DNA of 52,316 nucleotides from Oscillospiraceae bacterium (lineage in GTDB: Bacteria > Bacillota > Clostridia > Oscillospirales > Oscillospiraceae), in assembly GCA_017473225.1 (NCBI GenBank), contig JAFUMG010000009.1:1-52316 (forward strand), written 5' to 3'. Numbering within the stretch: the stretch's first letter is position 1; each line of letters begins with the position of its first letter. The notes beneath the pieces were generated by a model. That model was not told the DNA's origin. It was given only the letters and a program-made list of their open reading frames with translations, and did no database searches. Positions 1 through 52,316 of this stretch are shown in pieces. Both the position numbers and the translations under genes were made by a program.

Positions 1-169
1 GATGATGGGAGTCGAACCATCTAATGCAACAGTCCGGTGGACTGTTGCTCGCCGGCGGCTCGACGACGGCGACTCCATTATTTTCTCCCTAAAAGGGAGA
101 AAATGCAAACGACTCCCATCATCCACCCCATAAAATACCGGTACCCGAAAGGGTGCCGGTTATTTTTTT
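1..169 (+). repeat. Structured repeat unit 1 with terminator
   Basis: First of two tandem units with a period of 169 bases. Positions 1-14 (GATGATGGGAGTCG) are perfectly complementary to 110-123. Inside lie three hairpins: a 9-bp stem around 29-49 with loop GGT, a CGCCG/CGGCG stem at about 50-71, and a 10-bp stem with loop TAAA at about 80-103. An intrinsic terminator follows at 137-169. The unit could be a small structured RNA or a palindromic mobile repeat. No protein is evident. Earlier copies may lie left of the window. Confidence 0.7.
137..169 (+). terminator. Intrinsic terminator of repeat unit 1
   Basis: A 10-bp stem (ACCGGTACCC with GGGTGCCGGT, one G-T pair), a GAAA tetraloop and a run of seven T. 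Confidence 0.75.
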
Positions 170-336
170 GATGATGGAGTCGAACCATCTAATGCAACAG
201 TCCGGTGGACTGTTGCTCGCCGGCGGCTCGACGACGGCGACTCCATTATTTTCTCCCTAAAAGGGAGAAAATGCAAACGACTCCCAACATCTGCTCCATA
301 ATATACCGGTACCAGAAAGGGTACCGGTTATTTTTA
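170..336 (+). repeat. Structured repeat unit 2 with terminator
   Basis: Nearly identical to unit 1 through the three internal hairpins. It differs at its arms: the left arm has lost one G, and the right arm (278-291) reads CGACTCCCAACATC instead of CGACTCCCATCATC. That altered right arm no longer matches its own left arm well, but its CCCAACAT matches ATGTTGGG at 336-343 just after the unit. The terminator is at 305-336. Confidence 0.7.
305..336 (+). terminator. Intrinsic terminator of repeat unit 2
   Basis: A 9-bp perfect stem (ACCGGTACC/GGTACCGGT), loop AGAAAG, then TTATTTTTA. Confidence 0.7.
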
Positions 337-337
337 T

Positions 338-376
338 GTTGGGATCACGTCCAAAAGGGGATGGTTCCAACTTTTC
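338..376 (+). terminator. Imperfect hairpin, possibly a third degenerate unit
   Basis: GTTGGGATCACGTCC pairs imperfectly with GGGGATGGTTCCAAC around an AAAA loop and is followed by TTTTCC. It begins with the same ATGTTGGGA start as a repeat arm and may be a truncated third unit or a weak terminator. Between here and 475 I see only AT-rich sequence. Confidence 0.4.
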
Positions 377-475
377 CGTTATATTGGATCTATATAGGAA
401 CCCCGCGCGCGTCGTCTGAAGCACATATTTATTATTATTTTTAATGGCATACCCATATTTATTAATGATACGTTT

Positions 476-504
476 TTGACAATAAAAAGTCCCTTTGTTA
501 TAAT
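476..504 (+). promoter_or_regulatory. Perfect-consensus housekeeping promoter
   Basis: TTGACA at 476-481, a 17-base spacer, and TATAAT at 499-504. Both hexamers match the sigma-A consensus exactly. It lies 43 bases upstream of the substrate-binding protein gene and should drive the whole operon to the terminator at 6963. Confidence 0.85.
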
Positions 505-547
505 CAAATCGTGCACGACACACAAAAAAACAGAGGAGAGAATACAC

Positions 548-1708
548 ATGTTAAAAAGAATGATTGCACTCATGCTGAGCATCGTCATGCTGATGGCCGT
601 TCTGGCCGGCTGCGGCGCTGCCGAGACTCTCGTTGATACGGAGCCCGCCACCGAGGCCGCTCCCGTGGCTACCGACGCTCCCGATGCTTCTGTCGAAACG
701 GAAGCCGCCGCTCCCGCTGAGCTGCCCACCATCCGCGTCGGCGTTATGGGCGGTATGCTGAAGGCCGGTCTGGTCGTTCTGGCAAGAGACCTGGGCATCG
801 ACGAGGAAGAAGGCTTCAATCTGGAGCTGGTGGATGTTCAGAGCTCCGCTGACGCCCTGACCTCCATCATCACCGGCAAGGATGAAATGGATGTTTGGAG
901 CTTCCAGGTCATGCCCTCCTGCAACTTCATCGCCAACGGCGCCGATATCAAGATCTTCGGCGGCAGCGTTGCGGAAGGCGGCGCCATGATCTGCGCCAAG
1001 GGCCATGCCGAGGAGTATAAGGATCTGGAAAACTTCAAGGGCAAGACCATCCTGGGCATCCGCGGTGAGACCGGCTTCATCACCTTCATCGGTCTGCTGG
1101 TCAACGCCGGCTTCGACGTGACCAAGGACATCAACATCGTCTGGACCAACGCTCCCGCCGTTCTGGAAGGCGTTGCCAAGGGCGAAGGCGATGTCGGCTT
1201 CCTGCCCATCGAGTACACCTATTTTGAGGACGAGAACATCAACGCGGAAGTCGTCTGCCATGTCGGCGACCTGGCAGAAAACTACATCTGCTGCCGTCTG
1301 ACCACCTCCAGCCAGATCCTGGAAGAGAGACGCGATGACTTCGTCAAGCTGATCAAGGCTCAGATCCGCGCTTACCACGTCTATCAGACCGACCACGAGA
1401 CCACCATCGAGGTCCTCTCCGCTTACTCCGGTCAGACTCCCGAGTTCGTGGAAGACAACATCTACAATTCCTGCATCAAGTTTACGCCCGACCCCTACAG
1501 CGACGCCATCGGCCCCTTCTACGAGGTCCTGCGCACCATGGACTTCTTCGATGATCCCGAGAACGCTCCCGATGTTTACGATCATCTGGACATCTCCCTC
1601 TACCAGGAAGCTCTGGAAGAGATCATGGCTGAGTATCCCGACGACGCTGTCTACGAGGAGCTGTACGAGATCTTCCTGCGTCAGAACAGCAAGATGCTGG
1701 CTGGCTGA
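548..1708 (+). CDS. ABC transporter substrate-binding lipoprotein, NMT1/THI5-like
   Basis: A 386-residue exported solute-binding protein that would capture a small molecule outside the cell for the ATPase and permease encoded next. The N-terminus is a lipoprotein signal (hydrophobic segment, then LAGC with Cys22), followed by a Thr/Ala/Pro/Glu linker to about residue 55 and the binding domain. The pattern of that domain resembles the NMT1/THI5/SsuA family, which binds thiamine pyrimidines, riboflavin, taurine, nitrate or other ligands. The start at 548 has GAGGAGAG upstream; an in-frame ATG at 476 overlaps the -35 hexamer and is unlikely. The ligand cannot be read from sequence. The gene is first in the operon and followed closely by its ATPase. 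Confidence 0.85.
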   Translation: MLKRMIALMLSIVMLMAVLAGCGAAETLVDTEPATEAAPVATDAPDASVETEAAAPAELPTIRVGVMGGMLKAGLVVLARDLGIDEEEGFNLELVDVQSSADALTSIITGKDEMDVWSFQVMPSCNFIANGADIKIFGGSVAEGGAMICAKGHAEEYKDLENFKGKTILGIRGETGFITFIGLLVNAGFDVTKDINIVWTNAPAVLEGVAKGEGDVGFLPIEYTYFEDENINAEVVCHVGDLAENYICCRLTTSSQILEERRDDFVKLIKAQIRAYHVYQTDHETTIEVLSAYSGQTPEFVEDNIYNSCIKFTPDPYSDAIGPFYEVLRTMDFFDDPENAPDVYDHLDISLYQEALEEIMAEYPDDAVYEELYEIFLRQNSKMLAG

Positions 1709-1725
1709 TCTGCCGGGAGAGCCAT

Positions 1726-2517
1726 ATGGGAAAGCTTGAACTGAAGAATCTTACGTTTCAGTATCCCGACGCGGCCGCGCCGGTGCTGGAAAACCTGAAC
1801 CTCACTGTTGAAGAGGGCGAATTCGTATGTATCCTCGGTGCCAGCGGCTGCGGAAAGAGCACGCTCCTGTCCATTCTGGAAGGCCTTCGTGAGCCGACCA
1901 GCGGAAGCTTTCTCATAAACGGTCAAGAAGTGATCGGACCTGGTCCGGAAAGAGGAGTAGTGTTTCAGCACTACTCCTTATTTCCATGGATGACTGCCAA
2001 ACAGAACGTCATTTTTGGCATCAAGCAGGTGCGTAAAGATCTGAAGAAAAAGCAGCTGGAGGAGCTTGCCCAGTCCTATCTGGAAAAGGTGGGCCTGGGC
2101 GCTGACGGCAACACCATGCCGGCACAGCTCTCCGGCGGTATGCAGCAGCGGGTCGCCATCGCCAGAGCGCTGGCCATGGACGCCGATATTCTGCTTCTGG
2201 ACGAGCCTTTCGGCGCCGTGGATACCAGAAACCGCCGAACCCTTCAGAAATTGGTTTGCGATCTTCATGAGATCGAGAAAAAAACCTTCCTGTTTGTTAC
2301 CCATGATGTGGAGGAAGCCATCCTTCTGGCAGACCGCATCGTGTTCATGACCCCGGGCCATATCCACCAGATCGTGGACGTGGATATCCCCAAGCCCCGG
2401 GACTATGAACAGATCCGTAACGACGAGAGATTCGTAAGTCTTCGGAAGATGCTGATTGACCTGTTTTATGAGAAGTATGCCGACTACACTCTGGATTCTA
2501 TGGAGGCAAAGCTGTGA
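1726..2517 (+). CDS. ABC transporter ATP-binding protein, SsuB/TauB-type
   Basis: A 263-residue cytoplasmic ATPase that powers import through the permease encoded next. It shows Walker A GASGCGKST near residue 38, a Q-loop (VFQHYSLFPW), the signature LSGGMQQR near residue 135, Walker B DILLLDEPFGAVD and the switch His in FVTHDVEEA. The PFGAVD motif and this length are typical of nitrate/sulfonate/taurine-type import ATPases. It starts 17 bases after the binding-protein stop with GGGAG upstream. The stop overlaps the permease start, implying translational coupling. Confidence 0.93.
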   Translation: MGKLELKNLTFQYPDAAAPVLENLNLTVEEGEFVCILGASGCGKSTLLSILEGLREPTSGSFLINGQEVIGPGPERGVVFQHYSLFPWMTAKQNVIFGIKQVRKDLKKKQLEELAQSYLEKVGLGADGNTMPAQLSGGMQQRVAIARALAMDADILLLDEPFGAVDTRNRRTLQKLVCDLHEIEKKTFLFVTHDVEEAILLADRIVFMTPGHIHQIVDVDIPKPRDYEQIRNDERFVSLRKMLIDLFYEKYADYTLDSMEAKL

Positions 2518-3431
2518 GGATTCAAAATCGCAAGATAAAGCCGGTTTTCACAATTCTGAATATTCCCAATCTGCTGTTTGTCCTGCTTCTGTATATGTCT
2601 ACCTGGCCGTCTGTGGTGAAGACAAAGCCGCCGTACGCGTATCTGGCAGTCCTTGTGCTGATTGAGATCTATTTTGTGGTTGGCTATCTGGTCAAAAAGA
2701 AGGTCGCCTGTCACGACATAAGCTGCATTCTGTTTGCCTTTTTCACGATCTGGGCATACATCACCAAGACCGGCAAGGCCCACAGCCTGCTGGTGATGCC
2801 CATGGAAAACGTTTTTTACGTTTTCACGACCCACTATGAGGAAATGTTCCGGGGCCTGATGAGCTCGCTCTATCTGGTGTTCTGGGGCATGGTCTCCGCC
2901 ACCGTCCTGGCGGTGATCCTGGGCGTCCTGATCGGCTGGGTCACCCGGCTGAACCAGGCGATCCTGCCCATCGTCCGGATCATCAGTCCCATCCCTTCGC
3001 TGGCATATACCACCTATGTTGTGGCCGCGATGCCCAATTTTAAGATCTCCGAGATCGTCATCATCTTCCTGGGTATTTTCTGGCCGACTTTTTCCAGAGT
3101 CATCAGCACGGTGGCCACCATCGACAAGAAGATCATCGATTCCGCCCGCGTTCTGAACGTGGGGACCTTTACGATGCTCAAGGATATCGTCTATCCCTAT
3201 GTAAAGCCCACCGTGCTGCGGAATCTGACCTCGTCCCTTTCCACGGCCTTCCTGTGCCTGACCGGCGCTGAGCTGATCGGCGCGTCCTCCGGTCTCGGAT
3301 ACTTTATCCGTAAATATTCCGAGTACGCCAATTACACCAATGTGCTTGCCGGAATCATTTTCATGGGTGTCGTGGTGACGGTCCTGAGCTTCCTTGTCCG
3401 GTTCATCCAGAACAAGTTTATCAAATGGTAA
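2514..3431 (+). CDS. ABC transporter permease, SsuC/TauC-type
   Basis: A 305-residue inner-membrane protein forming the translocation channel. The GTG start overlaps the ATPase stop in a GTGA junction. Hydrophobic segments are visible near residues 15-35, 40-60, 70-85, 115-145, 165-200 and 265-295. The middle carries the binding-protein-dependent permease region, ending in a coupling-loop-like stretch (SARVLNVGTFTMLKDIVYPYV) that contacts the ATPase. Two extra N-terminal membrane segments precede the conserved core. Substrate unknown; the following genes suggest it feeds an anaerobic reductive pathway. Confidence 0.88.
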   Translation: MRIQNRKIKPVFTILNIPNLLFVLLLYMSTWPSVVKTKPPYAYLAVLVLIEIYFVVGYLVKKKVACHDISCILFAFFTIWAYITKTGKAHSLLVMPMENVFYVFTTHYEEMFRGLMSSLYLVFWGMVSATVLAVILGVLIGWVTRLNQAILPIVRIISPIPSLAYTTYVVAAMPNFKISEIVIIFLGIFWPTFSRVISTVATIDKKIIDSARVLNVGTFTMLKDIVYPYVKPTVLRNLTSSLSTAFLCLTGAELIGASSGLGYFIRKYSEYANYTNVLAGIIFMGVVVTVLSFLVRFIQNKFIKW

Positions 3432-3476
3432 CGGGCAAAAAGAAATCAAATTAGCAAGAAGCAGGAGGAAAAATAT

Positions 3477-4610
3477 ATGAGTGAATTGATGTTTCCTGCA
3501 AATTATGAGGAATTTACCCAGACGCAGAAAGCAGAATTCCTGAAAGTAAAGGCGTTTAAGGAATCCGGAAGGAAGCTGGCAGGTACCTTCTGCTCCTTTA
3601 CCCCTCTGGAAGTACTGGACGCGGCGGGGATCGCTTCCGTGAAGCTCTTCGGCGCGGACAGCGGCGTGATCCCGGCAGCCGAAACGGTTCTGCCCAGGTA
3701 TCTTTGTCCCCTTGTAAAATCCACCTACGGCCTGGCGCAGACGGAAAGCTGCCCCTATTCCCACTGGGCGGACATCCTGATCGGAGAGACCACCTGCGAC
3801 GGCAGAAAAAAGATGTATGATTTTCTGGGGCAGAAGAAGAACATGTATATTCTGCAGGTCCCCCAGGGCGCTGACCTGCCCTATGCCAGAAAGCTGTGGC
3901 GCAAGGAAGTGCGTTACTTCATCGAATATATTTCCAAAGAATTCGATGTCGCCATTACGGACGATATGCTGCGGGAAGCCGCGGTCAAGCGCAATGAACT
4001 GCGCAAAGCCCGCATGGAGCTGATGGAGCTGCAGAAGGCCCAGCCGGCAGCGGTATCCGGTGTGACCCTGCACGCTTTCCTGGAAAAGCTGGACACCTGC
4101 ATGGACATCGACGAAGCGCTGGCGGAAATCCGGCAGTTTATCGCCGGCGCCAAGGATCAGATCCCCGGAAGCGCCAAGCGGCTGCTGATCACGGGCTGCC
4201 CCATGGGCGGCGTTGTGGACAAGGTCGTTCGCGCGGTGGAACGCAACGGCGGCTCCGTCGTATGCTTCGAGACCTGCACGGGAATGAAGGCGGCCCGCTG
4301 CCTCGTGGATACCGGGCGGGAGGATATCGTGGATGCCATCGCGGACGCTTACCTGGATGTGGGCTGCGCGGTCATGGCGCCGAACCCCCGCCGCATGGAA
4401 AATCTGCCGGAGCTGATCAAGGAATTCCGGGTGGACGGCGTGATCGATGTCACCCTGCAGGCGTGCACCTGCTACTCCATCGAGACCCGCGCGGTGCGGA
4501 AGCTGTGTGAAGCCCACAATATCCCCTGCATGTCTCTGGAAACCGATTATTCCCAGACGGACAGCGGCCAGCTCGAAACGCGTATCGCGGCATTTGGTGA
4601 AATGCTATGA
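3477..4610 (+). CDS. 2-hydroxyacyl-CoA dehydratase-family / double-cubane reductase-like protein, copy 1
   Basis: A 377-residue cytoplasmic protein of the HgdB/BcrB/FldB superfamily, whose members hold oxygen-sensitive iron-sulfur clusters and use ATP-driven low-potential electrons for difficult reductions or dehydrations. Conserved family stretches are TFCSFTPLEVLDAAG (Cys39), LCPLVKSTYG (Cys77), Cys92, GETTCDGRKKMY (Cys107), ITGCPMGG (Cys241), ETCTG, QACTCY and the C-terminal ETDYSQTDSGQ. The length and these motifs resemble the double-cubane-cluster reductases more than true acyl-CoA dehydratases. No activator ATPase (HgdC/BadF type) lies in the window, so one must come from elsewhere. It is cotranscribed with a divergent paralogue at 4893 and overlaps the next gene by 4 bases. 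Confidence 0.85.
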   Translation: MSELMFPANYEEFTQTQKAEFLKVKAFKESGRKLAGTFCSFTPLEVLDAAGIASVKLFGADSGVIPAAETVLPRYLCPLVKSTYGLAQTESCPYSHWADILIGETTCDGRKKMYDFLGQKKNMYILQVPQGADLPYARKLWRKEVRYFIEYISKEFDVAITDDMLREAAVKRNELRKARMELMELQKAQPAAVSGVTLHAFLEKLDTCMDIDEALAEIRQFIAGAKDQIPGSAKRLLITGCPMGGVVDKVVRAVERNGGSVVCFETCTGMKAARCLVDTGREDIVDAIADAYLDVGCAVMAPNPRRMENLPELIKEFRVDGVIDVTLQACTCYSIETRAVRKLCEAHNIPCMSLETDYSQTDSGQLETRIAAFGEML

Positions 4611-4888
4611 AAAAGCGGAATATTGTAAGAACTGTAGTGAGTTTTCAGAATACCACTCAGGCACTGGCGATGGAAGCGGCCTGTAAGGCCCACGGGATCC
4701 CCGGGCGGATCATCCCGGTCCCGAATCAGATCACGGCGGGCTGCGGCTTCTCCTGGTGCGCCCCAAAAGAGGACCGTGAGCGGATCGAACACTTTATTAC
4801 AGAGCAACAGCTTACATACTCTCAGATCTATACCATTGAGATTCGCGATTTCCCCGCGGAGCACGAGCAGGGAAACGGAAAGGACTGA
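4607..4888 (+). CDS. DUF3343 small protein (putative Se/S-carrier-like)
   Basis: A 93-residue protein with the DUF3343 layout: a beta strand and helix (VVSFQNTTQALAMEAACKAHG), a strand IPGRIIPVPN, then a Cys-containing loop ITAGCGFSWC (Cys46, Cys51). The family is annotated as Se/S-carrier-like and, in my recollection, often sits beside dehydratase/double-cubane reductase genes. It overlaps the upstream stop in an ATGA junction and lies 4 bases before the second reductase-like gene, so it is wedged between the two paralogues. A role in cluster or sulfur delivery, or as a small third subunit, is inference. Confidence 0.8.
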   Translation: MKKRNIVRTVVSFQNTTQALAMEAACKAHGIPGRIIPVPNQITAGCGFSWCAPKEDRERIEHFITEQQLTYSQIYTIEIRDFPAEHEQGNGKD

Positions 4889-4892
4889 AGAT

Positions 4893-6089
4893 ATGGAAAA
4901 TATTGAAAGCAATATCGCGCAGCTGCAGGAGATCCTGACAGAATTCGCGGACGCAAAGAAGGACTGCACCTTGTTTGTCAAGAACGCGGCGGAGCGCGGC
5001 GATATTATTATCGGCTCCTTCTGCCAGTACGCGCCCATGGAAGTCATCAATGCCGCGGGTATGTATAACGTTCTGCTGTGCGGATTCAACTATGATCCTC
5101 CCATCCCCCTGGCGGAAACGGAGCTTCCTTCAAACCTCTGCCCCCTGATCAAATCCAGCTACGGCAACATCCTGGGCAAAACCTGCCCCTTCGCCTTCTT
5201 CTCCGATCTGATCGTCGGCGAGACCACCTGCGACGGAAAGAAGAAGATGTATGAGATGCTGGCGGAGCTGAAGGGTATGCACGTCATCCATCTGCCCAAC
5301 ATCCCGGACAAGAAGCGGTCCCTGGAAGCCTGGCGGGAAGAGATCCTCCGGTTCAAGGAAGCGCTGGAAGCACAGTTCCACGTTGAGATCACGGACGAAA
5401 AGCTGAGAAAAGCCATCGCCGTGCAGAATATCGAAAGAAGCCAGATGGCGCAGCTGTACGAGCTGGGCAAGCTGGATCCTCCCGCCGCCACGGGCCTGCA
5501 GATGCGCAGCGTGCTCGTGTCCGAATACTTCATGATGGATAAGCAGGAGAAGATCCGGAAGACCGAGCGTATGCTGCAGCTGATGCGTGAAAACTGGGCC
5601 GCGGGCAAGGGTCCTTACGCGCCTGACGAAAGACCCCTGCGCATCCTGGTCTCCGGCGCCGGCCTGGACGGTGTTGTCAACAAAACGCTGGCAGTCATCG
5701 AAGAGCTGGGCGCGGCGATCGTCTGCTACGAGGGCTGCTGCGGCATTATGAACATGCGCCGCCCTGTGGATGAATCTGCCGAGGATCCCATTACCGCCAT
5801 CGCCGAGAAGTATCTGGAAGTGCCCTGCGCGGTCATGTCTCCCAACCACAGCCGCTTCGAGCAGCTGAAGGATACGCTGGATGAATGGCGGGTCGACGGT
5901 GTGATCAGCATCACGGTCCATGCCTGCAATCCCTTTGATATCGAAAGCAAGGCCATCGGCGATATCTGCGCCGAGAAGGGCGTGCCGTTCCTGCATGTCC
6001 GCACGGATTATTCCCCCGGAGACGAGGGACAGATCCGCACCAGACTGGAAGCGTTCATCGAAATGCTGGAATCCAACCGCGGCCGGTAA
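4893..6089 (+). CDS. 2-hydroxyacyl-CoA dehydratase-family / double-cubane reductase-like protein, copy 2
   Basis: A 398-residue paralogue of the protein at 3477. It keeps the N-terminal cysteine set (SFCQYAPMEVINAAG Cys44, LCPLIKSSYG Cys83, Cys98, GETTCDGKKKMY Cys113) and the C-terminal RTDYSPGDEGQ region. The usual TGCPxGG motif is SGAGLDGV, with Ala256 where Cys is expected, and the QACxxY region reads HACNPFD. Losing a cluster-region cysteine suggests a specialised partner subunit, perhaps forming a heterodimer with copy 1 as HgdA/HgdB do. The start at 4893 is chosen because copy 1 aligns from there; an upstream in-frame ATG would run deep into the DUF3343 gene. Confidence 0.85.
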   Translation: MENIESNIAQLQEILTEFADAKKDCTLFVKNAAERGDIIIGSFCQYAPMEVINAAGMYNVLLCGFNYDPPIPLAETELPSNLCPLIKSSYGNILGKTCPFAFFSDLIVGETTCDGKKKMYEMLAELKGMHVIHLPNIPDKKRSLEAWREEILRFKEALEAQFHVEITDEKLRKAIAVQNIERSQMAQLYELGKLDPPAATGLQMRSVLVSEYFMMDKQEKIRKTERMLQLMRENWAAGKGPYAPDERPLRILVSGAGLDGVVNKTLAVIEELGAAIVCYEGCCGIMNMRRPVDESAEDPITAIAEKYLEVPCAVMSPNHSRFEQLKDTLDEWRVDGVISITVHACNPFDIESKAIGDICAEKGVPFLHVRTDYSPGDEGQIRTRLEAFIEMLESNRGR

Positions 6090-6114
6090 TACTTTGATCC
6101 GGAGGAACTGACAA

Positions 6115-6900
6115 ATGGAAATGAACCATCGTTTTCTGGTCGAGACCTGCCTGCTGACCCATGGTCTCGCCTCGGTGACCGATGAAATGCTGCTGGAGCA
6201 TTGGCCGGAGGAATGGAACTGCATCGTCTGGGTGGACCGCGGAGAGGTCCGTATCGGCGGTATGCGGGATTTCATCCCCTTCCGTAGACGCTCCGGGGAG
6301 GTTTGCCGCATCGACTGCGATACCTTCGCCGACGCCGTCAAAAACGGTGTTTCCGGCGCGCTGACCGCCTCCGGCACCATGCGGGTGTGCCAGGAGCTTG
6401 GCATCGGTCTCGCGGTCACCTGCGGCATGGGCGGCTTAGGCGACATTGTCGGAGAAGAGCTCTGCCCGGATCTTCCGGCGCTGGAGCGGATCCCCGTCTC
6501 GCTGATCTCCACGGCCCCCAAGGATATGCTGGATATCGAAGGGACTATCCGCTGGCTGACGGACCGGGGCGTACAGGTCCTGGGCGCCGGCACGGACCGC
6601 TGCACCGGCTACATCTTCCGCAGCACCGACATCCCCCTTTCCGGGCAGATCGGGACCTCCTTGCCGCAGCCTGCCGGCAAGCTTCTGATCCTCAACCCCA
6701 TCCCGGAAGCGGACCGCATTCAGGACCTGTCCCTGCTCTCCCTGGGAGTCGCGGAAGCAAAGGAAGCGGAAAAGCAGGGCGGCTACTTCCATCCGGCCGC
6801 CAATGCCGCGTATGACCGGCTGTCGAAGGGTTGGTCCTCTGTGATCCAGATGCACTCCCTCGTCGCCAACGCCACGCTCGCGAACCGGCTGACAAAATAA
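6115..6900 (+). CDS. PsuG / indigoidine-synthase-A-like C-glycosidase, divergent
   Basis: A 261-residue protein resembling pseudouridine-5'-phosphate glycosidase, which breaks the C-C bond between uracil and ribose phosphate. Recognisable pieces are ETCLLTHGL (Glu10), VKNGVSGALTASGTM (Lys76), STAPKDMLDIEGT (Lys136, where the family has its Schiff-base lysine) and a C-terminal HPAANAA stretch. It is about 40-50 residues shorter than typical PsuG. The usual GGIGGVHRG loop reads CGMGGLGDI, so the conserved His is missing. It is the last gene of the operon, 25 bases after copy 2. A changed substrate is likely; the true reaction is unknown. Confidence 0.7.
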   Translation: MEMNHRFLVETCLLTHGLASVTDEMLLEHWPEEWNCIVWVDRGEVRIGGMRDFIPFRRRSGEVCRIDCDTFADAVKNGVSGALTASGTMRVCQELGIGLAVTCGMGGLGDIVGEELCPDLPALERIPVSLISTAPKDMLDIEGTIRWLTDRGVQVLGAGTDRCTGYIFRSTDIPLSGQIGTSLPQPAGKLLILNPIPEADRIQDLSLLSLGVAEAKEAEKQGGYFHPAANAAYDRLSKGWSSVIQMHSLVANATLANRLTK

Positions 6901-6902
6901 CA

Positions 6903-6965
6903 GATCCTCTCAGCGCATGACCCGGGCCATCAGGCTTCCGGTGCCGCGCTGAGAGGATTTTTTCG
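6903..6965 (+). terminator. Terminator of the importer-reductase operon
   Basis: A 13-14-bp stem (ATCCTCTCAGCGC with GCGCTGAGAGGAT) around a long loop, followed by TTTTTT, directly after the PsuG-like stop. Confidence 0.85.
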
Positions 6966-7002
6966 TATTCTGCCGTCAGCTAAGTGAACCAAGTAACGAA
7001 AT

Positions 7003-7101
7003 GTCATTCCGAGCGAAGTCTAGGAATCTACGCATAATGATGACATTCGCAGTAAAATTGGTGCCAAGATCCTTCGACTCGCTTTGCTCGCTCAGGATGA
7101 C
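7003..7101 (+). repeat. Repeat A, copy 1
   Basis: About 100 bases, ends GTCATTCCGAGCGA and CTCAGGATGAC in inverted orientation. Related copies are at 9698, 30013 and 33838. It fills most of the gap 6966-7160. Confidence 0.85.
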
Positions 7102-7161
7102 AACTGCTTTGCCGGTTTTTCTGCCGCGTGCACTATTATCCACATACCTGAACATACCGCC

Positions 7162-7190
7162 TTGCAATCCGCCTTTGGGACGGGTATAAT
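7162..7190 (+). promoter_or_regulatory. Promoter of the TIGR01212 radical SAM gene
   Basis: TTGCAA at 7162-7167, 17-base spacer, TATAAT at 7185-7190, 33 bases before the start codon. Confidence 0.75.
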
Positions 7191-7223
7191 GGGTAAAGAT
7201 CCACATTTTTTCCGGGGGACGCC

Positions 7224-8090
7224 ATGTACACTACCTTAAACGAACACTACCGCGCCCTGTTTGGCTGCAAGGTCTATAAACTCTCCATCGACGCCGGGTT
7301 TACCTGCCCCAACCGGGACGGGACATTGGACAGCCGGGGCTGCGTCTTCTGCTCCGCCGCCGGCGGGGGCGATTTCGCCGCCCATGGCGGGGACATCCGG
7401 GCCCAGCTGGAGCAGGCCAAGACCCGGGTGGAGGCCAAGAACAAAGGCGGCAGGTACATCGCCTATTTTCAGTCCTTTACCAATACCTACGCCCCTGTGA
7501 AGACCCTGCGGACCCTCTACGAAGCGGCCCTGGAGCCGGAGGAGGTGGTGGGGCTCGCCATCGGCACCCGCCCGGACTGCCTGCCGCCGGAGGTGGTCGG
7601 ACTTCTGAAAGATATCCACAGGAAAAAGTACGTCTCTGTGGAGCTGGGACTTCAGACTGTCCACCCGGCTTCCGCCCGCTATATCCGCCGGGGCTATGAC
7701 AACGAAGTCTATTTCGACGCGGTGAAGCGGCTGAAGGAAGCGGGGCTGGAGGTGGTGACCCACATCATCCTGGGACTCCCCGGCGAGACCATGGAGGACG
7801 CCGCCGAGACCACCCGTCAGGCGGTGGCCGCCGGCACCGACGGCGTGAAATTCCACCTGCTCCACGTCCTCCGGGGCACGGACCTGGAAAAGGACTACGA
7901 AGCGGGGAAATTCCGCTGTCTGGAGCTTCCCGAGTACGCCGCCTGGCTGAAGCGATGCCTGGAGGAGGTGCCGCCGGAGGTGGTGGTCCACCGGATCACC
8001 GGCGACGGCGCGAAAAAGGACCTGATCGCCCCCCTGTGGTCCGCCGACAAAAAACGGGTGCTGAATTATTTGAATGCATATTTGAAATAA
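7224..8090 (+). CDS. Radical SAM protein, YhcC/TIGR01212 family
   Basis: A 288-residue radical SAM enzyme. The N-terminus matches the family hallmark (LNEHYRALFGCKVYKLSIDAGFTCPNRDG). The cluster cysteines are spaced widely, C-P-N-R-D-G then RGCVFCS, the arrangement seen in the YhcC group rather than a plain CX3CX2C. Other family motifs are YFQSFTNTYAP, IGTRPDCL, VELGLQT and HIILGLPGE. The substrate is not established for the family. It stands alone with its own promoter, GGGGG before the ATG, and no close downstream partner. Confidence 0.9.
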   Translation: MYTTLNEHYRALFGCKVYKLSIDAGFTCPNRDGTLDSRGCVFCSAAGGGDFAAHGGDIRAQLEQAKTRVEAKNKGGRYIAYFQSFTNTYAPVKTLRTLYEAALEPEEVVGLAIGTRPDCLPPEVVGLLKDIHRKKYVSVELGLQTVHPASARYIRRGYDNEVYFDAVKRLKEAGLEVVTHIILGLPGETMEDAAETTRQAVAAGTDGVKFHLLHVLRGTDLEKDYEAGKFRCLELPEYAAWLKRCLEEVPPEVVVHRITGDGAKKDLIAPLWSADKKRVLNYLNAYLK

Positions 8091-8142
8091 TGGATAATTG
8101 AAAATTAAGGAATTACATTCATTTTCAATTTTCAATTTCTCC
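8091..8142. repeat. AT-rich hairpin, repeat F-like
   Basis: AATTGAAAATT and AATTTTCAATT arms form an AT-rich palindrome immediately after the radical SAM stop. It resembles the arm design of the larger element at 51528. Confidence 0.55.
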
Positions 8143-8246
8143 ACATAGTACATGCTCCTTTTTCCTCTTTCTTTTTCCCGGGAAGTGTGGTATGATGCTT
8201 CAATAGCCACTGTGGCTGGAATTTACCCCGATGGAGGATTATCCCT

Positions 8247-9191
8247 ATGAAAAAACTGTTCGCGCTGGCCCTTGCCGCGATGATGCTCCTGACCTTCGCC
8301 GCCTGCGGCGATGACGCCGGGACTTCCGATACCGAACCCGAAACCAACGCCGTTACCGAGGAAGCAACCATCCCCGAAACGGATGCCCCCACCGACGCCC
8401 CCGAGGTCATCACCTCCCTGGACATGGAGGAATCGGTGCTGGTGGACGACGACAACTGCGCCTTCAAGGTCAGCCTGGCTTCCGAGAACGCCCATCTGGG
8501 CATGACTCTGGACGCGGTCTGCACCAACAAGACGGACAAAACGCTGTACTTCACCTGGAACACCGTCTCCGTCTGCGGCTATATGTACGACCCCCTCTGG
8601 GCTGAGGAGGTCGCCCCCGGCAAGAAGGTGGACAGCGTCATTTACATCGACACCTATGAGCTGGAGCAGTACGGCGTCACCTCCGCGGACCAGATCCAGT
8701 TCGATCTTTACATCTTCGACAGCGAGGACTTCATGGCGGAGCCCTTCGTCGATGAGACCTTCACCATCTACCCCACCGGCCTGACCGCCGAAACCTACAC
8801 CGCCCCCGAGCGGGAAAGCGTCGCCGGGGAGCAGGTCATCGTGGACAACGAGGAGCTGACCTTCATCGTTGAAAGCGTCAGCGACAACAGCGACGCCTAT
8901 ACCCTGCGGTGCTATCTGCGCAACAAGACGGAGCGGGACCTGATGTTCTCCTGGGAGGACGCCGCCGTCAACGGCTCCACCATCGACCCGGTCTGGTCCT
9001 CTGAGGTAGCCGCCGGCAAACAGGCCTATTCCGAGATCACCTTCTACCGGGAGGACCTCGATGCCAAGGCCATCGAGACCGTGGAGGAGATCACCTTCCG
9101 CCTGGCCGTCTCCGACTGGGAGGACTGGGAAGCGGGCTACATCCTGGACGAGGACTGCGCCTTCCTGGCAGAAAACAGCGTCGTCGGATAA
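8247..9191 (+). CDS. Two-domain lipoprotein of unknown function
   Basis: A 314-residue exported lipoprotein: signal peptide to FAAC (Cys20), an acidic Thr/Pro/Glu linker to about residue 55, then two similar domains of about 110-120 residues. Domain 1 starts near ESVLVDDDNCAFKVSLAS and domain 2 near EQVIVDNEELTFIVESVS. Both continue with a C-xN-KT-x-x-x-L-x-F-x-W pattern (TNKTDKTLYFTW, RNKTERDLMFSW) and a later E-V-A-x-GK segment, so they arose by internal duplication. The beta-rich pattern suggests an immunoglobulin-like fold. No catalytic motif is seen. A terminator follows, so the gene is monocistronic. Confidence 0.8.
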   Translation: MKKLFALALAAMMLLTFAACGDDAGTSDTEPETNAVTEEATIPETDAPTDAPEVITSLDMEESVLVDDDNCAFKVSLASENAHLGMTLDAVCTNKTDKTLYFTWNTVSVCGYMYDPLWAEEVAPGKKVDSVIYIDTYELEQYGVTSADQIQFDLYIFDSEDFMAEPFVDETFTIYPTGLTAETYTAPERESVAGEQVIVDNEELTFIVESVSDNSDAYTLRCYLRNKTERDLMFSWEDAAVNGSTIDPVWSSEVAAGKQAYSEITFYREDLDAKAIETVEEITFRLAVSDWEDWEAGYILDEDCAFLAENSVVG

Positions 9192-9200
9192 ATGTCATGA

Positions 9201-9244
9201 CCCCCCAGCGCCGGCTGATCACGGCGCTGGGGGGGCTATTTATT
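9201..9244 (+). terminator. Terminator after the two-domain lipoprotein
   Basis: A 12-bp stem, CCCCCCAGCGCC with GGCGCTGGGGGG, followed by CTATTTATT. Confidence 0.75.
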
Positions 9245-9245
9245 G

Positions 9246-9615
9246 GTGTAGTTTATCGCACTACTCCGCGCTAAGAGCCGCCTACGGCGGTTGCGCTCTG
9301 TAGCGAGAAGCGGGCGCAGTGGCGCAGAAGCGCCATGGCTTCCCCCGGGGGCGGTGCGTCGCGCAGCGAATCTAATTATCGTGATTGCCGGCGGCAATCA
9401 CACCATTACTAATAGCTGTCAAAAATCTCTGATTTTTGACTGATGAGGAATGCGGGCGGAAATTTTACGTTTTCGAATCTGTATCAGACCTATTCCAAAC
9501 TTTCAACACGGAACATGCCTTCGCTCCGTACAAAACCATAACATAATCGCCCGCATTCCTCATCCGAGCCGCCTGACGGCGGCCCACCTTCCCCCCGGGG
9601 GAAGGCATGGCAGCT
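9246..9615. repeat. Repeat D, copy 1, with composite left end
   Basis: Begins with the shared border TGTAGTTTATCG. The first 79 bases (9247-9325) reappear inverted at 50243-50321 in a repeat of a different family. The core is a palindrome whose ends read GATGAGGAATGCGGGC and GCCCGCATTCCTCATC (about 9441-9570), flanked by CCCCCGGGGG stretches. It is shared with 27012 and 38565. No gene. Confidence 0.85.
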
Positions 9616-9697
9616 GCGCCGCTAAAAGATCGATAATCTACACTTGTGGTTATCGGCGTTAAACAGCACGCACAGCGATAAGACAACAAAAGCAGCT

Positions 9698-9806
9698 GTC
9701 ATCCTGAGCGAGCGGAGCGAGTCGAAGGATCTTGGCACCGATTTGAGTGCAAATGTTATCATAATGCGTAGATTCCTCGACTCCGTTTCACTCCGCTCGG
9801 AATGAC
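9698..9806. repeat. Repeat A, copy 2
   Basis: 109 bases with inverted ends GTCATCCTGAGCGAGC and CGCTCGGAATGAC. It is closely similar to copies at 30013 and 33838, and to 7003 in the opposite orientation. Outside it lie border-like sequences (GGTTATCGGCGTTAAACAGC; GACGAAAACCGAT). Confidence 0.85.
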
Positions 9807-9897
9807 ATGTCGTTACGTTGTTCATTTTGACAGTTTTGCTGACGAAAACCGATCGTCACATCTATACTTTAAAATCAGTACTACTTTTTGCAAATCA

Positions 9898-9931
9898 AAA
9901 AACTGCCGGCCCTGGGGGCCGGCAGTTTTGC
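9898..9931 (-). terminator. Terminator of pta
   Basis: ACTGCCGGCCC pairs with GGGCCGGCAGT, with T-rich runs on both sides. On the minus strand it ends in TTTTTTG just after the pta stop. Confidence 0.85.
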
Positions 9932-9951
9932 TATGTACTTTGAATCTTCGC

Positions 9952-10950
9952 TTACACCATCGCGGCAGTGATGATGGCCATCTTGTAGACCTCGTCGGCG
10001 TTGCAACCGCGGGACAGGTCGTTGATGGGCGCGGCCAGACCCTGCAGGATGGGGCCGTAGGCCTCGAAGCCGCCCAGACGCTGGGCGATCTTGTAGCCGA
10101 TGTTGCCGGCTTCGATGCAGGGGAAGATGAAGGTGTTGGCGTAGCCCGCAACGGGGGAGCCGGGGAACTTCAGCTGGCCGACCTCGGGAGCCACGGCGGC
10201 GTCGAACTGCATCTCGCCGTCGATCAGCAGATCGGGAGCCATTTCCTTGGCGACGGCGGTGGCGTCGTGGGACAGCTTGACGGTGCCGCCCTTGCCGGAG
10301 CCGTTGGTGGAGAAGCTCAGCATGGCGACCTTGGGATCGATGCCGAAGACCTTGGCGGTGTTGGCGGTCTCGATGGCCACCTCAGCCAGCTTCTGAGCGG
10401 CGGACAGGGTCACGTTGCCTTCCTTATCGACGGAATCCTCGTAGCTCAGGTTGATGGCGCAGTCGCCCATGGCCAGCTTCTCTTCGCCGCGGACCATGAT
10501 GAAGCAGGAGGAAACCAGGTGGGCGCCCTTCTTGGTCTTGACCAGCTGCAGAGCGGGACGGACGGTATCGGCGGTGGAGTAGGTGGCGCCGCCCAGCAGG
10601 GAGTCGGCGTAGCCCATCTTCACCAGCATGGTGCCGAAGTAGTTGCCCTTGGACAGAGCGGCCTTGCAGTCCTCAGCGGACATCTTGCCCTTGCGCAGCT
10701 CGACCATCTTGGCGACCATCTCGTCCATGCCGGCGTAGGTCAGGGGATCGATGATCTCGACGCCTTCGATGTTGAAGCCGCCCTTGGCCGCGTTGGCCTT
10801 GACTTCTTCGACATTGCCGATCAGGATGGGAGTCAGGAAGCCGCCTTCCACCAGACGGGCGGTAGCTTCCAGGATACGGGCGTCATGGCCCTCAGTGAAC
10901 ACGATCTTCCGGGGATTTGCCTTCAGAGTTTCGATCATAGCATTGAACAT
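9952..10950 (-). CDS. pta: Phosphate acetyltransferase
   Basis: A 332-residue cytoplasmic enzyme interconverting acetyl-CoA and acetyl phosphate, the first half of the acetate/ATP fermentation route. It has the complete short Pta form: an N-terminal VFTEGHDARILEAT region, LLGGATYSTADTVRPALQLV, the SSCFIM strand and the C-terminal NTFIFPCIEAGNIGYKIAQRLGG and GPILQGLAAPINDLSRGC motifs. I chose the second ATG (10950) because GGAGG lies 9 bases upstream, whereas it touches the ATG at 10959. No acetate kinase gene is adjacent. The gene is flanked by its own promoter and terminator. Confidence 0.96.
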   Translation of the reverse strand: MFNAMIETLKANPRKIVFTEGHDARILEATARLVEGGFLTPILIGNVEEVKANAAKGGFNIEGVEIIDPLTYAGMDEMVAKMVELRKGKMSAEDCKAALSKGNYFGTMLVKMGYADSLLGGATYSTADTVRPALQLVKTKKGAHLVSSCFIMVRGEEKLAMGDCAINLSYEDSVDKEGNVTLSAAQKLAEVAIETANTAKVFGIDPKVAMLSFSTNGSGKGGTVKLSHDATAVAKEMAPDLLIDGEMQFDAAVAPEVGQLKFPGSPVAGYANTFIFPCIEAGNIGYKIAQRLGGFEAYGPILQGLAAPINDLSRGCNADEVYKMAIITAAMV

Positions 10951-10999
10951 GGGAATCATCCTCCATATATCGGGTCTGTGCCCGTAATTTTACAGATTT

Positions 11000-11028
11000 A
11001 TTATACATCACCAAATTACGGGGCGCAA
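11000..11028 (-). promoter_or_regulatory. Promoter of pta
   Basis: Read on the minus strand: TTGCGC (11023-11028), 17-base spacer, TATAAT (11000-11005), about 50 bases before the pta start. Confidence 0.75.
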
Positions 11029-11063
11029 CCTTTTTTCCGAATTTTTGTCGGAGGATCTGAGCA

Positions 11064-11432
11064 TCACTTCAGCAGCTCTTCCGTCAGCCGGAGGATCTCG
11101 GGGGCGATCTTTTCCCGCTCCTTTTCGGTGATCCGGACGTAGAGGGGATAGGCCAGGCTGACGCCCGCGATGCCGAGGATGCCGATGATGATGCCGGGGA
11201 TGAACAGCTCCCAGACCATACAGCAGCACATGCCGACGCCCAGGATCAGGGCACCCAGGACCCCCACGGTCAGGGACATGCTCATGCCCTTCTGGGCCGC
11301 GCTCCGGTCCAGCCGCCGCAGCTGCTCCATTTTATCCTCCTCTTTGGGAAGATATTTCTGCCGGATCCGCCGGATCTCCTCCTGCCGCGGGGCGGAGTAG
11401 GTATATTCAAAGGAATTGTCCTGGTTTTCCAT
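11064..11432 (-). CDS. Small two-segment membrane protein, paralogue of 14351
   Basis: A 122-residue protein: a charged N-terminus (residues 1-48), two hydrophobic helices at about 50-72 (SLTVGVLGALILGVGMCCCMV) and 77-97 (IPGIIIGILGIAGVSLAYPLY), and a charged C-terminal helix ending in ILRLTEELLK. The same pattern, including LRxLD, GMxxCM, PGIIxGxxG, YPLY and APxILxLxExL, occurs in the protein at 14351. No family name is certain. It lies at the downstream end of the two-component cluster, separated by repeat G, and may or may not be cotranscribed. Confidence 0.75.
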   Translation of the reverse strand: MENQDNSFEYTYSAPRQEEIRRIRQKYLPKEEDKMEQLRRLDRSAAQKGMSMSLTVGVLGALILGVGMCCCMVWELFIPGIIIGILGIAGVSLAYPLYVRITEKEREKIAPEILRLTEELLK

Positions 11433-11468
11433 AGCCGGAAACCTCCTGTTGTTAGTTTGTTGAAGTGG

Positions 11469-11634
11469 AAATTGGAGTTTATCGCACTGTTCACAACCCC
11501 ACTTGGCTCTCCCTCTGGGAGAGCTGGCACGCCGAAGGCGTGACTGAGAGGGCCCTCTCCGCCCCTTCGGGGCACCTCTCCCAAAGGGAGAGGCAAGTTT
11601 GGCGCTTCCGCACCAGTGCGGTAAACTACAATTT
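11469..11634. repeat. Repeat G, copy 1
   Basis: Borders AATTGGAGTTTATCG (11469) and GTAAACTACAATTT (to 11634). The core has inverted CTCTCCC/GGGAGAG arms, a GCCGAAGGCGTGACTGAGAGGG stretch and GCCCCTTCGGGGC. The right border contains the stop codon of the membrane-protein gene at 11626. Confidence 0.8.
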
Positions 11635-12507
11635 ACACGCTTTCAGGGCTTTATTGGACCTGACGATCATCCAGACTGCCGCGCAGACTACCAGCGCGGA
11701 AACACCGCCGCCGGTGAGGATGTTCATCAGGAAGCGGCCCTCGGCGGTCATCTCCGCGCCGAAGGAAGAGAACATGGCCGTCTGAAGGGCGAAGATGGAC
11801 ATCAGCGCCGCGCAGAGGTCCATCACCCCCGCCGCCGCGTAGACCGGAGAGGTCTCCCTCCGGCTCTTCACCGCCCGGACGATGGCCATGGTCAGGCGGT
11901 AGAAGGTATAGGCGGCGGAGACATAGATAACGTAGCCCGGGTAGGAATAGCCCCGGTTCTGCCAGACCATCTGGATCACCATGCCGGTGATGGCGCCGTT
12001 GAGCAGCAGCATCAGCCAGCCGCAGGCCCGGTAGCTCCGCCACTGCCGCGGGAGGTCCTCCTCCGGGGACAGTGTTCCCGATCTCCGGTCGGCGGACACC
12101 AGCAGCAGCCGCAGCAGCGACAGCAGCATATAGTACACCGCCACCGAAACGAACCAGACCGAATGGTACACGATGCCGATGACCAGCTTGAAAATGCCGT
12201 AGGCCATGTTCAATGCCGTGCTGCTGTAGAGCTTGACCTTGGCCTTGAAGGGCCTGTCGGTGAAATAACGGTGGGCATGGGGATTGGACAGCACCAGCCC
12301 CTTGCCGCCCCGGACGGCGGCGGGGACCTTCACGCAGACGGCGCAGAGGGTATAGAAGGCCACCATGTAGACCGCGTAGGCCACAGGGTGCTCCTCCATT
12401 CCCCGGCGGAACACCCACACCAGCCCCGCCGCCGAAGCGGCCGTCAGCAAAAGCGTGACCCAGCCCGGCGGGCTGAACCAGCGGAGCGCTTTTTTGAATT
12501 TTTCCAC
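11626..12507 (-). CDS. Multispanning membrane protein next to a two-component system
   Basis: A 293-residue membrane protein with about seven hydrophobic segments (near residues 15-33, 42-62, 100-145, 160-180, 190-210, 225-245 and 260-280). I do not recognise the family. It starts 4 bases after the histidine-kinase stop, so it is almost certainly cotranscribed with it and may be a sensing or output partner. The last codons (Lys-Leu-stop) lie within the border of repeat G copy 1, so the original 3' end was probably replaced when that repeat arrived. Confidence 0.75.
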   Translation of the reverse strand: MEKFKKALRWFSPPGWVTLLLTAASAAGLVWVFRRGMEEHPVAYAVYMVAFYTLCAVCVKVPAAVRGGKGLVLSNPHAHRYFTDRPFKAKVKLYSSTALNMAYGIFKLVIGIVYHSVWFVSVAVYYMLLSLLRLLLVSADRRSGTLSPEEDLPRQWRSYRACGWLMLLLNGAITGMVIQMVWQNRGYSYPGYVIYVSAAYTFYRLTMAIVRAVKSRRETSPVYAAAGVMDLCAALMSIFALQTAMFSSFGAEMTAEGRFLMNILTGGGVSALVVCAAVWMIVRSNKALKACKL

Positions 12508-12511
12508 GCTC

Positions 12512-13537
12512 TCACCTCCGCAGCCGCACCGTGAAGGTGCTGCCCTGGCCGGGGGCGGAATGGACCGTGATCTCGCCGCCGGTAATGTCGATGATCCGCT
12601 TCACCAGCGGCAGGCCCAGACCGTTGCCGGCGGTGGCATGGGAGGTATCTCCCTGGTAGAATTTCTCGAAAATATGGGCGCCCACCTCCGGCGTCATGCC
12701 GCAGCCGGTGTCGGAGACGCTGACGGTGGCGAAGGTCTCATCGGCCGAGAGGGTCAGGCCCACGGTGCCGCCGGGCTCCGTGAATTTAAAGGCGTTGGAC
12801 AGCAGATTGTTCCACACCAGCTCCAGAAGCTCCGGGTCCTGGCGGATGATGACCTCCTCGGCGATGTCCGTATCGATGTCGATGCCGCCCTCCTCCCACC
12901 GGGACTCGAACTGCAGCAGGCAGCCGCAGAGCTGCTCGCTCAGGTCAAATTCCTCGGTCCGGGGGTAGATCTGCTGGTTTTCCAGCCGGTTCAGCTTCAG
13001 GATGTTGGTCATCAGGTCCGTCAGCCGCCGGGAGCCCTGGATCACCGCCCGGGCGTACTCCAGCCGCTTTTCCTCGGAAAGGCCCGGCTGCTGGAGCATG
13101 GTGCCATAATTCTGCATAACGGCCAGGGGCGTCTTCATCTCGTGGGACACGTTGGCGATGAAATCGGTCCGCAGGGTCTCCACACCCCCCAGCTCCTCGG
13201 TCATGCGGTTGATGGATTCCTTGACCTGACCGAAGCCGCCCTGCATCCGTCCGGGCTCCAACCGCACCGTGAAATCACCGGCGGTGATCTTGTCCAGGGC
13301 CTCCTGGATCTCCCGGACCGGCCCCTCCACCGTCTTTTTCCGGCGGTAGATGTCGCCGGCGGAGAAAAGCACCGACAGTATCAGCACATTCAGGAAGGTG
13401 GCCTTGGCCGCTTCGTCCAGATAGGCTCTGGTCATCTCCAGATCATTGAGAAACAGCATGAAGCAGCAGGTGACCACGAAGGCCACCAGGCAGAAGAAGA
13501 TCAGGAAGGTCCTGATGAATTCCCCCAGCAGCTTCAT
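12512..13537 (-). CDS. Sensor histidine kinase
   Basis: A 341-residue membrane kinase that would phosphorylate the response regulator encoded just upstream. Two membrane helices lie near residues 9-30 and 47-64 with only about 16 residues between them, so there is no folded outside sensor domain. A HAMP-like linker follows (about 65-115), then the phosphoacceptor motif FIANVSHEMKTPLAV (His132) and the ATPase domain with WNNLLSNAFKF, SDTGCGM and GNGLGLPLV. The start overlaps the regulator stop in ATGA. With so little outside sequence it probably senses the membrane or a partner such as the next-encoded membrane protein. Confidence 0.93.
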   Translation of the reverse strand: MKLLGEFIRTFLIFFCLVAFVVTCCFMLFLNDLEMTRAYLDEAAKATFLNVLILSVLFSAGDIYRRKKTVEGPVREIQEALDKITAGDFTVRLEPGRMQGGFGQVKESINRMTEELGGVETLRTDFIANVSHEMKTPLAVMQNYGTMLQQPGLSEEKRLEYARAVIQGSRRLTDLMTNILKLNRLENQQIYPRTEEFDLSEQLCGCLLQFESRWEEGGIDIDTDIAEEVIIRQDPELLELVWNNLLSNAFKFTEPGGTVGLTLSADETFATVSVSDTGCGMTPEVGAHIFEKFYQGDTSHATAGNGLGLPLVKRIIDITGGEITVHSAPGQGSTFTVRLRR

Positions 13538-14205
13538 TTGATCACCGCCTTGTAGCCCAGTCCGTGGACCGTGACGATCTCAAAGTCATGGCATTCAGAG
13601 AGCTTGCTGCGGAGCTTGGTCATATACACATCCACCGTCCGGGGGCCGGAGGCGGTGTCCGCGTCCCAGAATTCGTCCATCAGCTGGGAGCGGGTGAAGG
13701 TCTTCTTGGGGTAGCTCAGGAGCTTATAGAGCAGGCTGAACTCCCGGTTGGTCAGGCTGATCTCCTCGTCGTTGAGGTAAGCGGTGTGCTCGTCGGCGTC
13801 CATGGTGAAGCTGCCCACGGTGAGCCGGTGGGAGGAGGCGATCTTGGCCCGGCGCAGCAGGGCGCCGATCCGCAGGAACAGCTCGTCCAGGTCGATGGGC
13901 TTGACCATATAATCGTCCACGCCCACCCGGTAGCCCCGCTGCTTCGCCGCCAGGTCGTCCCGGGCGGTGGTGAAGAGGATGGGGATCTCCTGGTTCAGGG
14001 AACGGACATTGGAGACGAACTCGAAGCCGTCCACCCCGGGCATCATGATATCGGAGATGATCAGGTCGAACATATTGGCATACATGGCGTCGTAGGCCTC
14101 CACGGCACTCAGAGCCCCGGTGGCCTCATAGCCGCTGCTGTTCAGGAAGGAGCAGACCGACCGGTTCAGGTCCCTGTCGTCCTCCACTACAAGTATTTTA
14201 AACAT
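13534..14205 (-). CDS. OmpR-family response regulator
   Basis: A 223-residue DNA-binding regulator. Receiver domain: ILVVEDD with acidic pocket Asp9/Asp10, phosphorylation site Asp52 in SDIMMPGVDG, FTTARDD and the VKPID lysine. Winged-helix domain from about residue 125, with LTNREFSLLYKLLSYP, TRSQLMDEFW, RTVDVYMTKLRSKL and a final HGLGYKAVI. The start at 14205 has GGGAGG 7 bases upstream; the frame extends further but lacks a site. It is the first gene of the regulator-kinase-membrane protein unit. A TATAAT lies on the minus strand at about 14233-14241. Confidence 0.95.
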   Translation of the reverse strand: MFKILVVEDDRDLNRSVCSFLNSSGYEATGALSAVEAYDAMYANMFDLIISDIMMPGVDGFEFVSNVRSLNQEIPILFTTARDDLAAKQRGYRVGVDDYMVKPIDLDELFLRIGALLRRAKIASSHRLTVGSFTMDADEHTAYLNDEEISLTNREFSLLYKLLSYPKKTFTRSQLMDEFWDADTASGPRTVDVYMTKLRSKLSECHDFEIVTVHGLGYKAVIK

Positions 14206-14318
14206 GGCGTATCCTCCCATGATTGGTATAAAATGATTATACCACGGAATTGTTAAGATTTTGTTTGCGTTTTTTGGAAATTGCGGTTTCACATACAGCA
14301 TACCATGAAATCCGTATC

Positions 14319-14347
14319 AAAAAAAGCGGGGCAGCGCCCCGCTTTTT
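14319..14347 (-). terminator. Terminator after the 14351 membrane protein
   Basis: GCGGGGC-AGC-GCCCCGC with A-runs and T-runs on either side, so it can act in both directions. Confidence 0.8.
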
Positions 14348-14350
14348 CGA

Positions 14351-14731
14351 TTACTCCCGCATCAGCTTTTCGCTGAGCTCCAGAATTCTGGGGGCGTACT
14401 TCTTCCGGCGGCGGTTCAGGATGCCCTTGTACAGAGGATAGTTCACAGCCGCCATGAACATACCCATAAGGCCCAGGATGATGCCGGGGACGATCATATT
14501 CTCCCCGATGGTGATGCCGAAATAGGTGCCGGGCTCAATGACGTCCATGCACAGGCTCATGCCGGAGCCCATCACCAGGGCGCCGATGGTGCCGAACACA
14601 TAGCCGAACACATTGGCGGGCTTCTTCACCTTGGCGTCCAGAGCCCGGAGCTCGTCGAGCTTGGTGTTTTCCTTCTCCATATACTGGGCCCGGATCTTCT
14701 GGGCCATAAAGCGCTGATCGTTCTGATTCAT
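14351..14731 (-). CDS. Small two-segment membrane protein, paralogue of 11064
   Basis: A 126-residue protein with a charged helical N-terminus (KLDELRALDAKV), two hydrophobic helices at about 38-62 and 72-100, and a basic tail ending ILELSEKLMRE. It shares its whole layout and several motifs with the protein at 11064 (GMSLCM versus GMCCCM, PGIILGLMG versus PGIIIGILG, YPLY, APRILEL). The two genes bracket the two-component system. Its own terminator separates it from the response regulator. Family unrecognised. Confidence 0.75.
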   Translation of the reverse strand: MNQNDQRFMAQKIRAQYMEKENTKLDELRALDAKVKKPANVFGYVFGTIGALVMGSGMSLCMDVIEPGTYFGITIGENMIVPGIILGLMGMFMAAVNYPLYKGILNRRRKKYAPRILELSEKLMRE

Positions 14732-14898
14732 GATATATTACCTCGTTTCGTTGATTTGTGAGGCTATGATACCGGCGGGCTGTTTGCGAATGTTTTCTGA
14801 AATGTTTGCGAAATGTTAAAGACGCCTCCCCCCCAATAAAATTAAAAAACATTTTATACTCTCCTGTGAAAAACTGTGGTAATATATAGGAAAACGTC

Positions 14899-15546
14899 AT
14901 GGAGCGATCATTCATGGGAAAATTTCTGATCTTCTGCGCCGCGGAATTCGACGCATTGGCCCAGCCCATCGGGCCGGAGGATTTCCTCCTGGCCGCCGAC
15001 GGCGGGCTGCGGCATCTTGAAAAGCTGGACCTCACGCCCCACGGGATCCTGGGGGATTTCGACTCCCTGGGCTTCGTGCCCCAGGGGGCCCAGGTGTTCC
15101 CGGTGGAAAAGGACGACACCGACGCCATGCTGGCGGTCCGGAAGGGACTGGAGCTGGGCTACCGGGAATTTCTCCTTTACGGCAGTCTGGACGGCCCAAG
15201 GCTGGACCACACCATTGCCAATTTCCAGACCCTCCAATACCTGGCCGACCACAGAGCCGCCGGGTATCTGGTGGGGAACCGCTATATCGTGACGGTGATC
15301 CAGAACGAGACCATCCGTTTCCCGAAGGAGGCGGAGGGGATCGTATCGGTATTCTGTCTCGGCCCCGACGCTGGGGGCGTCACGGAAAAAGGCCTCCAAT
15401 ACGGCCTGGAGGACGCCGTCCTGACCAGCGGCTTCCCCCTGGGGGTCAGCAACCATTTCACCGGCACGCCGGCGGAGATCACCGTGAAAAACGGCAGCCT
15501 GCTGGTCATGTGGGACCGGGAAAACGGATTCCCGGAACGGGATTGA
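14899..15546 (+). CDS. thiN: Thiamine pyrophosphokinase
   Basis: A 210-215-residue cytoplasmic enzyme that turns thiamine plus ATP into thiamine pyrophosphate. Catalytic-domain motifs are LLAADGGLRHL, HGILGDFDSLG and EKDDTDAMLAVRKGLELG, then GSLDGPRLDHTIANFQTL. The C-terminal B1-binding region contains ISVF-like and FTGTPAEITVKNGSLLVMW strands. The start may be 14899 (AGGA upstream) or 14914 (GGAG 9 bases upstream, MGKFLIFCAAE); I cannot decide. An extended -10-like TGGTAATAT lies about 20 bases before. If the importer at 548 carried a thiamine precursor it would be linked to this gene, but that is speculation. Confidence 0.9.
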   Translation: MERSFMGKFLIFCAAEFDALAQPIGPEDFLLAADGGLRHLEKLDLTPHGILGDFDSLGFVPQGAQVFPVEKDDTDAMLAVRKGLELGYREFLLYGSLDGPRLDHTIANFQTLQYLADHRAAGYLVGNRYIVTVIQNETIRFPKEAEGIVSVFCLGPDAGGVTEKGLQYGLEDAVLTSGFPLGVSNHFTGTPAEITVKNGSLLVMWDRENGFPERD

Positions 15547-15554
15547 ATATACAT

Positions 15555-15590
15555 GTCATTGCGAGCCAGTGCTCACACTGGCGCGGCGCA
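15555..15590 (+). repeat. Repeat B, truncated copy
   Basis: Only one end of repeat B is present (GTCATTGCGAGCCAGTGC and then a CACTGGC stretch), compared with the full copies at 19563 and 46522. Confidence 0.7.
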
Positions 15591-15647
15591 TCATTTCAAA
15601 CGGAGCACCAACCCCCAATCCTCACACCATCCCCAAGGAGGGAGCTT

Positions 15648-18065
15648 ATGAAAGAAAGAAACAAACAGCCCCAGCGGATGGAGGTGGAGAAGCTCTCCCC
15701 CTCGCCGGAAACGGGCCTGACCGCCCGGCAGGCGGCAGACCGGGCGGCCCGGGGCTGGGCCAATGTGGCCCACGAGGGTCCCGGCCTCAGTGAAAAGGAG
15801 ATCATCCTGAAAAACCTTTTCACCTTCTTCAACCTGATCTTCGTGATCCTGGCGGTGCTGCTGATCCTCAGCGGCTCCTCCATCAAAAACTGCACCTTCA
15901 TGGGCGTGGTCCTGTGCAACATCGTCATCGGCTGCATCCAGGAGATCCGGGCCAAGCGGGCGGTGGACCAGCTGTCGCTGGTGGCCCGGAAGCCCGTCCG
16001 GGTCATCCGGGAGGGGAAGATGACGGAGGTCCAGCCGGAGGAGCTGGTCATCAATGACATCGTGGAATTCGGCCCCGGAGACCCCATCTGCGCCGACGGC
16101 ATCCTCCGCTCCGGCCAGCTCCAGGTCAACGAGTCCCTCATCACCGGCGAAGCCGACGCCATCGAAAAAAATCCCGGCAGCGAGCTGAAATCCGGCTCCT
16201 TCGTCATCGCCGGACGGGGCAGGGCGGAGCTGACGGCGGTGGGCAGTGATTCCTTCGCCGCGAAGCTCTCCGCCGAAGCCAAGGCCGACCCCCACGCCAC
16301 CAAATCCGAGATGATGCGCTCCCTGGACCGGCTGATCCAGGTGGTGGGCTTCGCCCTGATCCCGGTGGGACTGCTGCTGTTCCATCAGGAATTCACGGTG
16401 CTGAAGCTGGGCATCACGGAAAGCATGGAGGGCACTGTCTCAGCCCTGGTGGGCATGATCCCCGAGGGACTGTACCTGCTGACCAGCGTCGCCATGGCGG
16501 CCTCGGCCCTGAAGCTGAGCAAGTCCAAGGTCCTGGTCCAGGATATGAACTGCATCGAATCCCTGGCCCGGGTGGATGTGCTGTGCGTGGACAAGACCGG
16601 CACCATCACCGAGCCGAAAATGGAAGTGGAGAACCTGATCCCCCTGACCGATGGGGACCCGGAGGAGCTGGAAGCCATCCTGGCGGCCATGTACCAGGGC
16701 CGGGAGCCGGAAAACGACACGGACCGGGCCATGGCGGAGCTCTTCGCCGGGGAAAGCGACTGGGTCCGCACCAGGCACATCCCCTTCAGCTCCGCCGCCA
16801 AGTGGAGCGGCGCGGTCTTTGAGGAAAAGGGCGCGTACCTGGCCGGCGCGCCGGAATTCATCCTGGGGGAGCGGTTTGAGGAGGTGGACGAGATCGTCCA
16901 CACCTGGTCCTCCGTGGGCTACCGGGTGCTGCTGATCGCCTCCTACGACGGCGACCCCGTCCCCGGGGCGCTGGATGTCCAGAAGGTCAGCCCCCTGGCG
17001 CTGGTGCTGATCACCAACCAGATCCGCCCCGAAGCGCCCCGGACCTTCGCCTATTTTGCCGAGCAGGGCGTGTCCATCCGGGTCATCTCCGGCGACAACC
17101 CGGAGACCGTCTCCGAGGTGGCCGCCCGGGCGGGCATCGAGAACGCGGACAAGTACATCGACGCCGGCACCCTGGAAACGGAAGGGGACTTCCTGGACGC
17201 GGTGGACCGTTACACCGTCTTCGGCCGGGTGACCCCCGACCAGAAGAAAAAGCTCATCAAAGCCTTCCAGTCCCGGGGCCACACCGTGGCCATGACCGGC
17301 GACGGTGTCAACGACGTGCTGGCCATGAAGCAGGCGGACTGCTCCATCGCCATGGCCAGCGGCGCCCAGGCCGCCAGCCAGGTGGCCAGTCTCGTGCTGC
17401 TGGAATCGGACTTCGCCGCCATGCCCGGCATCGTGGGCGAGGGCAGACGGGTCATCAACAACATCCAGCGGGCGGCGACCCTGTTCCTGGTGAAAAACAT
17501 CTTCTCTCTGGCCCTTTCCATCATCACGCTGTTCACCAACTGGCCCTACCCCCTGGCGCCGCTGCACCTGAGCGTCATCTCTGCCCTTACCATCGGCGTG
17601 CCCAGCTTCTTCCTGGCCATGGAGCCCAATTACGAGCGGGTCCGGGGTCGGTTCCTCCGGGGCGTCCTGCGCCGTGCCTTCCCCGGCGGCCTGACCAACA
17701 TCTTCGTGGTCCTGGCAGCCCAGGCCTATATGGACGTTTTCAGTATCCCCTCGGAGCAGATCTCCACGGTCTGCGCCGCACTGCTGGCCATCGTGGGCCT
17801 GCTGGTGCTGTTCCAGACCTCCAAGCCCTTTGACAAATTCCGAAAGCTCATCTGGGGCGCCATGGCGGCGGCCCTGGTGGTGTGCTTCACCTTCCTGGGA
17901 AATATCTTCGACCTGCGCACCGGCACTGTGGAAGCCAACCTCGTCATGATCACCCTGCTGATCATGACCCCCACGGTCTTCTTCGCCATCCAGCGGGTCT
18001 TCGACTGGGGCGATAAAATATACCTGTGGGTACGAAACAAATTGGGTTACCCGGTGGAAGATTGA
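15648..18065 (+). CDS. Cation-transporting P-type ATPase, CtpE-like
   Basis: An 805-residue membrane pump. It has the actuator motif ITGEADAIEK, a PEGLYLL stretch in the core membrane region (compare PEGL of Ca2+-type pumps), the phosphorylation motif CVDKTGTITEPK (Asp near residue 315) and the hinge motif TGDGVNDVLAMKQADCSIAM near residue 550. Six C-terminal membrane helices follow. The short nucleotide-binding domain and overall length fit the CtpE group, where Mycobacterium CtpE takes up calcium; the ion here is not proven. The start at 15648 has AAGGAGG 6 bases upstream. It stands alone. Confidence 0.9.
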   Translation: MKERNKQPQRMEVEKLSPSPETGLTARQAADRAARGWANVAHEGPGLSEKEIILKNLFTFFNLIFVILAVLLILSGSSIKNCTFMGVVLCNIVIGCIQEIRAKRAVDQLSLVARKPVRVIREGKMTEVQPEELVINDIVEFGPGDPICADGILRSGQLQVNESLITGEADAIEKNPGSELKSGSFVIAGRGRAELTAVGSDSFAAKLSAEAKADPHATKSEMMRSLDRLIQVVGFALIPVGLLLFHQEFTVLKLGITESMEGTVSALVGMIPEGLYLLTSVAMAASALKLSKSKVLVQDMNCIESLARVDVLCVDKTGTITEPKMEVENLIPLTDGDPEELEAILAAMYQGREPENDTDRAMAELFAGESDWVRTRHIPFSSAAKWSGAVFEEKGAYLAGAPEFILGERFEEVDEIVHTWSSVGYRVLLIASYDGDPVPGALDVQKVSPLALVLITNQIRPEAPRTFAYFAEQGVSIRVISGDNPETVSEVAARAGIENADKYIDAGTLETEGDFLDAVDRYTVFGRVTPDQKKKLIKAFQSRGHTVAMTGDGVNDVLAMKQADCSIAMASGAQAASQVASLVLLESDFAAMPGIVGEGRRVINNIQRAATLFLVKNIFSLALSIITLFTNWPYPLAPLHLSVISALTIGVPSFFLAMEPNYERVRGRFLRGVLRRAFPGGLTNIFVVLAAQAYMDVFSIPSEQISTVCAALLAIVGLLVLFQTSKPFDKFRKLIWGAMAAALVVCFTFLGNIFDLRTGTVEANLVMITLLIMTPTVFFAIQRVFDWGDKIYLWVRNKLGYPVED

Positions 18066-18070
18066 TTTTA

Positions 18071-18135
18071 ATGCAAAATTCAAAATGCAAAATGCAGAAT
18101 CATTAATTTTGCATTTTGCATTCAGCATTCTGCAT
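18071..18135. repeat. Repeat E, short copy
   Basis: Left arm of ATGCAAAAT-type units and right arm ATTTTGCATTTTGCATTCAGC with almost no core. It sits 5 bases after the ATPase stop and just before the MocR gene's ribosome site. Same arms as at 22403, 28526, 41109 and 45844. Confidence 0.85.
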
Positions 18136-18155
18136 TTTTGTAAGGAGGACGCCCC

Positions 18156-19523
18156 ATGCTGACCTACGAACTGAAAAAATCCCCCGGGGTGCCACTTTAT
18201 GAGGCCCTTTACCGCTGTATCCGGTCGGATATCCTCTCCGGGGCCCTGAAGCCCGGCGAAAAGCTCCCCAGCAAGCGGGCCCTGGCCCAGAATCTGGAGG
18301 TCAGCAAGATCACCGTGGAGGGTGCCTACGGCCAGCTGCTGGCGGAGGGGTACATCCGGGCCCAGGAAAAGGTGGGCTATTTCGTGGAAAACATTCCACA
18401 GTCGCCCCAAAGGCCTGTGGAGAAAATCGAGACATCTTCCCAGCCGGAGGACCCGGCCGGTCAGAACCTGGGCGGCCCGGAGCGGTTCCCCTTCTCGGTC
18501 TGGAGCCGGCTCCAGCGGGAGGTCATGCTGGACTATGGCGAAAAGCTCCTGCTGCCCATGCCCAATCAGGGCATCCGGGAGCTGCGGTGCGCCATCGCCT
18601 CCCATTTGGCGGGCTTCCGGGGAATGCATGTGGACCCGGAGAACATCCTGGTGGGCGCGGGCACGGACTTTCTGTATAACCTGCTGATCCAGCTGCTGGG
18701 CCGGAACCGGACCTACGCGGTGGAGGACCCGGGCTACGGCAAGATCCGCCGGATTTACGCCGCCGGCGGCGTCCGGTGCGTCAGCGCCCCCATGGACCCC
18801 TCCGGCGTCCGGCCCGAGTGCCTGGAGGGCGCCGACGTGCTGCACATTTCCCCCTCCCACCATTTTCCCACAGGCCTGGTGACCCCGGTCCAGCGGCGGC
18901 AGGAGCTGCTGCGCTGGGCGGAAGCGGGGGAGCGGTACATCATCGAGGATGACTACGACTCGGAATTCCGCTTCGACGCCCATCCCATGCCCACCATGCA
19001 GTCCCTGGACCACCGGGGCCGGGTGATCTACATGAACACCTTCTCCAAGACCCTGGCCCCCTCCATCCGAATCAGCTATATGGTCCTCCCGCCGGAGCTG
19101 ATGGCAAGCTACCGGGAAAGGCTGGGCTTCTACACCTGTACGGTGTCCAGCTTCGAGCAGTACACCCTGGCCCGTTTCCTCAGCCGGGGCCATTTCGAAA
19201 AGCACATCAACCGGATGCGCAAATTCTACAAGCAGCGCCGCAACCGGGTTGTAGCCGCCCTGAACGGCTGCGCCTTCGCGGAAAAGCTGCGGATCCGTGA
19301 GGAGGACGCGGGACTGCATTTCCTGCTGAAAGTGGATACGGACCTGTCCGACGAAGCCCTGACGACCCTCTTCGCCGGGGCGGGGATCCCCCTGCGGGCT
19401 CTGAGCAGCTATTATCAGGGAGAGGTCCCCCCGGAAGACCGCCATCAGCTGGTGGTCAACTACGCCGCCCTCCGGGAGGAGACCCTGGAACAGGCCTTGA
19501 AAAAGATCGAAAAAACACCCTGA
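18156..19523 (+). CDS. MocR/PdxR-type regulator (GntR HTH fused to PLP aminotransferase fold)
   Basis: A 455-residue fusion. Residues 1-75 are a GntR winged helix (PLYEALYRCIRSDILSG, GEKLPSKRALAQNLEVSKITVEGAYGQL). From about 110 onward there is a class I aminotransferase fold with VGAGTDFLYN, EDPGYGKIRR, HISPSHHFPTG, IEDDYDSEFRF and the PLP lysine in NTFSKTLAPSIRISYMV (about residue 297). Such proteins usually bind pyridoxal phosphate as effector and control nearby vitamin B6, amine or amino-acid genes. No obvious target gene is adjacent. A terminator overlaps the stop codon. Confidence 0.93.
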   Translation: MLTYELKKSPGVPLYEALYRCIRSDILSGALKPGEKLPSKRALAQNLEVSKITVEGAYGQLLAEGYIRAQEKVGYFVENIPQSPQRPVEKIETSSQPEDPAGQNLGGPERFPFSVWSRLQREVMLDYGEKLLLPMPNQGIRELRCAIASHLAGFRGMHVDPENILVGAGTDFLYNLLIQLLGRNRTYAVEDPGYGKIRRIYAAGGVRCVSAPMDPSGVRPECLEGADVLHISPSHHFPTGLVTPVQRRQELLRWAEAGERYIIEDDYDSEFRFDAHPMPTMQSLDHRGRVIYMNTFSKTLAPSIRISYMVLPPELMASYRERLGFYTCTVSSFEQYTLARFLSRGHFEKHINRMRKFYKQRRNRVVAALNGCAFAEKLRIREEDAGLHFLLKVDTDLSDEALTTLFAGAGIPLRALSSYYQGEVPPEDRHQLVVNYAALREETLEQALKKIEKTP

Positions 19524-19544
19524 CTGCGGTCAGGGTGTTTTCAG
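19515..19544 (+). terminator. Terminator of the MocR-type gene
   Basis: ACACCCTGAC-TGCG-GTCAGGGTGT followed by TTTTC. The stop codon lies inside the stem. Confidence 0.8.
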
Positions 19545-19562
19545 CATGTCAAAAGATCAGAT

Positions 19563-19786
19563 GTCATTGCGAGCCAGTGCGCACACTGGCGTGGCAATCT
19601 CCAGGTTTCTTCGGGAACCTATGGAAATGGAACCGGCAGAATATGCCTGGAAATGCTCCGCATCCAACTGCATTGCGCCGCCGTAGGGGATTGCCACGCT
19701 AGTGGTGCTCCGCGCAGCGAATCTGCAATATTATGGCTGCCGGTGGCAGCCATACCACAATTCAATGCGGACTGGCTCGCAATGAC
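19563..19786. repeat. Repeat B, copy 1
   Basis: 224 bases ending GTCATTGCGAGCCAGT and ACTGGCTCGCAATGAC (inverted). It contains a GGCTGCCGGTGGCAGCC hairpin. A second full copy lies inverted at 46522. It fills the gap between the MocR and HPr-like genes. Confidence 0.88.
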
Positions 19787-19800
19787 GTGTGCATTTTAAT

Positions 19801-19833
19801 AAAAAAACCGCCCCAGGTATTCCCAGGACGGTG
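19801..19833 (-). terminator. Terminator of the HPr-like gene
   Basis: On the minus strand ACCGTCCTGGG pairs with CCTGGGGCGGT (imperfect) and is followed by seven T. Confidence 0.75.
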
Positions 19834-19848
19834 CTACTAGAGCCGTAT

Positions 19849-20085
19849 TCAATCGACCACATACCTTCCGGCCTTGACCCGGAACGCTTCGCAGTCTTCT
19901 TCGCCGCAGTCCAGCCGCAGCAGCAGGGGCCTTCCCACATCCAGACTGAAAATTCCCAGCAGGCTTTTCGCGTTCACCGTCCGGCGGCCGTCGGAGATGA
20001 GGATCTGAAATTCTTCCTTGGCTGCCATCGCCGAGATGGCCTTGACATCCTGAAAAGAATTTGCTCTGACGTAGATTTCCTGCAC
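19849..20085 (-). CDS. HPr-like protein without the active-site histidine
   Basis: A 78-residue protein with an HPr-like fold pattern. The stretch around residues 37-50 (TVNAKSLLGIFSLDV) matches the region of HPr that includes regulatory Ser46 (here Ser41). The early segment where HPr has its phosphorylated His15 (GLHARPA-type) reads RANSFQDVKAIS with no His. It therefore cannot be a normal PTS phosphocarrier but might still be a target of HPr kinase or a binding partner. The start is GTG at 20085 with GGAGGAG 5 bases upstream. It is divergent from mtaB. Confidence 0.75.
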   Translation of the reverse strand: MQEIYVRANSFQDVKAISAMAAKEEFQILISDGRRTVNAKSLLGIFSLDVGRPLLLRLDCGEEDCEAFRVKAGRYVVD

Positions 20086-20259
20086 GAAAACTCCTCCACC
20101 ATGCTGTACAAAAAACTGAATATCGTGTATAATGGGGGAGGCAATCTTGGGAGACCGGCTCCTACGATAGAAATATTATAGCGTCTTTCGCGGGATTTTT
20201 CAATTGACGCTTTGGACGATTAATACAAATAGTACAACACGAATTTGGGGAAATTCACA

Positions 20260-21546
20260 ATGAACTTTGCTTTTTATACCCTTGGATGCAAAACGAATCA
20301 ATATGAGACCCAGGCTATGGAGCAGCTGCTCCGGGCCCGGGGGCATGGGATCGTACCCTTCGACGCCCCCGCCGACGGCTATATCGTCAACACCTGCTCC
20401 GTCACCGCCGTGGCCGACAAGAAGAACCGGGCCGTCATCCGCCGGTGCCGCCGGGAGAATCCCGGGGCGGTGCTGGGCGTCTGCGGCTGCTACACCCAGC
20501 ATGACCCGGAGGCCATCCGGGCCCTGAACGCGGACGTGCTGGGCGGCAGCGGAAACCGGCAGGAATTCATCGACATGATGATCGCCGCGGCGGAAAACCG
20601 CTGCCATCAGGAATCCCTGGACAACGCCCTGCGGCGGCGGGAATTCGAAGTTCTCCCGGCAGGCGGCCTGGAGGAGCGGACCCGGGCCATGGTGAAGGTC
20701 CAGGACGGCTGCGTCAATTTCTGTTCCTACTGCATCATCCCCTACACCCGGGGCCCGGTGCGCTCCGCGCCCCTGGAGCTGGCGGTAGAGCAGGCAAAGG
20801 GACTGGCGGAGCAGGGCTACCGGGAGATCGTGGTGACGGGCATCGAGATCGCCAGCTGGGGCGTGGACCTGCCCGGCAAGCCTCCGGTGACGGACCTGAT
20901 CACGGCGCTCTGCGAAGCGGTGCCCGAAATGCGGGTGCGGCTGGGCTCTCTGGAGCCGAGGATCGTCACGGAGGAATTCTGCGAAAAGCTCAAGGCGCTG
21001 CCGAACCTCTGCCCCCAGTTCCACCTGTCCATGCAGTCCGGCTGCGACACGGTTTTGCAGCGGATGAAGCGAAAGTACGACACCGCCCGGTATTATGAGA
21101 GCGTGGCGCTTCTGAACCGCCATTTCCCCGGCTGCGCCGTGACCACGGACATGATCGTGGCCTTCCCCGGGGAGACGGAGGAGGAATTCGCCGAAAGCCT
21201 GGCCTTTATCCGCAAATGCGGCTTCGCGGACATGCACATTTTCCCCTATTCCCGCCGTCCTGGCACCCCCGCGGACAAAATGCCCGGGCAGCATAACAAC
21301 GAGACCAAGGAAGCCCGCTCCCGGGCCGCCATCGCCGTGGCCGACGAGATGAGCCGGGCCTACCGGGAGAAGCTCATCGGCACGGTGCATCCGGTGCTGT
21401 TCGAGGAAGCGGAAGGGGATCACTACACCGGCCATGGGCCGAATTATGTGAAATTCTATGTGGATGGAAAGGACCTGCACAACCAGATCCGGGATGTGGA
21501 AGTCACAGAAGTCTATAAAGACGGCGTAATGGGGAGATTGGTGTAA
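20260..21546 (+). CDS. mtaB: tRNA t6A37 methylthiotransferase MtaB
   Basis: A 428-residue radical SAM enzyme that adds a methylthio group to N6-threonylcarbamoyladenosine at position 37 of tRNAs decoding ANN codons. The N-terminal domain has FYTLGCKTNQYE, NTCSVTAVADKK and GVCGCYTQ cysteines for the auxiliary cluster. The radical SAM motif is QDGCVNFCSYCIIPYTRGP. Later come TGIEIASWG, HLSMQSGCDTVLQRMKRKY and AFPGETEEEF. I place the start at ATG 20260 (GGGGAA upstream) rather than the in-frame TTG at 20245. Confidence 0.95.
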   Translation: MNFAFYTLGCKTNQYETQAMEQLLRARGHGIVPFDAPADGYIVNTCSVTAVADKKNRAVIRRCRRENPGAVLGVCGCYTQHDPEAIRALNADVLGGSGNRQEFIDMMIAAAENRCHQESLDNALRRREFEVLPAGGLEERTRAMVKVQDGCVNFCSYCIIPYTRGPVRSAPLELAVEQAKGLAEQGYREIVVTGIEIASWGVDLPGKPPVTDLITALCEAVPEMRVRLGSLEPRIVTEEFCEKLKALPNLCPQFHLSMQSGCDTVLQRMKRKYDTARYYESVALLNRHFPGCAVTTDMIVAFPGETEEEFAESLAFIRKCGFADMHIFPYSRRPGTPADKMPGQHNNETKEARSRAAIAVADEMSRAYREKLIGTVHPVLFEEAEGDHYTGHGPNYVKFYVDGKDLHNQIRDVEVTEVYKDGVMGRLV

Positions 21547-21787
21547 ATTGTAGTTTAACATACTGGCGCGGGAGCGCCCCAAGGCTCCCTTGTGTAAAGG
21601 GAGCTGTCAAAAATCTCCGATTTTTGACTGAGGGATTGCTGCGCTGCAGTACGAATTCGCCGAAATGTTGGTGGTTATTCCAGACTTCTGCTGCACAATC
21701 CCCCAGTCTCGGCTATCGCCGAGCCAGCCCCCTTTACACAAAGGGGCCTTTGGGTGCGGCAGACAACTGACAGATAAACTCCAATTT
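21545..21787 (-). repeat. Repeat C, copy 1
   Basis: 243 bases bracketed by AAATTGTAGTTTAACA and GATAAACTCCAATTT. The core has inverted CTCCCTTGTGTAAAGGGAG and CCCCTTTACACAAAGGGG arms and a TCAAAAATCNCCGATTTTTGA hairpin. It begins right after the mtaB stop. Same length as the copies at 23641 and 30712. Confidence 0.9.
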
Positions 21788-21854
21788 GAAATCCCTTGCA
21801 ATCCAAAATAACCCATGATATAATAATTTTTTAAACATATTCGGAGGTTTTTTC

Positions 21855-22400
21855 ATGAAAACCCTGCTGCACATCTGCTGCGCGCCCTGCGCGAATCAGC
21901 CTATTGAGGTGCTGCGCGGCGACGGCTTTGAGGTCACCGGATTTTGGTATAATCCCAATATCCACCCCTTCACCGAATACCGCGCCAGAAGAAATACCCT
22001 CAGAGAGTACGCCCAGACCATTGCGCTCCCCGTCATCGAGCGGGACGACTATGGCCTGCGGCCCTTCGTCCGGGAGGTGGCCGCGGATATTGAGCACCGC
22101 TGCGTCAAGTGCTACGAGATGCGCCTGTTCGAGACCGCCCGGCAGGCCGCCGAGGGGGGCTTCGACAGCTTCACCTCTTCGCTTTTCATCAGCCCCTACC
22201 AGAATCACGAGCTGATGCGGGAGACCGCCGAGCGGGCGGCCCACGAGTACGGTGTGGAATTCCTCTACCGGGACTTCCGGCCCTATTTCCACGCCGGCCA
22301 GGATTTCGCCCGGGCGCATGGTTTTTACATGCAGAAATACTGCGGCTGCGTCTTCTCCGAACAGGAACGATACCTGAAGCCGAAGAAGATCATCCCTTAA
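21855..22400 (+). CDS. queH: Epoxyqueuosine reductase QueH
   Basis: A 181-residue enzyme for the last step of queuosine synthesis in tRNA, reducing epoxyqueuosine to queuosine; it is the non-cobalamin alternative to QueG. Family cysteine motifs are complete: HICCAPCANQ near residue 8, HRCVKCYEMRL near 82 and YCGCVFSE near 157, matching the iron-sulfur and metal ligands of the DUF208/QueH family. SLFISPYQNH is also typical. The start at 21855 has GGAGG upstream. A repeat E copy follows before the methyltransferase gene. Confidence 0.93.
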   Translation: MKTLLHICCAPCANQPIEVLRGDGFEVTGFWYNPNIHPFTEYRARRNTLREYAQTIALPVIERDDYGLRPFVREVAADIEHRCVKCYEMRLFETARQAAEGGFDSFTSSLFISPYQNHELMRETAERAAHEYGVEFLYRDFRPYFHAGQDFARAHGFYMQKYCGCVFSEQERYLKPKKIIP

Positions 22401-22402
22401 AA

Positions 22403-22473
22403 ATGCATAATGCAAAATTATATAAAACAGTGCACTTTTCGCACACACCAATTCTGCATTTTGAATTTTGCGT
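22403..22473. repeat. Repeat E, copy 2, short core
   Basis: Left arm ATGCATAATGCAAAATT and right arm AATTCTGCATTTTGAATTTTG around a GTGCACTTTTCGCACACACC hairpin. That hairpin is the inverse of one half of the longer core at 28526. Confidence 0.75.
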
Positions 22474-22493
22474 TTCCAAAAAACGGAGGTTAT

Positions 22494-23633
22494 ATGTCTA
22501 AATTTGAATTTGCGGTCCCCTGTCTGTTTGGACTGGAGGGCATCGCCGGCGATGAGCTGCGGCGGCTGGATATTGAGAACGTCCGGGTGGAGAACGGCCG
22601 GGTGCTGTTCTCCGGCGATGAGCGGGCCATGGCCAAGGCCAACGTGTGCCTGCGCACCGGCGAGCGGATCCTGATCGTGCTGGCCGAGTTCAAGGCCACC
22701 ACCTTTGAGCAGCTGTTCCAGGGGGTCTACAAGACCGAGCTGGAGCATTTCATCCCCAAAGACGGCCAGTTCCCCGTAAAGGGCCACTGCCTGAATTCCC
22801 AGCTCATGAGCGTCCCCGACTGCCAGGCCATCATCAAGAAGGCCGCGTCGAAGCGCCTGGGCGAGAAGTACGGCGTCAGCTGGATGCCCGAGACCGGCGT
22901 CAAGTATCAGCTGCAGTTTTCCATCATGAACGACCAGGTGACGCTGTACCTGGACACCACCGGCCCCGGCCTGCACAAGCGGGGCTACCGGGCCAACGCC
23001 AATGAGGCCCCCCTACGGGAGACTCTAGCGGCGGCTATGGTCCAGGTGGCCCGGTACCGGGGCAGGGACTTCTTCTGGGACCCCTTCTGCGGCTCCGGCA
23101 CCATCCCCATCGAAGCGGCCCTGATCGCCCGGAACAAGGCCCCCGGCGCCTTCCGCCGGTTTATGGGCGAGGCCTTCGCCTGGTGCCCTGCCGAGGTCTG
23201 GGGCGACGTCCGGGCCGAAGCCAAAGATAAGGAATTCCACGGCAAATACCAGATCCTGGGCTCCGACAACGATCCCAAGTGCATTTCCCTCTCCATCGCC
23301 AACGCCCGCAAGGCCGGCGTGGCCGACTGCATCTCCTTCCAGGACGGCGACGCCACCAAGATGGACCTGCCCGCCCAGAGCGGCATCATCGTCTGCAATC
23401 CCCCCTACGGCCAGCGGATGATGGAGCAGAAGGACGCCCAGCGGCTGTATGCCGCCTTCGGCAAGCACGTCCGCTACGCTGACGGCTGGAAGAAGTATAT
23501 CATCACCTCCGAGCCCGAATTCGAGCACTACTTCGGCAAGCGGGCCGATAAGAAGCGCAAGCTCTATAACGGCATGATCAAGTGCGATTATTATATGTAC
23601 TTGGATAACCAGCGCAAGCCGAATAAGAAGTAA
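22494..23633 (+). CDS. THUMP-domain class I SAM-dependent RNA methyltransferase, RlmL-like
   Basis: A 379-residue cytoplasmic RNA methyltransferase. Residues 1-60 hold the ferredoxin-like N-terminal part (AVPCLFGLEGIAGDELRRL), about 60-160 the THUMP domain that grips RNA, and the rest the methyltransferase with FWDPFCGSGTIPIEAAL, LGSDNDPKCI and the base-flipping catalytic motif NPPYGQRM. The family methylates guanine N2 in 23S rRNA or tRNA; the exact target is not readable. The start at 22494 has ACGGAGG upstream; earlier in-frame ATGs lie inside repeat E and are rejected. Confidence 0.93.
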   Translation: MSKFEFAVPCLFGLEGIAGDELRRLDIENVRVENGRVLFSGDERAMAKANVCLRTGERILIVLAEFKATTFEQLFQGVYKTELEHFIPKDGQFPVKGHCLNSQLMSVPDCQAIIKKAASKRLGEKYGVSWMPETGVKYQLQFSIMNDQVTLYLDTTGPGLHKRGYRANANEAPLRETLAAAMVQVARYRGRDFFWDPFCGSGTIPIEAALIARNKAPGAFRRFMGEAFAWCPAEVWGDVRAEAKDKEFHGKYQILGSDNDPKCISLSIANARKAGVADCISFQDGDATKMDLPAQSGIIVCNPPYGQRMMEQKDAQRLYAAFGKHVRYADGWKKYIITSEPEFEHYFGKRADKKRKLYNGMIKCDYYMYLDNQRKPNKK

Positions 23634-23640
23634 GTAATTC

Positions 23641-23883
23641 AAATTGTAGTTTAATGAACTGGCGCGGGAGCGCCCAAGGCTCCCTTGTGTAAAGGGAGCT
23701 GTCAAAAATCTCCGATTTTTGACTGAGGGATTGCTGCACTGCAGTACGAATTCGCCGAAATGTTGGTGGTTATTCCAGCCTTCTGCTGCACAATCCCCCA
23801 GTCTCGGCTATCGCCGAGCCAGCCCCCTTTACACAAGGGGGGCCTTTGGGTGCGGCAAACAACTGACAGATAAGCTACAATTT
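23641..23883 (-). repeat. Repeat C, copy 2
   Basis: Starts AAATTGTAGTTTAATG and ends GATAAGCTACAATTT; 243 bases, nearly identical to copy 1. It begins 7 bases after the methyltransferase stop. Confidence 0.9.
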
Positions 23884-23921
23884 AAAAAACACAAAAGGAA
23901 CCACCCTTTCGGGTGGTTCCT
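23884..23921 (-). terminator. Terminator of the GntR-ABC unit
   Basis: AGGAACCACCC-GAAA-GGGTGGTTCCT followed on the minus strand by TTTGTGTTTTTT. Confidence 0.85.
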
Positions 23922-23926
23922 CTGAT

Positions 23927-25696
23927 TCATCCGCCGTACATGGCGTTTTCGTTGATCTCAAAGCCGTTGGCTTCCAGCCAGGCGAGGGTGTTGACGCAGC
24001 TGTCGTAGACGTAGAAGGCGATCCAGACCTCCTGGTCCGTGGTTTCGCCGGGGACAGTGGGGACGGCCCACTGGAGTTCCAGGTAGACATGGCTGGGGTC
24101 CTCGTCGCCATGGTGGTAGCCCCAGTCCTGGATCAGGCTGCCAGTCTTGCAGTCGGCGGCCAGGGCCCGCAGCAGTTCGCCGAACCGGTCATCCTCGTAG
24201 AGCTCCGGGTACCGATCCTTGCTGACATACTCGCTGTCCACATAGAGGCTGATGATCCGGTCCGCCACATCCTCCAGCTCCTCCTCGGAGACGCCCAGCA
24301 GGTATTCCACCGTGCTGTAGTATTCCGCCAGCGTCCGGCCCGCTTCGCTGTCCACGGGGATCGAATACCGCCGCTGCAGATAGCTGCCGTCGGTCAGCTC
24401 GTAGTTTATGGAAAGATAGGTAAAGTAGACGCCGTTGCTGTAGGTCATATATTCATCCAGCCGCTCCGCTTCGTCACTGACCGCGTAGCTGTGGATGCTT
24501 CGGATATTCTCGATATCCTCCGGGTCCGTGACGTCGAGATTGCCCCCATTGTTGCGGTAGTAGGTGCTGTAGAAGCTGACGGACTGGATATCCTCCGTTT
24601 TCGGCACATAGCGGACGATGCCGAAGGCATCCAGCTTCACCAGGATCAGGCTCAGGATCAGCGCCGCGGCAATGCCGCCCAGCCCCAGCAGGGACTTGAG
24701 CTGGAAGACCCGGGTGGTGCGCATCAGCAGCATCCGGCCGACGAAGTAGCCCACCACGATGCCCACCGCCAGGAACACATATTCCAGACTGCTGTCAAAG
24801 AGCCGGGCGCACAGCTGCAGGAAGGCGCCCACCACCAGCGTGAACAGCGCCAGGAACACCGGCTCCACCGCCCGGAAGGCGATGAAATCTCCGGCGCTTT
24901 CCAGATCCCGCTTCCGATACAGCGCCAGGGCAGCGGCCCCCAGGGCGATGCCGATGGCGGCGCAGATGAGCAGATAGCCCCAGCTGGTGGGCACGGGGGT
25001 CACTTCCCGGATCACGCTGCTGTAGTAGGGCACGTTCTCCTGCACCCGGGCCACATAGAGATAGTCCGAATTCTCGGCCATGGCATACATGGGGCAGAAG
25101 ATCTCGAACCAGTCCGGCCGGAGGGTGACACCGTACATCAGGGGCTCATAGAGGGTGCCGGCGAACCAGTAGGCCAGCAGGGACAGGAAATTGATCAGGC
25201 CATAAACCAGGATCTGGGCAAAGCGGTTGCCCGTCAGCATGACGCTGAAAACGCCGGTGCCGAAGAAGAACAGATATTGCAGCATCACGGCCAGCAGCCA
25301 CCACAGCGCCGCGCTCCAGCCCGCTCCCAGCATACACAGGGCCACCAGGACGAATACCAGGCAGGGCGCCAGGGCCATCAGGAGGCCGGCGGCGGTGTGG
25401 GTGCAGAACCAGCACTCCCGCCGCAGGGGCAGGGCGTGGAGGGCGTTACACAGCCGGGCATTATACAGGTCGCCGAAGAGGAGCTGGACGTTCAGAGCCG
25501 CGTAGCACAGGTTCACCCCCGCCATGATCTGGATGAACGTCACTACATTCTGGGTCCGGGCGTAATCCATGCCCACGTCCAGAAGTCCCAGGAGCACCAG
25601 CAGCAGGAACAGGGTATAGAGGATCCACACCGGCGCGAACCGGGTCAGATCCTTTTTGAATACCGTGGGATTAAAGAATGATGTTCTTGACTTCAT
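23927..25696 (-). CDS. ABC-2-type exporter permease with large extracytoplasmic part
   Basis: A 589-residue membrane protein, the transmembrane partner of the ATPase upstream. The first half has about six helices (near residues 20-42, 52-70, 98-125, 132-150, 158-180 and 235-255); two or three more follow to about 345 (VFLALFTLVVGAFLQLC, VFLAVGIVVGYFVG, LGGIAAALILSLIL). The last 240 residues are soluble and acidic. It resembles permeases of YtrA/GntR-linked ABC systems, which often respond to cell-wall antibiotics; substrate unproven. The start lies 26 bases inside the ATPase gene, so the two are translationally coupled. Confidence 0.85.
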   Translation of the reverse strand: MKSRTSFFNPTVFKKDLTRFAPVWILYTLFLLLVLLGLLDVGMDYARTQNVVTFIQIMAGVNLCYAALNVQLLFGDLYNARLCNALHALPLRRECWFCTHTAAGLLMALAPCLVFVLVALCMLGAGWSAALWWLLAVMLQYLFFFGTGVFSVMLTGNRFAQILVYGLINFLSLLAYWFAGTLYEPLMYGVTLRPDWFEIFCPMYAMAENSDYLYVARVQENVPYYSSVIREVTPVPTSWGYLLICAAIGIALGAAALALYRKRDLESAGDFIAFRAVEPVFLALFTLVVGAFLQLCARLFDSSLEYVFLAVGIVVGYFVGRMLLMRTTRVFQLKSLLGLGGIAAALILSLILVKLDAFGIVRYVPKTEDIQSVSFYSTYYRNNGGNLDVTDPEDIENIRSIHSYAVSDEAERLDEYMTYSNGVYFTYLSINYELTDGSYLQRRYSIPVDSEAGRTLAEYYSTVEYLLGVSEEELEDVADRIISLYVDSEYVSKDRYPELYEDDRFGELLRALAADCKTGSLIQDWGYHHGDEDPSHVYLELQWAVPTVPGETTDQEVWIAFYVYDSCVNTLAWLEANGFEINENAMYGG

Positions 25697-26552
25697 AGTT
25701 CACACCTCCCAGTTCGTAGATAAAGATCTCCTCCAGCGACAGGGGGAGCACATCGAAGTAAGCGGGGTTGGAAGCGGCGATCCTTTCGGTGATCTCCTGG
25801 GCCGTGCCCCGGAGGATATAGGTCCGCAGGCGGCCGGAGCTGCTCTCATGGAGGATATCCAGCCCCCCGGGAAGCTCGCCCACCAGCTGGAGCTTCACGG
25901 TGCTGCCCTGCATATCCGCCAGGCTCCGCTCCAGCAGCATCCGTCCGTGGTCCATGATGCCCACATGGTCGCAGACATCCTCCAGCTCCCGCAGGTTGTG
26001 GGAGGAGATCAGCACCGTGGTGCCGTACTCCGCCACGTCCGACAGGATCAGGCTCATGACCTGCCGCCGCATCACGGGGTCCAGGCCGTCCACCGGCTCA
26101 TCCAGGATCAGCACGTCGGGCCGGCAGCAGATGGCCAGATGGAAGGCCGCCTGCTTCTGCATACCCTTGGAAAAGCGGCGGATGGGGCTCTTCTTCGGCA
26201 GATCAAAGACCCGGTACAGCCGCTCGAACAGAGCCTGGTCGAATTTGGGATAGAGCCCGGCGTAGTACCGGCGCATATCCTCCAGGGTAGCAGAGGGGAA
26301 GTAGAAGATCTCGTCGGGGATGTAGCCGATCCGGGCCTTGGCGGCAGGATTTTCATAGATGGGCACGCCCTCCATGGTGATGGAGCCGCTGTCCGGGCGG
26401 TAGACGCCGGTGAGATGGCGGATGGCGGTACTCTTGCCCGCGCCGTTGGGGCCCACCAGGCCGTAGACCGTACCCCTGGGCACCGTCATGGTCAGATCGT
26501 CCAGGGCCCGGAAGGCGCCGAAGGTCTTGGTGACGTTTTTCAGTTCAAGCAT
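25671..26552 (-). CDS. ABC transporter ATP-binding protein, YtrB/CcmA-like
   Basis: A 293-residue ATPase. It has Walker A GPNGAGKST near residue 37, Q-loop IPDEIFYFPSATL, the signature RRFSKGMQKQ (a relaxed FSKGM form usual for this exporter subgroup), Walker B ADVLILDEPVDGLDP and the switch His ISSHNLRELE. About 80 C-terminal residues form the accessory domain seen in ABC-2 exporters. It lies 3 bases after the GntR regulator stop and overlaps the permease gene. Confidence 0.93.
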   Translation of the reverse strand: MLELKNVTKTFGAFRALDDLTMTVPRGTVYGLVGPNGAGKSTAIRHLTGVYRPDSGSITMEGVPIYENPAAKARIGYIPDEIFYFPSATLEDMRRYYAGLYPKFDQALFERLYRVFDLPKKSPIRRFSKGMQKQAAFHLAICCRPDVLILDEPVDGLDPVMRRQVMSLILSDVAEYGTTVLISSHNLRELEDVCDHVGIMDHGRMLLERSLADMQGSTVKLQLVGELPGGLDILHESSSGRLRTYILRGTAQEITERIAASNPAYFDVLPLSLEEIFIYELGGVNYEVKNIIL

Positions 26553-26555
26553 AAC

Positions 26556-26912
26556 TCATTCCTCCTTTGGGAGCCGTTCGATCAGAGCGTCCCGGGTAAC
26601 GCCGAGGCGCAGCAGCGCGGCGGCGGTCTTGTCGAAGGCAGCCAGCAGCTCCTGCCGCTGCTCCAGGGTGTACTCCGGCAGGCCGCAGACGAAGCAGCCC
26701 TTGCCGGGGACGGTGGCGATCCACCCTTCCGCTTCCAGCTGGCGGTAGGACCGCTGGATGGTATTGGGGTTGATGGACAGCTCCGCCGCCAGCTCCCGGA
26801 CGCTGGGCAGCTTATCGCCGCTTTGCAAGATCCCCGCCGCGATCTGCTCCCGGTAGCCGTCCGCGATCTGGGCATAAATGGGACGGGTGTCACGATAGTC
26901 CAGGTGTACCAC
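26556..26912 (-). CDS. GntR-family regulator, YtrA subgroup
   Basis: A 118-residue repressor, probably of its own operon. The N-terminal winged helix reads PIYAQIADGYREQIAAGILQSGDKLPSVRELAAELSINPNTIQRSYRQLEAEGWI, then a short dimerising helix (residues 80-118) that is typical of the YtrA group, which lacks a large effector domain. Start codon is GTG with AGGAGG 9 bases upstream. A perfect 14-base palindrome sits immediately downstream of the promoter -10 and is the likely operator. Confidence 0.92.
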   Translation of the reverse strand: MVHLDYRDTRPIYAQIADGYREQIAAGILQSGDKLPSVRELAAELSINPNTIQRSYRQLEAEGWIATVPGKGCFVCGLPEYTLEQRQELLAAFDKTAAALLRLGVTRDALIERLPKEE

Positions 26913-26946
26913 GTTGCATCTCCTCCTTGCGTATGAAGTGTATCAT

Positions 26947-26991
26947 CTGTACTAGTACAGTTACTATAACAGTTCATACAGTCCCTGTCAA
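26947..26991 (-). promoter_or_regulatory. Promoter and probable GntR operator of the ABC unit
   Basis: On the minus strand: TTGACA (26986-26991), 17-base spacer, TATAGT (26963-26968), then the perfect palindrome CTGTACTAGTACAG at 26947-26960 over the transcription start. A bound GntR dimer there would block transcription. Confidence 0.8.
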
Positions 26992-27011
26992 GATGGTTAA
27001 GAAAGTCTTAA

Positions 27012-27262
27012 ATTGTAGGTCATCGTACTCTTAGCGGCGAAGCCGCGTACCTTCCCCCGGGGGGAAGGTGGCCCGGCTCAAGCCGGGTCGGATGAGGAAT
27101 GCGGGCGGTCATGTCATAGTTTAGAACAGAGCGAAGGCCTATTCTATGTTGAAACTTCGGTGTAGGCCTGATACAGATATCAAAACAGAAGATTTCCGCC
27201 CGCATTCCTCATCAGTCACCGCCTTGCGGCGGCGACAGCTTCCCCCCGGGGGAAGCCTTAGG
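27012..27262 (-). repeat. Repeat D, copy 2
   Basis: Begins near an AAATTGTAGGTCATCG border. The palindrome with ends GATGAGGAATGCGGGC and GCCCGCATTCCTCATC spans about 27091-27210, with CCCCCGGGGG stretches outside. No gene in the gap. Confidence 0.85.
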
Positions 27263-27324
27263 CGCTTTACATATCTCCTCCCGCCCGCGCATAGGCTGTA
27301 CCACTATCACATGGAGGGATCATT

Positions 27325-28479
27325 ATGAAACGGGTCGGATGGATTTTGATCGTTTTTTCGCTGCTGGCGGGGCTTCTGCCCGTGACGGGGCAGGCGGCGC
27401 AGCTGGATGTGGCCGGAAAAAGCGCGGTGCTGATGGATGTGGCCACCGGGACGGTGCTCTATGAGCAGAACGCCCATGAGCCCCTGGCCCCCGCTTCCGT
27501 CACCAAGGTCATGACCATGCTGCTGATCATGGAGGCGGTGGATTCCGGGAAGATCGGCTGGGAGGATCCTGTCACCGCCTCCGAAGCCGCCGCGGCCAAG
27601 GGCGGGAGCCAGATCTACCTGAAGGTGGGGGAGAGCCTGTCCGTCAGCGATATGCTCAAATCCATCGCCGTCTCCTCCGCCAACGACTGTGCCTGCGCCA
27701 TGGCCGAGCACATCGCCGGGTCCGAGACCGCCTTCGTGGAGCTGATGAACGCCAGGGCGGCGGAGCTGGGGATGAACGACACCCATTTCGTCAACTGCAC
27801 CGGCCTGGATGACGACGACTCCGCCAAAGAGCACCGGACCTCCGCCTACGACATCGCCCTCATGAGCCGGGAGCTGCTGAAAAACCACCCGGATATCCAG
27901 AAATTCACCACCATCTGGATGGATACCGTCCGGGACGGGGCCTTCGGCCTGTCCAATACCAACAAGATGGTGCGTTTCTATTCCGGCTGCACCGGGCTGA
28001 AGACCGGGTTCACCTCCAACGCGGGCTACTGCCTTTCCGCTTCCGCGGAGCGGGAGGGGCTGGCGCTGATCGCGGTGGTCATGGGGGCGGAGACCTCCGC
28101 CGACCGGTTCGCCGCCTGCAAATCTATGCTGGACTACGGCTTCGCCAATTTCGCCCTCTATACCCCGGCCCTTCAGGAGGGGGCGTCGGTCCCCGTGAAG
28201 CTGGGGGCCGCCCCGGCGGTCAGCGCCGTCCCCGGCGGGGAGACAGCCCTGCTGATCGACAAAGCCCAGCGGGGGGCCATCACCACGGAGATCACCCTGG
28301 AGGAATCCGTCACCGCCCCGGTGAGTCGCGGCGCGCGGTTGGGGACGCTGGTGATCAAAGCCGGGGAGCAGACCCTGACCCAGGTCCCCCTGGTGGCGGA
28401 GGAAGGGATCGACCGCCTGACCTGGGGCCAGATCACCGGAAAGCTCCTCCGCCGCGCCGCTATGGCGAAGGAAATATAG
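27325..28479 (+). CDS. D-alanyl-D-alanine carboxypeptidase, DacF/PBP5-type
   Basis: A 384-residue exported low-molecular-weight penicillin-binding protein that trims the terminal D-Ala of peptidoglycan stem peptides. Signal peptide of about 25 residues, then the three serine-enzyme motifs: S-V-T-K (PASVTKVMTML), S-A-N (SSANDCACAM) and K-T-G (GLKTGFTSNAG). A C-terminal beta-rich PBP5 domain follows from about residue 280. The start has GGAGGG upstream. A repeat E element follows closely, so it is monocistronic. Confidence 0.93.
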   Translation: MKRVGWILIVFSLLAGLLPVTGQAAQLDVAGKSAVLMDVATGTVLYEQNAHEPLAPASVTKVMTMLLIMEAVDSGKIGWEDPVTASEAAAAKGGSQIYLKVGESLSVSDMLKSIAVSSANDCACAMAEHIAGSETAFVELMNARAAELGMNDTHFVNCTGLDDDDSAKEHRTSAYDIALMSRELLKNHPDIQKFTTIWMDTVRDGAFGLSNTNKMVRFYSGCTGLKTGFTSNAGYCLSASAEREGLALIAVVMGAETSADRFAACKSMLDYGFANFALYTPALQEGASVPVKLGAAPAVSAVPGGETALLIDKAQRGAITTEITLEESVTAPVSRGARLGTLVIKAGEQTLTQVPLVAEEGIDRLTWGQITGKLLRRAAMAKEI

Positions 28480-28492
28480 GCGGCAGCTTCAG

Positions 28493-28665
28493 GTCGTAGT
28501 GTATCGCACTGCCTGCGGCCTCACAATGCAAAATTCAAAATGCAAAATGCAGAATGATGGTGTGCGCGAAGCGCACGATTAAAATTATTTCCGCAGGAAA
28601 TACCACAATTTCGCATTTTGCATTCAGCATTCTGCATTTCGCGCCGCTACACGATAAACTGCAAT
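28493..28665. repeat. Repeat E copy 3 inside the shared border pair
   Basis: Outer borders CGTAGTGTATCGCAC and ACGATAAACTGCAATT. Inside, arms of ATGCAAAATTC/GCAGAAT type at 28526 and GCATTTTGCATTCAGC to 28637 enclose a core with GTGCGCGAAGCGCAC and TTTCCGCAGGAAA hairpins. The gap to 28740 holds nothing else except AGGAGG. Confidence 0.88.
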
Positions 28666-28739
28666 TCCCCAGCCCGTGAATAAATCTCCCAGCTCTGGCA
28701 AACAATACCTGCGTCAAATCATTTGAGGAGGTTTATTCT

Positions 28740-29951
28740 ATGTTCCCGAAACGTGTTCTTTGCCTGCTGGCGGCGGTCTGCTGCCTGATGGGGCTGTCCA
28801 TTCCCGCCATGGCGGCGGAGGTGGACTGCGACAGCACCTATTGCTTCTCCGCGGAGGATTTCTCCGGCGAGGCGTCCTTCACCGGCATCTGCGTCACCGG
28901 CGTCCCGGAAGCCGGGGCGGTGACGCTGGGGACCCGGATCATCCAGTCCGGGGATATCCTGACGGCGGGGCAGTTGGCCCAGCTGACCTTCCAGCCGGTC
29001 CGCAGCGACGCCGATCAGGAAGCGGTGCTGACCTATCTGCCCATTTTTGAGGACCATGTGGCCGAATGCGCCGCCATGACCATCGCCGTCATCGGCAAGC
29101 AGGACCAGGCCCCCGTGGCGGAGGACTCCGCCATGGAGACCTACAAGAATCTGCCCAATGAGGCCATGCTGAAGGTCAAGGACCCGGAGGGCCAGCCCCT
29201 GACCTATACCGTCACCCGCCAGCCCCGGCGGGGCGAGGTGGCCATCCGGGAGGACGGCAGCTTCATCTACACCCCCAAGAAAAATAAGGTAGGCGTCGAT
29301 TCCTTCACCTACACCGCCACGGACCCCGCCGGGAACGTGTCCCGGGAAGCCACCGTCACCATCACCATCATGAAGCCCACCGACGCCCAGCAGTACGCCG
29401 ATACCGCGAACAGCAGCTGCCGCTTCGCCGCCGAGTGGATGAAGAATACCGGCATTTTCGTGGCCGAGCGTGTGGGGGGCAACAGCTGCTTCCAGCCTGA
29501 GAAGGAAGTGACCCGGGGCGAATTTCTGACCATGCTGGTAGGGGCCCTGGACATTCCTCTGGAGGAGGATACTGCCTATACCGGCTACACCGACGAATCC
29601 CCCGACTGGCTGAAGCCCTATCTGGCGGCGGCCATGCGCAGCGGCCTGACGGTTGGCTGGCCGGAAGGCGACACCTTCAACGCCGGGGCCGCCATCACCG
29701 GGGCAGAAGCGGCGGTGATGCTGCAGAACGCCCTGAGTCTGGGCCTGCCGGAGGAGGCTGAAGCTGCCGCCGAGGTCCAGGAAGCCATCCCCACCTGGGC
29801 CTGCGACGCCATGACCGCCCTGGAGTGCAACGGCATCAGCCTGGACGCCCAGGCCAATCTGACCCGGGGCGACGCGGCGCAGCTGCTGTATCAGGTCTCC
29901 CTCCTGGCCGACGAGGCTCCCGGGATGACCGTGCTGAACGTGGCGCAGTAA
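28740..29951 (+). CDS. Surface protein with cadherin-like domain and SLH-like C-terminus
   Basis: A 403-residue exported protein. The signal peptide ends near AMAAE (residue 26). Residues about 27-125 form an unassigned beta-rich domain. Residues about 125-215 look like a bacterial cadherin/Big domain (PLTYTVTRQPRRGEVAIRE, FIYTPKKNKVGVDSFTYTATDPAGNVS). From about 235 there are degenerate SLH-type units (AAEWMKNTGIF, VTRGEFLTMLVGAL, LTRGDAAQLLYQV) that would hold it to secondary wall polymer. Probable structural or adhesive role; ligand unknown. AGGAGG lies upstream of the ATG. Confidence 0.8.
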   Translation: MFPKRVLCLLAAVCCLMGLSIPAMAAEVDCDSTYCFSAEDFSGEASFTGICVTGVPEAGAVTLGTRIIQSGDILTAGQLAQLTFQPVRSDADQEAVLTYLPIFEDHVAECAAMTIAVIGKQDQAPVAEDSAMETYKNLPNEAMLKVKDPEGQPLTYTVTRQPRRGEVAIREDGSFIYTPKKNKVGVDSFTYTATDPAGNVSREATVTITIMKPTDAQQYADTANSSCRFAAEWMKNTGIFVAERVGGNSCFQPEKEVTRGEFLTMLVGALDIPLEEDTAYTGYTDESPDWLKPYLAAAMRSGLTVGWPEGDTFNAGAAITGAEAAVMLQNALSLGLPEEAEAAAEVQEAIPTWACDAMTALECNGISLDAQANLTRGDAAQLLYQVSLLADEAPGMTVLNVAQ

Positions 29952-30012
29952 ATTGCGGTTGTAGTTATCAGCTTTAAACAGCACGCACAGCAGAAAGCCA
30001 ACAAAAGCAGCT

Positions 30013-30121
30013 GTCATCCTGAGCGAGCGGAGCGAGTCGAAGGATCTTCGCACTTATTTAACCGCAAATCTCAACAAAGTGCGTAGATCCCTCGACTTCG
30101 TTTCACTTCGCTCGGGATGAC
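30013..30121. repeat. Repeat A, copy 3
   Basis: 109 bases with inverted ends GTCATCCTGAGCGAGC and GCTCGGGATGAC. Outer border variants TGTAGTTATCAGCTTTAAAC (29963) and GAAAACCGATAACGACAAAT (to about 30180) enclose it. It follows the 29951 stop closely. Confidence 0.88.
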
Positions 30122-30215
30122 ATACTTGTTTCATTGTGCGTTTTTACAACTTGCTTACGAAAACCGATAACGACAAATGTAGTTTTTATCTCTCGGGACT
30201 TTCTCTACAGTCTGA

Positions 30216-30252
30216 CCGCCCCGCCTGGGTTTCAGGCGGGGCGGCGTATTTT
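30216..30252 (+). terminator. Orphan terminator hairpin
   Basis: CCGCCCCGCCTG-GGTTT-CAGGCGGGGCGG followed by CGTATTTT. It is 260 bases past the nearest upstream gene end and just before the next promoter; it may have served the 28740 gene before repeat A arrived. Confidence 0.65.
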
Positions 30253-30270
30253 CGCGAAAGGCGGCGCGGG

Positions 30271-30299
30271 TTGTCAAATCAGCGGGGCCGTGGTATAAT
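30271..30299 (+). promoter_or_regulatory. Promoter of the small lipoprotein gene
   Basis: TTGTCA (30271-30276), 17-base spacer, extended TGGTATAAT with TATAAT at 30294-30299. Confidence 0.75.
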
Positions 30300-30323
30300 C
30301 GGCGGACAGAGGAGGGATCTGTC

Positions 30324-30704
30324 ATGAAAAAAGCGATCGCCCTGCTGCTGGCGCTGCTGTGCCTGGGCCTGTGGGGCTGCGGCGAAGAGCCCGTCGATTA
30401 CGCTTCCGCCATTCTGGGCACCTGGTACGCCGTGGAATATGAAAGCGAGGTCGTGGAATTCCGGGAGGACGGCATCGTGGCCGACACCTTCAGCGGCAAT
30501 ACCGACTATGGCAATTATATCGTGGACAACGAAAACGCCCGGATCTGGGTGAATTTCGGCGACGACGTCTTTTCCATGGAGATCACCGAGGAAGAGGGCC
30601 GTCTGATCATCCTGGACAACAACGGCACCCTGGTCCGTGAAGAAGACCGGGACGCCTACCGTGAAGCCTACCAGGCCAAAAAAGCAGCGGCAAAAGCCGG
30701 CTGA
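30324..30704 (+). CDS. Small lipoprotein of unknown function
   Basis: A 126-residue exported lipoprotein (hydrophobic segment then LWGC, Cys19). The mature part reads like a small beta-barrel of the lipocalin-like type: ILGTWYAVEYESEVVEFREDG near the start, IVDNENARIWV, SMEITEEEGRLIILDNNGTLVRE, then a charged Lys/Ala tail. No enzymatic motif is seen. It has its own promoter and AGGAGG. A repeat C copy begins 7 bases after its stop. Confidence 0.75.
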   Translation: MKKAIALLLALLCLGLWGCGEEPVDYASAILGTWYAVEYESEVVEFREDGIVADTFSGNTDYGNYIVDNENARIWVNFGDDVFSMEITEEEGRLIILDNNGTLVREEDRDAYREAYQAKKAAAKAG

Positions 30705-30711
30705 TGGTTTC

Positions 30712-30954
30712 AAATTGTAGTTTATCTGTCAGTTGTCTGCCGCACCCAAAGGCCCCCTTGTGTAAAGGGGGCTGGCTCGGCAATAGCCGAGACTGGGGGA
30801 TTGTGCAGCAGAAGGCTGAAATAACCACCAGCATTACGGCGAATTCGTACTGCAGCGCAGCAATCCCTCAGTCAAAAATCGGAGATTTTTGACAGCTCCC
30901 TTTACACAAGGGAGCCTTGGGGCGCTCCCGCGCCAGTATGATAACCTACAATTT
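30712..30954 (+). repeat. Repeat C, copy 3
   Basis: 243 bases, AAATTGTAGTTTATCTG to GATAACCTACAATTT, in the opposite orientation to copies 1 and 2. Confidence 0.9.
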
Positions 30955-30974
30955 AAAATCCCATGACACATTGG

Positions 30975-31003
30975 ACCGGCGGGGGGAGCCCCGCCGGTTT
31001 TGC
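30975..31003 (+). terminator. Terminator-like hairpin after repeat C copy 3
   Basis: ACCGGCGGGG-GGAG-CCCCGCCGGT followed by TTTGC. It lies 270 bases past the lipoprotein stop, with repeat C in between. Confidence 0.6.
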
Positions 31004-31072
31004 ATTGATATTACCCATCTGTATTCCAGGCAACGGCAAAGGCCGTCCCTATTTTTACCCATGCGAGGAACC

Positions 31073-31107
31073 GAAAACCGGGAGCGGCAATGCCGCTCCC
31101 GGTTTTA
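31073..31107 (-). terminator. Terminator of the RHH gene
   Basis: AACCGGGAGCGGC-ATT-GCCGCTCCCGGTT with T-runs on both sides, 5 bases past the RHH gene's stop. Confidence 0.8.
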
Positions 31108-31111
31108 CGCT

Positions 31112-31294
31112 CTATTCGATCTCGATATTTTTAACGCCATGCTCCAGAATCAGGTTGATGATCTCATTCCTGGAGCGGTTTGATGCGTTCGCCAGCGCGT
31201 CCAATTCCGCAAGCACTTCTTCACGGATGCGAATGGAAATTACCCGGTTCCCATCGTCGTATTTTCGCTTGATCTTCAATGGTTCATTTCCCAC
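31112..31294 (-). CDS. Ribbon-helix-helix DNA-binding protein
   Basis: A 60-residue regulator of the CopG/Arc class: the strand NRVISIRIREEVLAELDALANASNRSRNEIINLIL contains the beta strand (VISIRI), helix A and a second helix after SNRSRNE. The frame extends upstream to 31336, but a TATAAT (31322-31327, minus strand) lies in that extension, so I place the start at GTG 31294 (GAGGTG upstream). It has no adjacent toxin gene. It is divergent from the 31404 gene and an inverted repeat over its -10 is a likely autoregulatory site. Confidence 0.8.
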   Translation of the reverse strand: MGNEPLKIKRKYDDGNRVISIRIREEVLAELDALANASNRSRNEIINLILEHGVKNIEIE

Positions 31295-31307
31295 TACAAA
31301 CACCTCG

Positions 31308-31332
31308 CAATCTATATCGCTATTATAGATTG
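31308..31332 (-). promoter_or_regulatory. Inverted repeat over the RHH gene -10
   Basis: CAATCTATA (31308-31316) and TATAGATTG (31324-31332) are perfect 9-base arms separated by 7 bases. The minus-strand TATAAT lies in the right arm and gap, and a TTGACA (31330-31335) on the plus strand overlaps the end, so a protein bound here could control both divergent genes. Confidence 0.6.
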
Positions 31333-31403
31333 ACAAAGGATATCAAAATATATTACAACATGAATACATATAGAATACTTCGTTTGTGCAAAGGAGCGCC
31401 ATC

Positions 31404-31676
31404 ATGGACCAAAGGCAAAAGAAGATACTCGATCAGCTGTGGGAGGAACCTTCCGAAGAAGTCCTGCGTGTACAGGAACTGGAGGACGAGCTGAATGTGC
31501 TTGAGCAACAGGTATTTGAGATCGCGCGCCAGCTTCCGGACGCCCAGCGAACGATCATAGAAGGCTTTCTCTACAGCACGGCAGAACTCGAACTATACAC
31601 TGTCGTTCAAGCCTATAAAAAGGGCAAGGAGCTGGGCATAGAAATCGGGAAACATCAAAATATGCCGCTGTATTAG
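31404..31676 (+). CDS. Small helical protein of unknown function
   Basis: A 90-residue acidic, all-helical protein (MDQRQKKILDQLWEEPSEEV, then ELEDELNVLEQQVFEIARQL as a probable coiled coil). I do not recognise the family. The start is 31404 with AAAGGAG 7 bases upstream; an upstream in-frame ATG has no site. It shares a 109-base divergent promoter region with the RHH gene, so they may be coregulated. Its low-GC, Ile/Glu-rich composition differs from neighbouring genes, which hints at acquisition. Confidence 0.7.
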   Translation: MDQRQKKILDQLWEEPSEEVLRVQELEDELNVLEQQVFEIARQLPDAQRTIIEGFLYSTAELELYTVVQAYKKGKELGIEIGKHQNMPLY

Positions 31677-31678
31677 CA

Positions 31679-31710
31679 TAAAAGGCCGATGCTGACGCAT
31701 CGGCCTTTTG
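31679..31710. terminator. Bidirectional terminator
   Basis: AAAGGCCGATGC and GCATCGGCCTTT stem with A and T runs outside, serving the converging genes at 31404 (+) and 31722 (-). Confidence 0.85.
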
Positions 31711-31721
31711 ATATCCAGGTA

Positions 31722-32375
31722 TCAGTCATCCTTCTCCATATCCAGGATCTTCCCGGTTTCGCCGTGGATCTCGTAGCTGTATTCCAGACCGCCATAGCGG
31801 AATTCCACTTCGTATTCCGGGCGGCCGTCGTCATAATCAAATTCGGCTTCCAGCTTCTTGACCTGCTCGGCGGTAAGCCCCGCGTGTGCCAGGGCGATGG
31901 CCTTGGCTTCGTCGGCGGTCAGCAGTGTGGCCGGGGCTTCCGTGGCGGCAGGCTTTGTCTCCGGGGCTTTGGTCTCAGGCGCTTTGGCAGGCTTTGTCTC
32001 CGCGGGGACGGTTTCGGCGGGAGCCGTCTTGGGCGCGTCATATTCCTCCTCGCAGGAGAGGACCTCGCCGGTCTCCGCGTGGATGGTGTAGTCGTACTCC
32101 CAATCGTCCCCCCGGAACTCGATCTCATACTCCGCCACGCCGTGATCCACATCATATTCGCTCCGCAGGCCGGTGACCTGCTCGGCGGTATAGCCGGAAT
32201 GGGTCAGGGCGATGGTCTCCGCCTCCTGGGCGGTGAGATACGCCACTGCCGGGGCATCGGTCTGGGCCGGAGTGCCCGTGGTCACGCCATACTCCGTACC
32301 GTCCGCCGCGGCGGCCGCCACGCCGGTCAATAACAGGGCGGCAATTATCAGGGTTGCCAATACTCGAAATTTCAT
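31722..32375 (-). CDS. Exported protein with two PepSY domains
   Basis: A 217-residue secreted protein: signal peptide (about 24 residues), PepSY domain 1 at about 46-112 (LTAQEAETIALTHSGYTAEQVTGL, EYEIEFRGDDWEYDYTIHAETGEVL), a Pro/Ala/Glu/Lys/Thr linker (about 113-148), and PepSY domain 2 at about 149-217 (LTADEAKAIALAHAGLTAEQVKKL, YEVEFRYGGLEYSYEIHGETGKILDME). The domains are an obvious duplication. PepSY units often inhibit proteases or bind near the wall; the role here is open. Confidence 0.9.
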   Translation of the reverse strand: MKFRVLATLIIAALLLTGVAAAAADGTEYGVTTGTPAQTDAPAVAYLTAQEAETIALTHSGYTAEQVTGLRSEYDVDHGVAEYEIEFRGDDWEYDYTIHAETGEVLSCEEEYDAPKTAPAETVPAETKPAKAPETKAPETKPAATEAPATLLTADEAKAIALAHAGLTAEQVKKLEAEFDYDDGRPEYEVEFRYGGLEYSYEIHGETGKILDMEKDD

Positions 32376-32420
32376 TGTCGTCCTCCTTTATAAGAATATG
32401 GTTTTTAGAATTGCCCTTAT

Positions 32421-32456
32421 AAAAAACAGGGAAGCCCGGAGGCTTCCCTGTTTTTG
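32421..32456. terminator. Strong bidirectional hairpin upstream of the PepSY gene
   Basis: ACAGGGAAGCC and GGCTTCCCTGT arms with TTTTT/AAAAA on both sides, 45 bases before the PepSY start. On the minus strand it is the second of two terminators after the rubrerythrin gene. Confidence 0.75.
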
Positions 32457-32509
32457 TCAGCTTGCAGGGAGCGTCCGCTCGATGCGAAGTTGCGATATTC
32501 GGTTGGCAT

Positions 32510-32539
32510 AAAAACAGGTGGGGACGAGCCCCACCTGTT
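32510..32539 (-). terminator. Terminator of the rubrerythrin gene
   Basis: ACAGGTGGGG/CCCCACCTGT stem followed on the minus strand by TTTTTA. Confidence 0.75.
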
Positions 32540-32585
32540 CGGTCATTGAGTTGTAACGAACCGGGTGGGTCTGATGGCTGGCCGC

Positions 32586-33176
32586 TTACTTGAAGTAACG
32601 CTCCAGCATACCCTTCAGGGCAACACCGTGCCGGGCCTCGTCACGGGCCATCTCGTGGACGGTGTCGTGGATGGCGTCCAGGCCGTTCTTCTTGGCGCAG
32701 ACGGCCAGGTCGAACTTGCCCTGGGTAGCGCCGAATTCGCAGTCAACGCGCCATGCCAGGTTGTCCTTGGTGGTGGCCTTCATGTTGGGCTCCAGATCCT
32801 CGCCCAGCAGCTCGGCGAACTTGGCGGCGTGCTCGGCTTCCTCGTAAGCTGCCTTCTCCCAGTACAGGCCGATCTCGGGATAGCCCTCGCGGTGGGCGAT
32901 GCGGGCCATGCACAGGTACATGCCGACCTCGGAGCACTCGCCGGTGAAGTTGGCCATCAGCTGCTCGAAGATGTACTTCTTGTCTTCCTCGGAGATGTCG
33001 GGGTTGTTCTTGACGGTCTTGGCGTAGATGCCGTACTCATGCTCGGCAGCCAGCTTGGTGGTATCCATCACCTTGAACTTGGTGCCGGGGACCTTGCAGA
33101 CGGGGCAGATGAAGCCTTCGGGCATAGCCTCAGCTTCGTGGACGTAACCGCAGACGGGGCAAACAAACTTCTTCAT
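32586..33176 (-). CDS. Reverse rubrerythrin (rubredoxin domain first)
   Basis: A 196-residue non-heme iron peroxidase that protects anaerobes by reducing hydrogen peroxide, and sometimes oxygen. Residues 1-40 are a rubredoxin domain (CPVCGY then FICPVC, ligating one iron). From about 45 comes the four-helix diiron domain with glutamate motifs E-x6-Y (AEHEYGIY), [18 protein letters not shown] and DEARHG. Rubredoxin first is the reverse arrangement common in Clostridia. The start at 33176 has TTTGGAGG upstream. It lies 71 bases after a Fur/PerR-type gene with no terminator between, so they are likely cotranscribed. Confidence 0.93.
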
Positions 33177-33247
33177 AAAATTATCCTCCAAATGTTATTA
33201 TTTTTAAATTTTAAGCCATGATTTTGAATTTTATTTTGGAACGGGGA

Positions 33248-33658
33248 TCATTCCCCGGTTTCCGAAACCGTTTTACAGCAGTCGCCGCACAGGCCTGTGA
33301 AGCTCAGCTGGCAGCTCTCGGCGTGGCCGCCGGAGTAACTGCTGGCCGCTTCGGACAGCTCCTCGGGGACTTTCATCTGCATCAGATCCAGGACTCTGCC
33401 GCATTCGGTGCAGATAAAGTGGACATGGGGGGCTGTGTTTCCGTCGAACCGCTCCACTCCTTTCACCGTGCCGAGACTGACGATGGTACCCTGTTCTTTA
33501 AAGAACGCCAGATTGCGGTACACCGTACCCAGCGAGATATCCGGGTATGACCTCTTGAGCTGGGCGTAAACCCATTCGGCGGAGGGGTGTGTATCGGTTC
33601 CCCGGAGACATTCCAGCACCGCGTCGCGCTTGCGAAAGTGCTTCTGTCTGAGCTCCAT
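33248..33658 (-). CDS. Fur-family regulator, PerR-like
   Basis: A 136-residue repressor. Winged helix at about 10-75 (RKRDAVLECLRGTDTHPSAEWVYAQL, SLGTVYRNLAFFKEQGTI), then the metal/dimer domain with HVHFICTECGRVLDL and a second Cys pair CGDC that would form the structural zinc site. Position next to rubrerythrin favours a PerR-type peroxide sensor, but iron-sensing Fur cannot be excluded. The start at 33658 has AGGAGG upstream. Two near-identical inverted 17-base sites flank its own promoter, implying autoregulation. Confidence 0.92.
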   Translation of the reverse strand: MELRQKHFRKRDAVLECLRGTDTHPSAEWVYAQLKRSYPDISLGTVYRNLAFFKEQGTIVSLGTVKGVERFDGNTAPHVHFICTECGRVLDLMQMKVPEELSEAASSYSGGHAESCQLSFTGLCGDCCKTVSETGE

Positions 33659-33684
33659 GGGTACCTCCTGTGTTTCGTGGATGT

Positions 33685-33748
33685 GAATGATTCTTATTGA
33701 CACCTAGATAGTATCATACGGGTCCATATTTGTCAATAGGAATTATTC
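33685..33748 (-). promoter_or_regulatory. Promoter flanked by two inverted Fur/PerR-like boxes
   Basis: On the minus strand: TTGACA (33731-33736), 17-base spacer, TACTAT (33708-33713). GAATGATTCTTATTGAC (33685-33701) and GTCAATAGGAATTATTC (33732-33748) are inverted copies of one another with two mismatches, one over the start region and one over the -35. Confidence 0.75.
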
Positions 33749-33837
33749 GCATTTAGTAAAAATTTTTTCGCCCTATTTCAAAAGGGTGGTGGTGGAATTG
33801 TAGTTTATCGTACAGTATGCAAATTACCAACAACGCT

Positions 33838-33947
33838 GTCATCCCGAGCGAGCGTCAGCGAGTCGAGGGATCTTGGCACCGATTTTACTGCAAATCTCAA
33901 CGAAATGCGTAGATCCCTCGACTCCATTTCATTCCGCTCGGGATGAC
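33838..33947. repeat. Repeat A, copy 4
   Basis: 110 bases, GTCATCCCGAGCGAGCG to GCTCGGGATGAC, enclosed by the border pair AATTGTAGTTTATCG (33797) and GTTAAACTCCAATTTT (to about 33985). Confidence 0.88.
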
Positions 33948-34007
33948 CGCTGCGGTGCGTAAGGGAATGTTAAACTCCAATTTTAACCCCCAAACCATCT
34001 TTGCAGC

Positions 34008-34043
34008 CAAAACGCGCTCCCGGTGGTTCCGGGGGCGCGTTTG
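34008..34043 (-). terminator. Terminator of the three-SLH protein gene
   Basis: ACGCGCTCCCGG with CCGGGGGCGCGT, followed on the minus strand by TTTTGG. Confidence 0.7.
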
Positions 34044-34053
34044 GTTTGTTGAT

Positions 34054-35214
34054 TTACCGGGCGCGGTAGAGGAAGGTGACGATCTGGCCACGGGTGCAGT
34101 TGGTGTTGGGGCTGAAAATGTCATTACTGCCGTAGCCGTTGGTGATGCCCTGCTCCACCGCCCAGAGGACGGCGTCGTGGAAATAGTCCCCGGACTTCAC
34201 ATCCCGGAAGGGATTCACCGGGGAGGCAGGCGCGGGCTCACCCTCCAGCCGCCACAGGAACGTGGCGACCTGGCCCCGGGTGCAGGGGGTATCGGGGCTG
34301 AAGATGGTCTCGCTGCCGTAGCCGTTGGTGATGCCCTCTTCCACCGCCCAGAGGACCGCTTCATAATAATAGTCGGAAGCCTTCACATCCACGAAGGGGT
34401 TCCCTCCCACGGGTTCGGGCTCCCCGGCGGCCCGCCAGAGGAAGGTGACCACCTGAGCCCGGGTGCAGTCGGCATCGGGGGAGAAGGTGGTGGCGGAGGT
34501 GCCGGTGGTGATGTCCCCCTCCACGGCCCACAGGACCGCTTCCTCATAGTATGCTCCCGGCACCACATCCTTGAAGGACAGGGCGGGCGTTTCGGGCTCC
34601 GTGGGCTCCGGGTCCACCGGCTCCGCCGTGGGAATGGTGACCACCAGGGGCTCGCCCACCACGACCCAGCAGTCCCACTTGTCATCCCAGTAGCGCATGA
34701 TGTGGGTGTAGGTCTCGCCAGGGGTGGCCCAGTAGCTGTAGGTGCCCCGGGCGTTCCGGCTGGCCAGAGTCCACAGCTCGTCGCCCTCGGCCTTGTAATA
34801 CAGGTTCAGGCCGGTGTAGAACTCAGAAAAGTCCACGGTAAGGATATTATTTTCATAAGTATAGGTAATGCTGGGGCATTCGTAGACCGTCAGCTTCTTG
34901 CTCAGGGCATAGCCGTTATAATAAACGGTCAGCTGGGTCACGCCGGCGGCGGTGCCGGTGATCTCGCTGTAGTCCTCATTGAAGCTGACCACGCCGGGCG
35001 TGGAGGAGGTGACCGTATAGGTGCCGGGCTCCAGGATGGTGCCGTCCAGCTCCACCTCAAACCACACCGTCAGGTCTTCATAGATAAAGGAGCTGCAATA
35101 GGAAGCGGTAAATTCGCCATGGCGGATGCTGCCCGAAAGGGCCTGGACCGGGATGCCCAGCAGCATCACCAGCGCCAGCGTCAGCACGAAAAGCCGGGTC
35201 AGTTTTCTTTTCAT
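34054..35214 (-). CDS. S-layer protein with three C-terminal SLH domains
   Basis: A 386-residue exported surface protein. Signal peptide of about 25 residues; then a beta-rich N-terminal part with a bacterial Ig-like segment (TYTVTSSTPGVVSFNEDYSEITGTAAGVTQLTV, about 60-110) and an immunoglobulin-like region to about 205. Three clear SLH repeats fill 215-386, each with FxDV, Y-x-x-AVLWAVE-x-x-IT-x-G and F-S-P-x-x-x-C-T-R-x-Q-V-x-T-FLWR. Each carries an unusual Cys before the TRGQ motif. SLH domains bind pyruvylated wall polymer. It has its own promoter and terminator. Confidence 0.92.
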   Translation of the reverse strand: MKRKLTRLFVLTLALVMLLGIPVQALSGSIRHGEFTASYCSSFIYEDLTVWFEVELDGTILEPGTYTVTSSTPGVVSFNEDYSEITGTAAGVTQLTVYYNGYALSKKLTVYECPSITYTYENNILTVDFSEFYTGLNLYYKAEGDELWTLASRNARGTYSYWATPGETYTHIMRYWDDKWDCWVVVGEPLVVTIPTAEPVDPEPTEPETPALSFKDVVPGAYYEEAVLWAVEGDITTGTSATTFSPDADCTRAQVVTFLWRAAGEPEPVGGNPFVDVKASDYYYEAVLWAVEEGITNGYGSETIFSPDTPCTRGQVATFLWRLEGEPAPASPVNPFRDVKSGDYFHDAVLWAVEQGITNGYGSNDIFSPNTNCTRGQIVTFLYRAR

Positions 35215-35250
35215 TGAAAATTCCTCCTTTAATACGGGGCCTTTGTCATT

Positions 35251-35279
35251 AGCTTAAAGGAATTTCCCGGTTCTGTCAA
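35251..35279 (-). promoter_or_regulatory. Promoter of the three-SLH protein gene
   Basis: On the minus strand: perfect TTGACA (35274-35279), 17-base spacer and a poor -10 TAAGCT (35251-35256). Confidence 0.55.
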
Positions 35280-35302
35280 GGCTGTGGGGTGGATTTTGGA
35301 GC

Positions 35303-35510
35303 GTAGTTTATCGTACGCCTCCTCGCCCCCCTCGTTTACGAGGGGGGTGGCCGAGCGTCAGCGAAGGTCGGGGGGAGTATGTGTGTATTTACTGCGGAAT
35401 ACTCCCCCAGTCACCGCCTAACGGCGGCGACACATAGTTTTTTGACCGCTTGCCGCAGGCAAGCGATCATCCGAATCGCTTCGCTACCCTCATAAATGCG
35501 GGGGCCGAGG
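35303..35510. repeat. Repeat G, copy 2
   Basis: Starts with the CGTAGTTTATCGTACG border. It contains CCCCCTCGTTTACGAGGGGG, GGGGGAGTAT/ATACTCCCCC arms, GCCTAACGGCGGCGAC and GCTTGCCGCAGGCAAGC hairpins. No clear right border. No gene between 35214 and 35584. Confidence 0.7.
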
Positions 35511-35555
35511 GCGGCCGCGCCGCCAACCCAACTCCAAACATCCCCAACACGCGAA

Positions 35556-35580
35556 ATCCGGCGGACTTTGTCCGCCGGAT
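35556..35580 (-). terminator. Terminator-like hairpin after the phospholipase-like gene
   Basis: ATCCGGCGGAC and GTCCGCCGGAT arms, loop AAA; the T-tract is weak on the minus strand. Confidence 0.6.
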
Positions 35581-35583
35581 GGG

Positions 35584-36381
35584 TCAATCTTTTTTGCCGT
35601 CAAAGGTCTTTCCGAAATCGTCTCCCAGCACCGCGTTGTAGGTCATGTGGGCCATCAGCTGCTCCACCAGCTTCGGGTACAATGCCACAGCCTGCTCATA
35701 CAGCGCCAGCATCGGCTCATCCAGGGCCGCGCAGGCCCGGTTGGGCCGGGTGGGCATCAGCATCCCCCGGACGGCGGGATTGGTCAGGGATAGGCCCTTC
35801 TTCAGGGCGCCGCGCTTCGCCCCCTCGGGGACGGCGGTATTTTTGGTGAACCAGGTCATGGACTTCAGGGACCGGAGCACATTGTCCGGTGTGGCGGGGG
35901 GATAGAATTCCGAAACCGTCACGCATTCGCCCCGGGTCAGCTTCATATGGCGGCTGTTGTCGAAGGTATGGGGCTGCTCCTTGCCGTCCAGGGTCAGCAG
36001 ATACCGGTCGAATTCCGTTTCCAGCTCCGTGTGGGAGATCATGCCGCCGGCGGTCTGCTCCAGCACGAAGGGATGGCACACTGAATCCAGGCAGTAATGG
36101 GCCAGGACGCCGTAGAGGTAGGCGATCCCCGCCTCGGTGGGCTCCAGCCGCAGCCGCTTGCAGACCCGGGTGAAATACTCCCGGCCGGTCTGATGGTGGT
36201 ATTTCAGGCCAAGGGCGACCACCGTATCCTTGGCGAGGAAATTGTGATAGAAAAACAAGTCCGGGCCGTGAAGACCCACGTCATAGAGCCGGCGGAACCG
36301 CTGGATGGGCCGCCGGACATCCGCCGGCAGCGTGGCCAGCACCTGGGTGCCGAACCGGTAATGGGCATAATGAGAAGGCAT
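35584..36381 (-). CDS. Zinc-dependent phospholipase C-like protein
   Basis: A 265-residue protein of the zinc-dependent phospholipase C superfamily, small family seen in Clostridia. Metal-ligand histidines and acids appear in MPSHYAHYRFG near the start, GLHGPDLFFYHN near residue 38, LAHYCLDSVCHPF near 93, and SHTELETEFDRYL near 116. There is no signal peptide, so it acts in the cytoplasm or is exported unconventionally, unlike classical secreted phospholipases; a different substrate is possible. The gene is divergent from the DUF3810 gene. Confidence 0.85.
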   Translation of the reverse strand: MPSHYAHYRFGTQVLATLPADVRRPIQRFRRLYDVGLHGPDLFFYHNFLAKDTVVALGLKYHHQTGREYFTRVCKRLRLEPTEAGIAYLYGVLAHYCLDSVCHPFVLEQTAGGMISHTELETEFDRYLLTLDGKEQPHTFDNSRHMKLTRGECVTVSEFYPPATPDNVLRSLKSMTWFTKNTAVPEGAKRGALKKGLSLTNPAVRGMLMPTRPNRACAALDEPMLALYEQAVALYPKLVEQLMAHMTYNAVLGDDFGKTFDGKKD

Positions 36382-36509
36382 AAACGCACCTCCGGGATAG
36401 AGTCACCTCATTTTACACGATAATGCCGCCGCTGGCTAGTCTTTTTTGCGAATTCGGGAAAAAGTTTACATAAGATCCGGTCATTCAGAAAAAATTAAAA
36501 AATAGGGGG

Positions 36510-36538
36510 CAGACAAGCGGCGCCCTTTGTGATATACT
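36510..36538 (+). promoter_or_regulatory. Promoter of the DUF3810-rsmG unit
   Basis: CAGACA (36510-36515), 17-base spacer, extended TGATATACT with TATACT at 36533-36538. Confidence 0.6.
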
Positions 36539-36600
36539 ATTAAAACCTATATGCTGATTTCATATGGATTTTTGAACAACAGAGAAGGAGGCGTTTTCCT

Positions 36601-37800
36601 TTGAAATACTGGCGCGGCTATCTGACTGCCGCTATTTTCGCCGCCATCAGCTGGGTGCTGATGCAGTTCGGCTCCAAATTCACCACCATCGTGGACATGG
36701 TCTACCCCTATGTGATCCGGACCCTGCAGGATATGCTGGCGGAGTGGACCGGGAGCGTGGACTTTGTGCTTTGGCAGATGATCGCGATGGTGCTGCTGGT
36801 GATCCTGGTGGCGTCCATCGTGCTGATGATCGTCCTGAAATGGAACCCCATCCAGTGGTTCGGCTGGGTCCTGACCGCCTGCAGCGTGATCTTCATGCTC
36901 CATACCCTGGTCTACGGCCTGAACTACTACGCCGGCCCCATCACCGAGGACATCCGGCTGGAGGAGCGGGAGTACAGCGTGGAGGACCTGACCCAGGCCG
37001 CCACCTACTACCGGGACAAGGCCAATGACCTGGCCGGGCAGGTGCACCGGGACAGCAGCGGCAATGTGGAATTCTCCGATTTTGAGGTCCTGGCCGAGCA
37101 GGCCGCCGACGGCTTCGAGAGCCTGGTGTACGATCACTCCTATCCCGTCTTCGCCGGCTCCAATCTACCGGTGAAGGAGCTGGGCTGGGCGGACCTCTAT
37201 TCCTCCATGGGCATCGACGGCGTCACCATGGGCCTCACCGGCGAGGCCGCCGTCAACCCCCAGATCCCCGATGTGGCCCTGCCCTTTACCATGTGCCACG
37301 AAATGGCCCACCGCAAGTGCATCGCCATCGAGCGGGACGCCAATTTCTCCGCCTTCCTGGCCTGCCAGGCCAATGACAGCGTGGAATTCCAGTATTCCGC
37401 CTATTTCATGGCCTACCGCTACTGCTACAACGCCCTGGCCGGGGCCAATACCACCGAAGCCGCCGGCGCGGCGGCCCGGGTGGCCAACGGCGTCAGCGCC
37501 CAGCTCAGCGCGGACCTGAAGCACTACAGCGAATTCTACAGCAGCAAGCGCAGCGGCGCCGCCACCAGCGTGGCCAACACCGCCAACGACGTCTATCTGA
37601 AGGCCAGCGGCAACGAAAGCGGCATCGCCTCCTATGGCGAGGTCTGCGACCTGCTGGTCTGGTGGCACTATCAGGAGGTCTTCCTGCCCGCGGTCACCGT
37701 GGAGGAATCCCACTTCGATCCCATGGACGAGAGCCAGGTGGATCTGAGCGGCAACGTCAACGCGAAGGAGACGGAGCCCGTGGAGGAGGGTGTCGGCTGA
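36601..37800 (+). CDS. DUF3810 membrane protein with HExxH metalloprotease-like motif
   Basis: A 399-residue protein with a membrane helix near residues 5-25, two more at about 55-80 and 85-110, and a large soluble part. The motif TMCHEMAHRKC near residue 232 is a zinc-metalloprotease HExxH, followed by IERDANFSAFLAC with a candidate third ligand (Glu). This matches DUF3810, a family with no established substrate. The start codon is TTG with AGGAGG 8 bases upstream; no better start exists. Its stop overlaps the rsmG start (TGATG), so the two are translationally coupled. Confidence 0.82.
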   Translation: MKYWRGYLTAAIFAAISWVLMQFGSKFTTIVDMVYPYVIRTLQDMLAEWTGSVDFVLWQMIAMVLLVILVASIVLMIVLKWNPIQWFGWVLTACSVIFMLHTLVYGLNYYAGPITEDIRLEEREYSVEDLTQAATYYRDKANDLAGQVHRDSSGNVEFSDFEVLAEQAADGFESLVYDHSYPVFAGSNLPVKELGWADLYSSMGIDGVTMGLTGEAAVNPQIPDVALPFTMCHEMAHRKCIAIERDANFSAFLACQANDSVEFQYSAYFMAYRYCYNALAGANTTEAAGAAARVANGVSAQLSADLKHYSEFYSSKRSGAATSVANTANDVYLKASGNESGIASYGEVCDLLVWWHYQEVFLPAVTVEESHFDPMDESQVDLSGNVNAKETEPVEEGVG

Positions 37801-38504
37801 TGGACCGGATGCTGGAAACTCTGAACGCGGGGCTCCCCCAGCTGGGACTGGAGCTGCCCGCCGAAACCTGTGAAAAGCTCTGCGCCTTCGGCGCGGCGGT
37901 GGTGAAGCAGAACGAGGTCATGAACCTGACGGCCATCACCGAGCCCGCCCAGGTGGCAAAGCTCCATCTGCTGGACAGCCTGACGGTCCTCTGCTGCGCC
38001 GACCTGGCGGGCAAGACCCTCATCGATGTGGGCTGCGGCGCCGGATTTCCCGGCGTGCCCACGGCCATCGCCTGTCCCGAAGCGAAAGTGACCCTGCTGG
38101 ACTCCCTTGCCAAGCGGGTCAGCTGGCTGGAAACCATCCTGCCGGAGCTGGGGGTGGAGAACACCACCTGCGTCACCGCCCGGGCCGAGGAAGCGGTGGC
38201 ATCCCGGCGGGAGCGGTATGATTACGCCACCTCCCGTGCTGTGGCCCGGCTGAATATCCTGCTGGAGCTGACGGCCCCCTATGTCCGGGTGGGCGGCAAG
38301 GTCCTGGCCATGAAGGGCGCGGCCGCCCGGGAAGAGCTGGCCGAAGCGAAGAACGCCATCAAAAAGCTGGGCTTACAGCTGGAGGAAGTGAAGGACTTCC
38401 CGGTGGACGGCACGAACCATTCCGTGATCATCCTCCGCAAGATCCACCCCACGCCCCCCCAGTACCCCCGGCGGTACGCGAAGATCAAGCAGTCCCCCCT
38501 GTAA
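37800..38504 (+). CDS. rsmG: 16S rRNA (guanine-527-N7)-methyltransferase RsmG
   Basis: A 234-residue enzyme that methylates G527 in 16S rRNA; loss gives low-level streptomycin resistance in other bacteria. Motifs: NEVMNLTAITEP near residue 38, LLDSLTVL, the SAM-binding IDVGCGAGFPGVPTAI near 78, LLDSLAKRVSWLE, and TSRAVARLNILLELTAPYV. The start at 37800 overlaps the upstream stop by one base. A strong terminator follows. In many genomes rsmG sits by mnmG or parAB; here it is coupled to a DUF3810 gene instead. Confidence 0.95.
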   Translation: MDRMLETLNAGLPQLGLELPAETCEKLCAFGAAVVKQNEVMNLTAITEPAQVAKLHLLDSLTVLCCADLAGKTLIDVGCGAGFPGVPTAIACPEAKVTLLDSLAKRVSWLETILPELGVENTTCVTARAEEAVASRRERYDYATSRAVARLNILLELTAPYVRVGGKVLAMKGAAAREELAEAKNAIKKLGLQLEEVKDFPVDGTNHSVIILRKIHPTPPQYPRRYAKIKQSPL

Positions 38505-38513
38505 GAAGCAGCC

Positions 38514-38545
38514 AAGGCGCGATGCGAAAGCATCGCGCCTTTGTG
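38514..38545 (+). terminator. Terminator of the DUF3810-rsmG unit
   Basis: AAGGCGCGATGC-GAAA-GCATCGCGCCTT, then TGTGATT. Confidence 0.7.
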
Positions 38546-38564
38546 ATTGGGGAGGAAGATGTGG

Positions 38565-38925
38565 ATCACAGTTTGGCATGTCGATGGTTGCGATGGTGCG
38601 GGAGCACCCAAGGCTTCCCCCGGGGGCGGTGCGTCGCGCAGCGAATCTAATCATTGTGATTGCCAGTGGCAATCACACCACTACTAATAGCTGTCGCCGC
38701 CGCAAGACGGTGACTGATGAGGAATGCGGGCAGAAACCATCCGTTTTCGCATCTGTATCAGGCATATTCCAGACTTTCGACACGGAACAGGCCTTCGCTC
38801 TGTCCAAAACCAGAACATGATCGCCCGCATTCCTCATCCGACCCAGCTTACGCTGGGCCACCTTCCCCCCGGGGGAAGGCATGGCGGCTGCGCCGCCAGA
38901 TTGAATGCCAAACCACAATTTGAAC
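38565..38925. repeat. Repeat D, copy 3
   Basis: Weak outer borders (ACAGTTTGGCATGTCG; GCCAAACCACAATTTG). It shares with copy 1 the CTTCCCCCGGGGGCGGTGCG stretch, the GTGATTGCC/GGCAATCAC hairpin, the palindrome (about 38717-38840) and the closing CCCCCCGGGGGAAGGCATGG. It fills the 520-base gap with nothing else visible except a promoter near 38985. Confidence 0.87.
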
Positions 38926-38984
38926 ACAACCTTAATTTTTAATGAATTGGACCGGCGAGGGTAGAATTCTACAACACTTTATGC

Positions 38985-38990
38985 TATAAT
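38985..38990 (+). promoter_or_regulatory. Extended -10 of the U32 gene
   Basis: TGCTATAAT (TATAAT at 38985-38990), 34 bases before the start. The -35 is poor (TAGAAT at 38962). The in-frame ATG at 38991 lies directly against the -10, supporting the start at 39024. Confidence 0.6.
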
Positions 38991-39023
38991 GTGTTTAAGT
39001 ATACCATATGGAGAGAGAAGCTT

Positions 39024-41108
39024 ATGCTGGAATTATTGGCACCCGCCGGATCTATGGAAGCCCTCCGCGCCGCCGTGCAGAACGGCGCCAACGCGGTATA
39101 TCTGGGCTGCGGCATGTTTAACGCCCGCCAGAGCGCGAAGAATTTTACACCCCAGACCCTGGTGGAGGCAGTGAAATACTGCCACGTCCGGGGCGTGGCG
39201 GTGCATCTGACCCTGAATACCCTGGTCTCCGACCGGGAGATGAAGGAGCTGACGGAGCTGATCCGTGTCGCCGCCGAGGCCGACGTGGACGCCTTCATCG
39301 TCCAGGACCTGGGTGTCATTCAGCTGTGCCGCCAGGTGGCGCCCAAGGTACCCATCCATGGCTCCACCCAGATGACGGTCCATTCCCTGCCCGGCGTGCT
39401 GTTCTGCGCGGCCCTGGGTATGAGCCGGGTGGTCCTGAGCCGGGAACTGAGCCGGGAGGAGATCCGGGATATCTGCGCCAATTCCCCCATCGAGATCGAG
39501 GTCTTCGGCCACGGCGCATTGTGCATGTGCTACTCCGGCCAGTGCTACCTGTCCGCTGCCATCGGTGGCCGGTCCGGCAACCGGGGCCACTGCGCCCAGC
39601 CCTGCCGCCAGAGCTACGGCTACGGCCGCTGGGAGAACAAATACCCCCTGAGCCTGAAGGACAACTGCCTGGTGGACTATGTCAAAGAGCTGGAGGAGAT
39701 GGGCGTCGCTTCCCTGAAGCTGGAGGGCCGCATGAAGCGGGCGGAATATGTGGCCACCGTCACCGCCGTCTACCGCCGGGCCATCGACTCCGGCGTCGTC
39801 ACCGACTCCATGATGGACGCCCTCCACATGGCCTTCAACCGGGAAGGCTTTACCGACGACTATTACCAGGGCCGGCCCGGACCCCAGATGTTCGGCGTCC
39901 GCAAGGACGAGCGGGAGAATCCCAAGTGGCTCCAGGCCGCCCGGCAGTCCTACGAAAACGCGGAAAATCCCCTGGTGGATATCAAATTCCGGGCAGTTGT
40001 CGCCGCCGGCGGCAGCTCCCTGACCGTCACCGACCCCGACGGACGCAGCTGCGAGGTCGCGGGCCCCGTGCCGGAGCAGGCCATCAACGTGGCACTGGAG
40101 CCGGCGGCCCTGGCCCAGCGGCTCAGCAAGACCGGCGGCACCCCCTACCGCTGCGTGGAGGTCCGCACCCAGGTGGAGCCGGGCCTGACCATGTCCGCCG
40201 CCGCCATCAACGCCATGCGCCGGGACGCTCTGAACCGGCTCAGCGCCCTCCGGGCCCGGCGGGAGAAGCCCTCCCTGGGCAAGCCCGCCCGGATCCCCGA
40301 CCACACCGGCCACGCCGGAATGCCGGGCCTTTCCGTCCAGGTCTCCTCTCTGGATCAGATCACCCCCAAGCTGGTGAAGACGGAAACGGTGATGCTCTAC
40401 GTCCCCGTCCATGTGCTGCTGCAGGACTCCCAGCTGTGCATCGACCTGCTGCGCCGGGGCCGGATCGCCGCGGTGCTCCCCCGGATCGTCCATGACGACG
40501 AGCTGCCCAAGCTGAAAAAGCGGCTGCAGAAGCTCCAGGAGCTGGGGCTGAAGGAGGTCCTGGTGGGCAATGTGGGCCTGCTGATGGTGGCCCGGGAGCT
40601 GGGGCTGAAGATCCGGGGCGACTTCGGCCTGAATGTCTACAATTCCGCCGCGGTGCAGTTTCTCAGCAAGCTGAATCTGGCGTCCGTGACGCTGAGCTTT
40701 GAGATGACCATGCCCCAGATCCGGGACCTGAGCAAGCTGGTCCCCTGCGAGATCCTGATCTACGGCCGGATGCCCCTGATGGTCATGGAGAACTGCCTGA
40801 TGCGAAACCGCACCGGCGAATGCTCCTGCTCCTCCGGCCCCGCCATGAAGCTCACCGACAAGACCGGCGCGGAATTCCCTGTCATCAAGGACGGCGATTC
40901 CTGCCGCAGCGTGCTGCTCAACGGCAAGAAGCTCAGCTGGCTGGACCGTCAGGAGGACCTGACGAAGATCGGCGTCTGGGCCACCCGGCTGTATTTCACC
41001 ACCGAAAGCGGCAAGGAAGTGGACCGGGTACTCTCCGAATATGTACATCCCAGCGCCTTCGACCCCGGCGCCTGCACCAGAGGACTGTACTTAAGAGGTG
41101 TTGAGTAA
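39024..41108 (+). CDS. U32-family protein with DUF3656, RlhA-like
   Basis: A 694-residue cytoplasmic protein. Residues 1-300 are the U32 core (ELLAPAGSMEALRAAVQNGANAVYLG, AFIVQDLGV, HGSTQMTVHS) with the Fe-S cysteine cluster GALCMCYSGQCYLSAAIGGR, RGHCAQPCRQSY and KDNCLVDYVKELEEMG. A DUF3656-type middle and C-terminal region follow, ending with further Cys in NRTGECSCSSG. E. coli RlhA, which hydroxylates C2501 of 23S rRNA, has this layout, so RNA hydroxylation is more likely than protease activity. Its stop codon touches the repeat E arm that carries the next gene. Confidence 0.88.
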   Translation: MLELLAPAGSMEALRAAVQNGANAVYLGCGMFNARQSAKNFTPQTLVEAVKYCHVRGVAVHLTLNTLVSDREMKELTELIRVAAEADVDAFIVQDLGVIQLCRQVAPKVPIHGSTQMTVHSLPGVLFCAALGMSRVVLSRELSREEIRDICANSPIEIEVFGHGALCMCYSGQCYLSAAIGGRSGNRGHCAQPCRQSYGYGRWENKYPLSLKDNCLVDYVKELEEMGVASLKLEGRMKRAEYVATVTAVYRRAIDSGVVTDSMMDALHMAFNREGFTDDYYQGRPGPQMFGVRKDERENPKWLQAARQSYENAENPLVDIKFRAVVAAGGSSLTVTDPDGRSCEVAGPVPEQAINVALEPAALAQRLSKTGGTPYRCVEVRTQVEPGLTMSAAAINAMRRDALNRLSALRARREKPSLGKPARIPDHTGHAGMPGLSVQVSSLDQITPKLVKTETVMLYVPVHVLLQDSQLCIDLLRRGRIAAVLPRIVHDDELPKLKKRLQKLQELGLKEVLVGNVGLLMVARELGLKIRGDFGLNVYNSAAVQFLSKLNLASVTLSFEMTMPQIRDLSKLVPCEILIYGRMPLMVMENCLMRNRTGECSCSSGPAMKLTDKTGAEFPVIKDGDSCRSVLLNGKKLSWLDRQEDLTKIGVWATRLYFTTESGKEVDRVLSEYVHPSAFDPGACTRGLYLRGVE

Positions 41109-41530
41109 ATGCAAAATGCAGAATGCAGAATGCAAAATGAGGATGCTGTACGGGAGAACGCGGCAGTCGACAAAAGTTTTGAGTTCGCTGTCAGGATCGT
41201 GAATCTGTATAAGTATCTGACTCACGAGCATAAAGAGTATATCCTCTCCAAGCAACTCCTCCGCTCCGGTACCAGTATTGGCGCCAATGTCGCAGAAGCC
41301 CAGTGGGGGCAGAGTAAGGCTGACTTCACAGCTAAAATGAATATTGCTCTGAAAGAAGCAAGCGAAACACATTATTGGCTAAAGCTGTTGTATAGAACAG
41401 ATTATCTGAGCAGACGGCAATATGAGAGCCTCCGTGCAGACGTACAGGAACTTCTGGGAATCCTTATGTCAATCTGCAAAACCGCAAGCACTTCAAAATA
41501 ATTTTGCCTTTTGCATTCAGCATTTTGCAT
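41109..41530 (+). mobile_element. Repeat E carrying a four-helix-bundle gene (candidate parent element)
   Basis: A 422-base unit. The left arm (41109-41138, built from ATGCAAAAT/GCAGAAT units) and right arm (41501-41530) are inverted repeats matching at about 27 of 30 positions. At 18071, 22403, 28526 and 45844 the same arms enclose only short hairpins; here they enclose a complete gene. This fits a mobile or formerly mobile element whose other copies lost their gene. No transposase-like protein is present. Confidence 0.7.
41130..41501 (+). CDS. Four-helix-bundle protein (S23/IVP, TIGR02436)
   Basis: A 123-residue (130 if started at 41109) basic, all-helical protein. The hallmark stretch DKSFEFAVRIVNLYKYL, SKQLLRSGTSIGANVAEAQ, FTAKMNIALKEASETHYWL and ELLGILMSICKTA matches the family found in 23S rRNA intervening sequences and related to the Avd protein of diversity-generating retroelements. 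Those proteins bind nucleic acid. Both candidate start codons lie in the repeat's left arm, so the arm supplies the translation start. Its GC content is clearly lower than that of the flanking genes, consistent with acquisition. Confidence 0.88.
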   Translation: MQNEDAVRENAAVDKSFEFAVRIVNLYKYLTHEHKEYILSKQLLRSGTSIGANVAEAQWGQSKADFTAKMNIALKEASETHYWLKLLYRTDYLSRRQYESLRADVQELLGILMSICKTASTSK

Positions 41531-41554
41531 TTCACGCACATGAAAGGAAAACGT

Positions 41555-42130
41555 ATGCAGTTAATCTTAGCCTCCGCCTCGCCGCGGCGGCGGGAGCTGA
41601 TGGGCTTGTTCCGTCAGCCCTTCCTGGTCCGGGCGGCGGATATCGATGAAACCATGGACCCGGCGGCGGACCCCTGGGCCGAAGTGGGCCGGGTCAGCCG
41701 GGCCAAGGCCATGGCCACCCCCCGGGAGGCGGATGACGTGGTCGTCGCTGCCGATACCATCGTGGTCTGCCAGGGCCGGGTGCTGGGCAAGCCCCACTCA
41801 GAGGAGGAAGCGGCGGCGATGCTGCGGCTGCTCTCCGGCCGGGACCACCAGGTGATGACCGGCATGACCGTCCTCCGGGGCGATGCCGCCGAGACAATTA
41901 CCGAGGTCACCGACGTCCACTTCCGGGACCTGTCGGACCGGGAGATCCGGGCCTATGTGGCCACCGGGGAGCCCATGGACAAGGCCGGCGCCTACGGCAT
42001 CCAGGGCGGCGGCGCCCTGTTCTGCACCCATATGGTGGGGGACTATTATAACGTGATGGGACTGCCGGTCTGCCGTCTGGGGCAGATGCTGCGAAAGACA
42101 GCCCCGGAATGGATGGGAGAAAATCTATGA
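41555..42130 (+). CDS. maf: Maf-type nucleotide pyrophosphatase
   Basis: A 191-residue cytoplasmic house-cleaning enzyme that hydrolyses non-canonical or excess nucleoside triphosphates (dTTP/UTP class). Motifs: LILASASPRRRELM at the N-terminus, VSRAKAMA, DDVVVAADTIVVCQGRVLGKP, SGRDHQVMTGM and GEPMDKAGAYGIQG. The start is 41555 with AAAGG upstream; the frame runs back into repeat E, which is not coding. It heads the maf-mreC-mreD-PBP2 cluster, an order also known in Bacillus, though mreB is absent here. Confidence 0.95.
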   Translation: MQLILASASPRRRELMGLFRQPFLVRAADIDETMDPAADPWAEVGRVSRAKAMATPREADDVVVAADTIVVCQGRVLGKPHSEEEAAAMLRLLSGRDHQVMTGMTVLRGDAAETITEVTDVHFRDLSDREIRAYVATGEPMDKAGAYGIQGGGALFCTHMVGDYYNVMGLPVCRLGQMLRKTAPEWMGENL

Positions 42131-43014
42131 GACATTTATTTACCACCAAGATCAGGGTGCTGATCATCGTGGCGGTGCTGCTGGCGGCGGGTCTGGCCGT
42201 CCTGAGCAACGCCACCGGACTGAGCATCCCCAGTATGCTGGTCCAGGGTGCGCTGGCCCCCTTCAAGGCCGGCGCCAACGCCCTGACCAAGCAGGCGGAG
42301 CAGTTCTACGGCTATATGTTCCGCTATGAGACCCTGGCCGCGGAAAACGAGGCCCTGAAGGCCCAGATCGCCGAGATGGAGGACACCGCCCGCCAGGCCG
42401 ACGCCACCGCCCGTGAAAACATCCGCCTGCGGGAGCAGATGGACCTGCTGTCCTACAACGATGATTACGTCACCGTGGACGCCTATATCATCTCCTGGAG
42501 CTCCAACGACTGGACCAATACCTTCACCATCAACCGGGGGGAAAACGCGGGCATCAAAGAAAACATGTGCGTCATCACCTCCAACGGTGAGGTGGTGGGC
42601 CTGGTCACCGAATCCGGCGCCAACTACGCCGTGGTCAAGACGGTGCTGGACTCCACCCTGGAGATCTCCGCCACCATCGCCTCCTCCGGCTACAACGGCA
42701 TGGTCAGCGGCGGCTACGAAAACGGCCGCAAGGACCTGCTGCGGATGGACTATCTGGATTCCTCCGCCATCATCCGGAACAAGGACCAGGTGGTCACCTC
42801 CGGCTCCACCATCTACCCCAAGGGCCTGATCCTGGGCTATGTGGTGGACGCAGGCTTCGGCGATACCGGCGTGGCCAAGTACGCCGTGCTGGAGCCTGCC
42901 GCGGAGATCGGCTCTCTGGAGCAGGTGTTCATCATCACCCAGTTCGGCGATACCGGCGCGGCGGCGGAGACCGTCCCGGCGGACCAGACGACCCAGACGG
43001 ACGGAGTTGGTTAA
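42127..43014 (+). CDS. mreC: Rod shape-determining protein MreC
   Basis: A 295-residue envelope protein: one membrane helix at about 10-30, a coiled coil at about 65-105 (ETLAAENEALKAQIAEMEDTARQADATARENIRLREQ), and the beta-barrel domain with SWSSNDWTNTFTINRGENAGIKENMCV, GLVTESGANYAVVKTV and GYVVDAGFGDTGVAKYAVLEPAA. It would organise PBP2/RodA in wall elongation. It starts within the maf stop (ATGA overlap). The C-terminal tail is Thr/Gln-rich. Confidence 0.95.
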   Translation: MRHLFTTKIRVLIIVAVLLAAGLAVLSNATGLSIPSMLVQGALAPFKAGANALTKQAEQFYGYMFRYETLAAENEALKAQIAEMEDTARQADATARENIRLREQMDLLSYNDDYVTVDAYIISWSSNDWTNTFTINRGENAGIKENMCVITSNGEVVGLVTESGANYAVVKTVLDSTLEISATIASSGYNGMVSGGYENGRKDLLRMDYLDSSAIIRNKDQVVTSGSTIYPKGLILGYVVDAGFGDTGVAKYAVLEPAAEIGSLEQVFIITQFGDTGAAAETVPADQTTQTDGVG

Positions 43015-43017
43015 GCC

Positions 43018-43656
43018 ATGGCAACACGAAACAGCCGCGGAAAGCGGACCTACCGAAGCCGGCAGACCTACCCCAGACGCAGGAACAAATACGAATTCAA
43101 GCCGGACCCCAAGGGGACCAATCTGCTGAAGGCCATCCACCTGACCCGCCAGCAGCGCCTGCAGTACCTGAAATGGACGCTGTACGCCCTGCTGTGCCTG
43201 TTTTTGCTGGTGGTGCAGGATGTGATCATGAGCCAGATCCATTTTTCCGGCGCCACCACCGACCTGGCGGTCTGCGGCATCCTGCTCATCGGCATCCTGG
43301 CCGGTGCCGAGGACGGCGGCCTGTTTGCCCTGATCGCCTCCATCATCTACTGGTTCTCCGGCTCCGCGCCGGGACCCTATGTGATCGCTGTGATCACACT
43401 GCTGACCATCGGAGCCTCCCTGTTCCGCCAGAGCTTCTGGCACCGGGGCTTCGGCTCCATCATGCTCTGCGCCGGCCTGGCCATGCTGCTCTATGAGCTG
43501 GCCATTTTCCTCATCGGCATCTTCACGGGCCGCACCCTGTGGGCGAGGATCGGTGTCTTCACCCTGACGGGCGTCATGTCCGTGCTGGTGATGCTGGCGC
43601 TGTACCCCCTGGCCAAGGCCATCGGTAAAATCGGAGGAGAAACATGGAAAGAATAA
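43018..43656 (+). CDS. mreD: MreD-like protein with a basic N-terminal extension
   Basis: A 212-residue membrane protein, three bases after mreC. The first 52 residues are very basic and cytoplasmic (Arg-rich, TRNSRGKRTYRSRQ), which ordinary MreD lacks. About five helices follow (near residues 53-75, 80-110, 112-130, 145-170 and 180-200), in the MreD pattern. It overlaps the PBP2 gene by 13 bases. The call depends largely on context between mreC and PBP2; the sequence itself is weakly conserved. Confidence 0.82.
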   Translation: MATRNSRGKRTYRSRQTYPRRRNKYEFKPDPKGTNLLKAIHLTRQQRLQYLKWTLYALLCLFLLVVQDVIMSQIHFSGATTDLAVCGILLIGILAGAEDGGLFALIASIIYWFSGSAPGPYVIAVITLLTIGASLFRQSFWHRGFGSIMLCAGLAMLLYELAIFLIGIFTGRTLWARIGVFTLTGVMSVLVMLALYPLAKAIGKIGGETWKE

Positions 43657-45752
43657 GCCGATTTCGCGCGATCGTGCTGCTGGTGATCATTGGTCTGATC
43701 CTGGGCTTTTTCAGCCTGCGGCTGTTCCAGCTGCAGATCATTGAGACCGACGGCAACACCGACAACACCACCACCTACACCACCCTGACCCGTGTCAAGG
43801 CGGCCCGGGGCGATATCCTGGACCGCAACGGCAACATCCTGGTGGGCAACCGGGCCAGCTATGACCTGGTATTCAACCACTACGTCATCACATCCAACTC
43901 CAACACCAACGAAGCGCTGTACAAGCTGGTGAAAAAGTGCCAGGAGCTGGGGGTCGAATACAACGACCATTTCCCCATCACCGCCACCCGGCCCTTCGAG
44001 TACACCCTGGACGACTATACCACCGCCTGGCGGGGCTATTTCCAGAGCTACCTGTCGGACCGGAGCATCGACTCGGACATCACCGCCCCGCTGCTGCTGA
44101 ACAAGCTCCGGGAGCGCTACAAGATCCCCGACAACTGGACCGACGAGGAGGCCCGGGCCGTCATCGGCCTGCGGTATGAATTCGACCTGCGTGGCGTGGC
44201 GAACCTGAGCAACTACGTCTTCATCGAGGACGTCTCCGACGAGCACCTCTCCGCCATCAAGGAGCTGAATACCCCCGGCCTGATGGTGGAATCCTCCACC
44301 GTCCGGGAATACCATACCAGCTACGCCGCCCACATCCTGGGCACCATGGGCGCCATGAACTCCGACCAGTGGACGGAATACAAGGCCAAGGGCTACGCCA
44401 TGGACGCCGTCATCGGCCAGTCCGGCTTTGAGGCCGCCTTCGAGGAATACCTCCACGGCACCGACGGCACCCGTGTCGACGTGGTCGACAAGAACGGCAC
44501 CATCATCTCCCAGTACTACGCCAACGAGTATGACGAGGACGGCAACGTCATCGGCACCAAATCTCCCCAGGCGGGCAACAACGTGGAGACCACCATCGAC
44601 CTGAACATCCAGATCATCGCCGAGGACGCTCTGGCGGACGTCATCGCCTACCTGCAGGACCCGGAGCAGAACAAGGAAGAAGCGGGCCGTGACGTGGAGG
44701 GCGCCGCCGTCGTGGTCATGGAGGTCAAGACCGGCGACGTGCTGGCCTGCGCCTCTTATCCCACCTACAACCCCATCACCTATAACCAGGATTACAACGA
44801 CATCCTCCAGCAGGACTTTAACCCCCTGTTCAACCGGGCCTTCCACGCGGCCTATCCCCCCGGATCGGCCTTTAAGCCCTGCACCCTCATCGCCGCCATG
44901 AACACCGGCAAGTACACCGCCGGCGAGCTGATCAAGGACGAAGGCGTCTTCACCGAGTACGACGGCTTCAGCCCCAAGTGTCTGGTCTACTCCAACTACG
45001 GCATCACCCACGGCGAGATCGACGCCCAGAAGGCCCTGGAGGTCTCCTGCAACTACTTCTTCTACGAGCTGGCGGACCGTCTGCCCAGCGACGACACCCT
45101 GGATGAGACCGCCAAGGCCCTGGGTCTGGGCGAGCCCACCGGCATCGAGCTGGACGAGACCATAGGCTACCGCTCCAATCTGGAAACCAAGAAGCTCCTC
45201 TACGGCGACGGCATCAACTCCGGCTACTACATCGGCAACCGGATCCTGGCCGCCATCGGACAGGACGAAAACCGCTTCAGCCCCATGCAGCTGGCGGTCT
45301 ACGCCAGCACCCTGGCCAACAAGGGCATCCGCATGAAGGCCACCTTCCTGAACCGCGTGGTCTCCGCCGACTACCGAAGCCTGGTCTATGAAAACCAGCC
45401 GGTACCCGTCAGCACCCTGGAGATCAGCGAAGAGACCTACCGGACCTATGTCGAAGGCATGAAGGCCGTCGTCAGCGGCGGCCAGGGTACCGCCCGAAAC
45501 ACCATGGCGGGCCTGGATGTGGAGGTCGCCGCCAAGACCGGTACCGCCCAGACCGGTATGCTGGGCTCCGACCACGGCTCCTTCATCTGCTTCGCCCCCG
45601 CGGACGATCCCGAGATCGCCATCGTGGTCTACGGCGAGAAGGCCGCCCACGGCGCCACCCTGGGCCGCGTGGCCAAGGCCGTCATCGAAGCCTACTTCGC
45701 CAACGACGATGTGGTGGGCGATGTGGTCTATGTGGAGAACACCATGGGCTAA
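43644..45752 (+). CDS. mrdA: Penicillin-binding protein 2, elongation transpeptidase
   Basis: A 702-residue class B PBP that cross-links peptidoglycan during cell elongation with RodA and MreC/D. One N-terminal helix at about 8-28; PBP dimer domain from about 55 (RVKAARGDILDRNGNILVGNRASYDLVF) to about 260; transpeptidase domain with S-x-x-K as PPGSAFKPCTL (Ser near 410), SCN in LEVSCNYFFYEL and KTG in VAAKTGTAQTG near 630. All catalytic motifs are intact. The N-terminal insertion around residues 110-150 is longer than in many homologues. Confidence 0.95.
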   Translation: MERISRFRAIVLLVIIGLILGFFSLRLFQLQIIETDGNTDNTTTYTTLTRVKAARGDILDRNGNILVGNRASYDLVFNHYVITSNSNTNEALYKLVKKCQELGVEYNDHFPITATRPFEYTLDDYTTAWRGYFQSYLSDRSIDSDITAPLLLNKLRERYKIPDNWTDEEARAVIGLRYEFDLRGVANLSNYVFIEDVSDEHLSAIKELNTPGLMVESSTVREYHTSYAAHILGTMGAMNSDQWTEYKAKGYAMDAVIGQSGFEAAFEEYLHGTDGTRVDVVDKNGTIISQYYANEYDEDGNVIGTKSPQAGNNVETTIDLNIQIIAEDALADVIAYLQDPEQNKEEAGRDVEGAAVVVMEVKTGDVLACASYPTYNPITYNQDYNDILQQDFNPLFNRAFHAAYPPGSAFKPCTLIAAMNTGKYTAGELIKDEGVFTEYDGFSPKCLVYSNYGITHGEIDAQKALEVSCNYFFYELADRLPSDDTLDETAKALGLGEPTGIELDETIGYRSNLETKKLLYGDGINSGYYIGNRILAAIGQDENRFSPMQLAVYASTLANKGIRMKATFLNRVVSADYRSLVYENQPVPVSTLEISEETYRTYVEGMKAVVSGGQGTARNTMAGLDVEVAAKTGTAQTGMLGSDHGSFICFAPADDPEIAIVVYGEKAAHGATLGRVAKAVIEAYFANDDVVGDVVYVENTMG

Positions 45753-45761
45753 ACGCCTCCC

Positions 45762-45789
45762 GAAGCGCCGTCCCCCCCGACGGCGCTTC
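45762..45789 (+). terminator. Hairpin after PBP2, weak terminator
   Basis: GAAGCGCCGTC and GACGGCGCTTC arms close to the stop, but without a T-tract. Confidence 0.4.
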
Positions 45790-45810
45790 ATCATGTCAAA
45801 GGATTTTAAA

Positions 45811-45982
45811 AATGTAGTTTGTCGCTCTGCCTACGGCATCGCAATGCAAAATTCAAAATGCAAAATGCAAAATAATGGTGTGCGCAAAGCGCACAATTGA
45901 AATGATTTCCGCAGGAAATACCTCAATTTTGCATTTTGCATTCAGCATTCTGCATTTCGTGCAACAGCACGATAAGCTACAA
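45811..45982. repeat. Repeat E copy 5 inside the shared border pair
   Basis: Outer borders ATGTAGTTTGTCGC and ACGATAAGCTACAATTT. The inner arms (45844, ATGCAAAATTC units; to 45955, GCATTCAGCATTCTGC) enclose the same GTGTGCGC...GCGCAC and TTTCCGCAGGAAA core as 28526. Confidence 0.88.
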
Positions 45983-46008
45983 TTTCCAACCGCTTTAAGG
46001 AGATCCCA

Positions 46009-46413
46009 ATGAATAAGAAAATCCTCTTCGCCCTGTGGGGCGGTCTTTTCGCCCTGTGCGCGGGTCTGGGCTTCATCCCGGAGCCCACCGGCTTCCTGAA
46101 ATTCCTGCTGGCCGCCCTTTCCGTCGGCTTCTTCGTCCCCGGCTTCCTGCTGCTGCGGGAATGCGGCAAAACCGGCGACCGGCACACCCTTCAGCTGGTC
46201 CGGAACCTGTCCGCCTTGTCCCTGGCCGTCACGCTGGCGCTGCTGATCGCCAATTTTCTGTCCGTCCTGGGCAGCGAGACCCTGGGCAGCATCCTCTACT
46301 ATATGCTGGTCATCGTCTCGTCCCCCATGGTTTGCGGCCAGTATTGGGTGCTGAGCCTGTTTTTATGGGCCTGCCTGATGATCGCCAGCGGGAAGGCGCT
46401 GAAAAAGAAATAA
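46009..46413 (+). CDS. Small membrane protein with four helices
   Basis: A 134-residue protein that is almost entirely four hydrophobic segments (about 5-22, 28-50, 65-90 and 93-125) with a short charged link (RECGKTGDRHTLQLVRN) after the second and a Lys tail. Family not recognised. AAGGAG lies upstream and a strong hairpin downstream. It stands alone between two repeats. Confidence 0.75.
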   Translation: MNKKILFALWGGLFALCAGLGFIPEPTGFLKFLLAALSVGFFVPGFLLLRECGKTGDRHTLQLVRNLSALSLAVTLALLIANFLSVLGSETLGSILYYMLVIVSSPMVCGQYWVLSLFLWACLMIASGKALKKK

Positions 46414-46419
46414 AATTTG

Positions 46420-46450
46420 ACCCGGCGGTCCATAAGGACCGCCGGGTTCT
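46420..46450 (+). terminator. Terminator of the four-helix membrane protein
   Basis: ACCCGGCGGTCC-ATAA-GGACCGCCGGGT followed by TCTTC. Confidence 0.65.
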
Positions 46451-46467
46451 TCGTCTTCAGGTGTTCA

Positions 46468-46785
46468 AATTGTAGTTTATCGCTCCGTTGAATAGTGGTT
46501 GCGGCGTCTAAAAAATACGCTGTCATTGCGAACCAGTCCGCATTGAATTGTGGTATGGCTGCCACCGGCAGCCATAATATTGTAGATTCGCTGCGCGGAG
46601 CACCACTAGCGTGGCAATCCCCTATGGCGGCGCAATGCAGTTGGATGCTGAACATGCTGGTATTTCCGGACGTAATTTGCCGTTTTAATCTCTTTGAAGT
46701 CCCGGAAGAACCGGGGGATTGCCACGCCAGTGTGAGCACTGGCTCGCAATGACGTGCTTCTTTTTAACTGCACGCTAAACTACAA
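46468..46785. repeat. Repeat B copy 2 inside the shared border pair
   Basis: Borders AAATTGTAGTTTATCG (46468) and GCTAAACTACAATTTT (46785) enclose the B unit at 46522-46753 (ends GTCATTGCGAACCAGT / ACTGGCTCGCAATGAC), which is inverted relative to 19563. Directly after it, 46787-46816 holds one isolated repeat E arm. Confidence 0.88.
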
Positions 46786-46849
46786 TTTTACATTTTGCAT
46801 TCAGCATTCAGCATTTCCCGCCACGGCGGGCGAAAATCCAATTTCCCTC

Positions 46850-48019
46850 TCAATTAAAGGCCTCGGGGTCGAAGGTGATGACCGTGTAATAGGTCCCCTC
46901 GCCCAGGTCGTTCAGGGCCCCTTCCAGGGCCGCCTTGATGGTCTCCTCCTGGCCCAGCAGGTCCGCGGGCAGCGCCACGTCGAAGATCAGATTCGTGTGC
47001 CCCGTGCCCGGGACCATGCGGAAATCATGGATGCTCAGCCGGCTGTCCTTCACATGGAGGATGGCCAGCACCAGCTGGCGCATCCGGTCCAGCCGGGGGT
47101 CGTTGGTCACCACCGGGTCATAGTGGATCACCAGATGGATGCCGTGGCTTTCCAGGCATTCCCGCTCCATATCGTCGATGAGCTCGTGGCACTGGAGCGG
47201 ATCCTCCTTCTGGTCCATCTCCACATGGATGCTGGCAAACCGCTGGCCGGGGCCGTAGTCATGGACCATCAGGTCGTGATAGCCCAGGACCTTGGGGCAG
47301 TCTTCGATATAGTCCACGATCCGCTGCCGCAGAGCCGGGTCCGCCGCTTCGCCCAGCAGGGGGGAGATGGTCTCCCGGGCCAGATTCCAGCCGCTGTACA
47401 GGATGAACACCGCCACCGCCAGACCCATCCAGCCGTCCACCCGCCATTGGGTGAAATACTCCACGAGGGCCGCCAGCAGCACCGCGGCGGTGGCGACGCA
47501 GTCGTTGCGGCTGTCGGCGGCGGTGGCCGCCAGGGCAGAGGAGCCGATGAGCTTTCCCAGCCTGCGGTTGAACAGACACATCCACAGCTTCACGGCGATG
47601 GACACCCCCAGGATCACCGCCGTCAGGGCGGTGTATTCCACCGGCGCGGGCTTGAGGATCTTGCTGATGGAGGACTTCGCCAGCTCAAAGCCGATGAACA
47701 GGATCAGCGCCGCCACCGCCAGGCCCGACAGATATTCCGACCGGGCGTGGCCGTAGGGATGGTGGGCATCGGCGGGCTTCTCCGCCATCTTGAAGCCCCA
47801 CAGCGTAACGATGGAGCTGGCCGCGTCGGACAAATTGTTCAGTGCGTCGGCGGTGATGGACATGGACCCGGACAGGGCGCCGGCGGTCAGCTTGCCCACC
47901 GACAGCAGCAGGTTGCAGACGATGCCCGTCAGGCCCGAGAGCTTTCCCACCGCCGCCCGGGTCTTGGGATCGTCAAACTGGTCACCGCGGACGAAGCGCC
48001 GCAGCAGAAAATTGGTCAT
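46850..48019 (-). CDS. Cation diffusion facilitator transporter
   Basis: A 389-residue metal-ion/proton antiporter of the CDF (ZT_dimer) family. Six helices within residues about 20-215, with metal-site acids in SMSITADALNNLSDAASS and the family loop ADAHHPYGHARSEYLSGL, then AADSRNDCVATAAVL. The C-terminal cytoplasmic dimer domain (from about 225) has ITVNPDPRLD-like strands; it is longer than usual by about 80 residues. Metal could be Zn, Mn, Fe or Co. The start at 48019 has GGAGG upstream; the frame extends into the DegV promoter region without a site. Confidence 0.93.
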   Translation of the reverse strand: MTNFLLRRFVRGDQFDDPKTRAAVGKLSGLTGIVCNLLLSVGKLTAGALSGSMSITADALNNLSDAASSIVTLWGFKMAEKPADAHHPYGHARSEYLSGLAVAALILFIGFELAKSSISKILKPAPVEYTALTAVILGVSIAVKLWMCLFNRRLGKLIGSSALAATAADSRNDCVATAAVLLAALVEYFTQWRVDGWMGLAVAVFILYSGWNLARETISPLLGEAADPALRQRIVDYIEDCPKVLGYHDLMVHDYGPGQRFASIHVEMDQKEDPLQCHELIDDMERECLESHGIHLVIHYDPVVTNDPRLDRMRQLVLAILHVKDSRLSIHDFRMVPGTGHTNLIFDVALPADLLGQEETIKAALEGALNDLGEGTYYTVITFDPEAFN

Positions 48020-48153
48020 AGGATCTTCCTCCAAAAAAGCTTTGCTGAGCCGCCTGCCCCCGAAATCAGTCAAAAATACGATTCTACCCCCGGTAGAATC
48101 CGGGATTCTACTCACAAGAGGGCCCCCGAGCGGGGGATTCTCGCCGAAAAGGG

Positions 48154-48182
48154 GTGACTTTTCCCGGAAAGTACGGTATGAT
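48154..48182 (+). promoter_or_regulatory. Promoter of the DegV gene
   Basis: GTGACT (48154-48159), 17-base spacer, TATGAT (48177-48182). The segment TTTTCCCGGAAAGTACGGTATGAT is strikingly like TTTTCCCGGGAAGTGTGGTATGAT upstream of the lipoprotein gene (8173-8196). Confidence 0.65.
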
Positions 48183-48263
48183 ATTATGGCAGGCGCGGCA
48201 ATTCCTTACATTATATGCCGGAACTGCCCCGCTGTCCAGTACTTTTTAGGAGCGTGTCCGATT

Positions 48264-49121
48264 ATGGCAACTTACAAAATTATTACCGACTCCAGCGCCG
48301 ACTTTACCAATGAGCAGTATCAGGCTCTGGACGTTGTATATGCTCCCCTGTCCGTTCTGTTCAAGGGCGAGCTGCACGAGAATTTTTCCGATGAAGCGGA
48401 TGTGAAGATGCTCTACGACGGCCTGCGGGCCGGCGAGATGCCTACCACCTCTGCCGTCAACCCCGAGGGCTGGGCCAGGGTCATGCGCCCCATCCTGGAC
48501 GAGGGCAAGGACGTTCTGGTCCTGGCCTTCTCCTCCGGCCTGAGCACCACCTACCAGTCCGCCGTCATCGCTGCCCAGGAGCTGCGCAGCGAGTACCCCC
48601 AGCGGAAGATCAATGTGGTGGACACCCTCTGCGCCGCCCTGGGCCAGGGCCTGCTGGTATGGTATGCCTGCCAGAAGCGGGATGCCGGCATGGATCTGGA
48701 AGCGCTGACCGAATGGGTGGAAGCCAACAAGCTCCACCTGTGCCACTGGGTCACCGTGGATGACCTGTACCATCTGAAGCGCGGCGGCCGTGTCAGCGCC
48801 ACCACTGCTCTGGTTGGCACCATGCTGAACATCAAGCCCATCATCTACGTCAATGACGAGGGCAAGCTGGTAAACACTGCCAAGGTCCGGGGCAGAAAGG
48901 CCGCCATGGACCTGCTGCTGAAGAAATTTGACGAGCACGCCACCGACAAGGAGACGGTCTTCATCGCCCACGGCGACTGCCTGGAGGACGCAAAAGCTCT
49001 GGAATCCGCGCTGAAAGCCCGGGGCGTCAAGAATATCAGGATCGGCTATGTCGGCGGCGTCATCGGCGCCCACACCGGCCCCGGCGTTCTGGTCATCTTC
49101 TTCATGGGCGACCACCGCTGA
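48264..49121 (+). CDS. DegV family fatty-acid-binding protein
   Basis: A 285-residue cytoplasmic protein of the DegV/FakB family, which bind a fatty acid and present it to the FakA kinase for phospholipid synthesis. Motifs: IITDSSADFTNEQY at the start, PTTSAVNPEGW, VLAFSSGLSTTYQSA, NVVDTLCAALGQGLLV, HLKRGGRVSATTALVGTMLNIKPII near 170, and a C-terminal GYVGGVIGAHTGPG. The start at 48264 is preceded by TTAGGAG. There is no fakA nearby. Monocistronic, with its own promoter and terminator. Confidence 0.94.
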   Translation: MATYKIITDSSADFTNEQYQALDVVYAPLSVLFKGELHENFSDEADVKMLYDGLRAGEMPTTSAVNPEGWARVMRPILDEGKDVLVLAFSSGLSTTYQSAVIAAQELRSEYPQRKINVVDTLCAALGQGLLVWYACQKRDAGMDLEALTEWVEANKLHLCHWVTVDDLYHLKRGGRVSATTALVGTMLNIKPIIYVNDEGKLVNTAKVRGRKAAMDLLLKKFDEHATDKETVFIAHGDCLEDAKALESALKARGVKNIRIGYVGGVIGAHTGPGVLVIFFMGDHR

Positions 49122-49139
49122 GAATCTGTCCATAATGAT

Positions 49140-49173
49140 GAGCGCTGCCCCTAGGGGCAGCGCTCAGTTTTTA
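49140..49173 (+). terminator. Terminator of the DegV gene
   Basis: GAGCGCTGCCCC and GGGGCAGCGCTC stem followed by AGTTTTTA. Confidence 0.82.
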
Positions 49174-49184
49174 TGATGATAGTG

Positions 49185-49462
49185 TCGTTGCAGGGAAACG
49201 CCCAAGCCTCCTCGTCAGAGGGGGCCTTGGGTGCGGCACAAACGGAAGGTCTAACTGCACTTCAGGTTATCGGCTTTCATAAGCATGATTGCCGTCAAAA
49301 ACCTTGGCCCCCTCTCTGAGGGGGCTGGCACGGCGTTAGCCGTGACTGGGGGAGTGTCCTACCGTAAGGACGACACTCCCTCCGAGCCGCCTTCGGCGGC
49401 CCACCTCCCTCATAGAGGGAGGCAAGGTGTTTGTGCTTACATAAGCCGATAACCATAACTAC
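49185..49462. repeat. Repeat G-like composite, copy 3
   Basis: CTCGTCAGAGGGGGCC and GGCCCCCTCTCTGAGGGGGCTGG arms, GACACTCCC inverted with GGGAGTGTC, and GCCGCCTTCGGCGGC. It contains a border variant GGTTATCGGCTTTCATAAGC (49265) inverted with GCTTACATAAGCCGATAACC (to 49453). No gene in this 340-base gap. Confidence 0.75.
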
Positions 49463-49464
49463 AC

Positions 49465-49959
49465 TTATTCTTTATCCTCGATGGGGATAAAGTCCAGGGT
49501 GATCTCCTTCAGATCCGTCTTCAGCTTTCTGAATTGGACGCCGGCGGAGGTGAGCATCCGCTTGGAGGCCAGGGTGGACATGGAATCGGCGTACTTGTCG
49601 CTGAGGTACAGCACTTCCTTCACGCCGCTCTGGATGATGGCCTTGGCGCACTCGTTGCAGGGGAACAGGGCCACATAGACCCGGCTGCCCCGAAGGTCAC
49701 GGCCGTTGGCGTTCAGGATTGCGTTCAGCTCCGCATGGACCACATAGGGATACTTGGTCTCCGCGCCCTCCCGGTCCCAGGGGTACTCGTCGTCGGAGCA
49801 GCCCTTGGGCATACCGTTGTAGCCGGTGGAGATGATGATATTGTCCTCCGAGACGATGCAGGCGCCCACCTGAGTATTGGGGTCCTTGCTCCGCCGGGCC
49901 GCCAGGATGGCGATGCCCATGAAATACTCGTCCCAGCTGATATAATCCTGCCGCTTCAT
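49465..49959 (-). CDS. Deoxycytidylate (dCMP) deaminase family protein
   Basis: A 164-residue zinc enzyme that deaminates dCMP to dUMP for thymidylate synthesis. Zinc ligands and catalytic Glu are in VVHAELNAIL and FPCNECAKAI; the early motifs SWDEYFMGIAILAARRSKDPNTQVGACIV and GYNGMPKGCSDDEYPWDREG match the dCMP deaminase/ComEB group. The C-terminal 25 residues are extra and acidic. AGGGC precedes the ATG; a good promoter lies just upstream. Confidence 0.93.
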   Translation of the reverse strand: MKRQDYISWDEYFMGIAILAARRSKDPNTQVGACIVSEDNIIISTGYNGMPKGCSDDEYPWDREGAETKYPYVVHAELNAILNANGRDLRGSRVYVALFPCNECAKAIIQSGVKEVLYLSDKYADSMSTLASKRMLTSAGVQFRKLKTDLKEITLDFIPIEDKE

Positions 49960-49986
49960 AATTTGCCCTCCATTCGGTTTTTATTT

Positions 49987-50016
49987 AGTATACCAAAGGG
50001 AACAGGGCTGTGTCAA
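49987..50016 (-). promoter_or_regulatory. Promoter of the dCMP deaminase gene
   Basis: On the minus strand: TTGACA (50011-50016), 18-base spacer, extended TGGTATACT (TATACT at 49987-49992). Repeat C copy 4 begins 9 bases upstream of the -35. Confidence 0.78.
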
Positions 50017-50024
50017 TGGGGTTC

Positions 50025-50325
50025 AAATTGTAGTTTATCTGTCAGTAGTCTGCCGCACCCAAAGGCCCCCTTGTGTAAAGGGGGCTGGCTCGGCGATAGC
50101 CGAGACTGGGGGATTGTGCAGCAGAAGGCTGGAATAACCACCAGCATTTCGGCGAATTCGTACTGCAGTGCAGCAATCCCTCAGTCAAAAATCGGAGATT
50201 TTTGACAGCTCCCTTTACACAAGGGAGCCTTAGGGCGCTCCCGCGCCACTGCGCCCGCTTCTCGCTACAGAGCGCAACCGCCGTAGGCGGCTCTTAGCGC
50301 GGAGTAGTGCGATAAACTACAATTT
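50025..50325 (+). repeat. Repeat C, copy 4, with a swapped right end
   Basis: Starts AAATTGTAGTTTATCTG like the other C copies. Its last 79 bases (50243-50321) are instead identical, inverted, to 9247-9325 of repeat D copy 1. The total is 301 bases instead of 243. Confidence 0.88.
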
Positions 50326-50326
50326 G

Positions 50327-50356
50327 AAAACCCGGGCACTTTTGGTGCCCGGGGTT
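50327..50356 (-). terminator. Terminator of the dnaK-dnaJ unit
   Basis: CCCGGGCAC and GTGCCCGGG stem followed by TTTTC on the minus strand. Confidence 0.7.
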
Positions 50357-50359
50357 GTA

Positions 50360-51511
50360 TCAATCAAACAGGTCCTTGATGGACTCAAAGAACTTCTTCC
50401 GCTTGGGGGACTCCTCCAGGGTGCCGTCCAGCTGGCGCAGGAGCTCCTTCTGCTCCTTGGTCAGGCGGGTGGGGGTCTCCACCACCACGGTGAAGCGCTG
50501 GTTGCCACGGCGGCGGGGATTGTTCACCTCGGGGATGCCCTTGCCGCTGAGAGTGAAGGTGGTGCCGGTCTGGGTGCCCTCGGGAATGGTGTAGGGCACC
50601 TTGCCGTCCAGAGTCGGGACCTGGATCTCCGCGCCCAGGGCCGCCTGGGTGAAGGTGATGGGCACCTCGCACAGGACGTCCAGATACTGGCGGGAGAAGA
50701 TGGCATGGCGCTTGATGTAGATCTCCACCAGCAGGTCGCCGTTGGGACCGCCGTTGGAGCCGACACAGCCCTCGCTGCGGACCCGGACGCTCTGGCCCTC
50801 GTCCACACCGGCAGGCACCTTGACCTTGATCTTCTGGGTCCTTCTGACCTTGCCCTTGCCCTTACAGGTGTTGCAGGGGGTCTTGATGACCTTGCCCTTG
50901 CCGCCGCACTTGGGGCAGGCGGCGGTGGACTGCATCTGCATACCCATGAAATTCTGGGTGGTCCGGACCTGGCCGGAGCCGCGGCAGGTGGAGCAGGTCT
51001 CGATGACGCCGTCGGCGGAGCCGGTGCCGTTACAGACGGCGCAGTTCTCGATCCGCTGGGCGGAGACCTCCTTCTCGCAGCCGAAGGCCGCCTCCTCGAA
51101 GGTCAGCTCCAGCCGGCTCATGACGTTCTCGCCGCGCCGGGGAGCGTTGGCAGTGCCGCGGGAACCGCCGCCTGCGCCGCCGCCGAAAAATTCACTGAAG
51201 ATATCGCCGAAGTCGCCGAAGCCGGAGAATCCGCCGCCGAAACCGCCGCCGAAGCCACCGCCGCCGGGGTTGAAATTGGGGTCCACACCGGCGAAGCCGA
51301 ACTGGTCATAACGGGAGCGCTTGTCGTCGTCGGACAGGACCTCGTAGGCCTCGCCTACCTCCTTGAACTTCTCCTCGGCTTCCTTGTCGCCGGGGTTCCG
51401 GTCAGGATGGTACTTCATGGCGGCCTTTCGGTAGGCCCGCTTTATCTCGTCAGCGCTGGCGCCCTTCTCGACCCCCAGCACCTCATAATAATCACGTTTG
51501 TTTTCTGCCAT
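50360..51511 (-). CDS. dnaJ: Chaperone DnaJ (type I Hsp40)
   Basis: A 383-residue cochaperone that delivers unfolded proteins to DnaK and triggers its ATPase. J domain residues 1-70 with DYYEVLGV and the essential HPD in [16 protein letters not shown]; Gly/Phe-rich linker about 75-115; four zinc motifs [24 protein letters not shown] and CNTCKGKG at about 150-215; then the C-terminal substrate domains. The ATG at 51511 is chosen (GAGGTG upstream) over the in-frame GTG at 51520. It lies downstream of dnaK, with a repeat between them. Confidence 0.97.
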
Positions 51512-51527
51512 ATTGTTCACCTCAAAA

Positions 51528-51655
51528 GTGATGAATAACGAATAATGAATGATGAAAAATGAATAATTGTGGTATCCGCTCCGCGGATGATTTTAATTTG
51601 TGCCGAAGGCACACCTTCATTATTCATTCTTCAATATTCATTCTTCATTTTTCAT
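51528..51655. repeat. Repeat F element between dnaK and dnaJ
   Basis: Arms of AATAATGAATGATGAA type on the left and TTCATTATTCATTC type on the right. The core (GTGGTATCCGC, GATTTTAATTTGTGCC, GGCACACC) is, when inverted, recognisably the repeat E core from 28526 and 45844. The arms differ while the core is shared. Confidence 0.8.
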
Positions 51656-51684
51656 TCGCCCCGACAGGGGCACGATACGCCAAT

Positions 51685-51709
51685 AAGGGGCGGCGTTTTG
51701 CCGCCCCTT
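51685..51709 (-). terminator. Hairpin after dnaK
   Basis: AAGGGGCGGC and GCCGCCCCTT stem, loop AAAAC, weak T-tract on the minus strand; read-through into dnaJ is plausible. Confidence 0.5.
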
Positions 51710-51723
51710 GGGCTTTATTTCAA

Positions 51724-52316
<593 letters not shown>

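Follow-up and report, generated by a model that had tools for sequence, protein, structure and literature searches.

The window analysed here, a 52,316-nt stretch of DNA from an Oscillospiraceae bacterium, raises the question of what a gene of the S23/23S rRNA intervening sequence protein (IVP) family is doing between two inverted arrays of a 7-base repeat at a site flanked by protein genes. The gene (41109..41501, + strand) encodes 130 amino acids and scored 111.6 bits against TIGR02436 (cut-off 24) and 102.2 bits against PF05635 (cut-off 33.8), in agreement with the family assigned to it in the first-pass annotation. Its nearest solved structure is 2rld (E 4.7e-43), and both this structure and a second solved relative, 2gsc, comprise 5 chains; the latter, from Xanthomonas, is a homopentamer according to the available text of PMC4990558, which describes no known function for the family. 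PADLOC gave no match to a defence family. The left arm (41107..41139, + strand) is made up of 4–5 tandem heptamers AATGCAA/AATGCAG and, as had been pointed out previously, includes the start codon. The right arm (41502..41532, − strand) carries the inverted heptamers and lies directly after the stop codon. Together the arms form an inverted repeat round the gene with an ungapped score of 23, bounding a box of roughly 430 bp whose ends are inverted tandem heptamers (ATGCARA). The upstream host gene, of the peptidase U32 family (38991..41108, + strand), ends in a stop codon that overlaps the start of the left arm, and a Maf family gene (41555..42130, + strand) follows downstream. The element thus sits between the U32 peptidase and Maf genes and not inside an rRNA gene, and no transposase is present in it, the S23 frame filling the whole space between the arms.

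Folding of the whole element as RNA (41105..41534, + strand) gave a predicted energy of −133.5 kcal/mol (z −3.35), the arms forming an interrupted stem that closes round the reading frame. Terminal inverted repeats that form a predicted stem round a frame, here within 430 nt, are also the plan of 23S rRNA intervening sequences (IVSs). The IVS of Coxiella, as described in the available text of PMC4990558, is 428 nt long and has a 28-bp terminal inverted repeat, the length of four heptamers, with an S23 frame in the loop. Tandem GACAGAT heptamers whose number varies between strains stand just before its S23 start codon, one strain has a deletion in the S23 frame, RNase III excises the IVS in vitro, and the authors think that the protein is not made in vivo (PMC4990558). 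The window element resembles this IVS in its size of about 430 nt, its terminal inverted repeat, the frame in the loop and the heptamers before the S23 start. It differs in lying between protein genes with no rRNA, in carrying ATGCARA and not GACAGAT, and in having dispersed empty relatives. The earlier proposal to look for the same arms in 23S IVSs was borne out as regards tandem heptamers and a 28-bp stem but not as regards the heptamer itself. In a crude check with eight 23S oligonucleotides, none of 181 S23 loci had two of the eight, as would be expected of an S23 gene inside a 23S gene.

The arrangement was surveyed using a strict rule that called for a 7-period score of at least 8 on both sides of the gene and an inverted-match score of at least 12. 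TIGR02436 genes were found in 41 of the 61 genomes of the window's genus. These gave 94 matches, 85 of which were measured, 9 being left out as partial or near contig ends, and 31 of the 85 loci were strict (31 of 84 after removal of one duplicate). Outside the genus, 80 named loci, 16 viral contigs and 10 plasmid loci (of 30 plasmid records) resulted in 101 usable loci; the survey as a whole dropped three duplicates and three loci at the edges of contigs. Both the 7-base period on either side and the inverted match were present at 72 of these 101 loci, which is not an unbiased frequency because the 80 named loci were retrieved as top matches to an alignment made up mainly of armed copies and the sample accordingly favours their relatives. 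A period of 7 was observed on at least one side at 93 of the 101 loci, against 0–6 loci for the other periods from 4 to 11, and shifted windows in the same loci, used as a control, yielded no strict call (0/256). When S23 and neighbouring ORFs were compared like for like from the ORF ends, 59 of 84 S23 ORFs were strict (51 of 73 without the viral contigs) as opposed to 9 of 271 neighbours; 10 of 96 loci had no ORF that fitted, and 24 of 74 S23 genes of the genus were strict when measured in this way.

With taxa as labelled, strict loci came from Bacillota, Bacteroidota, Ignavibacteriota, KSB1, Campylobacterota, Verrucomicrobiota, Planctomycetota, Pseudomonadota, Bdellovibrionota and Lentisphaerota, as well as from one Treponema plasmid and 7 of 8 Cyanobacteriota plasmids. 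The single Fusobacteriota locus and the single Acidobacteriota locus failed the strict rule. S23 genes in matched arms are thus found across many phyla, and the pattern is far wider than the window. The first-pass annotation had left it to be seen whether TIGR02436 genes of other genomes lie between such arms; as 72 of 101 non-genus loci do, its link between the gene family and the arms stands. Bacillota and Bacteroidota were intermingled in a tree built from 80 S23 proteins (12 and 17 changes, of which 3 and 4 are forced by starred branches), but with so few columns the tree does no more than hint at transfer.

The arms follow a common syntax. Their median length is 32 nt (middle half 29–34, n = 206), equal to 4–5 heptamers. 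Among 103 strict loci there were 59 consensus heptamers, which share the frame NNN-A-R-T-K (A 0.88, A/G 0.95, T 0.93, T/G 0.90). Agreement between left and right heptamers was 0.86 within a locus compared with 0.56 for mismatched loci, and 92 of the 103 strict loci lay above the 95th percentile of mismatched arm pairs. Heptamer similarity increased with S23 protein identity (Mantel r = 0.27, 0 of 2000 permutations), a correlation that partly reflects orthologous sites, which the closest pairs often occupy. Within single genomes, none of the 9 pairs of strict S23 genes, from seven genomes of the genus, shared a consensus word.

Orthologous junctions were then compared between species. At the U32–maf junction, 28 of the best 30 of 60 matches were readable and included 2 S23 elements, namely that of the window and one in genome G042 with ATGCTGA arms, 4 heptamer-bounded inserts without S23, 2 one-sided arrays, 11 bare junctions (17–62 bp) and 9 with other contents. 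The purH–purD junction (29 readable among the best 30 of 52 matches) held 8 S23 elements, whose arms represent three heptamer types or more, along with 3 empty hairpins of heptamers, 5 bare sites (24–45 bp) and 13 with other contents; among the copies seen there were an empty GATACAA copy in G019 and a broken S23 copy with arms in G003. At a Bacteroides junction, where all 30 of the best 30 of 59 matches could be read, 1 full element, 9 bare sites and 18 with other contents were accompanied by 2 copies that had lost different internal parts of S23 and kept both arms. Since junctions are bare, filled, or deleted with the arms in place, the occupancy of a site varies from species to species and the arms can persist after loss of the gene. 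Of the presence/absence comparison that had been proposed, variation between species was therefore obtained, but no two strains were found between which an element had jumped. No target duplication was found at the three junctions, whose empty sites are too diverged to align by eye. Within the genus, closely related class I S23 copies occupy orthologous sites, and recent movement of class I is consequently not demonstrated.

Other genes in palindromic repeats were also seen at the U32–maf junction. At L099 (2131-2484) and L103 a DUF559 gene (PF04480, 109 bits in L099) is enclosed by the inverted repeats AAGCCTTCCCC...GGGGAAGGCTT, so that here too, as with S23, a gene lies within a palindrome. 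At L120 (2297-2578) a GIY-YIG gene (PF01541, 62.6 bits) lies inside GTCATTGCGAGC...GCTCGCAATGAC repeats, and gene-less repeats similar to the latter occur at L115 and L096.

The arms of the window element are not confined to it. The 11-mer ATGCAAAATGC was found, with at most 1 mismatch, at 25 sites in the window against 1.08 expected (maximum 4 in 100 shuffles), and 75 exact copies were counted in the organism's own genome assembly (1.78 Mb, 79% complete) against 0 for the reversed control, so that the further genome copies the first-pass annotation had called for do exist. The four other window sites to which it had assigned the same arms were all recovered. These are an empty copy with ATGCAAA arms and a 5-nt loop (18070..18136), a degenerate empty copy whose ends were placed approximately by eye (22402..22476), and two empty copies with two-hairpin cores of 51 nt (28525..28638) and 52 nt (45843..45956). 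Two features absent from that annotation were added, a lone right arm (46788..46819, ends approximate, by eye) and an empty inverted array of a second heptamer family, ATGAATA (51533..51656). More copies of the ATGAATA family occur on contigs C20, C28 and C62 of the same genome.

A conserved two-hairpin core of 51–52 nt is thus present in 2 of the 4 empty copies of the window, and one of the others has just the 5-nt loop. In 16 aligned empties of the genome, changes on both sides were seen at 4 of the 6 pairs of one core hairpin and 3 of the 6 of the other, and at none of the 31 arm pairs; over the whole empty structure 7 pairs had changed on both sides compared with 4.0 in shuffles (19 of 500 as high). 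As the core is a conserved, separate two-hairpin unit, the copies at 28525 and 45843 were rejected as deleted S23 copies. The view that empties are deleted derivatives of an S23-bearing form accordingly fails for these two, and it holds elsewhere, the Bacteroides site having real derivatives with both arms. These two window empties are surrounded, over 28480-28680 and 45790-46010, by further inverted sequence that matches imperfectly (TGTAGTTTGTCG...CGATAAGCTACA), which gives the impression of one repeat nested in another. Judged by eye, a longer flank is shared by about twelve of the 16 aligned empties and not by the rest.

Period-7 segments numbered 64 in a 396-kb sample of the genome, as opposed to 0–13 for periods 5, 6, 8, 9 and 10. 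The sample contained 28 inverted array pairs, two of which share a right arm with another, and 1 of the 28 holds S23. Under the strict rule applied from ORF ends, 2 of 316 ORFs lay between matched arms, the window S23 being one. The genome's second S23 gene is inside the sample, but no array pair was called there; it passed the strict rule from its domain ends and failed from its ORF ends.

Different architectures were apparent at other S23 loci of the genus. By eye, L030, L045, L073, L080, L082, L084, L091 and others have an array upstream only, in which 7-nt linkers alternate with small hairpins in inverted order and the linker word differs per locus. At L039, L057, L058, L063 and L068, inverted tandem heptamers follow a tRNA gene and terminator, and the loop between the arms seems, again by eye, to repeat part of the locus's own terminator, like a terminator/antiterminator switch. 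Four pairs of proteins from upstream-array S23 loci of the genus were 92–96% identical without homology downstream. Their shared block stops at or just past the 3' end of S23, which suggests that upstream-array units move or recombine. On Anabaena and Nostoc plasmids (L242, L243) S23 lies between cas2 and cas1 with heptamers adjoining, and on a Planktothrix plasmid (L248) it lies between drmD and pglX with AATCCCC/AATCGTA heptamers.

The relationship between dispersed arrays and a cognate S23 was evaluated for four heptamer families in the 61 genomes. GATACAA gave 8–36 matches in each of the 5 genomes with S23 in such arms; at least 8 matches were present in 5 of 5 cognate genomes compared with 3 of 56 others, 50 of which had zero, a comparison in which kinship was not removed. 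For ATGCANA, the genomes with related S23 arms gave 34, 73 and 13 matches, apart from G001 with 0, and a further 13–31 matches each were present in G018, G030, G037, G038 and G044, where no S23 was measured in such arms. For ATTAGGA, the two genomes with an intact S23 in such arms had 1 and 0 matches, G003 had 3 (two of them at the broken S23) and three others had 1 each. ATTGACA gave 7, 5 and 1 matches where S23 has such arms, 11–24 in G017, G019 and G033, 113 in G032, which has an S23 fragment only, with other arms, and 125 in G005, in which S23 was not detected. Absence of S23 is a soft observation as the genomes are incomplete. GATACAA obeys the rule that many arrays need a cognate S23, ATGCANA gives a mixed picture, and ATTAGGA and ATTGACA break the rule; three of the four families do not clearly track a cognate S23 and the result is a mixed one.

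Short inverted-end units at many intergenic places, with a rarer coding form, are familiar as MITEs and REPINs, and the small dispersed repeats of Nostoc are a heptameric repeat class. The arrays described here differ from MITEs and REPINs in that their arms are variable heptamer arrays with no fixed end and S23 is no known transposase. Heptamer repeats of cyanobacteria, Xanthomonas and Beggiatoaceae are tandem and mostly intergenic, one Xanthomonas having 70 convergent pairs (PMC4692102, PMC4679880), and those of Xanthomonas and Nostoc occupy stable regions, generally not with mobile elements (PMC4692102). In the available text of these papers no protein family is tied to such heptamers, whereas here S23 genes are, including those on eight cyanobacterial plasmids. 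The S23 family, rRNA IVSs as selfish elements and the heptamers of one IVS (PMC4990558) were known before, and IVP genes are described in cas loci (PMC3936711, in part) and in rRNA insertions of CPR bacteria (PMC11270868, in part). A search of open-licence papers returned no paper linking S23 genes in general with heptamer arrays, and likewise no rule of S23 in matched arms outside rRNA, no such arm length or syntax and no tie between S23 and dispersed repeats.

These loci are best read as one family of IVS-type elements, often outside rRNA. On balance we lean towards the view that the S23 gene and its arms constitute such an element between protein genes and that S23 binds its own array and keeps, processes or helps copy the element. 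In the transcript the arms could pair into an interrupted stem of approximately 30 pairs with the S23 frame inside it. The rRNA IVS is arranged likewise and has its stem cut by RNase III, and similar processing may take place outside rRNA. The array bound by S23 could be RNA or DNA and would take up roughly one pentamer on each arm. A private heptamer per element could let several coexist. If the element moves as a unit, the route would probably involve host or replication functions, its sole frame being S23 and no transposase being present. A more far-reaching form is put forward tentatively, as possible rather than probable. A pentameric, nuclease-free S23 might read a private 7-base code, one subunit per heptamer over 4–5 heptamers, and rRNA IVSs, cyanobacterial repeats and many intergenic hairpins might be its products, as minimal mobile elements of many phyla, each recognising only its own arms and copying or preserving them. 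Against the IVS-type reading, most S23 loci in the genus are not strict (31 of 84 are), and many have upstream arrays instead, by eye. Also counting against it are the three heptamer families that do not clearly track a cognate S23, the failure of the genome's second S23 gene when measured from its ORF ends, the absence of two-sided changes in the arms of the aligned empties, the view that the Coxiella S23 is not made in vivo, and the stable regions occupied by the Xanthomonas and Nostoc heptamers.

The heptamer arrays could alternatively belong to a regulatory RNA, in which they are a control or processing region of S23 (an attenuator or an RNase III site), immobile and selected for the function of S23. 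At other loci of the genus the arrays stand upstream of S23 next to a terminator-like hairpin, part of which is repeated by the loop in some, by eye, and the S23 genes between cas2 and cas1 on two plasmids, together with the two-sided changes in the two small core hairpins of the empties, also fit this explanation. We nevertheless regard it as unlikely, given that arms are present on both sides at 72 of 101 non-genus loci, that most arrays called in the genome sample are without S23 and that sites are often bare in relatives among the best 30 matches per junction.

The abundance of empties bears also on the idea that heptamer hairpins are independent, MITE-like repeats spread by other means in which S23 tends to land or survive. 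Heptamers can be plentiful without a detected cognate S23, as ATTGACA in G005 (125) and G032 (113), the aligned empties have a core of their own, and the U32–maf junction has DUF559 and GIY-YIG genes in palindromic repeats of other kinds. Such a passenger role is, however, hard to reconcile with S23 being bracketed in many phyla by element-specific heptamers, with the bracketing of 59 of 84 S23 ORFs as opposed to 9 of 271 neighbours, and with GATACAA arrays that track their S23, and we judge it rather improbable. Similarity between S23 and the Avd protein of diversity-generating retroelements, described previously (PMC10053308, available in part), would allow S23 to act as Avd does, with a reverse transcriptase in trans copying the heptamers. 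The relatedness to Avd claimed at the outset is real but distant and confined to sequence similarity, the window S23 scoring 17.8 bits against the Avd equivalog NF033474 (E 0.0031), below the cut-off of 80. Reverse transcriptase (PF00078) showed no positive link to S23, being present in 17 of the 41 genus genomes that have S23 and in 13 of the 20 others, and none was found in the organism's own genome, which is 79% complete. As reverse transcriptase does not track S23, a partner of this kind is disfavoured and copying by that route appears most improbable.

The IVS-type reading joins, by sequence alone, an orphan protein family, S23/IVP, and tandem heptamer repeats without a maker. The pattern has the look of a small mobile element of a kind that had been overlooked, and rRNA IVSs would then be one special case of something more general. 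S23 genes beside cas1 and cas2 or beside defence genes are by the same token suggested to be element insertions rather than immune genes.
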